DNA from: Trueperaceae bacterium
GTDB lineage: Bacteria > Deinococcota > Deinococci > Deinococcales > Trueperaceae
Reading direction: 5' to 3'
Length of the DNA stretch: 48,606 nucleotides
Assembly (NCBI GenBank): GCA_036381035.1
Contig: DASVDQ010000108.1
Location: 1 to 48,606 of the forward strand
Part shown: positions 1-48,606 of the stretch, one piece after another
How the letters are laid out: every line of letters begins with the position of its first letter
Position numbering within the stretch: the stretch's first letter is position 1
The notes under the pieces: model-generated
What the model was told of the DNA's origin: nothing
Database searches by the model: none
Seen by the model: only the letters and a program-made list of their open reading frames with translations
Made by a program: the position numbers and the translations under genes

Positions 1-399
<399 letters not shown>

Positions 400-1140
400 C
401 TACGCCTCCTCCGGTTCCGGCTCGCCCAGGTAGGCGCGGACGACGCGCTCGTCGGCGGTGACCTCGGCGTAGGTGCCGCGCGCCAGCTCGCGTCCGTGGT
501 CCATGACCAGCACGCGGTCCGCCAGGTCGCGCACGACGGGCATGACGTGCTCGATGAACACGACGGTCACCCCGTCGTCGCGCAAGCCCTTGACCAGCTC
601 GACGGCCTGCCGCGCCTCGGCGGGCCTGAGGCCCGCCATCACCTCGTCGAGCAGGAGCACCTTCGGGTCCGTGGCCAGGGCGCGGGCGATCTCGAGGCGC
701 TTCTCCTGCAGCAGGTTGAGGTCCTCGGCGGGCGTGTCGCGCAGGTCGGAGAGGCCCGTGCGCTCCAGCGCGCTCTCCACGCGACGCCCCGCGTCGGCCG
801 CCGAGGCGCCGGGCACGCCGAACAGGGCGCCGACCATCAGGTTCTCCTCGACCGTCATCTCCGGGAACGGCTGGACGACCTGGAAGGCGCGTCCGAGACC
901 CAGGTGGCAGCGGCGGTAGGTGGGCAGCCGCGTGACGTCGACGCCGCCCAGGTAGACGCGGCCGGCGCTGGGCTCGAGCAGGCCGGAGAGCAGGTTCAGC
1001 GTCGTGGTCTTGCCGGCCCCGTTGGGCCCGATGATCGCGAAGACCTCGCCCGGCTCGACGGCGAACGACAGGTCCTGGACGGCCGCCAGGCCGCCGAAGC
1101 TCCGCCCCAGGCCCTCGGCCCTGAGGATGGGCTCAGGCAT
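400..1140 (-). CDS. livG: LIV-type ABC importer ATP-binding protein LivG
   Basis: Second ATPase of the HAAT-class importer, 246 residues, the usual LivG length. Walker A GPNGAGKTT is at residues 38-46. An LLQEKRLEIARAL signature region is followed by Walker B and its glutamate-aspartate (LLLDEVMAGL). The C-terminal DHGRELARGTYAEV stretch is characteristic of LivG. The ATG at 1140 is preceded by GGGAGA, but two near-identical start regions lie 31 and 62 bp upstream because of a triplicated repeat. The ATG at 1140 is the only one in frame with the gene. Its stop touches the livF start, which suggests coupled translation. Confidence 0.95.
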   Translation of the reverse strand: MPEPILRAEGLGRSFGGLAAVQDLSFAVEPGEVFAIIGPNGAGKTTTLNLLSGLLEPSAGRVYLGGVDVTRLPTYRRCHLGLGRAFQVVQPFPEMTVEENLMVGALFGVPGASAADAGRRVESALERTGLSDLRDTPAEDLNLLQEKRLEIARALATDPKVLLLDEVMAGLRPAEARQAVELVKGLRDDGVTVVFIEHVMPVVRDLADRVLVMDHGRELARGTYAEVTADERVVRAYLGEPEPEEA

Positions 1141-1171
1141 GAGCGTCTCCCGCGAGCATGGGCTCAGGCAT
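1133..1171 (-). CDS. tiny ORF 2 between livM and livG (12 aa)
   Basis: Twelve codons encoding MPEPMLAGDAHA, created by the middle copy of a 31-bp repeat. It has the best ribosome binding site of the three copies (AGGAGG, 5 nt before ATG). Its stop codon overlaps the livG start in the sequence ATGCCTGA. The first four codons are the same as those of livG. It may be a decoy start or a translational relay between livM and livG; a chance by-product of duplication is equally possible. No function is assigned to the peptide itself. Confidence 0.35.
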   Translation of the reverse strand: MPEPMLAGDAHA

Positions 1172-1202
1172 GGCCGCCTCCTGCGCGGACCGGCTCAGGC
1201 AT
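1164..1202 (-). CDS. tiny ORF 1 between livM and livG (12 aa)
   Basis: Twelve codons encoding MPEPVRAGGGHA. The ATG overlaps the livM stop codon within ATGCCTGA, and its own stop overlaps the start of the next tiny ORF in exactly the same way. GGGAGG lies 5 nt before the ATG. This is probably where livG originally began, before the 31-bp unit was duplicated. Whether it is translated cannot be judged from sequence. Confidence 0.33.
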   Translation of the reverse strand: MPEPVRAGGGHA

Positions 1203-2247
1203 CGGCGCCTCCCACGGGCTCGGGACGCGTGGCCTCCGCTCGTGCCCGCGCGCGACCGCGCCGCGCCAGCCCCCGGAACAGGCCCACGAGGCCCCGCGGC
1301 ATGAACAAGATCGACACGACGAGCACGACGCCGTAGGCGACGAGGTAGCCGTCGGAGAGCGTGCGCTTCAGGGTCTCCTCGACGCCGGAGAGGACCAGCG
1401 CGGCGAGGATCGGGCCGACCGTCGTGTAGAGGCCGCCGAAGATCGGCGTGACGAGCGCGAGCACGGTCGTGTGGACCGAGAACGTGGCGTCGGGGTTCAC
1501 GCTCCCGAAGCGATGCGCCTCGATGGCGCCGAGCATCCCGACCACCGCGGACGAGATGACGAAGGCCGCGAGCTTCGTCCGCGCCGGGTTCACGCCCATC
1601 ACGCCGGCCACGAACTCGTTCGTGCGCACGGCGGTGAAGGCGTGGCGCAGCCGCGAGCGCTGGACCAGCACCGACACGACGATGGCCAGGGCGAGCAGCC
1701 CGAGGTAGACGAGGAAGTAGCCGCGGTTGCGCAGGAAGGCGACCTCCCAGCGCTCCATCGCGCCGGCCACGAACTCCGGGCGGAACAGCGGCGGGAGGTT
1801 CGTGCCCACCGAGCCGCCGGCGATCGCGAAAGGCAGCGACTTCACCACCGTCTTGAGGACCTCGGCGAAGGCCAGGGTGGCGATCGCGAAGTAGATGCCG
1901 TAGAGGCGCAGCGTGGCCGCGCCGAGGCCGAGGGCCAGCACGGCCGCGACCGCGCCGGCCAGGGGGATGCCCAGCCACAGCGGCGCGCCCGTGAGCTTGA
2001 GGAGCACGGCGGCGGTGTAGGCGCCGGCGCCGTAGAACGCGGCGTGCGCCAGCGAGAGCTGGCCCGTGCGGGCGACGAGGTCCCAGCTCAGGGCCAGCAC
2101 GGCCAGGCCTATCGCCCTGATGCCGAGGGCCAGGTAGCTCACCGACGCCTGGCCGTAGGCCGCGCGTAGGACCGCGGGCAGCGCGGCCAGCAGCGCGACG
2201 AAGGCGGCGGCCGCCAGCAGGTCGAGCCACGGCCCGCGACGCCTCAC
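1195..2247 (-). CDS. livM: LIV-type ABC importer permease LivM
   Basis: Inner-membrane permease of the HAAT importer, 350 residues, nearly entirely hydrophobic helices. It contains the family stretch GQLSLAHAAFYGAGAYTAA (residues about 62-80), the equivalent of the conserved loop seen in LivM. It ends in a basic cytoplasmic tail. The GTG start at 2247 has GGGAGG about 6 nt upstream. The C-terminal codons lie inside the 31-bp repeat. It pairs with LivH to form the channel energised by LivG and LivF. Confidence 0.94.
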   Translation of the reverse strand: MRRRGPWLDLLAAAAFVALLAALPAVLRAAYGQASVSYLALGIRAIGLAVLALSWDLVARTGQLSLAHAAFYGAGAYTAAVLLKLTGAPLWLGIPLAGAVAAVLALGLGAATLRLYGIYFAIATLAFAEVLKTVVKSLPFAIAGGSVGTNLPPLFRPEFVAGAMERWEVAFLRNRGYFLVYLGLLALAIVVSVLVQRSRLRHAFTAVRTNEFVAGVMGVNPARTKLAAFVISSAVVGMLGAIEAHRFGSVNPDATFSVHTTVLALVTPIFGGLYTTVGPILAALVLSGVEETLKRTLSDGYLVAYGVVLVVSILFMPRGLVGLFRGLARRGRARARAEATRPEPVGGADA

Positions 2248-2275
2248 CGGCGCCTCCCCGGGCGGCCGCGGCGCC

Positions 2276-3142
2276 TCACGTCCTCCTCCACGACCGGTAG
2301 ACGAGGGTGCCGAGGATGAGCGCGAAGAACACGGCGTTGCGCAGCGAGTCGCCGTTGGGGACGAGCGTCGCGACCAGCGACTCGGCCAGAGCCACGACGA
2401 TCGCCGCCGAGACGATGCCCCTGACGTTGCCGAGCCCCGCCAGGACGACGATCGCGAACGCCTTGAGCGTGTAGGCCAGGCCGACCGTCGGCGTGGGCGA
2501 CTGGATCACAGCGATCATCACGCCGCCGATGCCGGCGAGCAGCGCGGAGAGCCCGAAGGCGACGAGGTAGACGCGGTTCACCTCGAGCCCCACCAGCCCG
2601 GCACCCACGCGGTTCTGGGCCACGGCGCGCATCGCCCGCCCCAGCGGCGTGCGGGCGAGCACGACGTAGAGGCCGGCGACCAGCAGGACCGAGATCGCGA
2701 AGCTGCCCAGCGGCACGAGCCCCACGCTGACGTCGCCGACCTGGAGGCCCATGGCTCGGTACGGCACGCCGCCTATCGAGCGCGGGTCGCCGCCCCAGAT
2801 CATCAACGCGAGGTTCTGCAGGACGATCCCGATGCCGAACGTCAGCAGCATCTGGTTCAGCTCGGGAGCCTTGAGGACGAAGCGGATCGTGGAGGCGTAG
2901 AGGGCGGCGCCTATCAGGAACAGGACCGGCGCCACGAACAAGATAGAGAGCAGCGGGTCGAAGCCGAAGCTCACGAACAGCTGGTAGGCGAGGAACGCCC
3001 CGACCATGAAGAACTCGCCGTGGGCGAAGTTCACGATGCCGATGACGCCGATCGCCAGCGCCAGGCCCACGGCCACCAGGGCGTAGAGGCCCGCGGCGAG
3101 CACGCCGGAGACGAGCGCTTGGGGCAGGAGGGTGAGGTCCAC
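2276..3142 (-). CDS. livH: LIV-type ABC importer permease LivH
   Basis: The other permease of the importer, 288 residues with about eight membrane segments. The LivH hallmark GIVNFAHGEFFMVGAF is at residues 35-50, and the cytoplasmic coupling motif RTPLGRAMRAVAQNR follows the middle helices. The chosen GTG at 3142 has no clear Shine-Dalgarno sequence, so the exact start is less sure than for its neighbours. It is separated from livM by 28 bp and from the binding-protein gene by a 70-bp gap containing a strong hairpin. Confidence 0.93.
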   Translation of the reverse strand: MDLTLLPQALVSGVLAAGLYALVAVGLALAIGVIGIVNFAHGEFFMVGAFLAYQLFVSFGFDPLLSILFVAPVLFLIGAALYASTIRFVLKAPELNQMLLTFGIGIVLQNLALMIWGGDPRSIGGVPYRAMGLQVGDVSVGLVPLGSFAISVLLVAGLYVVLARTPLGRAMRAVAQNRVGAGLVGLEVNRVYLVAFGLSALLAGIGGVMIAVIQSPTPTVGLAYTLKAFAIVVLAGLGNVRGIVSAAIVVALAESLVATLVPNGDSLRNAVFFALILGTLVYRSWRRT

Positions 3143-3154
3143 TCAGGTCACGGG

Positions 3155-3180
3155 GGAGGGGGCGCCCCCACGCCCCCTCC
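3155..3180 (-). terminator. GC hairpin between livJ-type gene and livH
   Basis: Perfect 10-bp inverted repeat, arms 3155-3164 (GGAGGGGGCG) and 3171-3180 (CGCCCCCTCC), with a 6-nt loop. There is no T-run, so a full intrinsic terminator is doubtful. Hairpins in this position of binding-protein operons often stabilise or partly terminate the message, so that the binding protein is made in excess over the permease. That role is inferred. Confidence 0.5.
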
Positions 3181-3212
3181 GGTCTCGAGGCTCCTCGGGC
3201 CGGTCCCCCAGC

Positions 3213-4400
3213 TCAACGGCAGGCCGCCAGCGGCGCCGTGGCGCGGTCGGCGGGCCAGACGATCTCGCGCCGGCCGTCCTGGAACTGGAAGACGAGCCAC
3301 ATGTCGGAGCCGAAGCCCTGGTGCTTGGCCTGCACCGACGGCTTGAATCTCCACTCGCCCATCGGCGAGCGGAAGGTCCCCGCCTCGAGCTGCGCGATGA
3401 CCGCGGCCTGGTCGGTGGTGCCGGCGGCGTTGATCGCGTCGGCGTAGCTCCAGAGCTGCGCGTAGGCGAGGGCGGCCATGTAGTTGTCGGGGTCGGCGCC
3501 GTGCATCGCCCGGTAGGCGTTCGCGAACGCGACGGCCTCGGGGTTGGGCAGGTTCGGCAGGTAGCCGATGAGGCCCATCACGCACTCCATCTCGGGTGCC
3601 GTGTCGATGCCGGTGGGCCAGCCGGGAGGCGCCCCGAAGACGTAGGCGGGCGCCACGCCGAGCTCCTTGAGCTGGCTGGAGAGAGGCTGCGCGTCGGAGT
3701 CGTAGCCGATCCAGTACAGCATGTCGGGGTTCGCGGCGCCGACCTTGCTGAGGGCGGCGCGGAAGTCGCCGGTGCCGCCGGCCAGGGTCGAGGTGAACGC
3801 CTCGTTCAGCACGACGTCGATGCCCATCGCCTCGACGCCCGCCTCCAGGCCGGCCGCGCCGGGCGTGCCGAACGCGCCGTCCTCGTGCAGCACGGCCACG
3901 CTGGAGACGCCGAGGTCCCCGAGGAAGCCGAACGTCGCCTCGACGTTCTGGTAGTCCCACGGGTGGACGTGGAAGAACCAGTCCTCCTGGCCGATGAGCT
4001 CCTCGATGCCGTCGAAGTCGTCGTTGCCGATGCCGGACGACGCGCCGCCGATCCACGACACGATCGGCTGGAAGGTGCGGAACGACTCGATGAGCGCGAG
4101 CGTCACGCCCGACGAGTAGCCGCCGGCGATGAACTCCACACCGTCCTCGGTCATCAGCTTCTCGAAGGCGGCGACCGCGGTGGCCGGGTCGGCCCTCGTG
4201 TCCTCGACGATCAGCTCCAGCGGCTGGCCGAGGACGCCGCCGGCGGCGTTGATCTCCTCGAGCGCGAGCTGGAAGCCGCGGAGCTGCGCCTGGCCGGTGC
4301 CGGCGGCGGCGCCGGTGAGCGGCGACAGCACGCCGATCCTGACCTGGGCGAAGCCCAGGCCGACCAGGCTTAGTAGGGCGATTGCCAAAGCTCTCTTCAT
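3213..4400 (-). CDS. LIV/HAAT ABC importer periplasmic substrate-binding protein
   Basis: Type I periplasmic binding protein, 395 residues, which captures the ligand for LivHMGF. A signal peptide is visible (MKRALAIALLSLVGLGFA, probable cleavage before QVRIG). The mature start RIGVLSPLTG and the early LALEEINAAGGVLG stretch are typical of LivJ/AmiC-like proteins. There is no lipobox cysteine, so it is probably a free exported protein. An excellent AGGAGGAG sits before the ATG at 4400. It lies 55 bp after an acyl-CoA ligase gene, so the ligand may be a carboxylic acid rather than an amino acid. The ligand itself cannot be read from the sequence. Confidence 0.9.
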   Translation of the reverse strand: MKRALAIALLSLVGLGFAQVRIGVLSPLTGAAAGTGQAQLRGFQLALEEINAAGGVLGQPLELIVEDTRADPATAVAAFEKLMTEDGVEFIAGGYSSGVTLALIESFRTFQPIVSWIGGASSGIGNDDFDGIEELIGQEDWFFHVHPWDYQNVEATFGFLGDLGVSSVAVLHEDGAFGTPGAAGLEAGVEAMGIDVVLNEAFTSTLAGGTGDFRAALSKVGAANPDMLYWIGYDSDAQPLSSQLKELGVAPAYVFGAPPGWPTGIDTAPEMECVMGLIGYLPNLPNPEAVAFANAYRAMHGADPDNYMAALAYAQLWSYADAINAAGTTDQAAVIAQLEAGTFRSPMGEWRFKPSVQAKHQGFGSDMWLVFQFQDGRREIVWPADRATAPLAACR

Positions 4401-4455
4401 CTCTCCTCCTACGGGCTAGACGTGCGTGTGTCCGGTCGCTGCCACGGCTCTCAGC

Positions 4456-6000
4456 TCATGCCTGCCCCCCAGTCCCGCGCGCGTGCCCCTCGCGGCCGGG
4501 CGGGCGAGCCTCGGGTCCGGGGGAGGCGTCCGGCGCCGCCAGCTCGGCGAGCCGCGTCTTGAGGACCTTGCCGGCGCCGCTCTTAGGCAGCTCGGCGAGG
4601 AAGGCGATGCGCTTGGGCACCTTGTAGCGGGCGAGGCGCGGCGCGAGGAACTCCCTGAGCTGGTCCGCGGTGAGGTCGCGCCCCGGCTTGAGTACGACGC
4701 AGGCGAGCCCGACCTCGCCCCAGCGCTCGTCCGGCACGCCCACGACCGCGCACTCGGCCACGGCGTCGTGGTCGTAGATCGCGGCCTCCACCTCGGCCGG
4801 GTAGACGTTCTCGCCGCCCGAGATGAACATCTCCTTGCGGCGACCGACGATGTTGAACACGCCCTCGTCGTCGACGACGGCGAGGTCGCCCGTCCACAGC
4901 CAGCCGTCCCTGAGCGCCTCGCGGGTCGCCTCCTCGCGCTCGAAGTAGCCGGCGAAGACGTGCGGCCCGCGGAGCGTGAGCTCACCGGTCTCGTTCGGCT
5001 CGCAGGGGGTGCCGTCGGGGCGGCGGACGACGGCCTCGCCGTGGAGCATCGGCTTGCCGACGGAGTGCGGCTTCCTGTCGGCCACCTCCTGCGTGGTCGC
5101 GAAGCAGTTCACGCCGGCCTCGGTGAGGCCGTAGCCCTGGCGCATCGGCACGCCGCGGCGCGTGAACGCCGCGCGCACCGGCTCGGGGCAGGGCGCGCCG
5201 CCGGAGATGGCCCAGCGCACGCCGCCGAGGTCGGCGCCGGCGAACGACGCGCAGCTGGCGACCATCTGGTACATCGTCGGCACGAGGAAGAGGATCGTCG
5301 CGCCGGCCTCCGCGACGAGGCGGAGGTACTCGTCGGGGTCGAACGTGGGCTGCAGCACGACGCGCCCGCCGAGGTGGAAGAGCGGCACCGTGAACGCGTT
5401 CAGGGCCGCGTGGTAGCAGGGCGTGGCCTGGATCACGCAGTCGTCGGCGCGGAGCTGCCAGCTCATGACCGTGTTGACGGCGTTGTAGAAGCCCTGCCTG
5501 TACGGCAGCATCGCGCCCTTCGGCAGGCCCGTGGTCCCGCCGGTGAGGAGGATCATCTGCACGTCCTCCGGCCCGACGACGGGCTCGCCGCCGCGGGGCG
5601 CGGGCGCGGCGGCGCGCAGGCGGTCCTCGTGCTCGTCCAGGTGCCAGGCCGTGAGGCCCGTGGCCGACGCCTTGTCCGCGTTCGCCTCGTCGTGCATGAC
5701 GAGGGCGGGCCTGAGGTAGGCGGCGAGCTCGCGCTGCTCCCGCTCGGCCAGGCGCACGTTGAGGGGCGCGTAGACCGCCCCGGTCTTCGCCGTCGCCAGC
5801 AGCAGGTCGATGTGCGCGACGTGGTTCGCGGCGAGGATCGCCACCCTTTCGCCCTTCTCGACGCCGGCCTCGCGCAGGGCCGCGGCGAGGCGCTCGGCCC
5901 TGTCGTTCAGCTCGGCGTAGGTGAGCCAGCGCCCCCGCCACAGCAGGGCCGGCGCGTCGGGCGTGAGCTCGGCCCGCTTGGCCGCGACGTCGAGGATCAC
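4456..6000 (-). CDS. AMP-forming acyl-CoA ligase
   Basis: ANL-superfamily enzyme of 514 residues that would adenylate a carboxylic acid and transfer it to CoA. The nucleotide-binding loop LLTGGTTGLPKGAM, the GYGLTEAG motif, the TGDLAVVDDEG hinge region and the C-terminal catalytic lysine region PKSGAGKVLKTRL are all present, so it looks active. The GTG start at 6000 overlaps the stop of the upstream gene (GTGA) and has GGAGGTGG 4-6 nt upstream. A longer upstream reading of the same frame exists but covers the neighbouring gene and is not used. Substrate chain length is not evident; the family includes medium-chain and aromatic ligases. Confidence 0.92.
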   Translation of the reverse strand: MILDVAAKRAELTPDAPALLWRGRWLTYAELNDRAERLAAALREAGVEKGERVAILAANHVAHIDLLLATAKTGAVYAPLNVRLAEREQRELAAYLRPALVMHDEANADKASATGLTAWHLDEHEDRLRAAAPAPRGGEPVVGPEDVQMILLTGGTTGLPKGAMLPYRQGFYNAVNTVMSWQLRADDCVIQATPCYHAALNAFTVPLFHLGGRVVLQPTFDPDEYLRLVAEAGATILFLVPTMYQMVASCASFAGADLGGVRWAISGGAPCPEPVRAAFTRRGVPMRQGYGLTEAGVNCFATTQEVADRKPHSVGKPMLHGEAVVRRPDGTPCEPNETGELTLRGPHVFAGYFEREEATREALRDGWLWTGDLAVVDDEGVFNIVGRRKEMFISGGENVYPAEVEAAIYDHDAVAECAVVGVPDERWGEVGLACVVLKPGRDLTADQLREFLAPRLARYKVPKRIAFLAELPKSGAGKVLKTRLAELAAPDASPGPEARPPGREGHARGTGGQA

Positions 6001-7034
6001 GGCGCCACCTCCCTGGCGGGCCGCGCCTCGCCGCCCCAGCGCAGGCAGATCGCGTTCCACACGTAGCCGACGCCGGCCGCCACGAGCACGACCAGGTCGC
6101 CGGCCGCGAGCCTGCCCTCCCGGCGGGCGAGCTCGAGCGAGAGCGCCTGGTCGACCTGACCGATGTGGCCGTAGTCGCTGAGGTAGATGGACCTCTCCAG
6201 CGGCAGGCCGAGGCGCGAGAGCAGCGCCTCGTGCGCCGAGCGCTTGACGTGCAGCATGGCCACGTAGGCGACGTCCTCCAAGCGGGCGCCGGACCGGCGC
6301 ACCGCGTCCTCGATCACGCCCACGAAGTTGTCCATGCTCTTGGCCTCGAGCCGCTCCCTCATGCCGGAAGGGTCCGTCACCTGCAGGCGGAACCTGGAGG
6401 CGTTCCCGGCCGTCACCGGCTCCACCGTGCCCCCCACGGGCACCAGCACGTCGAGCGAGAAGCTGCCGTCGGTGCGGAAGGACGAGCCGAGCAGCTCGTG
6501 CCCGCGGCCCCGCTGCACGACGAAGGCCGCGGCGCCGGCGCCGAGGTTGTACATGAACCGCACGTGCGGGTCGGAGAGGTCCACGAGGTCGCCGTTGCGG
6601 TAGCCGCCGGCGACGAGCACGGTGTCGACGCCCTCGTCGGCGAGGATCGTGTCGCGCGCCTGCTTCAGCGCCAGCACGGCGGTGCCGCACTTCTGCCCGA
6701 CGTCGTAGGCGTAGGCGTTCACCGCGCCGACGTCGTGCGCGAGCTTGATGCCCGCGGTCCAGACCGGGTACTCCTTGTACTCCTCGGTGATGGAGACGAC
6801 GACGTCGACGTCCTCGGGCCGCACCCCCGCGTCGGCGAGTGCGGCCCGCGCGGCCCTCACGCCCATGGCGGTCGGGTGGTCGTCGGGCCCCGGCACCACG
6901 CGGTGGGCGATGCCGAGCTTCTCGCGGACCACCCACTCGGGCAGGTCGGCGGCGGCCGCCAGCTCGGCTGCGCTCATGCGGCCGGCGGGCAGGTAGGTGC
7001 CTATGCCCGTGACTCCGGGACCGCGCGCGCTCAT
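5997..7034 (-). CDS. KAS III-like (FabH/thiolase-fold) condensing enzyme with altered triad
   Basis: 345-residue thiolase-superfamily protein with the two-half fold of 3-oxoacyl-ACP synthase III. The nucleophilic cysteine is C116 in DVGQKCGTAV. A histidine lies at H262 (MLHVKRSAH). The position where FabH has its catalytic Asn (GN-T/S) reads YGHIGQVD, so Asn appears to be replaced by His290. The usual GNTSAAS motif is absent. It is coupled by ATGA/GTGA overlaps to the TetR gene before it and the ligase after it. It is more likely a specialised condensing or thioester enzyme of this operon than the housekeeping FabH. Confidence 0.8.
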   Translation of the reverse strand: MSARGPGVTGIGTYLPAGRMSAAELAAAADLPEWVVREKLGIAHRVVPGPDDHPTAMGVRAARAALADAGVRPEDVDVVVSITEEYKEYPVWTAGIKLAHDVGAVNAYAYDVGQKCGTAVLALKQARDTILADEGVDTVLVAGGYRNGDLVDLSDPHVRFMYNLGAGAAAFVVQRGRGHELLGSSFRTDGSFSLDVLVPVGGTVEPVTAGNASRFRLQVTDPSGMRERLEAKSMDNFVGVIEDAVRRSGARLEDVAYVAMLHVKRSAHEALLSRLGLPLERSIYLSDYGHIGQVDQALSLELARREGRLAAGDLVVLVAAGVGYVWNAICLRWGGEARPAREVAP

Positions 7035-7771
7035 GCGTCTCCCGCGCGGGCGGTCCGGCGCCTCCGGCGCGGCCGTTCGGTCCCGTCCCCACGGCGGCCC
7101 GCCGGTGCCGGCCCCGCGGCTTCGTCACCGCGGCTGGTGCCGGCGCCCGCGGAAGGCCCCCCGTCGCCCCGCGCCCTGCCGTCCGGCGCCAGCCCCGCGC
7201 TGATGAACGCGAACACGGTGTCCATGACCTCGTCGGGCGGCGGGCGACGCTCCCAGATGGGGAAGCGGAGGCCCAGGAAGTGCGCGACGCCCATGAGCGC
7301 CCAGGCGAGCGCCGCCGGGTCCCCAGCGCGCACCTCCCCCCGTCCCTGGGCCCGGGAGAGGTTGACGGCGTAGGCGTCGGCGAGGGTCTGGTAGTACTCG
7401 CGGTAGGCCGACTCCTCGACGAACTGCGATTCCATGACGACCTTGTAGAGGTTCTGGTGCTCGAGCGAGAACGCCACGAAAGCGCGGAAGCCGAGGCGCT
7501 CGGCCTCGAGCCTGTCCGCGGCGCCGCTAGTGGCCCGCGCCAGGGCGGCCCTGAGGCTGTGGCCCATGTGCCGCACGAGCTCCACGAGGGCGTCCTTCTT
7601 GCTGCGGAAGTAGAGGTAGAAGGTGCCCTGCGCCACGCCGGCGCGGCGCGTGATGGCCGCCACCGAGGTGGCGGCGTAGCCGTTCTCGCCGATCTCCGCC
7701 TCGGCCGCCTCCAGGAGCCTGCGTCTCGTGGCCTCGCCCCGAGCCGTGCTCGGGACCGGTAGCTCGCTCAT
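7031..7771 (-). CDS. TetR-family transcriptional regulator heading the LIV/ligase operon
   Basis: 246 residues with an N-terminal helix-turn-helix (about residues 15-62, including AGVAQGTFYLYFRSKKDAL, the recognition-helix signature) and a helical ligand-binding domain. The last 50 residues are Pro/Gly/Arg-rich and probably disordered, longer than usual. It is the first gene of the operon and overlaps the next gene by 4 bp. A palindrome just upstream (7809-7828), next to a good promoter, suggests it represses its own operon and is released by an acyl-CoA or the transported acid. That mode is inferred from FadR/PsrA-type TetR proteins. Confidence 0.9.
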   Translation of the reverse strand: MSELPVPSTARGEATRRRLLEAAEAEIGENGYAATSVAAITRRAGVAQGTFYLYFRSKKDALVELVRHMGHSLRAALARATSGAADRLEAERLGFRAFVAFSLEHQNLYKVVMESQFVEESAYREYYQTLADAYAVNLSRAQGRGEVRAGDPAALAWALMGVAHFLGLRFPIWERRPPPDEVMDTVFAFISAGLAPDGRARGDGGPSAGAGTSRGDEAAGPAPAGRRGDGTERPRRRRRTARAGDA

Positions 7772-7808
7772 CGTCCTCGTCCCGCCGCCGCGTCCGGCCT
7801 GGCGCCGG

Positions 7809-7835
7809 ACCTGACGGCCGAATCAGGTGTCAGGT
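7809..7835 (-). promoter_or_regulatory. candidate TetR operator
   Basis: Inverted repeat ACCTGA-N8-TCAGGT at 7809-7828, followed by another TCAGGT at 7830-7835. It lies between the probable -10 box and the TetR start codon, where a bound repressor would block transcription. The operator assignment is inference from position and symmetry. Confidence 0.45.
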
Positions 7836-7842
7836 TGCCAGG

Positions 7843-7872
7843 AGACTAAGGAGCGCGGGCGGGGGGTGTCAA
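7843..7872 (-). promoter_or_regulatory. promoter of the TetR/KAS/ligase/LIV operon
   Basis: Reading the minus strand, a perfect -35 TTGACA (7872-7867) is followed after 18 nt by TAGTCT (7848-7843), which keeps the three most conserved -10 positions. The predicted transcription start, around 7836, is about 65 nt before the first gene and adjoins the palindromic operator. Confidence 0.55.
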
Positions 7873-7948
7873 GGGGCCCGCTGGAGGGGTAGGAGACCGC
7901 GCCTGCGGGCGCCCGCCGGAACGCCAGCGGTGAGGACAGTCCACCGCG

Positions 7949-7977
7949 TTGACTTCTAATCCTGGCTTCCCTATCTT
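7949..7977 (+). promoter_or_regulatory. promoter of the quinoprotein cassette
   Basis: TTGACT (7949-7954), a 17-nt spacer and TATCTT (7972-7977) form a good housekeeping-sigma promoter. It would give an approximately 90-nt leader before the cytochrome gene at 8077. Confidence 0.6.
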
Positions 7978-8076
7978 GGGTTCCTTACGTCGTAGAAAGG
8001 CCGCTTGCGCCGTTACGTCCCCTCGCATCCGATGGACTCCTGACTCTGTCCGCGGCGAACGACGGGTGAGGACGAG

Positions 8077-8682
8077 ATGGTCTCGATCTGGCGGGCGCTC
8101 GTGGTCGCAGGAAGCCTTCTCGTGGTCTCGTCCACGACCGGAGGAGGGAGCCGGCTCGAGGTGGCCGGTCGCGTGGACCATGGTCGCTACCCGCCCTCGG
8201 GCGACCTCGTCGTCCCCGTCTCCATCCGAGACGGGGCTGGCGTCAGCACGTGTCTTGGGCAGTGCGCCGAGACGCGGGCCTCGCCGCTTGGCGCCAGCGC
8301 GGACGAGCCGCCGGCGGGCGATGACGCGGACGAGCCGCCGGCGGGCGACGACGCGCCCGCGGCGGAGGGCGTGAGCGAGGAGGACATGGCTGCCCTCGTG
8401 GCCGAGGGCGAGACGCTCTACCTGAGCAGGGCGCGTCCCACCCCATGTGCCGAGTGTCACGGCGAGCAGGGCGAGGGCACGCGAGCGCCCACCCTCATCG
8501 GCAGCAGGATCGTCGGGGACGGTGAGCGCTTCGTGCGCCGCCTGCTGTTCGGAGGGCAGCTCATGCCTGCCTTCGCAACTTTGACCGACAGGGAGATAGC
8601 GGCCGTGACGACCTACGTGCGCAACTCATGGGGGAACGAGTTCGGTCCTGTGACGGAGGAGGAGGTGAGTCGCCTGCGCTAG
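8077..8682 (+). CDS. exported mono-haem cytochrome c, probable electron acceptor of the PQQ dehydrogenase
   Basis: 201 residues. A hydrophobic N-terminus (residues 4-18) looks like a signal or membrane anchor. A haem-attachment motif CAECH is at 124-128. The probable axial methionine is in GGQLMPAF (Met163), with a C-terminal helix, which together form a class I cytochrome c domain. Residues 25-95 form an unusual extra segment with C59 and C63 and two copies of ADEPPAGDD. The gene is 55 bp upstream of a quinoprotein dehydrogenase, so it is probably its periplasmic electron acceptor, as XoxG/MxaG is in methylotrophs. GTGAGGACGAG precedes the ATG. Confidence 0.85.
   Translation: MVSIWRALVVAGSLLVVSSTTGGGSRLEVAGRVDHGRYPPSGDLVVPVSIRDGAGVSTCLGQCAETRASPLGASADEPPAGDDADEPPAGDDAPAAEGVSEEDMAALVAEGETLYLSRARPTPCAECHGEQGEGTRAPTLIGSRIVGDGERFVRRLLFGGQLMPAFATLTDREIAAVTTYVRNSWGNEFGPVTEEEVSRLR
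8299..8352 (+). repeat. two tandem 27-bp units in the cytochrome linker
   Basis: 8299-8325 and 8326-8352 are identical except for one silent base (GAT/GAC). Each encodes ADEPPAGDD. The repeat is in frame and extends the acidic Pro-rich linker between the N-terminal segment and the haem domain. Confidence 0.85.
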
Positions 8683-8737
8683 TCCGCTCGCATCTCCAAC
8701 GCAAAGCAGTTCGGGCCTTCACAGGAGGTCGACCGAT

Positions 8738-10432
8738 ATGGTGCGGAACTGGCTACGCGCGATTCTTGCGGCGGCGTTGCTACTTGTATCCGTCGGTGTG
8801 GCGCAGAGCGCGGAGGAGCTCGAGAACCCGGACCCTGAGGACTGGCCGACCCTCGGCCGAACCCTCGACATGCAGCGGTACAGCCCGCTTGACCAGATCG
8901 ACGCGGACAACGTAGGGCAACTGAGGGTCGTGTGGACGCGCGACCTCGACGTTCGAGGTCGACAGCAGGCTGCGCCCGTCGTGTACGACGGCGTGATGTA
9001 CATCAACGGGATAGACAGCGAGGTGCTCGCGCTCGACGCCGCGACGGGCGAGCTGCTGTGGCGGTACGACGCGGCGCTCGACGAGAACTTCACCGGTTCG
9101 CCGCAGTTGCGGGGAAGCGTCGTCGTGTACGACGGGAAGGTGTTCTACGCGCGTCGCGACGCCTCCGTCGTGGCGCTCGATGCCGCAACGGGCGAGGAGC
9201 TGTGGCACTCGAGCGTGGGCAACGTGGCGTGGAACGAGCTGTTCTCGTCAGGACCGATATTCGCAGACGGGAAGATCATCGTCGGGCCGGCCGGAGCCGA
9301 TGCGGGCGGCAACCCCGGCAGGATCCTCGCCTTGAACCCTGAGGACGGTGAGATCCTGTGGACGTTCAACATCATCCCTGGACCCGAGGACGCGGAGGCG
9401 TACGCGACCTGGAACACGCCACCGGACCCCGAACGTGGGATAGGCGGCGGCTCGGCCTGGACCCCGGGAGCGTACGATCCGGTCACCAGGACGGTCATCT
9501 ACGGCACCGGACAGCCGAACCCGTGGGACCGCATCGATGAGCGCCGAGGGCAGGACGAAGGCGCTCCGTCGGCGGACCTCTACACCGCGAGCTGGGTGGC
9601 CCTAGACGTCGACACCGGGGAGCTCAAGTGGTACCACCAGGTGATCCCCGGCGATGAGTGGGACGGCGACATGCATCCGACGCCGGTGATCGCCGACGTC
9701 GAGATCGGCGGCGAGCCACGCAGGGTCGCGATCCTGGCCACGACCACTGGGTACGTGGTCATCCTGGACGTCGCCACGGGCGAGTACATCGACTCCATCC
9801 AGTACCACGAGGACCCGCAGCTGCACTTGGGCTACGAGGAGGATGGCACGCCCATAATCAACGACGACCTCCGCATCACGGAGGACGGCGGGACCGTCTC
9901 GATCTGCGGCCGCAGGTCGACGACGTACAACAGCGCTGCGTACAGCCCACAGACCGGCCTGTACTACCGAGCGCACACGAACGACTGCTACAACTACACC
10001 CTGTACACACTCCCCGACGATTGGGAGCGTGGTCAGTCGGCGACGAACTTCGAGCTCCAGTTCCTGCCCGACACGTTCGACGCGCTCAGCGCACTCACCG
10101 CTTTCGACCCCAGGACCGGCGAGATCGTCTGGCAGTACGAGCACGGCTACCGGCATTGGGGAGGCGGCGCGCTCGCCACGGCAGGCGGTCTCGTCTTCAG
10201 CGCCTTCCCGGACCGCACCTTCCGCGCGTTCGACGCCGCCACGGGAGAGGTCCTGTGGGAGCAGGTCCTCCACGCGGGGATGGAGAGCGACCCCATCACC
10301 TACGCGGTCGATGGCGTCCAGTACGTGGCCCAGATCGCGGGTACCTCCGGAACGCAACCCCATCAGGAGGGTCTGCCGGACACGATCACGGGCTCTTCGG
10401 TCGTGTGGGTGTTCGCGTTGCCGCCGGAGTAG
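8738..10432 (+). CDS. PQQ-dependent alcohol dehydrogenase, lanthanide-type Asp-x-Asp
   Basis: Periplasmic quinoprotein, 564 residues, with a signal peptide ending near AQSA (residue 25). An eight-bladed propeller is indicated by repeated blade ends such as LDAATGELLW, LNPEDGEILW and FDPRTGEIVW. The catalytic aspartate is D309 in GDEWDGD, and D311 two residues on is the extra acid found in lanthanide-dependent XoxF/ExaF enzymes. Compared from memory with MxaF/XoxF, the metal ligand Glu appears to be D188 and the Asn of GTGNP is Q259. No adjacent Cys-Cys pair exists (only C390 and C417). AGGAGG lies 10 nt before the ATG. Substrate is unknown; methanol, ethanol and other alcohols are all possible. 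No PQQ synthesis genes are in the window. Confidence 0.93.
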   Translation: MVRNWLRAILAAALLLVSVGVAQSAEELENPDPEDWPTLGRTLDMQRYSPLDQIDADNVGQLRVVWTRDLDVRGRQQAAPVVYDGVMYINGIDSEVLALDAATGELLWRYDAALDENFTGSPQLRGSVVVYDGKVFYARRDASVVALDAATGEELWHSSVGNVAWNELFSSGPIFADGKIIVGPAGADAGGNPGRILALNPEDGEILWTFNIIPGPEDAEAYATWNTPPDPERGIGGGSAWTPGAYDPVTRTVIYGTGQPNPWDRIDERRGQDEGAPSADLYTASWVALDVDTGELKWYHQVIPGDEWDGDMHPTPVIADVEIGGEPRRVAILATTTGYVVILDVATGEYIDSIQYHEDPQLHLGYEEDGTPIINDDLRITEDGGTVSICGRRSTTYNSAAYSPQTGLYYRAHTNDCYNYTLYTLPDDWERGQSATNFELQFLPDTFDALSALTAFDPRTGEIVWQYEHGYRHWGGGALATAGGLVFSAFPDRTFRAFDAATGEVLWEQVLHAGMESDPITYAVDGVQYVAQIAGTSGTQPHQEGLPDTITGSSVVWVFALPPE

Positions 10433-10493
10433 CCGCGCGGAGGCCGACCCGACGCAGGTCGCGCGCACCCGGTTCCGCTCGCGAGAGGCTCGA

Positions 10494-10524
10494 AGGTGGA
10501 GATGCGCGCCAGGCATCTCCACCT
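10494..10524 (+). terminator. 12-bp hairpin after the PQQ dehydrogenase gene
   Basis: Perfect inverted repeat, AGGTGGAGATGC (10494-10505) and GCATCTCCACCT (10513-10524), loop 7 nt. No T-run follows, so it may protect or attenuate the message rather than end it. It lies in the 200-bp gap before the binding-protein fusion, so it could lower expression of that gene relative to the enzyme. Confidence 0.5.
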
Positions 10525-10632
10525 GCCTCACGGTCGCGGAGCGGGTCGAACCGTCCTGGGCCCGTGGCCCGTAGTTCCGGCCTGGTTCGACATCGGTCCA
10601 GCGACCGGGAGGCAAGGAGCGCGGAGGAGAAG

Positions 10633-12705
10633 ATGCTCGACCGCCGCCGCAGCGACGAGGGGCAGGTGAGGTCTCACTCCCTCCCCACCGTGGTGGTCGC
10701 CCTGCTCACGGCGTCGCTGCTGGGCACCGCCCCCGCGCCCGGAGGCTGGGAGATGCGCGCCTGCGCTCATCCCAACGACTGGCCCTTCTCGAGCGTGGAG
10801 CGTCAGGGCTTCGAGAACCGGATCGCGGCCGTGCTGGCGGAGGAGCTCGGCGCGCGGCTCGAGCTCGTGTGGACGCCCACTGACTTCGAGACCCCGCAGA
10901 CCCACCTCTGGACGGGCGCGTGCGACCTCATCCTGGGGATAGGGGGCGGCGGTGAGGACCTGCTCCACACGCTGCCCTACTACCGGGCCCCGTTCACGTT
11001 CGTGTACCGCGTCGACAGCAGCCTCGACATCACGTCGTTGGACGACCTGGTCGGAAGCGACCTGAGGATCGCGACCTACCCGGACAGCATCGTGGACCGA
11101 GTCCTGGGGGGCTATGGCCTGCGTGACCGCACCGTCTACTTCCCACCCGTGGAGATGGGCAACCGGCTGGACTTCGACACGCCCATCCTGGAAGCGGTCC
11201 TGGGTGGCGAGGTCGACGTCGGGATCGTGTACGGACCAGTGGCCGGCTACTACGCGGCCCATGAGACCGACGCACTGCGCGTGGTGGCGGTGTCGCCGGA
11301 GCTCGCCCCGCCCATGTCCCCGATGTTCCGAGAGGCGGTCATCGGCGTGAGGCCCGGTGACACGGCGTTCCGTGACCGGTTGAACAGGGCGCTGGCTGCT
11401 CGGTGGGAGGACATCCAAAGGGTACTGGACGAGTACGGCGTGCCGACCCTCGCGCTGCCCGCGCCGGCCGCGCTCGGGTCTCCGGCCGAGGACGTCCTCC
11501 GTGTCGGCGTCGTCTTGCCGCTCCCCACCGGAGCTGGTGAAGCGACCGACGTCATCGCCAACGCCGCTCGGATCGGCGCCCAGGTCGCGGAAGACCTCCT
11601 CGGCCGGGAAGCCGCGGAGCTCGGCTTCCAGCTGCAGGTCCTCATGGCCAGCGCTCCTGACGCGGACGCGTCGCGTCGCTCCGCGGAGCGGCTCGTAATG
11701 ACCGATGACGTCGTCGCCCTGGTGGGTGGGGTCACGGACCAGTCGAGCGACGCCATCCGCGAGGTCGCGGAAGTCCGCGACGTGCTCTTCTTCAACGTGG
11801 GCTCGGCCGACCAGGACCTACGCGACGCCATGTGTTCTCCCAACACGTTCCACGTCGAGGCCAGCGAAAGCATGTACGTGGACGCGATCCTCGGGTGGTT
11901 CGGCGGGTCCCGGGCGAGGCGCTGGGTCCTCGTACACGAGACCACGCCTCGAGCGACCTACCTAGCCGAGCGCATCGAGCGTGGCCTGGGGAGCTTGGGC
12001 GCGGACCAGGGGATCGCCAGGGTCTCCGTCGATCCCGGAAGCATGGTCTTCACCGAGGCAGCGGAAGCCATCGATGCCGCGTCCGCGGACCTCGTCGTGC
12101 TCCTGTTGCCCCCGAACCTGCAGGAGGCGTTCCTGGCCCAGTTCCGACGCCGGAGCGGCGTGGCCGTCACCGGGCTCCCTCACCCGATCATGCAGTCGCG
12201 GTCCTACCTGCAGCGGCTCCGTCAGGTGACGGACGACGTCGGAGCCGACGTCCGCATCGCCCTGTGGGACACCGCCTTGCGGGAGCACGGCGCCGAGGCG
12301 CTCAACGAAGCGTTCGTCGGCCGGTCGGGCGAGACGATGGACCCCACGGGCTGGTCGACGTTCGCGGCGCTGAAGGTCCTCGTGGAGTCCGTCCATGCGA
12401 CCGGCTCGGATCGAGCCGAGGACCTCCGCACGTACCTCGAGAGCGACGCAGCACGGTTCGACGTGTACAAGGGCGTGCCCTTGTCCTTCCGCGCCTGGGA
12501 CCATCAGCTGCGGCAGCCCCTCTACGCGGTCCGGCACAACGCGGCGGTCGAGTGGGGCCGCCCTGTGAGCGACAGGATCGCGTTCGCGGAGGTGGTGGGA
12601 GTCATTCCCGACCTGCGTGGGCTCGGAGAAGCGGGCGTTGACGACGTCCTGGACGCGCTAGGGAGCTCGAGGGAAGAGTCCGCCTGCGACTTGCCTGCCC
12701 ATTGA
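10633..12705 (+). CDS. fusion of XoxJ/MxaJ-like and LivK-like periplasmic binding proteins
   Basis: 690 residues in one uninterrupted frame. After a basic N-terminus and a hydrophobic export segment (about residues 17-34), residues 38-275 match the XoxJ/MxaJ family: MRACAHPNDWPFS, GFENRIAAVLAEELG, CDLILGI and LPYYRAPFTFVYR. Residues 287-690 form a second domain of the type I (LivK) fold, starting LRVGVVLPLPTGAGEA and including GGVTDQSSDA and FFNVGSAD. Both kinds of protein are known separately beside PQQ dehydrogenases; here they are one polypeptide. XoxJ is thought to help mature or activate the dehydrogenase. The start is the ATG at 10633 after GGAGGAGA. No permease gene adjoins it. Confidence 0.85.
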   Translation: MLDRRRSDEGQVRSHSLPTVVVALLTASLLGTAPAPGGWEMRACAHPNDWPFSSVERQGFENRIAAVLAEELGARLELVWTPTDFETPQTHLWTGACDLILGIGGGGEDLLHTLPYYRAPFTFVYRVDSSLDITSLDDLVGSDLRIATYPDSIVDRVLGGYGLRDRTVYFPPVEMGNRLDFDTPILEAVLGGEVDVGIVYGPVAGYYAAHETDALRVVAVSPELAPPMSPMFREAVIGVRPGDTAFRDRLNRALAARWEDIQRVLDEYGVPTLALPAPAALGSPAEDVLRVGVVLPLPTGAGEATDVIANAARIGAQVAEDLLGREAAELGFQLQVLMASAPDADASRRSAERLVMTDDVVALVGGVTDQSSDAIREVAEVRDVLFFNVGSADQDLRDAMCSPNTFHVEASESMYVDAILGWFGGSRARRWVLVHETTPRATYLAERIERGLGSLGADQGIARVSVDPGSMVFTEAAEAIDAASADLVVLLLPPNLQEAFLAQFRRRSGVAVTGLPHPIMQSRSYLQRLRQVTDDVGADVRIALWDTALREHGAEALNEAFVGRSGETMDPTGWSTFAALKVLVESVHATGSDRAEDLRTYLESDAARFDVYKGVPLSFRAWDHQLRQPLYAVRHNAAVEWGRPVSDRIAFAEVVGVIPDLRGLGEAGVDDVLDALGSSREESACDLPAH

Positions 12706-12833
12706 CCGTCGTTGCGCCTGCGTGAGGCCGCTGGCGCCGTTCCTCTTCTCTCACGCGTCGGCGCGGCCCGAGTCGGTCGCCGGCCGGGCCGATGCTCGCC
12801 CCGCGCGTTCCCATCCGCCTGGGCGCCGCCGCT

Positions 12834-12839
12834 TATAGT
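12834..12839 (+). promoter_or_regulatory. leaderless -10 box of the methyltransferase gene
   Basis: TATAGT ends 6 nt before the GTG at 12846, so transcription would begin at the start codon. This also decides against an upstream in-frame ATG at 12792. Confidence 0.6.
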
Positions 12840-12845
12840 CCCCGC

Positions 12846-13637
12846 GTGAAGGGGAGAGGCTCGAGCTGGGACGCGGTCGCGGGCTGGTACGACGCCACGG
12901 TCGGCGTGCGCGGCAGCCCTTACCACCGCAGGGCGGCCGTCCCCACGGTCCTGCGCCTCGCCGAGCTGCGGCCCGGCGAGCGCGTCATCGACGTCGGCTG
13001 CGGCACCGGCGTGCTGGCCTTCCACGTGCTCAAGGCCGGCTGCGAGTACCTCGGCGTCGACGCCAGCGCCGCGATGGTGCGCCTGGCGCGCAGGCGCCGC
13101 GGCGAGGAGGGCCGCTTCGAGCAGGGCGACGCACGCGACCTCGCCGGCACGACCTCGGCGCGGCCCGGCTCCTTCGACGTGGCCGTCTTCCTGCTCAGCG
13201 TCCAGGACATGGACCCGCTCGAGGAGGTGTTCGCCTCGACGGCGGAGGTGCTGCGGGAGGGCGGACGCGTCGTGCTCTTCATGGTGCACCCGGCGTTCCG
13301 TCCGCCGCGCGGCAGCGGCTGGGGCTACGACCCCAAGCGCAAGCTCACGTACCGCCGCGTCGAGCGCTACCTCACGCCCGCCGCCGTGCCCATGAAGGAG
13401 TACGCCGAGGTGCGCCGCGGCGCGCCCCGCGGCGCCACGATCAGCTTCCACAGGCCGCTGCAGGACTACGTGAACGCGCTGGCCGGCGCCGGCCTGTGGG
13501 TCGACGCCATGGCGGAGCTGCCCGACCCCGTGAAGGACGAGGCGGGGCGCTCGAACCCGGAGGTGCCGCTGTTCCTCGCCCTGAGGGCCAGGTCGGTCGG
13601 TGACGGACGCGGTCGGCTTCCGGGGGAGGGCGGATAG
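12846..13637 (+). CDS. class I SAM-dependent methyltransferase
   Basis: 263 residues with the methyltransferase fold. Motif I VIDVGCGTGVLAF binds S-adenosylmethionine. GVDASAAMV is the acidic-loop motif II, and FDVAVFLLSVQDMDPLEEV covers motifs III-IV. The region after about residue 150 carries a substrate lid with several Arg/Tyr residues. The GTG start is chosen because TATAGT lies exactly 6 nt before it, giving a leaderless message. The substrate is not evident; the ubiquinone/menaquinone UbiE-like subgroup is the nearest match by eye. The next gene has its own promoter. Confidence 0.88.
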   Translation: MKGRGSSWDAVAGWYDATVGVRGSPYHRRAAVPTVLRLAELRPGERVIDVGCGTGVLAFHVLKAGCEYLGVDASAAMVRLARRRRGEEGRFEQGDARDLAGTTSARPGSFDVAVFLLSVQDMDPLEEVFASTAEVLREGGRVVLFMVHPAFRPPRGSGWGYDPKRKLTYRRVERYLTPAAVPMKEYAEVRRGAPRGATISFHRPLQDYVNALAGAGLWVDAMAELPDPVKDEAGRSNPEVPLFLALRARSVGDGRGRLPGEGG

Positions 13638-13640
13638 AAT
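13635..13640 (+). promoter_or_regulatory. leaderless -10 box of the Asp-box gene
   Basis: TAGAAT followed by 6 nt (CCCTCC) and the GTG at 13647. It overlaps the stop codon of the preceding methyltransferase gene, so the two genes are probably separate units. Confidence 0.6.
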
Positions 13641-13646
13641 CCCTCC

Positions 13647-14792
13647 GTGCCCATACGCTTGGGGGGATTGCCGGGCGTGGAGATCGTCCACTACGGCGGC
13701 CCGGGAGTGCTCGTGTGGAGCCGCGCGAACGTCGTCACGGTCGACCGTGAGGGCGAGCGGCGGCGCTTCGCGCTGCCGAACCCGGGCTGGCGTGCGCTGG
13801 CCTCGCTGAGCCGGCTCGCGCGCCGGGCCGCGCGCCTGGACAAGTGCAACGTCGTCCCCGTGTTCGAGGACGGCACGATGGCGGCGCTCGTCGCCGTGCG
13901 GCTGGGGCACGTCTACCGCATCGACCTGGCCAGCGGCGAGGTGAGGCGGACGCTGACCCTCCGGAACTGCCGCAACGTCCTGCACCAGTCGATCTGCACG
14001 ACCCCGCGCGGCTACCTCTACTTCGGCGAGTACGGCACCAACCCAGAGTACCGCCCCGTGCCCGTCTACCGCAGCCGCGACGGCGGCAGGAGCTGGGAGG
14101 TGGCGCACATCTTCCCCGCCCGGTCGGTGAGGCACGTGCACGGCTGCTTCTGGGACCCTTACGGTCGGCGCCTGTGGGTGGCGACGGGCGACGGCGTGAA
14201 CGAGGCCAACCTGGTGTCGGCCGACGAGGAGTTCGAGGACGTCCGCTTCTACGGCGACGGCAGCCAGGACTACCGCACGATCTTCCCGATGTTCCTCGAG
14301 GACGCCGTCGTGTGGGGCATGGACACCGACCTGGCGACGCCGTACCTGTGCCGCCTCGACCGGGCCAGCGGCGCCCTCGAGAAGCTGCGTAGGTTCCCCG
14401 GACCCGTCTGGTACGGCAAGGAGCTCCTGGACGGCTGGCGCGTCCTGGCCACCGCGACCGAGGCGAGGGCCGGGACCTCGGACGAGCGTGCGCACCTCTA
14501 CGTCTCGCGCGACGCCCTGGAGTGGCGCGAGGTGTTCGTGGCCGACCACGACGGCCTGCCGAAGAGGCTGTTCAAGTCGGGCGTGATCTCGTTCGCCGAC
14601 GGCCCCCAGACGAGCGAGGAGTTCTACCTCTCGGCCGAGGCGCTGCGCGGCATGGACGGCTGCAGCTTCCGCTGCGAGCTCACGGCGGTGACGCGGGAGG
14701 GTCGCCACGCGCCGGTCGGGCGCCTGTCCACGGTGCACGTGCGGGGTCCGCAGGGCTCGACCGCCCGCCGGAGCAGGCCGAGCGACGGCTGA
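13647..14792 (+). CDS. Asp-box (BNR) beta-propeller protein of unknown function
   Basis: 381 residues. A clear Asp-box SRDGGRSW (residues about 145-152) and a second degenerate one (VSRDALEW) mark a sialidase-like propeller. Blade-like repeats such as GHVYRIDLASGEVRR and YLCRLDRASGALEK are spread along the chain. There is no signal peptide, so the protein is probably cytoplasmic, unlike secreted sialidases. Catalytic arginine-triad residues of sialidases were not recognised, so enzymatic activity should not be assumed. Starts at GTG with a leaderless promoter. Confidence 0.75.
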   Translation: MPIRLGGLPGVEIVHYGGPGVLVWSRANVVTVDREGERRRFALPNPGWRALASLSRLARRAARLDKCNVVPVFEDGTMAALVAVRLGHVYRIDLASGEVRRTLTLRNCRNVLHQSICTTPRGYLYFGEYGTNPEYRPVPVYRSRDGGRSWEVAHIFPARSVRHVHGCFWDPYGRRLWVATGDGVNEANLVSADEEFEDVRFYGDGSQDYRTIFPMFLEDAVVWGMDTDLATPYLCRLDRASGALEKLRRFPGPVWYGKELLDGWRVLATATEARAGTSDERAHLYVSRDALEWREVFVADHDGLPKRLFKSGVISFADGPQTSEEFYLSAEALRGMDGCSFRCELTAVTREGRHAPVGRLSTVHVRGPQGSTARRSRPSDG

Positions 14793-14905
14793 CGGCAGAC
14801 CCTGGCCGCCCGCGGCGGCGGGCCGAGCAGGTGCCGATCCCAGGCCCTGCCCGCCGTGGCAGGCCAAGCGGCTCCCGACGCCGGTCGCGGCGGACCGGCC
14901 CGCCG

Positions 14906-14934
14906 CTGACAAAGGGCCCGGCATGCCCTAACAT
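14906..14934 (+). promoter_or_regulatory. leaderless promoter of the exported protein gene
   Basis: CTGACA (14906-14911), a 17-nt spacer and TAACAT (14929-14934), which ends exactly 6 nt before ATG 14941. Both boxes are good, making this the clearest full leaderless promoter in the window. Confidence 0.65.
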
Positions 14935-14940
14935 TCCGCC

Positions 14941-15864
14941 ATGACCGACCTGCTGCGCCGTCCGGCGCGCGCGATGGCGGCGGTCGGCCTACTCCTCTGC
15001 TACCTCACAGCCACCGCCCAGGAGAGCCCGGCGATACCCGCCGGCACGCTGCGGGTGCTCGACTGCGGCGTGGCGGAGAGCCTGCCCGTACCGCCCGCGG
15101 AGGCGCGGGAGGGCGGGTTCGCCTTCCTGTTCGAGTCGCTGGGCGGCACCGCCGTGGACGGGCGCGCCTGCACCGTGTACAGGCTGCGCAACCTGCCCGG
15201 CAGCCCCCCGACGCCCGTGCGCTGGGTGGCCGGCTCCGAGGTGCTCGTCGACGTGGCGCGCCTGGCGCGCTGCTCCTCCGACGCCGAGTGCGCCTGGCTC
15301 GAGGTGGCGCGCTACTTCGACGGCGGCTACGTGGGCGGCGACACCGAGATAGGCTACGGCCTCAACGCCGACTCGTTCCGGCACACCAGCCCCGGCCTCG
15401 TGGCCCTCAGCTTCCCCGACGTGGGAGCCGCGGCCAGCAGCGTCGGCACCGAGCTGGTGGGCACGGTCCTCGACTCGCGGGACCGGCCGGTGGTGCTCGA
15501 CCTCGTCGTGAAGTCGCGCCTCGTGCGCGACGAGGACGGGCTGGTCCTCGTCTACGAGGCGACGGCCGACGACCCGTCGCAGCTCGACGGGAGCCGCTTC
15601 GTGCTGGCCTGGGAGGCGTTCGACCTGATGCCGGGCCTCGCCGACGGGGAGCAGAGCGGCGTGGGCGAGGGCCCGTTCCGCGCCCTCACCAGCGGTGGCG
15701 TGGTGCCCGTCACGCACGCGGAGCCCGGCGCGGTGAGCGTGAGGGTGCCGGCCGGCGCGGCGGTCTTCCGCGACCGCCTCGCTCTCGCCGTCCGCGAGCC
15801 GGGCGTGGACGGCGAGGTCCTACTCACCGTGGTGCTGCCGGCCTTCCTGCCGGGGAGACGATGA
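14941..15864 (+). CDS. exported protein of unknown function
   Basis: 307 residues. An N-terminal signal peptide (hydrophobic residues 12-26, cleavage probably after TATA) is followed by a soluble, beta-rich acidic domain. Cysteines occur in spaced pairs (C42/C57-like positions and CSSDAEC), which could form disulfides outside the membrane. I recognise no family. The stop overlaps the next gene start (ATGA), so it is translated together with a membrane protein and may act with it in the envelope. Confidence 0.75.
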   Translation: MTDLLRRPARAMAAVGLLLCYLTATAQESPAIPAGTLRVLDCGVAESLPVPPAEAREGGFAFLFESLGGTAVDGRACTVYRLRNLPGSPPTPVRWVAGSEVLVDVARLARCSSDAECAWLEVARYFDGGYVGGDTEIGYGLNADSFRHTSPGLVALSFPDVGAAASSVGTELVGTVLDSRDRPVVLDLVVKSRLVRDEDGLVLVYEATADDPSQLDGSRFVLAWEAFDLMPGLADGEQSGVGEGPFRALTSGGVVPVTHAEPGAVSVRVPAGAAVFRDRLALAVREPGVDGEVLLTVVLPAFLPGRR

Positions 15865-16841
15865 CCTCACCTGGCTCCGACGGCCGACGCGGCCGCCCCC
15901 GGGCCATCCGGCTCGTCGGGGCGGGCAACAAGGCGTACGCCTGGCTGAAGGAGGCCACCCGCTTCTACAGCACGGCGGTCACCATCGCCCAGCTCCTGCC
16001 GGCGGTAGTCGCGCTGCTGGCCGTGTTCCTCTCGCCCACGGCGTGGCTGTCGGCCACGCTGAGGCGCTGGGTGGGTCTCGGCGCGCTCGCCGGGTTCCTC
16101 GTCGGCATGCTGCTGTTCGCGCGAGCCGCCGCGCCGCGGGTCCTGCTCCGCCGGCCGGAGGAGGGTCAGAGGCGCAGCGCCCGCCTGGTCAGGCAGGCGT
16201 GGTGGGGCCTCGGCGTCGGCGTCGCCGCGGCCGCGGCCTTCCGCCTGCACCTCGCCGTCGTCGACGTCGGCTTCGTCAGCTCCGTGCCGTTCCTCACGCC
16301 GGTCCTCGACCTCTACCTGGGCGGCGGGCCGGGCGCCGCGACCCTCTACAACGCCCTGGCCGCGGCGCTGGCCGGCGTCGCCCTGGCCGGCGTCGTGGCC
16401 GGAGCGCCGGCGGCGCTGCTGAACTGGCGCGAGGTCCGGCGCGCCCGGCGGGAGCTGCTCGAGGAGGGCGGCGCGCTGGCCGTCCTCGAGGCGGCGCTGA
16501 GGTCCCTCGAGGCCGCCAAGACCGCCGTGGAGGCGGCCAAGGCGCAGGTAGCGGACATGGCCGTGGAGCTCGCGGAGCTCCGCGCCGGGACCACGCGCGG
16601 CGAGCCCTCCGCTGAGGAGACGGCGGCCCGCGTGCGAGCGGTCGCAGCGCCGCGCGCTGCGGAGCCGGCCGCGCCGCGAGCCGAGGAGCCGGCCGGCCGC
16701 CGAGAGGACGAGCCCGGTGCGGCCCGCGGCTCGGGCGCCCAGCCGCCCCGCGACGAGCAGCCAGCCGCGGACGCTACCAGCGCAGGAGGCCGGCCAGGCC
16801 GCCGAGCTCCTCGCGCAGCCGCCGGTCGGGCTCACCGCTGA
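15861..16841 (+). CDS. membrane protein with coiled coil and Ala/Pro-rich tail, unknown function
   Basis: 326 residues, coupled by ATGA to the exported protein upstream. About four hydrophobic segments lie between residues 35 and 190. These are followed by a charged helical stretch (WREVRRARRELLEEGG through LRSLEAAKTAVEAAKAQVADMAVEL) that looks like a coiled coil, then a low-complexity Ala/Pro/Glu/Arg tail of about 100 residues. The last 68 bp overlap the 3' end of the convergent baeRF gene. No family recognised; the tail frame is supported only by the absence of earlier stops. Confidence 0.65.
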   Translation: MTSPGSDGRRGRPRAIRLVGAGNKAYAWLKEATRFYSTAVTIAQLLPAVVALLAVFLSPTAWLSATLRRWVGLGALAGFLVGMLLFARAAAPRVLLRRPEEGQRRSARLVRQAWWGLGVGVAAAAAFRLHLAVVDVGFVSSVPFLTPVLDLYLGGGPGAATLYNALAAALAGVALAGVVAGAPAALLNWREVRRARRELLEEGGALAVLEAALRSLEAAKTAVEAAKAQVADMAVELAELRAGTTRGEPSAEETAARVRAVAAPRAAEPAAPRAEEPAGRREDEPGAARGSGAQPPRDEQPAADATSAGGRPGRRAPRAAAGRAHR

Positions 16842-17928
16842 CGAAGCGCAGGTCCATGCCGTAGGTCTCGGCGAGCTGCGGGAGGGCGTCGGCCAGGGGC
16901 ACCCGCTCCGGTCCCTCGCCGACGCACTCGGCCGCGGCACGCTCCTGGCTGGCGAAGACGCGCCCCGTGTCCGGGCAGCGCCAGACCTCCTGGTAGGGGA
17001 CGTCCGGCACGATCAGCAGGTGGACGCGGTTCTCGTTCACGGCCTCGAGCGTGGCGTCGGCGCCGAGGACGCCGGACTCCTCCGCCCGCGCCAGGTCCGC
17101 GGACGCCTCGGCCTCCTCCGCCTCGCGGACCGCCGCGAGGAACTGCGCGTGGAGCGAGCCGGCCGAGGCGGCGGGGTTCGCCGGCAGCGGCATCCGCCCC
17201 TTCACCAGCGCCGCGGTCGCCGGGTCGAGCTCGGCCTCGAACGCCGCGACGTCCGGCGCCGTGCCGGAAAGGATCACGCGGCTGGCGCCGTGCTTGTCGA
17301 CGAGCCTCTTGAGGTCGCCGGCGACGCGCTTGTAGAGCCGGGCGATCCAGTTCTCGGTGCGCTCCTCGTAGGCGTCCTTCGGGGAGCCGCCGCGCTGGGT
17401 CTCGCCGGGCCGCGTCGAGCCCGTGCCCTCGTCGGTGCGCCAGAAGGTCTCGTCCCAGTCCTGCTGGACCTTCTCCAGCTCGATGATGCTGCCGGGGTCG
17501 ACGAGGAACTGCCTGATGCGGTCGCCGACGATCTGCAGCACGAGGCTGGGGCGTCGGCGCAGGGCGGTGAGCTGGATGGGCGCGAGGAACGGCGCGCCGA
17601 GACGCGCCAGCGCGCCGTCGTGGCCGGTGACGGAGCGCAGCGTGTGCTCGATGGGGACCGTGTGGAACAGCTCGTCGTCGTCCGGGTGGGCGAAGACCGC
17701 CAGCGTCCGCGCTTCGGGGAAGACCTGGCCGCGGAGGCGCTCGGCGATGCGGCGCGCGCTGCCGTTCGGGAGGCCGAGCGCCTCCATGGCCGCCCGCGCC
17801 CGGAGCACCCACGCCTTGCGCTGGTTGTCGACCGAGGCCGGGTTCACGTCGAGGTAGAGGCTGACGACGCGGTCCCCGTAGGGGGCGAGGACCTCTGAGA
17901 GTGACTGGATCCGCTCGGTAGCCAGCAT
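16774..17928 (-). CDS. baeRF-family (eRF1/Vms1-like domain) protein
   Basis: 384 residues. The N-terminal pattern VVSLYLDVNP, then IPIEH-like VPIEHTLRSV, a central RPSLVLQIVGDRIRQFLVD and SRVILSGTAPDVAAFEAELD resemble the bacterial archaeo-eukaryotic release factor-like (baeRF) proteins. These share the eRF1 domain 2 fold and are suspected to act on stalled ribosomes or tRNA. The C-terminus has CPDTGRVF but only isolated cysteines, so it is not a zinc finger. A strong GAGGAGGT precedes the ATG at 17928. Function in translation quality control is family-level inference. Confidence 0.65.
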   Translation of the reverse strand: MLATERIQSLSEVLAPYGDRVVSLYLDVNPASVDNQRKAWVLRARAAMEALGLPNGSARRIAERLRGQVFPEARTLAVFAHPDDDELFHTVPIEHTLRSVTGHDGALARLGAPFLAPIQLTALRRRPSLVLQIVGDRIRQFLVDPGSIIELEKVQQDWDETFWRTDEGTGSTRPGETQRGGSPKDAYEERTENWIARLYKRVAGDLKRLVDKHGASRVILSGTAPDVAAFEAELDPATAALVKGRMPLPANPAASAGSLHAQFLAAVREAEEAEASADLARAEESGVLGADATLEAVNENRVHLLIVPDVPYQEVWRCPDTGRVFASQERAAAECVGEGPERVPLADALPQLAETYGMDLRFVSGEPDRRLREELGGLAGLLRW

Positions 17929-18105
17929 GGGACCTCCTCGTGGCCGAAGGGTCTATGACCGCCAAGCTATGCAGTCGCGCGATGAGAAGACGTGCCGCGC
18001 GAGACGTGCGCGGCGACCCCGCGCGACGACGCGAGCCGCGCCCGCGACGAGGGCCCCTGGCGCGCCGCGGCGGCCACGCGGAGGCCGGCAGCGGCGACGC
18101 GAAGG

Positions 18106-18129
18106 CCCGCCCGCTCCCGCGCGGGCGGG
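18106..18129 (-). terminator. hairpin downstream of the ferredoxin gene
   Basis: CCCGCCCGC (18106-18114) and GCGGGCGGG (18121-18129) form a perfect 9-bp stem with a 6-nt loop, 26 bp past the ferredoxin stop. It lacks a T-run, as is common in very GC-rich genomes. Confidence 0.5.
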
Positions 18130-18154
18130 GCGAGGCGGGCCTAGCGGCGCGAGT

Positions 18155-18391
18155 TCAGAGGCCCGAGAGGCGGGCGTTCTTCTCGATGTAGGGCTCCCAC
18201 TCGGCAGGCACGTCGATCTCGGGGAAGATCGCGTCGACGGGGCAGGCGGGCACGCACGCCCCGCAGTCGATGCACTCCTCGGGGTGGATGTAGAACTGGT
18301 CCTCCGCCTCGTAGATGCACTCGACGGGACAGACGTCGACGCAGGAGGCGTCCTTCGTGCCGATGCAGGGCTCGGCGATGACGTAAGCCAT
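18155..18391 (-). CDS. 7Fe (3Fe-4S/4Fe-4S) ferredoxin, Thermus type
   Basis: 78 residues. The first cluster has the C-x7-C-x3-CPVEC pattern of seven-iron ferredoxins (CIGTKDASCVDVCPVEC). The second is CIDCGACVPACP, a regular CxxCxxCxxxCP 4Fe-4S motif. From memory it is almost superimposable on Thermus ferredoxin, including the FYIHPEECIDCGAC core and the WEPYIEKN C-terminal part. A soluble low-potential electron carrier. The ATG at 18391 is chosen because GGAGAGG lies just upstream and it begins MAYVI as in relatives; an ATG six codons earlier is possible. Confidence 0.95.
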   Translation of the reverse strand: MAYVIAEPCIGTKDASCVDVCPVECIYEAEDQFYIHPEECIDCGACVPACPVDAIFPEIDVPAEWEPYIEKNARLSGL

Positions 18392-18985
18392 TGGTTCCTC
18401 TCCATGCACCGCGCCCGCGGTCCGTGGGCGGCGGCTCCAAGGAGAGTCTGACAGTTGCCGAACGTGCGGGGCAAGGCGTCGTGCGCCATAGGGGTCATCG
18501 GCCCAGGGGTGTCGGCGCCAGACGAGGAACGACCCCAGCCGCCTTTTCCTGCTCCTTCGGTGCCCTCGTACCGGCCGCCTGGGCCGCGGGCTACGCGGTC
18601 GAGCCTCTAGTGGGACTGGGGTTCGCCCTCTATAGAAGTGGTCTGTTCTTCGATAACAGAACCTCCTTCGCCTCGGATGCTAGGCCATGCCGGCCGGACC
18701 GAGTATGGACGCAGGTCGCAATGCCCGGTCGGCGCCGGCGCTAACATGGTGGTTTAGGGTCAATAACGGTCATACCGCTGTCCCTAACTCGGGGCCGCAC
18801 GGCCTTACGCCGCGAAAACGCGCCGACCGCTGGTGAGAACCGGGGTTCCTCGTCGCCCGGAGTGGCCCGTCGTGCGCCCGCGCCTCGGGTCGCGGGCGCG
18901 CTGGCCGGACCGAGCTCGCGGGCCGGACCAAGGGAACCGGCGGGGCGCGCTGCCCCGCCGGTTCCCGGCCACCTCGTGCCGGCCG
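18392..18985. other. 594-bp gene-free region
   Basis: No convincing gene on either strand. The stretch 18530-18800 is noticeably richer in A/T than its surroundings. It holds a bulged 8-bp hairpin at 18640-18663 and a looser TTAGGG/CCCTAA pair near 18753-18787. The part nearest 18392 must contain the ferredoxin promoter, but no clear boxes were seen. No tRNA cloverleaf was recognised. Confidence 0.5.
18640..18663. repeat. imperfect inverted repeat in the gene-free region
   Basis: GGTCTGTT (18640-18647) pairs with AACAGAACC (18655-18663) with one bulged base and a 7-nt loop. It could be an operator, a terminator end or part of a small RNA. Nothing adjacent decides which. Confidence 0.35.
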
Positions 18986-21094
<2,109 letters not shown>

Positions 21095-21400
21095 CGTTCC
21101 TCCACTGTGTGGCGGTGGTGGCCGCCCCCAGCACGGGGCGCGGCCGCAGCACCTCGTGCCACGACCGCAGTCGCCCATCCAGCGCCGGGGCCGGAGAAGC
21201 AACAGGGAGTGTACCACCCGCGCCGCGTCGCCCGCCCGCCGGCCACCGGCCGGTCGCGCCCCCGCCCACCGGCGACCCTTGGCCCGACGGATCTCCCGGC
21301 CTCGCGGGCCACCCCCGAGCGCGCCCACCGGGCCCCGCGCTGGTCGGGGCGACTCACGGACGAGTTGTAACGTGGTCATGGCATACGGAGGTACGCACAG
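21095..21400. other. 306-bp divergent region between hppA and pgm
   Basis: Contains the hppA ribosome binding site at one end and the pgm promoter and SD at the other. A TACACT (minus strand, 21213-21208) could be an hppA -10 box, but no -35 is visible. The middle is extremely GC-rich without recognised structure. Confidence 0.5.
21368..21392 (+). promoter_or_regulatory. -10 box and SD of pgm
   Basis: TAACGT (21368-21373) would start transcription about 20 nt before the GTG at 21401. The short leader contains GGAGGT (21387-21392) at good spacing. An 8-codon ORF (MAYGGTHR, from 21378) overlaps the pgm start by GTGA, but its ATG would be at or before the predicted transcript end. Confidence 0.45.
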
Positions 21401-23134
21401 GTGAGCACCCACCCCCTGGCCGGCAAGCCGGCGCCACGCAGCCTCCTCGTCGACGTCCCCCGCCTCGTGGCCTCCTACTACGCGCTCAGGCCCGACCCCG
21501 GGCAGCGGGCCGAGAGGGTGTCCTTCGGCACCTCGGGGCACCGCGGCACGTCGCTGAACGCCTCTTTCAACGAGGACCACATCGCGGCGATCTGCCAGGC
21601 CGTCGCCGACCACAGGGCGGCGCGCGGCGTCACCGGGCCGTTGTTCCTCGGGGCCGACACGCACGCGCTCTCCGAGCCGGCGCTGCTCACCGCCGTCGAG
21701 GTACTGGCCGCGAACGGGGTGCGCGTCGTCGTCTCGGGCGCGTCCGCCGCGCCCGAGGCCGCACGCGGCTGGCGGTCGACGCGCGCCGGTGCGCTGCCGG
21801 CGCTCCTGCCGGTCCCCACGCCCGTGGTCTCGCACGCCGTCGTGAGCCACAACGCCGGCCGGCGCGGCAGCCCCCAGCGCGAGGGGCGCGCCGACGGCAT
21901 CGTGATCACGCCCTCGCACAACCCGCCCGAGGACGGGGGGTTCAAGTACAACCCGCCCCACGGCGGACCCGCCGACACCGACGAGACCGACGCGATCCAG
22001 GCGGCGGCCAACAGGCACCTCGAGGAGGGGCTGAGGGGCGTGCGTCGCCTGGGCGCGCGCCGCGCCTTCGCCGGCGGGTCGGTCGAGGCGCGCGACCTCG
22101 TGAGCCCCTACGTCGAGGACCTCGCCGCCGCCGTCGACCTGGAGCGCGTGGCGGCGGCCGGCGTGAGGGTCGGCGCCGACCCCTTGGGCGGCGCGGCCCT
22201 GCCCTACCTGGCCCCCCTGGCCGAGCGCTACGGCCTCGACCTCGAGGTGATCTCGGACGTCGTCGACCCGGCGTTCTCCTTCATGCGCGTCGATCACGAC
22301 GGCAAGGTCCGCATGGACTGCTCGTCCCCGCACGCGATGGCCGGGCTGGTGGCCGCCAAGGACCGCTACGACGTCGCCTTCGGCAACGACCCCGACGCCG
22401 ACCGCCACGGCGTCGTCACGCGGGCGGGCGGCCTGCTGAACCCCAACCACTACCTGTGCGTGGCGGCCGAGTACCTCTTCGCGCACCGACCCGGCTGGCC
22501 GGCGTCCGCGGGGCTGGGCAAGACCGTCGTGACGACGGCGCTGCTCGACAGGGTCGCGTCCGCGGCCGGGCGAGGGGTGACGGAGGTGCCCGTGGGCTTC
22601 AAGTGGTTCGTGCCGGGTCTGCGGGACGGCAGCCTGGGGTTGGCGGGCGAGGAGAGCGCCGGCGCCACGCTGCTGCGGCGCGACGGCGCCGCGTGGACCA
22701 CGGACAAGGACGGGATCGTGATGGGACTGCTCGCCGCCGAGATCGCCGCCGTCACGGGGCGCGACCCCGCCGAGCTGTACGGCGACCTCACGGCGCGGCT
22801 GGGCGAGCCGGCCTACGCCAGGGTCGACGCGCCCGCGGACGCCGCCCAGCGCGACGTCCTCAAGCGCCTGCGGCCAGAGGACGTGAAGGCGACGACGCTG
22901 GCGGGCGAGAGGGTCGTGGCCGTGATGGACTCCGCCCCGGCCAACGGCGCGCCGCTCGGCGGCATCAAGGTCGTGGTGGAGAGCGGCTGGTTCGCCGCGC
23001 GTCCCTCCGGCACGGAGGACGTCTACAAGGTCTACGCCGAGAGCTTCGCCGGCCCCGACCACCTGCGGAGGCTGCAGGACGAGGCGCTGGAGCTGGTGGC
23101 GGCGGCGTTCGACGCCGCTGGGGTGGCGTCGTGA
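21401..23134 (+). CDS. pgm: alpha-D-glucose phosphate-specific phosphoglucomutase
   Basis: 577 residues, interconverting glucose 1-phosphate and glucose 6-phosphate. The catalytic serine loop is [11 protein letters not shown], the Mg2+ site is NDPDADRHG, the sugar-binding loop is GEESAGAT and the phosphate-binding loop is ARPSGTED. Together with the early [10 protein letters not shown] these fit the bacterial Pgm (TIGR01132-like) subgroup of about 545 residues. An insertion of about 25 residues rich in Arg/Ala around residues 122-170 makes it longer. Supplies glucose 1-phosphate for nucleotide sugars or glycogen. Coupled by GTGA to a membrane protein gene. Confidence 0.96.
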
Positions 23135-23943
23135 GGCGGGAGCCGGCGGCCCCCGTCGGCCCTCCCCAGCGGGCTTTGGGTCCGACGGTCCTGGGGCCGG
23201 TGCTGATCGGCGTGGGCGCGCTGTTCCTCGTCGACAGGCTCGCCTGGGCCCTCGGCCTGCGAAGCGTGCTGTGGGCCCTCCTCTTCGGGTTGGGGGCGGC
23301 CCTGTTCCTGGTCCTCTACGCGCGCGACCGCGGTCGGTGGTGGGCGCTGTACCCGGGCTTCGGGCTGGCGGCGCTGGCCGCGGCGGTCGTGGCCGGCAAC
23401 GTCGGCGGCGGGCTGCTGCTCGGGATCGCCGGCGCCGTCTGCGTCGTCCTCGCCCTGCGTGGCGGCGGCGGCCGCTGGCTGTTCCTCGCCGGCGGCGCCC
23501 TCGTCAGCCTGGGCCTGATGTCGCTGCTCGAGGGGGCGTTCCCGCGGCTCGACAACGGCTGGGTGCTCTTCGCCGGCCTGGCCGCCACGGTGTTCGTCCT
23601 GTACCGGCGCTCGACCGACGCCCCCGCCTGGGGCCTCTACATCGCCGTCGCGCTGGCCGCCCTGGCGCTGGTCGCCCTGTTCACGGTCAGCCTGATCGAG
23701 ACGCTCATCGCCGTGGCGCTCGTCGCCAGCGGCACCGCCATGGTGTGGCTGGGCCGTCCCCCAGCGGCCGCCTCAGCGCCGCCCGCACCGCCCGAGGCGC
23801 GCCCCGCGGCCCCTCCCGCGCCGACGCCGCCGCCCACGAACGCACCGGCCGCGCCGCCCGAGGCGGCCTCCGGGGCGGCCGAGAACGTGGAGGGCGGGGT
23901 CAGTCGACCTCGGTGGGCACGGCTAGTACGGGGACGGCGCTAG
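23131..23943 (+). CDS. polytopic membrane protein with LiaF/DUF5668-like N-terminus
   Basis: 270 residues with about eight short hydrophobic segments up to residue 210, then a Pro/Ala-rich tail. The opening [19 protein letters not shown] resembles the small transmembrane module of LiaI/LiaF-like proteins. There is no recognisable C-terminal LiaF domain. The GTG start overlaps the pgm stop by GTGA, with no separate SD. The last 44 bp overlap the 3' end of the convergent stress-protein gene. Function unknown. Confidence 0.6.
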
Positions 23944-24736
23944 AGCGGATCAGCGCGTCGACGCGGCTGCCCAGCAGCAGGCCTACGGCGCCGCGCTGCT
24001 GCTTCAGGCCGATCACGATGAGGTCGGCGCCCACCTCCTGGGCGGCCGCCGGCAGCTCCTCGGCCGGGTCGCCGTAGCGGATCGCGTGGCGCTCGAAGCC
24101 GTCGCCGAGGAGGTTGAGGGCGTCGGTGACGGTGCTCATGTAGGTCGGGTCGTCGCGGAAGCGCGGGTCGTCGACGACGTGGCAGAGCACCAGCCTCACG
24201 CCGTGCTGCCCGAGGCCCTTCGCCGCCTCCACGGCGCCGTGCGCGGCCTCGCTGAAGTCGGTGGCCACCAGCGCGCGCCTGACGCTCGTCACCTGGCACT
24301 CCTCGCGCACCGTGATCACGGGCACGCGCGTGCGCCTCACGAACCGGCCCGCGACGCCGCCGAGGAAGTACCTGTCGATCCGGTTCGAGCCGTGGGCGCC
24401 CATCACGACCAGGTCGAAGTCGCCCTGCATCTCCAGGAGCTCCTGGAGCGGCTCGCCCCAGCGCAGCTCGTACGTGCCGTCGGGGCTGGCGAGGCTGCGC
24501 AGCATGTCGTTGAGGCGCCTCACCTCCTCCTGGCGCGCCTCCTCGAGCCGGCGCTCGAGCTCGGGGTTGACGCTGTCGAGGTGCGGCCGCAGCCTCACGA
24601 GGCCGAGCGTCTCCTCGAAGCGCGTCTGCACGTGCACGACGTGCAGCGTGCCGCCGAGGCGCTCCTTGAGGTCGCGCGCCACGGTCAGGGCCTTCTCGGC
24701 GGTGCGCGAGAAGTCGGTCGGGTGAAGGATGCGCAT
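23900..24736 (-). CDS. tandem-domain universal stress protein (UspA family)
   Basis: 278 residues made of two Usp domains. Domain 1 starts ILHPTDFSRTAEKAL and has the nucleotide loop MGAHGSNRIDRYFLGGVAG. Domain 2 starts ALVATDFSEAAHGAV and has GLKQQRGAVGLLLGS. The first loop fits the G-x2-G-x9-G(S/T/G) ATP-binding pattern less well than the single-domain protein next door. The start at 24736 is chosen for GGAGG just upstream; a -10-like TATCAT is at 24812-24807. Adjacent and divergent to another Usp gene, suggesting shared stress control. Confidence 0.9.
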   Translation of the reverse strand: MRILHPTDFSRTAEKALTVARDLKERLGGTLHVVHVQTRFEETLGLVRLRPHLDSVNPELERRLEEARQEEVRRLNDMLRSLASPDGTYELRWGEPLQELLEMQGDFDLVVMGAHGSNRIDRYFLGGVAGRFVRRTRVPVITVREECQVTSVRRALVATDFSEAAHGAVEAAKGLGQHGVRLVLCHVVDDPRFRDDPTYMSTVTDALNLLGDGFERHAIRYGDPAEELPAAAQEVGADLIVIGLKQQRGAVGLLLGSRVDALIRSSAVPVLAVPTEVD

Positions 24737-24879
24737 GCGGGCCTCCAGCGGCGCGGTCCGCAGCGGTCCCGCGCTCCCGTCGCCGGCGGCGGGCCGGCCG
24801 TGACTCATGATAGGGGAGCGGGGAGGGACGGCAGTCCCGTGCCTCGCGCGTACGATGGAGGCGAGGAGAGGAGCCCAAC

Positions 24880-25326
24880 GTGTTCGAGAGCATCCTGATC
24901 CCGACGGACGGCAGCAGCACCTCCGACAAGGCCATCGAGAAGGGCCTCGAGCTCGCGCGGCTCGCCAACGCCCGCGTCACGTTCCTCCACGTCCTCGAGA
25001 ACCCGCTCGTCAGCGGCTACGCCACGCCGGAGGCGATGCCCTACGCGGCGCAGCTCTACCAGGACCTGCGGACGAGCGGCGAGCAGATCCTCGGCGAGGC
25101 GCTGGCGAAGGCCGAGGCCCAGGGCGTGCCCGCCACCACCCGCCTGGTCGAGGACACCGACCCGGTCAAGGCCATCGTCGAGGCCAGCAAGGAGCACGAC
25201 GCCGTCGTGATGGGCACCCACGGGCGCCGCGGGTTCAACCGCTGGATGTTCGGCTCGGTGGCCGAGGGCGCCCTGCGCCGCGCCGACAAGCCCTTCCTCA
25301 TGGTCAGGGGCCCGGAGGAGGACTAG
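24880..25326 (+). CDS. single-domain universal stress protein
   Basis: 148 residues. Begins FESILIPTDGSSTSDKAI and has the ATP-binding signature MGTHGRRGFNRWMFGSVAE (G-x2-G-x9-G-S), so it probably binds ATP. GTG start with GAGGAG upstream and TACGAT (24851-24856) as the likely -10, giving a short leader. It lies between a divergent tandem Usp gene and the convergent SulP transporter. Confidence 0.92.
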   Translation: MFESILIPTDGSSTSDKAIEKGLELARLANARVTFLHVLENPLVSGYATPEAMPYAAQLYQDLRTSGEQILGEALAKAEAQGVPATTRLVEDTDPVKAIVEASKEHDAVVMGTHGRRGFNRWMFGSVAEGALRRADKPFLMVRGPEED

Positions 25327-25353
25327 GCGCCGCCGGCCCCTCTACCGGACCGC

Positions 25354-26925
25354 TCACCCCCGCCTGATGCGGCCCATGATCATCTCGCCGCGTCCGTGCA
25401 GGCCGGTGATCGAGACGTCGAGCCCCTGGTCGGCCAGGCGCTGCTCGGCGTCGTAGAGGAGCATCAGCGCCGAGAAGTCGACCCTGCCGAGGCGGCTGGT
25501 GTCTAGCACCACCCTCTCCACCCCCGTCAGGTCCTCCTCGAGGCGCTGCAACGCGCGCTCCAGCGCCCGCAGGGAGCCGAACCACAGCACGCCGTCGAAC
25601 CTGATCGTGACGGTGCCCGCCTCGCGCTCGACGGTCACGCCGAGCTGCGCCTCGCGGTAGAGGTGCGTGAACACCGCCAGGGAGATGCCGAGCACCACCG
25701 CGTAGTCGATGCGCGGCGTCATGACGAGGGTCAGCGCGAACGTCACCAGCGCCGTCGTGGCCTGCATCTTCGCGTAGCGCCACAGCTTGAACAGCGCCCC
25801 GAGCTGCAGCAGCGAGACCGCGGAGACGACGACGATGGCCGCCAGCACCGCGCGCGGCAGCCCCTCCAGGACGGCCGAGAAGGGCAGGAAGGCCAGCACG
25901 GCCAGGCCGGCGACGGCGCCGGACAGACGCGTGCGGGCGCCGGCCTGGCGGTTGAGGGCCGAGCGCGCGAAGCTGCCGCCCACGGGCATGCCGTGCATGA
26001 GCCCCGAGGCGAGGTTGGCCGCGCCCTGGGCGATGAGCTCCCTGTCCGAGTCCCAGGGGTGGCTGCGCGAGGCGAAGGTGCGCGCGATCGCGGCCGGCTC
26101 GGCGAAGCCGACGACGGCGATCACGGCGGCGCCCAGGGCGAGGGAGCCCGCCTGGCCCCAGGGCAGGGCCAGGGACGGCGCCGACAGCGCCGTGGGCATC
26201 GGCCCCACGACGGGCGTCACGGTGCCGAACGCGGCCGTGGCGGCCAGCCCGAGCAGGACGGCGATGAGCACGCCGGGGATCAGCGGCGACACGCGCCGCA
26301 GGCCGCGGACGAGCGCGAAGGTGAGGACGGCGAGGGCGATCGCGAACACGTTGTACCGGGACGGGTCGCTGACGGCGCGCCAGGCCGCCTCCCACACGCC
26401 CAGGCCGGCGGAGCCCCGCCCCAGGAGCGCGGGCACCTGCGAGACGATGATGATCACGGCCGCGCCGCTGGTGAACCCGCGCAGCACCGGCAGGCTCATG
26501 AAGTAGGCCAGGGAGCCGAACCGCGCGAGGCCTATGGCCACGCGGATCGCGCCGACCATCAGGGCCAGCAGGGCCGCGGCCTGCACGTAGCCGGGGCTGC
26601 CGGGCGCGAACGTGCCGGCGAGGACGCCCAGCGTCATCAGCGAGGTGAGGGCCGTGGGGCCCGTCTGGAGGTAGGGGCTCGAGCCCAGCAGCGCCGACGC
26701 CAGCGGCGGGAAGATCGCCGCCATGATGCCTACGCTGGGAGGGAGGCCGGCGAGCGCGGCGTAGGCGAGCGCCTGCGGGACCAGCACGAGCGCCACGGTC
26801 ACGCCGGCGACGACGTCGTCGAACGGCGGGCGCGCCGTCTTGGTCTGCGGTCTCCCGGTCGCCGTCAAGCCCTGCTCGTCTCCCCGCGCTGCCGGTGGCG
26901 TGGGAGTGACGGGACGAAAGCGCAT
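25354..26925 (-). CDS. SulP-family anion transporter with STAS domain
   Basis: 523 residues. Residues about 30-420 are a transmembrane domain with the SulP opening VAGVTVALVLVPQALAYAALAGLPP, PTALTSLM and the conserved GGSFARSALN segment. Residues about 425-515 form a cytoplasmic STAS domain ending in the typical LHGRGEM stretch. Members move sulfate, bicarbonate or dicarboxylates by symport; the substrate cannot be told here. The start is uncertain because AGGAGG lies 18 nt before the ATG used. Two universal stress genes adjoin it, but no carbonic anhydrase. Confidence 0.92.
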   Translation of the reverse strand: MRFRPVTPTPPAARGDEQGLTATGRPQTKTARPPFDDVVAGVTVALVLVPQALAYAALAGLPPSVGIMAAIFPPLASALLGSSPYLQTGPTALTSLMTLGVLAGTFAPGSPGYVQAAALLALMVGAIRVAIGLARFGSLAYFMSLPVLRGFTSGAAVIIIVSQVPALLGRGSAGLGVWEAAWRAVSDPSRYNVFAIALAVLTFALVRGLRRVSPLIPGVLIAVLLGLAATAAFGTVTPVVGPMPTALSAPSLALPWGQAGSLALGAAVIAVVGFAEPAAIARTFASRSHPWDSDRELIAQGAANLASGLMHGMPVGGSFARSALNRQAGARTRLSGAVAGLAVLAFLPFSAVLEGLPRAVLAAIVVVSAVSLLQLGALFKLWRYAKMQATTALVTFALTLVMTPRIDYAVVLGISLAVFTHLYREAQLGVTVEREAGTVTIRFDGVLWFGSLRALERALQRLEEDLTGVERVVLDTSRLGRVDFSALMLLYDAEQRLADQGLDVSITGLHGRGEMIMGRIRRG

Positions 26926-27070
26926 ACGGGCATGCTGAGGCGACCTCCTGGGGCGGCCCGCGAGGACCGCCGCGACGTTCTCGACGGAACCAGACTCTAT
27001 CGCTTCCCGCTGGTTCCGGCTGGGGCCGTCGCCTCACCCGAGGAGCGTCTGCGGGCCGCGGCGCGGGTGA

Positions 27071-27076
27071 TACCTT
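27071..27076 (+). promoter_or_regulatory. leaderless -10 box of the nucleotidyltransferase gene
   Basis: TACCTT ends 6 nt (GCCCTG) before the GTG at 27083. No ribosome binding site is present, consistent with a leaderless transcript. Confidence 0.55.
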
Positions 27077-27082
27077 GCCCTG

Positions 27083-27862
27083 GTGGACCTCGTCTGCCTC
27101 GCCGCCGGGCACGGCACGCGCCTGGGAAGGCTCGGCACCTACCTCCAGAAGTGCATGTACCCCGTCGGCCTCAGGCCGTTCCTGGAGCACACCCTCGCGC
27201 AGCTCGCGGCGAGCGGCGTGGCCGTGCCGGGGCGGGACCGCGTCGCGCTCGTCGTGGGCCACCACGAGGAGCAGGTGCGCTCCTACTTCGGCGGCGGGTT
27301 CGAGGGCCTCGAGATCGTCTACGTCAGGCAGGCGGAGCGTCGCGGCACCGGTCACGCCCTCGGCCTGGCCCGGGACGCCCTCGGACTCGCGCGGGACGCG
27401 GGCGAGCCCGCCCGCGACGCGCTCGCGCCGGGGCGGGGCGTGATCGCCTGGCAGGCCGACCTGTTCGTGACCGCGCCGATGTTCCGCGCCGTCGCGGAGC
27501 ATCCCGCGCCGAACGTCGTCACGCTCGGCCCGGGGCACGAGGGCGAGCCGGCGGCGATAAGAGCCACGGTCGCAGGCGACCGCGTCACGCGCGTGTGGGA
27601 GGGCGTGGGGCCCCTCTACGACGTGGGCCTGTGGAGGCTCGCGCCCGAGGTGCTGGCGCGCATCGACGAGGTCGCGGCGCCGGGCGGCGAGGTGCGCGTG
27701 CTGCCGAACCTGCAGCGCGCCATCGACCGCGGCGCCGCGTGCGGCTGGGTCCGCGCCGAGGAGTGGGTCCACCTGGGCGGCACCCTGCCCAGCCCCGAGG
27801 AGAACGTCAGGAACGTGGTGCGGCGGGTCCTCGAGCAAGACGCGTCCGCGCGTCCGGCGTGA
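27083..27862 (+). CDS. sugar-phosphate nucleotidyltransferase
   Basis: 259 residues of the GT-A-like nucleotidyltransferase fold. The N-terminal LAAGHGTRLGRL loop (residues 6-17) binds the nucleotide triphosphate, K23 in YLQKCMYPVG is the usual catalytic lysine position, and GVIAWQADLFVT supplies the metal-binding aspartate. An unusual insert near residues 93-113 repeats LGLARDA/EPARDA. Paired 10 bp upstream of a GHMP kinase, it would complete a kinase plus nucleotidyltransferase route to an NDP-sugar. Whether it uses GTP, CTP or UTP is not clear. Confidence 0.85.
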   Translation: MDLVCLAAGHGTRLGRLGTYLQKCMYPVGLRPFLEHTLAQLAASGVAVPGRDRVALVVGHHEEQVRSYFGGGFEGLEIVYVRQAERRGTGHALGLARDALGLARDAGEPARDALAPGRGVIAWQADLFVTAPMFRAVAEHPAPNVVTLGPGHEGEPAAIRATVAGDRVTRVWEGVGPLYDVGLWRLAPEVLARIDEVAAPGGEVRVLPNLQRAIDRGAACGWVRAEEWVHLGGTLPSPEENVRNVVRRVLEQDASARPA

Positions 27863-27872
27863 GGGCGAGGCC

Positions 27873-28832
27873 GTGGTGAGGACCTTCACGCCCCTGCGCG
27901 TGCCGTTCGCCGGCGGGCTCACCGACCTCAAGGAGTACGCCGAGCGCTTCGGCGGCGTGACGGTGAGCGCCACCATCGACCGCGGCGCCAAGGTGACCGC
28001 GCGCCCCGCGGCGGGCGGACGCTGGCGCGTCGCCTGGGGCGGGAGCGTCCACGAGGCGCGGGACCCGCGTGAACTGGCCGTCGACCTCGTGCGCGAGTCG
28101 GCGCTGCAGGTGGGGTACGACGGACCGCCGCTCGAGCTGGACGTCGAGGTCGAGGCCCGCGACCACGGCGGCCTGGGGGCGTCCGGCGCCGTCACCGTGG
28201 GCGTGGTGCACGCGCTCCGCGCGGTCATGGGGCAGAGCTGCGGCGTCGAGCGCATCGCCGCCGACGCCGCCCACGTGGAGGTGGAGCGCCTCGGCGGCGC
28301 GTCCGGCTACCACGACCCCCACGTCTGCGCCAGGGGCGGCCTGCTGCACATCGAGTACCGCGGCGCTCACGTCACCGCGCGTCGCCTGGAGCCGCCGCCG
28401 GGGTTCCTGGAGCGCTTCGAGGCCTCGCTGCTCTTCTTCGAGACCGGCCGGGCTGCCAGCACGAAGGCCAGCCTGCAGCGTCTCGCCGACGGCATCGAGG
28501 ACGCCCTCGACGTGCTGCACGAGATCAAGGCGCTCGGCGCGGCCACGGCGGCGGCGTTCGAGCGCGGCGACCTGCCGTCCGTGGCCCGTGCGATCGGCGA
28601 GCAGCAGCGGCTGAAGCAGCTCCTGCCCGGCGCCTTCGTCGACGACCTCGTCACCGCCGTGGGCGACGCCGTGACGGCCCTGGGCGCGAGCGTGCAGTTC
28701 CCCGGCGGGAAGGTGGGGGCCTACGCCGTCGTCTGCTGCCCCGACGGTCAGCAGGACGCGGTCAGGCAGGCCCTGCGCGGGCTGCGCGAGGTGCGCTTCG
28801 CGCTCGGCGCGCAGGGCACGCGGCTCATCTAG
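27873..28832 (+). CDS. GHMP sugar kinase, heptose/fucose-kinase-like
   Basis: 319 residues. The start RTFTPLRVPFAGGLTDLKEY is like HddA-type D-glycero-D-manno-heptose 7-phosphate kinases and related L-fucose kinases. The ATP loop is GGLGASGAVTVG (residues 99-110) and the third GHMP motif is FPGGKVGAYAVV. The opening GTGGTG gives two adjacent possible starts. Organised with the nucleotidyltransferase, it probably phosphorylates a sugar at C1 for NDP-sugar synthesis. No other lipopolysaccharide or heptose genes are nearby. It ends 5 bp from a convergent gene. Confidence 0.85.
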   Translation: MVRTFTPLRVPFAGGLTDLKEYAERFGGVTVSATIDRGAKVTARPAAGGRWRVAWGGSVHEARDPRELAVDLVRESALQVGYDGPPLELDVEVEARDHGGLGASGAVTVGVVHALRAVMGQSCGVERIAADAAHVEVERLGGASGYHDPHVCARGGLLHIEYRGAHVTARRLEPPPGFLERFEASLLFFETGRAASTKASLQRLADGIEDALDVLHEIKALGAATAAAFERGDLPSVARAIGEQQRLKQLLPGAFVDDLVTAVGDAVTALGASVQFPGGKVGAYAVVCCPDGQQDAVRQALRGLREVRFALGAQGTRLI

Positions 28833-28837
28833 GTCCC

Positions 28838-30880
28838 TCAGCCGCCCAGACCGGAGATCAGGTCCTGCAGCCGGCGCTCCGTGTCCCGCAGCCGCTGCCT
28901 GAGCTCGGCGAGCTCCGTCTCGAGCCCGTCGAGCTCGTCCTCCTGCGCCTCGAGGTCGGCGACGTAGCGCCGGTAGAGGCTCGAGTCCCTGTCGAGGCCC
29001 TGCATGTTCGCGCGCACGCGCTCCTGGTCCGCGGTGATGTCGGCGACCCTGTCCTGGCGCGCCTGCACGTCGGCGCGCAGCTGCGCGGCCTCCCGCTGCA
29101 GCGCCATGACGTCCTCGAGGACGGCGCGGGTCTCGTCGTCGAGGTCGAGGTCCTCGAGGTAGACGGCGATGACGTCGGGGGCGAGGTCGGCGAGCGACAG
29201 GGTGCGGCGGGTCACGCGCTCGAGCACGACCTCGAGCTCGCACGCCTCCGCATCTTCCGTCGGCGGGCAGCGGAGCTGCACGGGCACGCCCTCCGGCGCG
29301 GCGGAGCCGTCCGTGGCGTTGAGCACGACGCCGAAGCGCAGCGCGTCGGGCGTGAGCAGCGGCGCCGGCCGCGGCGAGACGACCTCGTAGCCCTCGAGGC
29401 GCGGCAGGTCGACGAGCACGAGCCGCTCGTCCCCCGTGCGCGGCGTGAGGCGGACGGTCTGCCTGACGCGCTGCCTGGTCTCGGTCTCGAGGAGCCCGCG
29501 CACGAGCCGGGCGGCCACGACGCGCTCCGGCTCGCTGCCGCCCTCGACCTCGCCCGCGACCTCGAGGTCGACGGCGTAGGCGAGCACGCGGGAGTCGCCG
29601 GGCACGAGGTCGGCGAGGAGCGCGTTGCCGGCGAAGCCGTTGGCGTCGTAGACCGTCACGGTCCCGGCGGCGAGGTGCAGGCCGGTGTCGTTGACGAGCC
29701 TCACGGCCGCCAGCGGGTTGCCCTCGTGCACGCGCGGGTCGAAGTGCGAGAGCCGCGCGGCTTGGACCGTCGTCTGCACGATCGGCACCATCACCGACTG
29801 GTGGCGCCCCACGCTCACCGGCGTGTCCACGTGGTACGCGAACGTGGCGCCGCTGCGCGCGCCCGTGGCCATGGCCGCGACGCCGGCGGCGAGGTCGGCG
29901 GCCTCCGACGCCTCGGCCTGGGGGGCGAACGCGGGCGGGGGGACGGCGGCGCGTCCCAGCACGCCCTCGTCGGCCCGCGGGGTCAGCGCGGCGGCCGTGG
30001 GCGGCTCGACGCGGGCGCGCTCGGCGTAGACGGGGTCGTAGAGGGAGGTGACGAACGCCGCCGGCTGCCCGGCGACGAAGGAGACGCGCACGTCCTCGAG
30101 GTCGAGGTCGGTGGGGTTGTCGAAGATCGCCCAGCCCTGCAGGGTGGCCGTGCCGTCGTCGCCGACGACGAGCCGGTAGGTGCTCTTCCACACCGGCATC
30201 TCGCGCACGTACCCCACCCGCACACGCCGCTCGCCCTCGCCCGAGAACTCGAGCCGCAGCGTTGTGGCCTCGGCCGCGCGGTACCTGGCGACGGCCGCGA
30301 GCGCCTCCTCCAGCTCGGACTGCAGCTCGGGGTCCTCGAGCCTCACGCTGGTGACCTGCGCGAGGTCCACGCGGGTGAGGCCGCTCGCGGTGGCGAGGGT
30401 GACGAACGTGCGCGGCGCCTCCTCGGGGGCCTCGACGCGCTCGACCGAGACGATCGCGCCGCTCACGGGGCGGGACGCCTCGAGGTGCACGACCTCGCCG
30501 CGCAGCTGCGCGAGGATCTCCGCCAGCGTGGGCGCGCCGGAGAGGTCTATCGAGTAGCCGGCCAGGATGCGGGACAGGGGGTCGCGGGAGTCGTAGGTGA
30601 CGGGCTCGACCGTGCCGCCGCCCAGGTCCTGGAGGACCAGCGACTGCAGCATGTCGTCCATCTCCGACGGCGGCACGCTCAGCTCGAACGCCTGGTCGCC
30701 GACCACCGTGCCTTCGTGCTCGAAGTAGGCGACGCCGCTGGTGAACAGGACCACGCGGGTGACAGGCAGCTCGGCTTCGGCGGGCATGGGCCCTCCTCTC
30801 GGCTCGCCTTGGCCCAGCGCCGCCGGGGCGGCCAGCGCGAGGGCCAACGCGAGCGAGGCGGTGCGCGCGGTTCGTCTCAT
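28838..30880 (-). CDS. exported DUF4139 protein with C-terminal coiled coil
   Basis: 680 residues. A signal peptide (ending AALGQG, residues 1-25) is followed by a conserved beta domain beginning VTRVVLFTSGVAYFEHEG, then the DUF4139 core (VREMPVWKSTYRLV and LQGWAIFDNPTDLDLEDVRV). The last 80 residues are a coiled coil. Typical of exported or envelope DUF4139 proteins; biochemical function is unknown. The ATG overlaps the stop of the upstream esterase gene (ATGA), so the two are translated together. Confidence 0.85.
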   Translation of the reverse strand: MRRTARTASLALALALAAPAALGQGEPRGGPMPAEAELPVTRVVLFTSGVAYFEHEGTVVGDQAFELSVPPSEMDDMLQSLVLQDLGGGTVEPVTYDSRDPLSRILAGYSIDLSGAPTLAEILAQLRGEVVHLEASRPVSGAIVSVERVEAPEEAPRTFVTLATASGLTRVDLAQVTSVRLEDPELQSELEEALAAVARYRAAEATTLRLEFSGEGERRVRVGYVREMPVWKSTYRLVVGDDGTATLQGWAIFDNPTDLDLEDVRVSFVAGQPAAFVTSLYDPVYAERARVEPPTAAALTPRADEGVLGRAAVPPPAFAPQAEASEAADLAAGVAAMATGARSGATFAYHVDTPVSVGRHQSVMVPIVQTTVQAARLSHFDPRVHEGNPLAAVRLVNDTGLHLAAGTVTVYDANGFAGNALLADLVPGDSRVLAYAVDLEVAGEVEGGSEPERVVAARLVRGLLETETRQRVRQTVRLTPRTGDERLVLVDLPRLEGYEVVSPRPAPLLTPDALRFGVVLNATDGSAAPEGVPVQLRCPPTEDAEACELEVVLERVTRRTLSLADLAPDVIAVYLEDLDLDDETRAVLEDVMALQREAAQLRADVQARQDRVADITADQERVRANMQGLDRDSSLYRRYVADLEAQEDELDGLETELAELRQRLRDTERRLQDLISGLGG

Positions 30881-31533
30881 GCGCCCGATGTTAGGTCATC
30901 GAGCAGCCCCTGCCACCAGGCGACCTCGTCCTGGTTCACGCTGTGCGCGAAGCCGGGGTAGATGCGCTCCTCGACGTCCGCGCCGAGCTCCCGGTACAGC
31001 GCGGCGGACTCGTGCACGCGCTCGACCGGGATGTAGGGGTCGACGTCGCTGCAGCCGAAGAACGCCGGCGTGCCGGCGAGCGTCGCGGCGTAGCGGGCGC
31101 GCTCGACCACGTCGCCGATGACCCCGCCGGAGAGGGCGACGACGCCCCCGAACCTGCCGCCCTGCCTGGCCGCGTACTCCGACGCCAGGCAGGCGCCCTG
31201 CGAGAAGCCGAGCAGCACGACCCTCTCCCGCGGCACGCCCGCCGCGGTGGCGGCGCGCACGCAGGCGTCGACGGCCTCCAGCGCCGAGGAGAGCCAGGGC
31301 TCGTTCTGCTCGGGCGGCGCGAGGAACGTGTGCGGGTACCAGACGTTGAAGCGCGCCTCGGGGGCGAGGAAGGCCACCCCGGGCGCGTCCACGACGGTGG
31401 CGAGCCCGAGGATGCCGTGGGCGGAGTCGCCGCGCCCGTGCACCAGCACGGTGACGGCGCGGGCGCCCTCCAGTGGCGCCCCCGCCCGCGCCTTGACCTC
31501 GGGGGCGTGGAGCTGATCGCCGGAGATGGTCAT
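30877..31533 (-). CDS. phospholipase/carboxylesterase-type alpha/beta hydrolase
   Basis: 218 residues of the small esterase (Abhydrolase_2, lysophospholipase-like) class. Nucleophile Ser111 lies in GFSQG. The acid is probably D163 or D165 in CSDVDPYIPV, and the histidine is H197 in GFAHSVN. VHGRGDSAHG forms the oxyanion region. Start chosen at 31533 because TACGCT lies exactly 6 nt upstream, giving a leaderless message; a longer in-frame start at 31707 has no such support. Coupled to the exported DUF4139 gene. No signal peptide, so the enzyme is cytoplasmic. Confidence 0.88.
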   Translation of the reverse strand: MTISGDQLHAPEVKARAGAPLEGARAVTVLVHGRGDSAHGILGLATVVDAPGVAFLAPEARFNVWYPHTFLAPPEQNEPWLSSALEAVDACVRAATAAGVPRERVVLLGFSQGACLASEYAARQGGRFGGVVALSGGVIGDVVERARYAATLAGTPAFFGCSDVDPYIPVERVHESAALYRELGADVEERIYPGFAHSVNQDEVAWWQGLLDDLTSGA

Positions 31534-31539
31534 GGCAGG

Positions 31540-31545
31540 AGCGTA
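31540..31545 (-). promoter_or_regulatory. leaderless -10 box of the esterase gene
   Basis: On the minus strand TACGCT (31545-31540) is followed by CCTGCC and then ATG at 31533. Confidence 0.5.
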
Positions 31546-31646
31546 TCGCCGTGGCGCGCCACCGGCCGGTCGTCCGTGGGCGCGCCGGGCGGCGCTCCAC
31601 CGTTCCGTCACCGGCGCCCCCCCGCGGTCCGCTCGCGCGACCGCCC

Positions 31647-32096
31647 CTACTTCGCCGACTCCTTGGGGATGATCGCGATCTTGCCGTCCGACTGCAGGAT
31701 CGCCCACTTCACCTGGTCGAGCGTCTCGAGGCCGGACTCGTGCGCCACCTGCAGGATCTCGTCGGGCGACACGCGCTCCTTGTCGAGGCTCGAGGCGAAG
31801 AGGTTGCCGTCGAAGAGCAGGACGGTGGCGCGCGGGTTCACCGCCAGCTCCGCCCTGCGGTTCACGTGGGTGAGCATCGACGTCAGCACGACGAGGAGCA
31901 TGATCGTGCTCACGGCGACCAGGGCGTTCGTCAGCGAGAAGTCCTCCTTGAGGATGCCCTGCGTGACGATGTCGGGGATCAGCATCAGCATCACGAACTC
32001 CATGGGGGAGAGGTCCCCGAACTCCCTCTTGCCCAGGAGCCTCAGCGCGAACAGGACGAACAGGTAGACGACGACCACACGGATCACGCTGTCCAC
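31647..32096 (-). CDS. DUF421 (YetF-like) membrane protein
   Basis: 149 residues. Three N-terminal membrane helices (about residues 5-22, 32-48 and 55-75) and the family stretch LLGKREFGDLSPMEFVMLMLI are followed by a small cytoplasmic domain with the conserved turn NPRATVLLFDGNL. Typical YetF proteins have about 230 residues; this is a short form. Function of the family is unknown. GTG start with GGAGG upstream. It lies 10 bp after a single-helix membrane protein of unknown family and probably works with it. Confidence 0.85.
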   Translation of the reverse strand: MDSVIRVVVVYLFVLFALRLLGKREFGDLSPMEFVMLMLIPDIVTQGILKEDFSLTNALVAVSTIMLLVVLTSMLTHVNRRAELAVNPRATVLLFDGNLFASSLDKERVSPDEILQVAHESGLETLDQVKWAILQSDGKIAIIPKESAK

Positions 32097-32106
32097 TGGA
32101 GCCTCC

Positions 32107-32688
32107 TCACGGCCACACGAACGTGCCGAACGCGAGCGCGCCCGCGGCGGTCTCGGCGCCGGCCTCGTCGAGCACGCGCCAGGCCAAGGTCGCCCCGTGG
32201 CCCCAGTAGGCGTTCGCCTGCATCTCGCCCCAGACGTTCCTCGTCTCGCCGGGCGCCAGGTCGGTCAGCGCGAAGACGTATTCCTCGGCCTCGATCTCGT
32301 CCGGTCCCGGCGTGAAGGCGACGTCCGAGAAGGCCGCCACGTACTCCCGCGTCAGCCGCAGCTCCACGGTCGGCAGCACGGCCCCCGACGTGTTCGACAC
32401 GAACAGGTAGAGAGGCTGCCTGACCTTGTGCCTTTGGACGGACGGGTACTCGACCCTCACGGCGACGGGGCCGCTCCCGCCCTCCGCCGTCCCGCGCCCC
32501 AGGCCGAACAGCCCGAAGAACGACAGCACCGGCATGAGGCCCACCATGGCCAGACCGGCGGCCTGGGTGGCGGTGAGCCGGATGCGCCTCTCGACCCGGG
32601 GCGGCTCCGGCAGCCGCGGCGGGTCCTCGTACGTGGGGCGCACGCCGGCCGACTCGATGGGGACGGTGCCGTCCTCGTTCGACGCCAC
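32107..32688 (-). CDS. single-pass membrane protein of unknown function
   Basis: 193 residues. A Pro-rich cytoplasmic N-terminus of about 40 residues is followed by one hydrophobic helix (AAGLAMVGLMPVLSFFGLFGL, near residues 43-63) and an outward beta-sandwich-like domain with alternating hydrophobic pattern (LYLFVSNTSGAVLPTVELRL). The fold resembles extracytoplasmic domains of cytochrome oxidase assembly or Ig-like proteins, but no family is recognised. GTG start with AGGAGGTG. First gene of a two-gene unit with the DUF421 protein. Confidence 0.7.
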   Translation of the reverse strand: MASNEDGTVPIESAGVRPTYEDPPRLPEPPRVERRIRLTATQAAGLAMVGLMPVLSFFGLFGLGRGTAEGGSGPVAVRVEYPSVQRHKVRQPLYLFVSNTSGAVLPTVELRLTREYVAAFSDVAFTPGPDEIEAEEYVFALTDLAPGETRNVWGEMQANAYWGHGATLAWRVLDEAGAETAAGALAFGTFVWP

Positions 32689-32790
32689 GGCGCACCTCCT
32701 CCCGTCCTCTCTCAGCGGTGCTGCTCGCCAGTCTATGCCGCCGTGCCGCCGCTCTCAGCGCAGGCTGACGATTCCCATCTCCCCGCTCCT

Positions 32791-32796
32791 TAGCAT
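32791..32796 (+). promoter_or_regulatory. -10 box of the SRPBCC gene
   Basis: TAGCAT gives a predicted leader of about 15 nt that contains GAGAGGAGG, the ribosome binding site of the gene at 32818. Confidence 0.4.
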
Positions 32797-32817
32797 CGCC
32801 GCCGAGAGGAGGCCGTC

Positions 32818-33399
32818 ATGGCTTCGTTCGACGAGTCGATAGACGTGAGCGTGCCGGTCAGAGAGGCCTACGCTCTGTTCAGGCAGTTCGAGCGCTTCCC
32901 CGCCTTCATGGAGGGCGTCGAGGAGGTGCGCCGCGAGGGCGTGGACCGCCTCTACTGGCGGGCGAACGTCGCCGGGCGCGAGGAGGAGTGGGAGGCCCGC
33001 GTCGTGGCCGACGAGCCGGACACGCGCATCGCGTGGGAGAGCGTGGTCGGCGCCAGGAACGCCGGCGAGGTGCGCTTCGACAAGCTCGAGGAGGAGACCA
33101 CCCGCGTCCACCTGCACGTCGAGTACGACCCCGAGGGCTTCGTCGAGAACATCGGCACGGCGCTCGGCCTGGTGAACGGGCGGATGCGCGGCGACCTCAG
33201 ACGCTTCAAGGAGATGGCCGAGAGCGGCGCCATCGAGTCGGGCTGGCACGACCCGGCGCACCGGTCCGCCGCCGCGGCCGAGCGCGACCGCGTGCTGGGC
33301 GAGGCGGAGCGTTCGACGGACAGGCTGGGGCCCGCCACGACCGTCAAGACCGAGACGGACCGCATCGAGCCGGCGGGCGAGGACAGGGACAGGTACTGA
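32818..33399 (+). CDS. SRPBCC-fold (cyclase/dehydrase-like) protein
   Basis: 193 residues. Residues 3-145 have the START-like lipid-binding fold pattern (FDESIDVSVPVREAYALFRQFERFPAFMEGV, then LYWRANV and RIAWESV), typical of the COQ10/polyketide-cyclase branch often found in stress-related single genes. The C-terminal 50 residues are charged and probably disordered. The ligand is unknown. Strong SD and a short leader. Stands alone upstream of a flavin monooxygenase with its own promoter. Confidence 0.82.
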   Translation: MASFDESIDVSVPVREAYALFRQFERFPAFMEGVEEVRREGVDRLYWRANVAGREEEWEARVVADEPDTRIAWESVVGARNAGEVRFDKLEEETTRVHLHVEYDPEGFVENIGTALGLVNGRMRGDLRRFKEMAESGAIESGWHDPAHRSAAAAERDRVLGEAERSTDRLGPATTVKTETDRIEPAGEDRDRY

Positions 33400-33540
33400 T
33401 CACGGTCTGAGCGCGTGCCAGGGGCCGAGGGCCCGGCTCCGCCGTCGCCGGCACGGTCGCCGCGGCGGCGCCGGCTGCCTCGGCCCCCACGGCGAGCGCC
33501 ACCCGCCGCCGACGACGGGCGGCACCCGCCGCCTACGTGC

Positions 33541-33546
33541 TAAACC
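33541..33546 (+). promoter_or_regulatory. probable leaderless -10 box of the flavoprotein gene
   Basis: TAAACC ends 6 nt before the GTG at 33553. It lacks the final T of the consensus, so is weaker than the others. Confidence 0.35.
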
Positions 33547-33552
33547 TTTCCC

Positions 33553-34755
33553 GTGCCGCGTCATGACGTGATCGTCGTAGGCGGCGGGTTCGCCGGCGCC
33601 TCCCTGGCGTTGGCGCTGGCCCGCGGCGGCGTGCGCGTGCTGGTGCTGGAGCGCGAGCGGGAGTTCCGCGACCGCGTCAGGGGCGAGCTCGTCTACCCCT
33701 GGGGCGTCGCCGACGGGCGACGCCTGGGCCTCCTGGAGCACGTGGCGAGCGCCGTCACCGAGGTGACCACGTGGTCGACGACCATCGCCCCGCTCCCCGA
33801 GCGCCGGCGGGACGTCCTGGCCGCGCCCGCCGGCGAGCCCGTCATCACGTTCCACCACCCCGAGGTGCAGGAGCTGCTGCTCTCCGCCGCCGCGGACGCG
33901 GGGGCGGAGGTCGTGCGCGACGCCGCCGTCACCGGCGTGCTGCCTGGGGAGCATCCGGCGGTCGTGGCGCGGGAGGGTCGTGGCCGCCGTGAGCGGCGGC
34001 ACGAGGCGAGGCTCGTCGTGGGCGCCGACGGGCGCGAGTCGGTCGTGCGGCGCGCGGCCGGCTTCGTGGAGGAGCGGGAGCCCGAGGCCCTCGTGCTGGC
34101 CGGCGCGCTGCTGGAGGGGTCCGGGGTCCCGAACGACGCGGCCCACGTGTTCATGCGCCCGGAGGGCGGGGAGCTGGGCATGGCGGTGCCGGTGGGTCGC
34201 GGGCACCACCGGGTCTACGCGGGCTACCACGTGTCCGGCGGCCGGCGGCTCCTCAGCGGCAGCTCCGCCCTGGAGCCGTTCGTCGCGACGGCCGTGGCCG
34301 CGGGCGCGCCCGCCGACTGGTTCGAGGGCGCGCGGCTCATCGGGCCGCTCGCCGAGTTCTCGGGGGCCGACTCCTGGGCGCCGCTGCCCTACAGGGACGG
34401 CGTGACCCTGGTCGGCGACGCCGCCGCGACCAGCGACCCGAACTGGGGCTGCGGCCTCGCACTCGCCTGGCGCGACGTGAGGACCCTCGCCGAGGCACTC
34501 CTGGCGGACGGCGACCCCGGCGCCGCCGCCCGCGACTACGCGACCCGGCACGACGACTACTACGGCTCGCTGCGGCGCATCACCGGCTGGCTCACCGCCG
34601 TGTTCAGGACGCCGGGGCCGGAGGCGGACGCCCTGCGCGAGCGCGTGTTCCCCCTCATCGTCGCCGACCCGACCCGCGCGCCCGACGTGGTGGGCCTCGG
34701 CCCCGACGGGCCCAGCGACGAGCGGGCACGGCGGCGCTTCTTCGGGGAAGAGTAG
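33553..34755 (+). CDS. FAD-dependent monooxygenase-like oxidoreductase
   Basis: 400 residues of the p-hydroxybenzoate hydroxylase fold. The Rossmann motif VVGGGFAGASLALALARGG is at residues 7-25, the middle motif is LVVGADGRESVVRRAAG (DG motif) and the FAD ribityl motif is GVTLVGDAAATSDPNWGCGLALAWRD (GD motif). These fit geranylgeranyl reductase/monooxygenase-like proteins. The substrate is unknown. Begins MPRHDVIV from GTG with no ribosome binding site, as expected for a leaderless message. The gene ends 11 bp from a convergent DinB-like gene. Confidence 0.9.
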   Translation: MPRHDVIVVGGGFAGASLALALARGGVRVLVLEREREFRDRVRGELVYPWGVADGRRLGLLEHVASAVTEVTTWSTTIAPLPERRRDVLAAPAGEPVITFHHPEVQELLLSAAADAGAEVVRDAAVTGVLPGEHPAVVAREGRGRRERRHEARLVVGADGRESVVRRAAGFVEEREPEALVLAGALLEGSGVPNDAAHVFMRPEGGELGMAVPVGRGHHRVYAGYHVSGGRRLLSGSSALEPFVATAVAAGAPADWFEGARLIGPLAEFSGADSWAPLPYRDGVTLVGDAAATSDPNWGCGLALAWRDVRTLAEALLADGDPGAAARDYATRHDDYYGSLRRITGWLTAVFRTPGPEADALRERVFPLIVADPTRAPDVVGLGPDGPSDERARRRFFGEE

Positions 34756-34766
34756 GTCGCCTGGCC

Positions 34767-35291
34767 CTAGTCCCCAGCCCGCTCCCGCACGACGCGCGCG
34801 GTGACGAGGAGCTGGCCGCAGTGACGCTGGGCGTGCTCCGCGGCGTGGAAGAGCAGCCCGACCACGGTCGACGGCAGCTTCTTCGCCCCCACGGGCCTGT
34901 GGTCGTAGATCGTCGCGGGGTCGGTGGCCCTGAGCTGGTCGAGGGCGCGGTCCACGGACGCGTCGACGGCCCGCACCAGCTCGGCGGTCGTCACGCCCGC
35001 CGGCTGGCCGTGGGCTCGCTCGATCTCCACCGCCCGGCGCATCTCCTCGGTCACGGTGCCGAGGCGCGCCTGACCGAACAGCCTGTCGATGACCCCGGCG
35101 ATGTGCTTCAGGTGGAAGCCCACGGGCGCCAGCCCCGCGACCCCCTCCCAGAGCAGGGCGTCGGGGAGGCCGGCCGTGAACGCGGCGACCTCCTCGCGCG
35201 TCTGTATGAGCGCGTGGGCCACGGGCTGTAGCTCGCGCGGGACCCCCTCGACCGGACCTCTCAGCCAAGGATGCGGTTGCTGCTCCGCCAT
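34767..35291 (-). CDS. DinB/YfiT-like putative metalloenzyme
   Basis: 174 residues, a four-helix-bundle DinB-superfamily protein. Three spaced histidines that would hold a metal are visible: H50 region in GFHLKHIAG, then FHAAEHAQRHCGQL near residue 148-161. Members include mycothiol/bacillithiol transferases and uncharacterised damage-inducible proteins. The ATG follows CGAGGTGAACAG, which lies in the arm of a perfect hairpin (35299-35322), so initiation may be limited by RNA structure. It probably belongs to one transcript with the acidic protein gene upstream. Confidence 0.85.
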   Translation of the reverse strand: MAEQQPHPWLRGPVEGVPRELQPVAHALIQTREEVAAFTAGLPDALLWEGVAGLAPVGFHLKHIAGVIDRLFGQARLGTVTEEMRRAVEIERAHGQPAGVTTAELVRAVDASVDRALDQLRATDPATIYDHRPVGAKKLPSTVVGLLFHAAEHAQRHCGQLLVTARVVRERAGD

Positions 35292-35298
35292 CTGTTCA

Positions 35299-35322
35299 CC
35301 TCGCCGCCTCCTGGCGGCGAGG
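35299..35322 (-). promoter_or_regulatory. hairpin masking the DinB-like gene ribosome binding site
   Basis: Perfect 10-bp stem, CCTCGCCGCC (35299-35308) and GGCGGCGAGG (35313-35322), loop of 4 nt that reads AGGA on the mRNA. Both the AGGAGG core and the nearer GAGGTG fall in the loop or arm. It sits between the stop codon of one gene (35331) and the start of the next (35291), so it could be a terminator or a translational switch. Confidence 0.55.
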
Positions 35323-35330
35323 CCACCGTA

Positions 35331-35831
35331 TCAGGTGTCGGAGTCCTCGGGCGGCTCCCCTAGACGGTCGGCGACGTCCTCCAGGGCCTCGAGGATCTCC
35401 CGCGCCTCGTCGGACCCGTCCTCCTCGGCCCACTCCTCGACCTCGACGAGCAGCTCGTCGACGCGGCGGGCGATCTCGTCGCGCCGCGCCATCGCCTCGT
35501 AGACGCCGCGCATGTGGGGGCCGAACGTGACGCTGCCGGAGGGGTCCAGGTCGTCGTCGTCAGACAGCCGCTGCATCCCCACGTCCGAGCGGGGCGACGC
35601 CAGGTTGCTCATGTCCTCGTTCGGCGAGTCGGGCAGGTCGTCGGGCGTGAGGCCGACGGGGCCGTCGGTCGCCTCGTCCGCGTCGGGGCCCACGGGGTCG
35701 ACGGCGTCGACGCTCGTCTCCTCGAGCAGGTCCTCCTCGAGCTCCTCGCTGAGGTCGTCGTCGAAGCGCTCCTCGTCGGGCGGGCTCCCGGCCCGAGGGG
35801 CGCGGCGGTCGCGCGCGGCGGTGTCGTTCAT
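35331..35831 (-). CDS. small highly acidic protein of unknown function
   Basis: 166 residues with a very acidic composition, including the clusters DEERFDDDLSEELEEDLLEE and DDDDLDPSG. The C-terminal 60 residues (VYEAMARRDEIARRVDELLVEVEEWAEE onward) look like two amphipathic helices. There is no signal peptide or known family. The start at 35831 is supported by GGAGGGAGG. Its composition suggests a partner-binding or nucleic-acid-mimic role, but nothing in the sequence proves it. Confidence 0.65.
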   Translation of the reverse strand: MNDTAARDRRAPRAGSPPDEERFDDDLSEELEEDLLEETSVDAVDPVGPDADEATDGPVGLTPDDLPDSPNEDMSNLASPRSDVGMQRLSDDDDLDPSGSVTFGPHMRGVYEAMARRDEIARRVDELLVEVEEWAEEDGSDEAREILEALEDVADRLGEPPEDSDT

Positions 35832-35914
35832 GGCGGCCTCCCTCCGTGCCGGCACGCTAGGAGGCGGCGCGTGAGGGTAGGCCACTCGCGCGTGAGAACG
35901 AGGCCGCGCCGCCG

Positions 35915-35920
35915 CATACT
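35915..35920 (+). promoter_or_regulatory. leaderless -10 box of the DUF1801 gene
   Basis: CATACT, then 6 nt (GGGGGC), then GTG at 35927. No SD is present. Confidence 0.5.
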
Positions 35921-35926
35921 GGGGGC

Positions 35927-36373
35927 GTGACAGCGAAGAAGGAGGCCGGGCCCAAGCTCGTGCCCACCGACCAGCCCGTCGAGGAGTTCCTGGCGTCGGT
36001 CGAGAACCCCAGGCGCCGCGCCGACGCCGAGGAGCTGGTGCGCATGCTGCGCGAGGTCACGGGCGAGGAGCCGGTCGTGTGGACGTACGGGATCGTCGGC
36101 TTCGGCGACCACCACTACCGCCACTCCTCCGGGCGCGAGGGCGACGTGGGGAGGATCGGCTTCGCCCCCCGCAAGACGAACCTGGTGCTCTACGGCTTCA
36201 ACTCGGCGCCGGGGTCCGCCGAGCTGCTGCGGAGGCTCGGCAAGCATCGGGTCGGCGCTTCCTGCGTCTACGTGAACAAGCTCGCCGACGTCGACATGGG
36301 GGTGCTGCGCGAGCTGGCGAGGCTCGGCTACGAGCACATGGGGTCGACGACCGACAGCTTCGTGCCGCGCTAG
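35927..36373 (+). CDS. DUF1801 (YdhG-like) protein
   Basis: 148 residues. The central PVVWTYGIVGFGDHHYRHSSGREGD, FAPRKTNLVLYGF and the C-terminal CVYVNKLADVDMGVLREL patterns match small YdhG/DUF1801 proteins, which share a frataxin-like fold and lack an assigned function. GTG start with a leaderless promoter. Single-gene unit facing a convergent methyltransferase 41 bp away. Confidence 0.85.
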   Translation: MTAKKEAGPKLVPTDQPVEEFLASVENPRRRADAEELVRMLREVTGEEPVVWTYGIVGFGDHHYRHSSGREGDVGRIGFAPRKTNLVLYGFNSAPGSAELLRRLGKHRVGASCVYVNKLADVDMGVLRELARLGYEHMGSTTDSFVPR

Positions 36374-36414
36374 TCCGCCGCCGGGCCCGCGCTGCCGAGC
36401 GGCGACCCGGCCCC

Positions 36415-37206
36415 CTAGCGCTTGCGCAGCTTCCAGACCTGCTCCGAGGGGAAGCGTTTGGCCCAGTCGGCCGGGACGCCGAAGCTGTCGCCCGAGGCGT
36501 CACCGGGGGCACGCGGCTCGATCAGCTCCTCGACCTCGAACCCCGTGCGCGCGAACAGGGCGAGCCAGCCGGAGAAGGGCAGGTTGAACTCCACGCCGCC
36601 CGGCTCGTGGGCCACGTCCCTGAAGTCGAGGCGGTGCAGGGAGAAGTAGTCGCGCTCCAGGCGGTAGCTCACGTCGCCGCCGTCCCAGGGCGTGCAGACC
36701 TCTATGAGCGGGTGGTTGCCCATGAACACGAGGCGCCCGCCCGGCCGCAGGATGCGATGGGCCTCGGGCACCCACGCGTAGGGGTCGCACCAGATCGCCG
36801 CCCCGTACTCGCTGATCGCGAGGTCGAAGCTCGCGTCGGCGAACGGGGTCGCCTCGGCGTTGCCGTGGACGAGCGTCACGTCGAGGCCGTGCTCGGCGGC
36901 CAGCCGCCTCGCCGTCTCGAGCTGCCTCTCCGAGTTGTCGATGCCGGTCACGCGCGCGCCGCGGCGCGCCATCCACGCCGAGACGTAGGCGGTGCCGCAC
37001 CCGAGCTCGACGGCGTCCATGCCGGTCATGTCCTCGGGCAGCAGGCGCAGCTCGCTCTCGGGCAGGCCCCAGATGCCCCACACGGGCTCGCGGCGCGCCC
37101 AGTCGCGCGCGCCGCGAGCCGCCCACCAGTCGGCGTTGGCGTCCCAGTAGTCGCGGTTGTGCGCCACGTGCTCGGCCAGGGTGTCCGGCGTGCTCTCGTC
37201 GGCCAT
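36415..37206 (-). CDS. class I SAM-dependent methyltransferase
   Basis: 263 residues. Motif I is AVELGCGTAYVSAW, motif II ends in GIDNSERQLE, NAEATPFADASFDLAISEYGA covers the nucleotide-binding region and HRILRPGGRLVFMGN is the post-II strand. The N-terminal NRDYWDANADWWAARG stretch is typical of small-molecule methyltransferases of the Methyltransf_11 group. ATG at 37206 preceded by TAGCAT and 6 nt, a leaderless arrangement. Substrate unknown. Alone between two unrelated units. Confidence 0.9.
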   Translation of the reverse strand: MADESTPDTLAEHVAHNRDYWDANADWWAARGARDWARREPVWGIWGLPESELRLLPEDMTGMDAVELGCGTAYVSAWMARRGARVTGIDNSERQLETARRLAAEHGLDVTLVHGNAEATPFADASFDLAISEYGAAIWCDPYAWVPEAHRILRPGGRLVFMGNHPLIEVCTPWDGGDVSYRLERDYFSLHRLDFRDVAHEPGGVEFNLPFSGWLALFARTGFEVEELIEPRAPGDASGDSFGVPADWAKRFPSEQVWKLRKR

Positions 37207-37212
37207 GCCTCG

Positions 37213-37218
37213 ATGCTA
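37213..37218 (-). promoter_or_regulatory. leaderless -10 box of the methyltransferase at 36415-37206
   Basis: Minus-strand TAGCAT (37218-37213), 6 nt (CGAGGC), then ATG. Confidence 0.55.
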
Positions 37219-37276
37219 CGGGAGGGCCGGGCGAGCGGCGGCCACGCCCGCCGACTGGCCGCGCGACCCCGGGCGG

Positions 37277-37732
37277 TCAGGCCGTCTCGGCGGCGGTGCC
37301 CTTCCAGTCGGCGGGCATCTGCAGAGGCTTGCGCTCGACGACGCGGATGTTGTTGCCGAAGGGGTCGCGGATCGCGAAGTCGATGCCGTAAGGGCGCTCC
37401 TCGGGCTCCTCGCGGATCGTCACGCCCTGGGCCTTCAGCTCCTCGCAGAAGCCGCGCGCGTCGTCGGTCAGGAAGCCCACGGCGAAGCCCGACGCCCCCT
37501 TGGCCACCAGCTCGCGGATCTGCTCGGCCGACTCGGGGTCCACGCTCGGCGGGGCCACGAGCTCGAGCAGGATGTCGCGGCCGGGCTGGTCCTTGGGCCT
37601 CACGGTGAGCCAGCGCATCGGACCGAAGTCGATGTCGGCCGAGACCTCGAGTCCGAGCTTCCCCACGTAGAAGTCGAGCGCCTCGTCCTGGTCGAACACC
37701 CAGACGTGGGACAGGTTGATGCCGGTGATCAT
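37277..37732 (-). CDS. VOC-family (glyoxalase/bleomycin-resistance fold) protein
   Basis: 151 residues. The pair of beta-alpha-beta-beta-beta modules is visible: HVWVFDQDEALDFYVGKLG and, second, GVTIREEPEERPYGIDFAIRDPFGNNIRVVE. The metal-site candidates are H9, E in LLELV, and E in IRVVE. It resembles glyoxalase-like proteins rather than true glyoxalase I. The ATG at 37732 overlaps the stop of an AraC-type regulator gene (ATGA) and has GGAGG upstream. Last gene of a coupled three-gene operon with a DNA glycosylase-like protein. Confidence 0.88.
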   Translation of the reverse strand: MITGINLSHVWVFDQDEALDFYVGKLGLEVSADIDFGPMRWLTVRPKDQPGRDILLELVAPPSVDPESAEQIRELVAKGASGFAVGFLTDDARGFCEELKAQGVTIREEPEERPYGIDFAIRDPFGNNIRVVERKPLQMPADWKGTAAETA

Positions 37733-38223
37733 CTCTTCGCCTCCGTGGCCTCGGGGCTCGCGCTGCCGTCCCCTGCGGCCGTGGGGGCAGCGTAGGCGTT
37801 CTCGCTCCGCGGCGCTTCTCCGAAACTGCTGGGCCGCGTCCACGTGCTGATGAAGCACGTCGGCACCGGCGCCGGGCCCTTGCCGAGGCGGTAGGCGGCG
37901 GGGGAGACGCCGACGACCTCCTTGAACGTGCGGCTGAACGTGCCCAGGCTGTTGAAGCCGACGTCGAAGCAGGCGTCGGTCACGCTGCGACCCTGCTCGC
38001 GCAGCAGGTACATCGCCCTCTCGACGCGGCGGCGCTGGAGGTAGCGGTGCGGCGTCTCGCCGAAGACCTCCTTGAACGTCCTGATGAAGTGCGCCTGCGA
38101 CATGCCCACCAGGGCCGCGAGGCGTCTCACGTCGAGCTCCTGGCGGTAGAGCCTGTCCATCTCGTCGCGTGCCCTCAGCATGCGGCGGTTGCGCTCCGCC
38201 GCGGGGCTCGAGGACGGGCTCAC
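37729..38223 (-). CDS. AraC-type DNA-binding domain protein
   Basis: 164 residues containing little more than an AraC/XylS helix-turn-helix pair: LAALVGMSQAHFIRTFKEVFGETPHRYLQRRRVERAM and ACFDVGFNSLGTFSRTFKEVVGVSPAAYR. The ligand-binding domain of typical AraC proteins is absent, and a 45-residue tail follows. The GTG start overlaps the stop of the glycosylase-like gene (GTGA); a later ATG at 38182 is possible. A regulator placed between a DNA-repair-like and a glyoxalase-fold gene suggests control of an alkylation or electrophile response. Confidence 0.85.
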   Translation of the reverse strand: MSPSSSPAAERNRRMLRARDEMDRLYRQELDVRRLAALVGMSQAHFIRTFKEVFGETPHRYLQRRRVERAMYLLREQGRSVTDACFDVGFNSLGTFSRTFKEVVGVSPAAYRLGKGPAPVPTCFISTWTRPSSFGEAPRSENAYAAPTAAGDGSASPEATEAKR

Positions 38224-39464
38224 GCCTCCGCTCCGGCCGCGACCTCGCGCGCCAAGGCGGCCGCCAAGGTCCCCTTGGGCTCGACGACCACGGAAGAGAG
38301 ACCCAGCCACTCGGCCATGAGACGCAGCTCGCGGGCCAGCGCGGCGGCGACCTCCGTGTCGCGGCGCCGACGCGCGCCCGGCGCGGGCGCCTCCTCGCTC
38401 CAGGCCGCCAGGACCCGGAGCTCGCGCGCCCTGCGCTCGGCCTTCAGGTCCACGCGCGCGACCATCTGGTCGCCGAGGAGGAACGGCAGCGTGTAGTAGC
38501 CGTAGACGCGCTTGTGGGCGGGCGTGTAGATCTCGATGCGGTAGTCCATCCCGAACTGCCGCAGCAGGCGGTCGCGGTACCAGCAGGCGGGGTCGAACGG
38601 CGAGAGCAGGGCGGCGCCCGTCGCCCTCCCCGGGTCCTCGGCGCCCGCGTAGAGCAGCGCCTTCTCCCTCCAGCCCTCGACCCGCACCCACCGGGCCAGC
38701 CCGCGCTCCACGGCCGACTCGGCCAGCGGCTTCGCCTGCGTCACCTTGATCCTGAAGTGGTCGCCGATGTCGGCCACGGTGCCGATCCAGTTCGCGGACA
38801 GGGCGATGTCGAAGAGCCGCTGCTGCGCCTCGCGCGTCGGCCGCGCCGGGAGGCAGGCGTGCTCGCCCCAGGCCCTGGCCGGCGAGTCGTAGAGGCGCTG
38901 GAAGTTGGGTCGCCCGGCCACCGCGGCGCGCCCCGTGAAGAACAGGTACTCGAGCGCCTCCTTGGTGAGGCTCCAGTCCCACCAGCCCTGCCGCCGGGGC
39001 CCGCCCCGCTCCTCCTCGAGGTGCTCCAGGTCCTTGGCCGTCACGGGGCCCAGCTCGTGCACCGCGCGCTCCACCTCGTCGAAGAGCTCCGGCCTGTAGC
39101 GTTCGGGACGCCTGCGGAAGTACTTCGCCCACCTCTCCGCCAGGTCCGCCATGCGGAACCGCAGGGAGGGCAGCAGCTCGCGCGGCATCACCGACGCCTC
39201 GTGCCCCCAGTGCTCGAACGTCTCGCCCGAGGACCACAGGTAGGCGTCGAGAGCCTGCCGGTCGTAAGGGCCGAAGCGCGAGTAGAGGGGCAGGTAGTGC
39301 GCCCGGGCCAGGACGTTCACGCTGTCGAGCTGCAGCACGCCCTGGCGCAGCAGGTACTCGCGGAAGCGTCGCTGGCCGACCGCGCCGCCGGGTCGGCGAC
39401 GCGCCAGGCCCTGCGCGTGCAGGAAGACGCGCCGGGCCTCCGCGGCGGTCAGCTTCTCCGTCAC
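38220..39464 (-). CDS. winged-helix DNA glycosylase of the YcaQ/AlkZ family
   Basis: 414 residues of the HTH_42 family, whose characterised members unhook DNA interstrand crosslinks or excise bulky alkyl adducts. The catalytic QxD motif is Q45-L46-D47 in LQLDSVNVLARAHYLPLYSR. Supporting motifs are EHWGHEASVMP, then FDPACWYRDR and YGYYTLPFLLGDQMVARVDLKAERR. The QxD form is that of the YcaQ branch rather than the QxQ of AlkZ. GTG start with TAGCCT exactly 6 nt upstream. First gene of a tightly overlapping operon with an AraC regulator and a VOC protein. Confidence 0.88.
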   Translation of the reverse strand: MTEKLTAAEARRVFLHAQGLARRRPGGAVGQRRFREYLLRQGVLQLDSVNVLARAHYLPLYSRFGPYDRQALDAYLWSSGETFEHWGHEASVMPRELLPSLRFRMADLAERWAKYFRRRPERYRPELFDEVERAVHELGPVTAKDLEHLEEERGGPRRQGWWDWSLTKEALEYLFFTGRAAVAGRPNFQRLYDSPARAWGEHACLPARPTREAQQRLFDIALSANWIGTVADIGDHFRIKVTQAKPLAESAVERGLARWVRVEGWREKALLYAGAEDPGRATGAALLSPFDPACWYRDRLLRQFGMDYRIEIYTPAHKRVYGYYTLPFLLGDQMVARVDLKAERRARELRVLAAWSEEAPAPGARRRRDTEVAAALARELRLMAEWLGLSSVVVEPKGTLAAALAREVAAGAEA

Positions 39465-39470
39465 CCGGCA

Positions 39471-39476
39471 AGGCTA
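39471..39476 (-). promoter_or_regulatory. leaderless -10 box of the glycosylase operon
   Basis: Minus-strand TAGCCT (39476-39471), 6 nt (TGCCGG), then GTG at 39464. Confidence 0.5.
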
Positions 39477-39648
39477 CCAGTCCGGTGTCGCGGGCCGAAA
39501 ACGCACCGGGTGGCGGGCCAGGGGGAGGCCCCGCCGCGGACCCCGAGCTGTCACGCCGAACAGGCGACGCGCCCCCTCATCGGGTCCCGGCGGCGCTCCA
39601 CCCTCCTCATGACGGCAGCCCCTAGCTTCGCGCCCACGGAGGTGGGAC

Positions 39649-40218
39649 ATGGCGCAGGACCTGCGAGGCAAGAGGGTCGCCTTCCTCGTCGCGGAGAAGG
39701 GCACGGAGGACGTGGAGCTCGTCGAGCCCCTGCGCGCCGTGCTGGAGGCTGGGGCCGAGACCGTGCTCGTCGGGCCGAGCGAGGGCAAGGCCACGACGCG
39801 CAACCACGACCTCGAGCCGGGCAGCGACTACGAGGTCGACGTAGCCTACGAGGACGCGAGGGAGAGCGACTACGACGCCGTGGTCATCCCCGGCGGGACC
39901 GTCGGCGCCGACAGGCTGCGCATGAACGACGCGGCGGTGCGCTTCGTCCGCTCGTTCTTCGATGCCGGGAAGCCCGTCGCTGCCATCTGTCACGGGCCCT
40001 GGCTGCTCGTCGAGGCCGGGGTCGTGGAGGGCAGGCAGCTCACCTCCTACCCGAGCCTGCGCACCGACATCGTCAACGCCGGGGGCGAGTGGCTCGACCA
40101 GGAGGTCGTCGTCGACCAGGGGCTCGTCACGAGCCGCCGACCGGCCGACCTGCCCGCGTTCACCCTCAAGCTGGTCGAGGAGATCGCCGAGGGGGTGCAC
40201 GCCGGGCAGACGGCGTAA
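39649..40218 (+). CDS. DJ-1/PfpI-family protein
   Basis: 189 residues. The nucleophile elbow AAICHGPW places Cys114 and His115 where PfpI/YhbO proteins have them. The N-terminal VAFLVAEKGTEDVEL carries the conserved glutamate that partners the cysteine, and VVIPGGTVGADRLR is the usual loop. Members act as stress proteases, glyoxalase III or deglycase-like enzymes; the specific activity cannot be chosen. SD GGAGGTG and a -10 TAGCTT (39623-39628). It is the last normal-composition gene before the lower-GC insertion. Confidence 0.9.
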   Translation: MAQDLRGKRVAFLVAEKGTEDVELVEPLRAVLEAGAETVLVGPSEGKATTRNHDLEPGSDYEVDVAYEDARESDYDAVVIPGGTVGADRLRMNDAAVRFVRSFFDAGKPVAAICHGPWLLVEAGVVEGRQLTSYPSLRTDIVNAGGEWLDQEVVVDQGLVTSRRPADLPAFTLKLVEEIAEGVHAGQTA

Positions 40219-40400
40219 GTCGCAAGTGGGTCTGTCTCTGGCTCCGGTGTGGACCGGCCGGGAGTTGCTGGTCCATGCCTTCTCCCAGCCATAGGATCTT
40301 ATTGCGTCGAATTTGTTAGAGCGAGTTATGATGCCCTCAACAAGCGAGCAATAAGCCGCCCCTTGCTGACCGGTGCCCTAGTTCACCGACGGTTCATCTG

Positions 40401-40436
40401 ATGAAAATTCGTCTTCTGCTTCGTCGACTCAAATGA
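40401..40436 (+). CDS. 11-codon ORF overlapping the Fic/Doc start
   Basis: ATG at 40401 encodes MKIRLLLRRLK and its TGA overlaps the ATG of the Fic/Doc gene (ATGA). No good ribosome binding site precedes either start. It could be a leader for coupled translation. It may equally be chance; expression is unproven. Confidence 0.25.
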   Translation: MKIRLLLRRLK

Positions 40437-41686
40437 ACAAGAAGAAACGTCGAGTTGATTTATTGGCGCGCCAAGCTGGCCGCGAATTGGACGACGCGCT
40501 CTTACTCTTGTGGGACGCTGGCTTGGATCACGTTTTGAGTCCGGGCTACGTACTAAAGGGCTCAGAACTTGAACGCGCAAGGAGGGCACTGGGCCTTACT
40601 GCCCGGCGTGATCTCGCCTCGCTAAGGTATTGGAGCGCCCGCTTGGGCGTAGGAATCGATGACCTCCAAGACCTCCTTGCCGCAGAGGGTCTTGGTAGAC
40701 CTCCAAAGGACGGCAGGCTAAGAAAGCAGCAAATCAACTGGCTGTCCAGCTACCCTTCGCGCGAGCGAGCTGCAGGTTCCACCCATATAGATGCTTTTTC
40801 CGAAGCTGACCGGTCCTCAACCTCACGCGGCGAAGTATCAACAAAGGAGACTGACGAGGCTTTTGTCTGGACCACCATCGGTCGTGAGACCTCACTGCGA
40901 TACCTAGACGTCAACGAGGTTGAAGCAATCCATGAGGAGCTAGTTCGTGACTTCGCTTCGGATTCTGACCCGATTCAGCCAGCCGGGGTTCGAGATCGGG
41001 GCCTGCTGGAAGGGGCGGTCCATCGTCCCCACACTGCGTTGGGCGAAAAGCTGAAATACCCCACAGTTGAAATGGCCGGCGCGGCACTGCTTTGTAGTCT
41101 AGTACATGACCATCCTTTTCACAATGGAAACAAGCGAACAGCTTTAGTATCGCTTCTAGTCTTTCTTGATGAGAATGGCCTCTTGTTGGAGTGCGAAGAT
41201 GACGCCATTTTCCAGTTAGTGCTGCGCCTTGCTCGCCACGGTGTTGTGGACAAAAAGGAGAATAGCCTTGCCGACCGCGAGGTTCTCTATGTTGCGAAAT
41301 GGTTGAAGGACCGTACTCGCTGGATTGAGAGGGGTGACCGCCCAATCCCGTGGAGAAGGCTGCGCCAAATAATCACATCGTTTGGCTGCCAGTTTGAGTC
41401 AACCGGTAATGGTCCAGGGCGATATCGTATAGAACGAACCATTAGGCTGCAGAGTCGTTTTCTAGGACGGAATATCCCGCGTACCCGCAAGCTGACGTCG
41501 GTGATTCAGGTCGTTGATGACGGGCGCGATTTGCCCGCAAAAACGATTAAGAAGGTGCGAAGTGAGCTGGAGCTCGATGAAGAGCACGGAGTCGATAGCC
41601 AGTTGTTCTATGTAAGGGGCGGGCTCACGGTGAGCGCCTTTATCGCCCGATATAGGAAGCTGCTGAAGAGGCTTGCGCGGCTGTAG
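40433..41686 (+). CDS. multi-domain Fic/Doc protein with IF2N-like and HicA-like flanks
   Basis: 417 residues. Residues 5-90 are helical and resemble the N-terminal helical modules of translation factor IF-2 (VDLLARQAGRELDDALLLL then LVGIDDLQDLLAAEGL-like). Residues about 157-270 are a Fic/Doc domain, with GAALLCSLVHDHPF and motif H227-PFHNGN-K234-R235, where the usual Asp/Glu is Asn231. Residues about 303-395 look like a HicA-type RNA-binding fold (WRRLRQIITSFGCQF, GRYRIER, DGRDLPAKTIKKVRSELEL). No antitoxin gene is adjacent. It is most likely a toxin or defence-type protein modifying a translation component; this is inference. The ATG overlaps a short upstream ORF. Confidence 0.75.
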   Translation: MNKKKRRVDLLARQAGRELDDALLLLWDAGLDHVLSPGYVLKGSELERARRALGLTARRDLASLRYWSARLGVGIDDLQDLLAAEGLGRPPKDGRLRKQQINWLSSYPSRERAAGSTHIDAFSEADRSSTSRGEVSTKETDEAFVWTTIGRETSLRYLDVNEVEAIHEELVRDFASDSDPIQPAGVRDRGLLEGAVHRPHTALGEKLKYPTVEMAGAALLCSLVHDHPFHNGNKRTALVSLLVFLDENGLLLECEDDAIFQLVLRLARHGVVDKKENSLADREVLYVAKWLKDRTRWIERGDRPIPWRRLRQIITSFGCQFESTGNGPGRYRIERTIRLQSRFLGRNIPRTRKLTSVIQVVDDGRDLPAKTIKKVRSELELDEEHGVDSQLFYVRGGLTVSAFIARYRKLLKRLARL

Positions 41687-41862
41687 CTCACGGTTGTTCA
41701 GGTCCCAGAACGCTTGATGTTGCGGCCAGGGCGAAACTACCGCATCTATCAGTTCGGCTTTGAACCCGCTTTGCTCCTCTTTCTAGGATGCGCCTCTTCC
41801 GGCGTTTCACGGCTCGCACAGATGGGATTCGGAGGCACTTGTAACGCCCAATATTGTCGTCC

Positions 41863-42981
41863 TCAGGCGACGAGGAACGCGGCGGCCACCGCCAGCAGCG
41901 TCCGCAGCGTCAGGCGCGCCTCGGTGCTGAGGAGGTAGACGGGCTCCCACGCGTCCGGGTCGAACTTGGCCTTGAAGGCGTGGAGCCCGGCGAAGTCGTA
42001 GAGCCGCCGGCCGCGGCGCACGGCGACGCCCTCCAGCCGGCTCAGCCAGCGCGGCGCGGCGTCCGGCGCGGGCCGGTCGCCGGTGAGCACCGGGGCCGCC
42101 CCCTCCGGAGCGCGCCCGTCCGCCGCCACGGTCGCCAGCGGCGCCAGGCCGAGCGTGAGCCTGTCGGCGTCGGCGGCCAGGGCCCGCAGGGCGGCGTCGA
42201 TGAGCAGCTCGGTGGTGCCGTTGGGCGCGGCCGGGTGCCTGACGACCTTCTCCACGAGCCAACCGCGGCGCCTCGGCACCGGGCAGGCGGAGAGGTAGGC
42301 GGCGACCCGGCCCGGCGTCCCGTCGGCGCGCGTCCCGCCCCAGCGCGCCACGAACAGCCGGCGGTCCCGCAGCACGCGCGGGTCGGCGCGCGAGGCGTCG
42401 GAGTGCGCCAGGAACCTCAGCCGCGGCAGGCGCTTGTGGCGCAGCCACGCCGCGTGGCAGGCCCTCAGCTCGGGCCCGAGCTCGGCGGCGGCGGGCTCCT
42501 CGGCCACCGTGACGCCCTTGTTGACCGCCCTGTTGCGCTGCGCCCGCAGCGATGCCTTGGCGTCGAAGCGCCGCCCCCACGAGCGCGCCTCCCAGGTGGG
42601 CTGGAGGCCGATGAGGTGCTCGGCGTGCCCCCGCGCGCCCAGCGCGGCCACGAACCTCTCCTCGGCCGCGAAGTAGCAGACCGCCTCGCCGGCGCGGCGG
42701 GCGTCTGCCTCGAACTCGTCCGCGACGGCGTCGAGCCGCCCGTCCGGCGCGACGGGCGCCCCGGCGACGACGCGCACCCCGGCCGCGCTGACGTAGCCCA
42801 CCACGGCGTCGCCGGAGCGGCTGAACCAGCGGCGCATGCCGGGGTCGAGGACCTGGTGCGAGGTGGAGTTCCAGCCGTGGGCGAGCACGAGGGCGCGGGC
42901 GCGCGCCAGCTCGGTCGCGAACGCTGTGTCGCTGAGGGGCTTGCCGGGGCGGAGTCGTGCTAGGAGGTCGGCGGCGAGCAC
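41863..42981 (-). CDS. DUF2156 (MprF C-terminal-like) acyltransferase-fold protein
   Basis: 372 residues. The family signatures are RAQRNRAVNKGVTV in the middle and LYDFAGLHAFKAKFDPDAWEPVYLL near the C-terminus, as in the catalytic domain of MprF lysyl-phosphatidylglycerol synthase and relatives. There is no long N-terminal flippase domain, so it is a soluble or loosely membrane-bound version; a hydrophobic C-terminal tail (TLLAVAAAFLVA) may anchor it. Transfer of an aminoacyl group to lipid is a family inference. GTG start with TAGGCT 6 nt upstream. Divergent from the FMN enzyme gene by only 34 bp. Confidence 0.85.
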   Translation of the reverse strand: MLAADLLARLRPGKPLSDTAFATELARARALVLAHGWNSTSHQVLDPGMRRWFSRSGDAVVGYVSAAGVRVVAGAPVAPDGRLDAVADEFEADARRAGEAVCYFAAEERFVAALGARGHAEHLIGLQPTWEARSWGRRFDAKASLRAQRNRAVNKGVTVAEEPAAAELGPELRACHAAWLRHKRLPRLRFLAHSDASRADPRVLRDRRLFVARWGGTRADGTPGRVAAYLSACPVPRRRGWLVEKVVRHPAAPNGTTELLIDAALRALAADADRLTLGLAPLATVAADGRAPEGAAPVLTGDRPAPDAAPRWLSRLEGVAVRRGRRLYDFAGLHAFKAKFDPDAWEPVYLLSTEARLTLRTLLAVAAAFLVA

Positions 42982-42987
42982 CGGCGA

Positions 42988-43011
42988 AGCCTAACGCGCC
43001 GCAGCTATACT
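42988..43011. promoter_or_regulatory. back-to-back divergent -10 boxes
   Basis: TAGGCT on the minus strand (42993-42988, 6 nt from GTG 42981) and TATACT on the plus strand (43006-43011, 4 nt from GTG 43016 or 7 nt from TTG 43019). The -35 region of each falls on or beside the -10 of the other, so simultaneous use is unlikely. Confidence 0.5.
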
Positions 43012-43015
43012 CGCC

Positions 43016-44227
43016 GTGTTGTCACGCCTCGGACCCACAGTCGTCAGCGTCGCAGACCTGAGGCGCCTGGCGCGTCGCCGGCTGCCGCGGATGGTGTTCG
43101 ACTACATCGACGGCGGCGCCGAGGACGAGCGGACCCTGCGCGCCAACGAGGCCGCCTTCTCCGAGCTGACGTGGCGGCCGCGCTCGGCGGTCGTGCACCC
43201 GCAGGTCGACATGAGGACCACGGTCCTCGGCCACGAGCTCTCCATGCCCGTGATCCTCGCGCCCGTCGGCTCGAGCCGGCTGTTCTGGCCGCGCGGCGAG
43301 GCCGAAGCCGCCGCGGCCGCGGGCGAGGCCGGGACCGTCTACACGCTCTCGACGCTGTCCGGCACGCGTCTCGAGGAGGTACGCGCGGCCAGTAGCGGTC
43401 CCTGTTGGTACCAGCTCTACCTCTGCGGCGGGCGCGACGTGGGCCTCGCCGCCGTGCGGCGCGCCAAGGCCGCCGGCTACTCGGCGCTGGTCGTGACCAT
43501 CGACACGCCGGTGGCGGGCATGCGCGAGCGCGACGTGCGCAACGGCACGAGCCAGCTCATCGCCAGGCGCTTCCCCGACCTCGTGCCCTTCCTGCCGCAG
43601 CTGCTGACCAGGCCGGGCTGGCTCTACGACTTCTGGCGCGACGGCGCCCCCCTGAGCTTCCCGAACATCGTGCTGCCCGAGGGCCCCATGCCGTACGCCG
43701 ACATCGGGGCCCAGCTCGCCGCAGCCGCGGTGTCGTGGGGCGACCTCGCGTGGATCGCTGAGGCCTGGGGCGGGCCGATCGTCGTCAAGGGCGTGCACAC
43801 CGCCGACGACGCCAGGCGCGCCGTGGACGCCGGCGCCAGCGCGGTGGTCGTGTCGAACCACGGGGGCAGGCAGCTCGACGGCGTGGCGCCCACGCTGCAC
43901 GTCCTGCCCGAGGTGGTCGCGGCCGTGGGCGACAGGGTGGAGGTCCTGCTCGACGGCGGCGTGCGGCGCGGCGGCGACGTGGCCAAGGCGCTGGCGCTGG
44001 GCGCGCGGGCCGTCCTCGTCGGCCGGGCGTACGCCTACGGCCTGGGCGCGGCCGGTCGCGCCGGCGTGGCCAAGGCGCTCGAGATCCTGCGCAGCGAGCT
44101 CGAGCGCACGCTGCGGCTGCTCGGGTGCCCCTCGGTGGCCGAGCTGGACGCGAGCTACCTCGGCGAGCCGGAGCTCTGGCCGGTCGCCTCGTCGCCCACG
44201 ACGCAACGGAAGGCCGCGGCCCGCTAG
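43016..44227 (+). CDS. FMN-dependent alpha-hydroxy-acid dehydrogenase
   Basis: 403-residue TIM-barrel flavoenzyme of the L-lactate dehydrogenase/glycolate oxidase group. PVILAPVGSSRLFWPRGE forms the FMN pocket, YTLSTLS and WYQLYL follow, and the catalytic His with substrate-binding Arg is in VVVSNHGGRQLDG (near residue 280). The phosphate-binding DGGVRRGGDVAKALALGA and VGRAYAYGL complete the site. It would oxidise L-lactate or a related 2-hydroxy acid to the keto acid. The start could be the GTG at 43016 or the TTG next to it. Substrate specificity is not decided by these motifs. Confidence 0.93.
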   Translation: MLSRLGPTVVSVADLRRLARRRLPRMVFDYIDGGAEDERTLRANEAAFSELTWRPRSAVVHPQVDMRTTVLGHELSMPVILAPVGSSRLFWPRGEAEAAAAAGEAGTVYTLSTLSGTRLEEVRAASSGPCWYQLYLCGGRDVGLAAVRRAKAAGYSALVVTIDTPVAGMRERDVRNGTSQLIARRFPDLVPFLPQLLTRPGWLYDFWRDGAPLSFPNIVLPEGPMPYADIGAQLAAAAVSWGDLAWIAEAWGGPIVVKGVHTADDARRAVDAGASAVVVSNHGGRQLDGVAPTLHVLPEVVAAVGDRVEVLLDGGVRRGGDVAKALALGARAVLVGRAYAYGLGAAGRAGVAKALEILRSELERTLRLLGCPSVAELDASYLGEPELWPVASSPTTQRKAAAR

Positions 44228-44252
44228 GGCGACGGACGAGCGCGGGCGGGCG

Positions 44253-44864
44253 CTAGGCGGACAGGAGCAGCTCGAGGTAGGCCCTGAGCTGGCCCAGCTG
44301 GCGCCTCAGGACCCCAGGGTCCTTGGTCGCCCGCGCCAGCAGGAACGCGCCCTCGATCGTCACGAAGAAGTGGTCGGCGACCGCCGGGAGGTCGGCCCTC
44401 CGGAGGGCGGGCAGCGTCCGCGCCGCGCGCTCCAGCAGCTGCGTCAGCCGCGTCCGCCAGTGCGCGATCGAGCGGAGGACCGGCTCGCCGATGCCGGCCT
44501 CCTCGAGCTGGTTCTCGTAGATGAACGAGACCATGAGGCAGGTGGGCTGCTCGTCGAGGGGCGCGTCGCCCAGCGCCTGCAGGCGCGCCACGACGTGCAG
44601 CAGCTGCTCGCCGCCGTCGCCAGAGCGCGCCTCGGCCTCGGCGATGAGGTCCTCGAGGAACGCGATGTCGTCGTCGACGTAGGCGTCGACGACGGCCCGG
44701 CCGAGGTGCGCCTTCGACGGGAAGTGGTGGAAGAACGCGCCCTTCGAGGCCCCGGCGCGGGCGACGACGGCGTCGACCGAGGTGGCCGAGAACCCGTGCG
44801 CGGCCACCAGCTCCCTCGCGGCCGCGACGATCCGTTCCCTCACCGGCGCTGACCTGACTGCCAT
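44253..44864 (-). CDS. TetR-family regulator, divergent from a hydrolase
   Basis: 203 residues. The helix-turn-helix spans about residues 8-55, with SVDAVVARAGASKGAFFHHFPSK as the DNA-binding core. The C-terminal part fits the TetR_C ligand-binding bundle with GDAPLDEQPTCLMVSF. The ATG at 44864 is favoured because TAGGAT lies exactly 6 nt upstream, although a GTG two codons earlier exists. Two copies of AGACCGACTGGT in the 110-bp divergent region are likely its operators, so it probably represses itself and the hydrolase gene. Confidence 0.92.
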   Translation of the reverse strand: MAVRSAPVRERIVAAARELVAAHGFSATSVDAVVARAGASKGAFFHHFPSKAHLGRAVVDAYVDDDIAFLEDLIAEAEARSGDGGEQLLHVVARLQALGDAPLDEQPTCLMVSFIYENQLEEAGIGEPVLRSIAHWRTRLTQLLERAARTLPALRRADLPAVADHFFVTIEGAFLLARATKDPGVLRRQLGQLRAYLELLLSA

Positions 44865-44870
44865 GCCCAC

Positions 44871-44876
44871 ATCCTA
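44871..44876 (-). promoter_or_regulatory. leaderless -10 box of the TetR gene
   Basis: Minus-strand TAGGAT (44876-44871), 6 nt, then ATG at 44864. It lies a few bases from operator 1. Confidence 0.5.
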
Positions 44877-44882
44877 GCAGGG

Positions 44883-44912
44883 TTGACAGACCGACTGGTC
44901 GGTGGCTAACAT
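44883..44912 (+). promoter_or_regulatory. promoter of the hydrolase gene
   Basis: TTGACA (44883-44888), 18-nt spacer, TAACAT (44907-44912). Operator 1 lies inside the spacer and operator 2 just after the -10, so a repressor bound at either would block it. Confidence 0.6.
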
Positions 44913-44936
44913 CCCAGACCGACTGGTTGGTCGGTC
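44888..44936. promoter_or_regulatory. two TetR operators
   Basis: Operator 1: ACCGAC-TG-GTCGGT at 44890-44903. Operator 2: GACCGAC-N6-GTCGGTC at 44917-44936. Both share the 12-mer AGACCGACTGGT (44888-44899 and 44916-44927), 28 bp apart on the same strand. Assigned to the adjacent TetR protein by position. Confidence 0.7.
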
Positions 44937-44974
44937 ACGCGGAGCGGTCCGGCGGCCGTCGTGGAGGTGAAGGG

Positions 44975-45916
44975 ATGTTCGAGCGAGACAGCCGCTACGT
45001 GGGGGCCGAGGGGCTCAGGGTCCGCTACCGCGTCAGGGGGCCGCGGAGCGCGCCGCCGCTGGTCCTGCTGCACGGGATCATGGGCAACGCCTGGGAGTGG
45101 GACGCCGCCGTCGAGCGGCTGCTCCCGCGCTTCAGGGTCTACGCGCCCGAGCTGCGCGGGCACGGACGCACCGAGTGGCGTCAGCCCTACACGGTGCCGC
45201 GGCTGGGCGACGACGTCGCCGCCCTCGTCCGAGCCCTCGACCTGTGGGACGTGACGGTCCTGGGGCACTCGCTGGGCGGCCTGGCCGGCATCTTCGCCGT
45301 CGCCGGCCATCCGGGCAGGTTCGGTCGCCTCGCCGTCGTGGACGTAGGGCCGAGGAGCCTCGTCGGGCCGGCCGCCGCCGGCGTCGCCGCCGCGCTCCGC
45401 CGCTTCGCGCGCCGGTCGTACGCGGACCCCGAGGAGGCCCTCGCGGAGTGGCTGGGCGGCGACCCTTACGCCCGCTCCGAGCTGCTGCGCCACTACGTGA
45501 CGCACGGTCTGGCGCGCGGACGCGACGGCCTCTACCGCTGGCGCTACGACGCCGCGGGCCTGCTGAGGTTCGTCGAGGACCCGGTGGAGCCCGCCGCGGT
45601 GGAGGACGCCCTGCGGCGCATCGAGGTCCCCACGCTGGTGCTGCGCGGCCGGCACAGCCCGGTGCTCCCCGCCGCCGAGGCCGTGGCGATGACCCGGCTG
45701 CTCAGGCGGGGTGAGCTGCGCGAGGTGCCGGGGGCGTCGCACGACATGGGCGTCCAGCAGCCGGAGGCCGTGGCGGCGGCGGTGCTGGAGTTCGCCGACG
45801 GCGCGCCGCGGCGAGGGCTCGTCGGGGGCAGGCGACCCCCGACGGCCGACGCGAGCGGCGGTGCCGCGTCCCGCCGGCCCGCCCACCTCGCCGACTGCCG
45901 CGTCGCTGTCCTGTGA
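44975..45916 (+). CDS. alpha/beta-hydrolase
   Basis: 313 residues. The oxyanion stretch VLLHGIMGNAWEWD, the nucleophile Ser99 in GHSLGG and the histidine in PGASHDMGVQQPEAV form the usual arrangement; an aspartate for the triad is probably near LVLRGRHSPVL. A C-terminal low-complexity Arg/Pro/Gly tail of about 45 residues is odd for the family. ATG at 44975 chosen for GGAGGTGAAGGG; the operator region lies in the leader. Repressed probably by the divergent TetR. Substrate unknown. Confidence 0.88.
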   Translation: MFERDSRYVGAEGLRVRYRVRGPRSAPPLVLLHGIMGNAWEWDAAVERLLPRFRVYAPELRGHGRTEWRQPYTVPRLGDDVAALVRALDLWDVTVLGHSLGGLAGIFAVAGHPGRFGRLAVVDVGPRSLVGPAAAGVAAALRRFARRSYADPEEALAEWLGGDPYARSELLRHYVTHGLARGRDGLYRWRYDAAGLLRFVEDPVEPAAVEDALRRIEVPTLVLRGRHSPVLPAAEAVAMTRLLRRGELREVPGASHDMGVQQPEAVAAAVLEFADGAPRRGLVGGRRPPTADASGGAASRRPAHLADCRVAVL

Positions 45917-45974
45917 GCGGGGCCGCCGCGCGGGAGTCCTGTAGCGGCGTCGCCGCGTCGCGGTCCTGTGACCG
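45897..45974 (+). repeat. three degenerate 27-28-bp repeats around the hydrolase stop
   Basis: Copies begin at 45897, 45925 and 45952, each with GCCGCG...GTCCTGT followed by a stop-like TGA or TAG. The first contains the true stop codon. They seem to be local duplications of the gene end. Confidence 0.5.
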
Positions 45975-45984
45975 TGGCCCCCGC

Positions 45985-46353
45985 CTAGGGCCTCTCGGTG
46001 AACGCCCACCACTGGCCGTCGGGGTCCTGGAGCTCGAACTCCACGTCGCCCCACGGACGCCTCACCGGCTCCGTCAGCTCCCGGCCGGGGTCCTGGTGGT
46101 CGAGGGGCCGCAGGCCGTTCGCCCTCGCGCGTGCCAGGGCCGCGGCGGCGTCGCTCACCGCGGCGTGCAGGACCGGTCGTCCGCGCACCTCGCCCTCGCC
46201 TCCGGGGCGGAGCATGACCTCGGCGTCGCCCATCTCTAGCCAGTGCATGCCCTCGTAGCCTCGCCGGTAGGTGAAGCCCGCGCGCTCGTACCGGGCGCGC
46301 GACGCGTCGGTGTCGCGGCAGAAGAGCACCGCGTGGTGGAGGACCGTGATCAT
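45985..46353 (-). CDS. VOC-family protein
   Basis: 122 residues, two half-domains of the glyoxalase/dioxygenase fold: HHAVLFCRDTDASRARYERAGF and RRPWGDVEFELQDPDGQWWAFTE. Candidate metal ligands are H7 (first strand) and the E of VEFELQD. Family roles range from glyoxalase to fosfomycin or bleomycin resistance; none is indicated. ATG preceded by GGGGGTG. Convergent with the hydrolase, 68 bp from its stop, and divergent from a kinase gene. Confidence 0.85.
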   Translation of the reverse strand: MITVLHHAVLFCRDTDASRARYERAGFTYRRGYEGMHWLEMGDAEVMLRPGGEGEVRGRPVLHAAVSDAAAALARARANGLRPLDHQDPGRELTEPVRRPWGDVEFELQDPDGQWWAFTERP

Positions 46354-46405
46354 CTCGCACCCCCTCGGCGGTCGACGACAGCTCAGCGGTCCGCGCCGGT
46401 CGTGC

Positions 46406-46411
46406 TAGCTT
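46406..46411 (+). promoter_or_regulatory. probable -10 box of the APH-like gene
   Basis: TAGCTT, 8 nt before GTG 46420. The distance is longer than the 6 nt of the other leaderless genes, and there is no SD. Confidence 0.35.
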
Positions 46412-46419
46412 GTCCGGCC

Positions 46420-47286
46420 GTGCCGAGCGAGCTGCTCGCGCTGGCGGCCCCGCACGTCGGCGAGCCCCCTGAGGTCGCCGACCTCTCCCAGAGCCACGGC
46501 GAGTCGTCGGTGTGGCGCGTGTCGGGGCCGCTCGGCACGGTGGCGCTGAAGGCGCACCGGCAGGGGCGCAAGTTCCATCAGGAGCTCTCCGCCTACCGCG
46601 ACTGGCTGCCGCGGCTGGCCGGACCCCCGGGGGTGCGCGTGCCGCGGCTGCTCGCCCACGGCGAGCGGCACCCGCGCGCCCTCGTCGTGAGCTGGGAGGC
46701 GGGGGAGGTCATCGAGAACGCCTCCATCGGCAGGCGCGCGGCGCTGGCGCTCCACCGCAGCGCCGGCGCCTTCCTGCGGGCCCTCCACGACCTGCCCTAC
46801 GCCGACGAGGACCCGGTGACGCCGCGCGCGGCGTACGCGGCGCGGCTGGAGGCCTGGAGCGAGCGGGCCCGCGGCGTGGTGCCTTCTTCCGTGACGGCGA
46901 ACGTGGCGTACGCCCTGGGCGAGGCCCTGCCGAGCCTCGAAGGAGCGTCCCGCGTTCGCTGCCACCGCGACTTCACGCCGGGCAACTGGCTGGCGGCGGA
47001 GGACGGGGCGCTCGTCGTCATCGACTTCGAGCACGCCCGGCCCGACCTGTGGCTGGCGGACCTGGTGCGCCTCTGGACCGGCCCGTGGCGGAGCCAGCCC
47101 GCCCTGCGGGAGGCGTTCCTCGCCGGCTACGGGCGCGACCTCAGGGACGACGAGGAGGAGACCCTGCGGCGCTTGGCCGCGCTCTTCGCGCTGTCGACGG
47201 TCGTGTGGGCGAGGGAGCACGGCGACGGCGCGTTCGAGGCCCACGGCCGGGAGGTGCTGCGCTGGCTGGGGCTGGCCACGGGCTAG
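46420..47286 (+). CDS. APH-family (aminoglycoside phosphotransferase-like) kinase
   Basis: 288 residues of the eukaryotic-like kinase fold. K44 in VALKAHRQ is the ATP-site lysine, the catalytic loop is H182-RDFTPGN189, and the metal-binding D202-F-E is in VVIDFEHARPDL. Such proteins phosphorylate small molecules such as choline, aminoglycosides, homoserine or thiamine. The GTG start is set by the promoter-like TAGCTT and the beginning of homology; an in-frame ATG farther upstream lies in the neighbouring gene. The substrate cannot be chosen and antibiotic resistance should not be assumed. Confidence 0.85.
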   Translation: MPSELLALAAPHVGEPPEVADLSQSHGESSVWRVSGPLGTVALKAHRQGRKFHQELSAYRDWLPRLAGPPGVRVPRLLAHGERHPRALVVSWEAGEVIENASIGRRAALALHRSAGAFLRALHDLPYADEDPVTPRAAYAARLEAWSERARGVVPSSVTANVAYALGEALPSLEGASRVRCHRDFTPGNWLAAEDGALVVIDFEHARPDLWLADLVRLWTGPWRSQPALREAFLAGYGRDLRDDEEETLRRLAALFALSTVVWAREHGDGAFEAHGREVLRWLGLATG

Positions 47287-47372
47287 GGCGGGCGCGCGGC
47301 CAGCGGCGTGTCGCCGCCCGGCCTCAGGAGCGGCGGACCGGGTCGCGCGGGCCGGGCCCCGATCCACCGGGC

Positions 47373-48059
47373 CTAGGCGCCCGCGTCCTCCAAGGCCCGC
47401 AGCACAGCCCCCCACGCCTCCTCGGCGGGCGCTCCTACCTCCGCCAGCGCCGCCAGGTCCCCGCTCTCGTGGAGGAGCCGGCCCGCGGCGAAGGCGCTCG
47501 GCAGGGACGCCTCGAGCGCGTCGAGGAAGGCGCTCTGGCCGCTGTCCCGCCGCAGCGTGACGCTCACGTGCCAGGCCCAGAAGGCGTCTCCCAAGGCCGG
47601 CACCGGCCCCTCGACGGTCGGCCCCACGCGCTTGAGGTAGGGGACGACCTCGGCCATCACCGCGCTGCCCGCCCAGGCGTCCGGAGCGGCGAAGACGACG
47701 TGCCCCACGCCCGCCATGCGCGCCGCGCCCATGCACAGCGGGCACGGCTCCACGGTCGTGTAGAGCGTGGGCCGCGGCTCGTCGCGGCGGCGGTAGCCCA
47801 GCTCGAGGAGCGCGTTCACCTCGGCGTGCGCCAGCGGCACGCCGGCGATGTACGGCGTGCCGGGCACGTGCGGCGGCTCCTCCACCTCGATGCTCAGCCT
47901 GTTGCGTCCGCGGGCGACGACGCTCCCCTCGGAGTCGACGACGACCGCGCCGATCGGCAGCGAGCCGGCCACGTGAGCCTCCCAGGCCAGGTCCACGCAC
48001 TCGCGCCAGACGTGGCTCAGCTCGGCGTAGCTCGGTGCCGCGAGAGCGGCTTCCCGCAC
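47373..48059 (-). CDS. nucleoside/cytidine deaminase-fold protein
   Basis: 228 residues. The zinc-site motifs are HAEVNALL (His78, catalytic Glu80) and EPCPLCMGAARMAGV (Cys106 and Cys109), typical of the CMP/dCMP/guanine deaminase family. The N-terminal half is a normal deaminase domain; residues 140-228 add a helical extension absent from small tadA-like enzymes. Substrate not evident. GTG start with GGGGGGAG. It lies 10 bp after the DUF1579 gene, so the two are one operon. Confidence 0.88.
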   Translation of the reverse strand: MREAALAAPSYAELSHVWRECVDLAWEAHVAGSLPIGAVVVDSEGSVVARGRNRLSIEVEEPPHVPGTPYIAGVPLAHAEVNALLELGYRRRDEPRPTLYTTVEPCPLCMGAARMAGVGHVVFAAPDAWAGSAVMAEVVPYLKRVGPTVEGPVPALGDAFWAWHVSVTLRRDSGQSAFLDALEASLPSAFAAGRLLHESGDLAALAEVGAPAEEAWGAVLRALEDAGA

Positions 48060-48069
48060 GGCTCCCCCC

Positions 48070-48531
48070 TCAGCGCGCCAGGCTCATCTCGACGGCGCGC
48101 GCCTCCTCACCCTCCGGCGTGACCACCCACATCTCCATCGTCACGCCGCCGTCCTCGTCCGGGCCGAGGTCGATGCGCCAGCCCCAGGGCGGGCTGTCGC
48201 CCACCGACCAGCTCCCCACCAGCGCGACGGCGCGGTCGGTCGCCGGGCCCTCCAGCGACATGAGCTCGCGGTTCTGATGCCAGCTGTCGCCCCAGGCCGC
48301 CGTGGCCCGTCCGCCCTCGTCGCAGGCCAGGAGGATCGTGCCCTCGTGGGCCTCCGAGCGCAGGCTCCAGCGGTAGTCGAAGCGCAGCATCCTGCCGCCC
48401 ACGACGCGGCGCAGCCGGCCGAACGCCGGCGAGGTCACGGGCTCCTGCGTCGGCGGCTCGTAGAGGACGTTCGTGCCCCTCAGCTCGTGCGCCTCGTCCG
48501 CGGTCCGCCCCAGCGCCTCGAAAGCGTTCAT
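48070..48531 (-). CDS. DUF1579 protein
   Basis: 153 residues. A one-domain beta-barrel-like sequence with the DUF1579 pattern FDYRWSLRSEAHEGTILLA, then ATAAWGDSWHQNRELMS and WGWRIDL. Function of this lipocalin-like family is unknown. ATG at 48531 preceded by GGGAGG and, 22 nt farther up, by TATGCT. First gene of the operon with the deaminase. Confidence 0.8.
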   Translation of the reverse strand: MNAFEALGRTADEAHELRGTNVLYEPPTQEPVTSPAFGRLRRVVGGRMLRFDYRWSLRSEAHEGTILLACDEGGRATAAWGDSWHQNRELMSLEGPATDRAVALVGSWSVGDSPPWGWRIDLGPDEDGGVTMEMWVVTPEGEEARAVEMSLAR

Positions 48532-48552
48532 GGCAGGCCTCCCGTGGCCGCC

Positions 48553-48558
48553 AGCATA
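48553..48558 (-). promoter_or_regulatory. -10 box of the DUF1579/deaminase operon
   Basis: Minus-strand TATGCT gives a leader of about 15 nt carrying GGGAGG before ATG 48531. The -35 was not recognised. Confidence 0.4.
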
Positions 48559-48606
48559 CGTCAGTCGCCGGGAGCGGTCCCGAGACGGTCGGCGGTGACG
48601 GGCGCG

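Follow-up and report, generated by a model that had tools for sequence, protein, structure and literature searches.

A 48,606-nucleotide stretch of Trueperaceae DNA (the window) encodes a three-part Doc-type protein of 417 aa (40433..41686; the gene and all its parts lie on the + strand), in which a Doc/Fic core is preceded by two modules that appear IF2-N-like and followed by a HicA-like domain and a conserved C-terminal helix. We put at roughly 55% the probability that this protein is a Doc-type kinase that stands alone, regulates itself and serves as a one-gene switch for shutting off translation, most likely in abortive infection or as a backup defence. A one-gene defence switch is probable because the same layout recurs without an antitoxin in at least 43 other bacteria, often beside DNA-restriction genes. 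A role as a translation-targeting toxin or defence protein, proposed from the letters of the window before any search was run, remains the leading idea. No description of this architecture was found in a literature search that had most subscription journals outside its reach, and none of the PADLOC and PHROG models spans the full protein; PADLOC PDC-S23 and others match the Fic region alone.

Catalytic core and flanking domains

The Doc/Fic catalytic domain (40895..41323, residues 155-297) was delimited by VIA-align against P1 Doc (3k33; Z 15.5, rmsd 1.8, 122 residues, 25% identity). The window protein matched Pfam Fic/DOC (E=5.9e-13), the NCBIfam death-on-curing model TIGR01550 (E=1.1e-11, above its curated cut-off) and the DOC_P1 family. 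Together with the motif HPFHNGNKR at residues 227-235 (41111..41137), these matches bear out the Fic/Doc core that the sequence-only reading had named. Within the motif, H227, F229, N231, G232, N233, K234 and R235 are invariant across 80 sequences; position 238 is Leu in 76/80, and there is no counterpart of the second Arg found in AMPylating Fic proteins. The Doc consensus HxFx(D/N)(A/G)NKR is a predicted kinase mark, and Doc owes its kinase activity to the motif Lys, acting through an inverted ATP (PMC4177925). The closest solved structure by sequence is E. faecalis Doc (9vzc, E=1.7e-9), whose aligned motif is HCFYNANKR and whose activity on EF-Tu, that of a kinase, has been measured (PMC13034048). 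Asn231 had earlier been taken as unusual and as a sign of altered chemistry. It is ordinary, since HPFHNGNKR fits the Doc consensus and a Doc with HCFYNANKR acts on EF-Tu; altered chemistry at this residue is thereby ruled out. Related Doc enzymes stop protein synthesis through phosphorylation of EF-Tu. Judged by its Doc motif and fold, and with the target carried over from P1 and E. faecalis Doc, the core would phosphorylate EF-Tu.

The AlphaFold2 model, built from the 80-sequence alignment, reached a pLDDT of 91.6 and a pTM of 0.80. Foldseek with the whole model returned mainly Doc/Fic structures, with HicA and IF2 domains absent from the top rows, and the assignments of the HicA-like and IF2-like domains come from VIA-align, not Foldseek.

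At the N-terminus, the evidence for two tandem IF2-N-like modules is weak but consistent. Module 1 (40439..40603, residues 3-57; VIA-align and hhalign) aligned with T. thermophilus IF2 (4b3x) at Z 6.6 and rmsd 2.2 over 52 residues with 27% identity; its identity to the IF2 N-domain is 26-27% overall. Residues 1-117 were also folded separately and compared with the PDB by VIA-align, and module 2 (40604..40783, residues 58-117), delimited in this way, aligned with IF2 4b43 at Z 6.9 and rmsd 2.3 over 58 residues. In that comparison the IF2 N-domain was the top match of both halves (residues 3-60, Z 6.6), and winged-helix DNA-binding proteins ranked lower, at Z 6.0 and below. These IF2-N Z values are modest and, being below 8, not decisive, and module 2 additionally resembles DNA-binding winged helices. 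By hhalign against the IF2 N-terminus, module 1 reached a probability of 84% and module 2 of 76%, with mismatched controls at 1-2%; Pfam IF2_N had no match listed in the window protein at E up to 10. The IF2N-like N-terminus claimed earlier is supported at this strength, apparently in two copies, which are invisible to Pfam. The likeness is to the N-terminal domain of IF2, the window protein differing in the presence of two copies, in their lying below Pfam detection and in the lack of a GTPase. When the N-terminal part alone was used as query, no other protein in 198 nearby genomes carried it. A low-confidence linker (40784..40882, residues 118-150; pLDDT block means of 57-79 at 111-140) follows module 2. 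The order of the host also includes Thermus-like genomes: L128, a member of it, encodes an IF2 that hardly differs from the T. thermophilus protein.

Behind the core lies a HicA-like domain of the dsRBD type (41333..41617, residues 301-395; VIA-align). It aligned with the Thermus HicA-like protein 1whz (residues 301-395, Z 9.2, rmsd 1.9, 69/70 residues) and with E. coli HicA 6hpb (residues 306-382, Z 8.5, rmsd 1.4, 57/57 residues), sharing with HicA mRNA interferases the alpha-beta-beta-beta-alpha fold over the whole domain. The relation rests on fold, since profile similarity is weak (20% by hhalign of the C-terminal domain against HicA); Pfam showed no HicA likeness in the C-terminal part of the window protein. 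Unlike HicA, the family is fused to Doc, has no HicB and lacks the catalytic His: the GSH motif of HicA is replaced by GPG, GNR, GNK, GEK and similar triplets in all full-length relatives, and no His stands at the HicA catalytic position in the window protein or in 43 relatives. No HicB partner was found as a conserved neighbour of the full-length loci. The HicA resemblance noticed earlier holds for the fold but does not suggest RNA cleavage, the catalytic His being gone family-wide. A second active RNase was rejected on this ground, and the domain is probably a binding module rather than an RNase, as the loss of the catalytic His in all relatives suggests. A Tex_N match at residues 371-409 (E 0.0017-0.021, under the cut-off) was taken as chance.

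Probable control within a single chain

Doc is familiar as the toxin encoded by one gene of a two-gene module. The window protein shares the Doc fold and the HxFx(D/N)(A/G)NKR motif with the Doc proteins of Phd-Doc pairs (P1, E. faecalis); it differs in being about three times longer, in carrying two IF2-N-like modules and a HicA-like domain, and in having no Phd. In the window, neither side of the gene offers an ORF that could plausibly be an antitoxin, and among its relatives 43 full-length and 37 short loci have no small ORF in common beside the gene. A hidden antitoxin ORF was rejected on these grounds, in agreement with the earlier claim that no partner antitoxin is present. Internal control, which that claim had led to, is probable: conservation of the extra domains and the C-terminal helix from phylum to phylum suggests that control is built in. 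The same conservation argues against an orphan toxin held in check in trans, by RNA or by an unlinked antitoxin, and maintained for addiction or stress rather than for defence. We consider such a toxin unlikely, even though a Doc protein ordinarily serves as the toxin of a Phd-Doc pair (PMC4177925), solo toxin genes are common (PMC2701414), and short relatives of the protein are found on inoviruses, on plasmids and beside ordinary Doc gene pairs.

A candidate for such control is a conserved C-terminal helix, a putative inhibitory segment (41630..41683, residues 400-417) delimited by the ranges of alignment to class III Fic structures. In class III Fic proteins the inhibitory helix is located at the C-terminus. 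Class III structures (5cgl, 2g03, 2f6s, 8idv, 6ep5 and others) aligned out to residues 412-417 in VIA-align, and the alignments of structures lacking that helix, NmFic delta8 (3se5) and class I proteins such as VbhT, ended at residues 297-300. Since only class III structures reach residues 412-417, the aligned ranges suggest that helix 400-417 occupies the class III inhibitory position. It is among the best-conserved segments of the family, with the pattern F-I-x-x-Y...L-x-R-L-A (L414 in 79/79 and A415 in 71/79). The canonical (S/T)xxxE(G/N) motif is absent, and the helix consensus has no Glu. With this classical Glu missing as well as the second Arg, any inhibition would differ in detail from that of AMPylating Fic proteins (PMC3667792). 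The window protein may thus resemble class III Fic proteins such as NmFic and EfFic in having a same-chain C-terminal helix apparently at the inhibitory place, but its motif is the NKR of Doc where theirs is GNGRxxR, (S/T)xxxE(G/N) is missing, and a whole HicA-like domain separates core and helix.

Distribution and mobility

A single-sequence query against genome contigs gave no match, and it was a 4-sequence alignment that revealed the family. With this 4-protein alignment as query, a profile scan of 84,980 species genomes yielded 154 loci, of which the best 80 were kept; the resulting sample (43 full-length and 37 short) consists of the top-scoring matches and is not a random draw. At least 43 other full-length relatives have the same domain order, with 33-46% identity to the window protein, variable neighbours and no conserved antitoxin. 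Their loci fall in eight phyla: Actinomycetota, Planctomycetota, Gemmatimonadota, Acidobacteriota, Chloroflexota, Omnitrophota, Rhodothermota and Pseudomonadota. No further full-length copy was found in 198 nearby genomes. In a tree built from the region that all have in common, three changes suffice to explain the three-part and short labels, and the window protein clusters, in a weakly supported placement, with planctomycete and Omnitrophota copies, a grouping that makes lateral transfer likely. Nearly all full-length genes (42/43) are AT-richer than their own flanks.

The window copy follows this pattern. As the sequence-only reading had noted, it lies on a low-GC patch of about 1.6 kb (40219..41862, delimited by GC composition), of which it is the sole occupant. 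The GC content of the patch is near 0.55, that of the surrounding part of the contig 0.70-0.81; the non-coding flanks inside the patch are also at 0.55, and outside it the GC exceeds 0.71. The gene itself has a GC of 0.55 against 0.72-0.78 in its neighbours and a GC3 of 0.57 against 0.96-0.98 in four neighbours. The patch is a probable foreign insertion, with no convincing flanking repeats as insertion marks around it. By Pfam, the neighbouring genes in the window code for a protein of the DJ-1/PfpI type and for one that is LPG-synthase-like. A clean empty site could not be demonstrated through homologues of the neighbouring DJ-1 gene, because in the relatives these stand without LPG-synthase or YcaQ-like neighbours. 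Further along the window, ARAGORN called a 99-nt tRNA-Glu at 43978-44076, within an FMN-dehydrogenase gene, which is probably false since Rfam shows no tRNA at that place. In four actinobacterial loci (L059, L060, L067, L069) the gene adjoins nrdF, suggesting a shared insertion hotspot.

This distribution bears on whether the protein could instead be a kinase that modifies a translation factor in a regulatory or housekeeping capacity, without toxicity. The IF2-like modules could position it at ribosomes, but the patchy distribution, with no further full-length copy in 198 nearby genomes, the low GC and the variable neighbours make such a role very improbable.

Short relatives without the N-terminal part occur mostly in Proteobacteria, filamentous phages (inoviruses) and plasmids. 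Several (Doc plus HicA-like; L002:3998-4732, L004:6610-7348, L027, L028, L037) are carried by Salmonella and Vibrio filamentous phages and other viral contigs, and the Vibrio filamentous-phage copy looks frameshifted. At three prophage-like loci (L031:3811-5228, L036:3625-5143, L109:3794-5215) three genes stand in tandem: a small ORF resembling an antitoxin, a gene for a plain Doc (HPFFNANKR) and one for Doc joined to a HicA-like domain; L089 has the same genes in a different order. Beside one full-length gene, 16 bp away on the opposite strand, lies a second, different Fic protein (HPLVDGNKR; L044:5226-5600).

Restriction genes and a proposed role in defence

Restriction-modification genes lie within 4 kb of 13 of the 43 full-length loci. 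The end of hsdR, identified by Pfam or PADLOC, is 44-91 bp upstream of the gene in L047, L050, L053 and L081, the hsdR of L050 being a contig-end fragment with weak support, and in L047, L053 and L081 the gene order is hsdM-hsdS-hsdR-doc. Other loci have type ISP genes (L045, L072), hsdM (L058, L069), hsdS with Mrr (L077), or C5 or N4/N6 methylases (L049, L056, L068), and one copy has a DISARM DrmC-like protein on one side and a type III Res on the other (L054:2681-8432). At L076 the gene has a helicase of the Schlafen type and an HNH nuclease for neighbours. To control for genome-wide frequency, all N6_Mtase genes of the same 43 genomes were located (71 matches in 184 Mb). Chance would place 0.20 of them within 6 kb of the gene, whereas 6 were counted (P=8e-8), and including L077 by coordinates raises the tally to 7. 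With nine shared queries, a restriction-like gene was detected at 11/43 three-part and 2/37 short loci, a comparison that favours the three-part set because the queries were derived from three-part loci; it nevertheless speaks further against the orphan toxin discussed above. No restriction or defence gene adjoins the window copy, and no type I hsd locus surrounds it, so the restriction link cannot be general.

The type I loci recall the PrrC anticodon nuclease, which is silenced by its linked type I enzyme and activated by Stp, an anti-restriction peptide of the phage (PMC2610378). By that precedent, the Doc-type protein would be a second line of defence that disables translation, lies latent under a restriction-modification enzyme and is released when a phage blocks restriction. 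The hsdM-hsdS-hsdR-doc order and the hsdR end directly upstream in L050 speak for such coupling. However, no restriction gene was seen within 4 kb of 30/43 relatives or of the window copy, and the neighbours are of many kinds, a defence-island pattern rather than a single fixed partner, and we regard such a tie to restriction systems as unlikely. PrrC and the Doc-type family share a presumed translation-disabling action and, in some genomes, a place with type I restriction genes; PrrC is an unrelated enzyme that cuts tRNA-Lys, and the restriction linkage of the Doc-type family is occasional. Another point of comparison is the anti-phage protein Sofic, in which, as presumed for the window protein, one chain combines a Fic domain with regulation by a C-terminal domain in the service of defence; Sofic, however, is an AMPylase with a downstream small antitoxin, AS1 (PMC12249575), and the relation was considered at the Fic domain.

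The self-regulated switch that we favour may work as follows. The Doc core would phosphorylate EF-Tu and so arrest protein synthesis. At rest, the C-terminal helix would pack on the Fic core and keep the kinase off, taking the place of a separate Phd antitoxin. The HicA-like domain without its catalytic His, which sits between core and helix, and the IF2-N-like parts probably sense a signal such as RNA, ribosomes or another nucleic acid. We hypothesize that engagement of these sensors pulls the helix away, and that the released kinase then arrests translation as an abortive defence, which would protect against phage. A broader generalization is possible and we put it forward tentatively: a widespread, so far undescribed single-gene defence family built on a helix-locked Doc EF-Tu kinase, unlocked by an RNA-binding domain derived from HicA and by IF2-N modules directed to ribosomes, that forms the fourth gene of several type I restriction operons, as a PrrC-like alarm.

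If the switch operates in this way, the antitoxin of the two-gene modules would here be replaced by built-in domains, and this cross-phylum family would exemplify a toxin turned into a self-contained sensor-effector. It would also connect the phosphorylation of EF-Tu with defence linked to restriction, and it would be a case of an inactive HicA fold put to new use in sensing.
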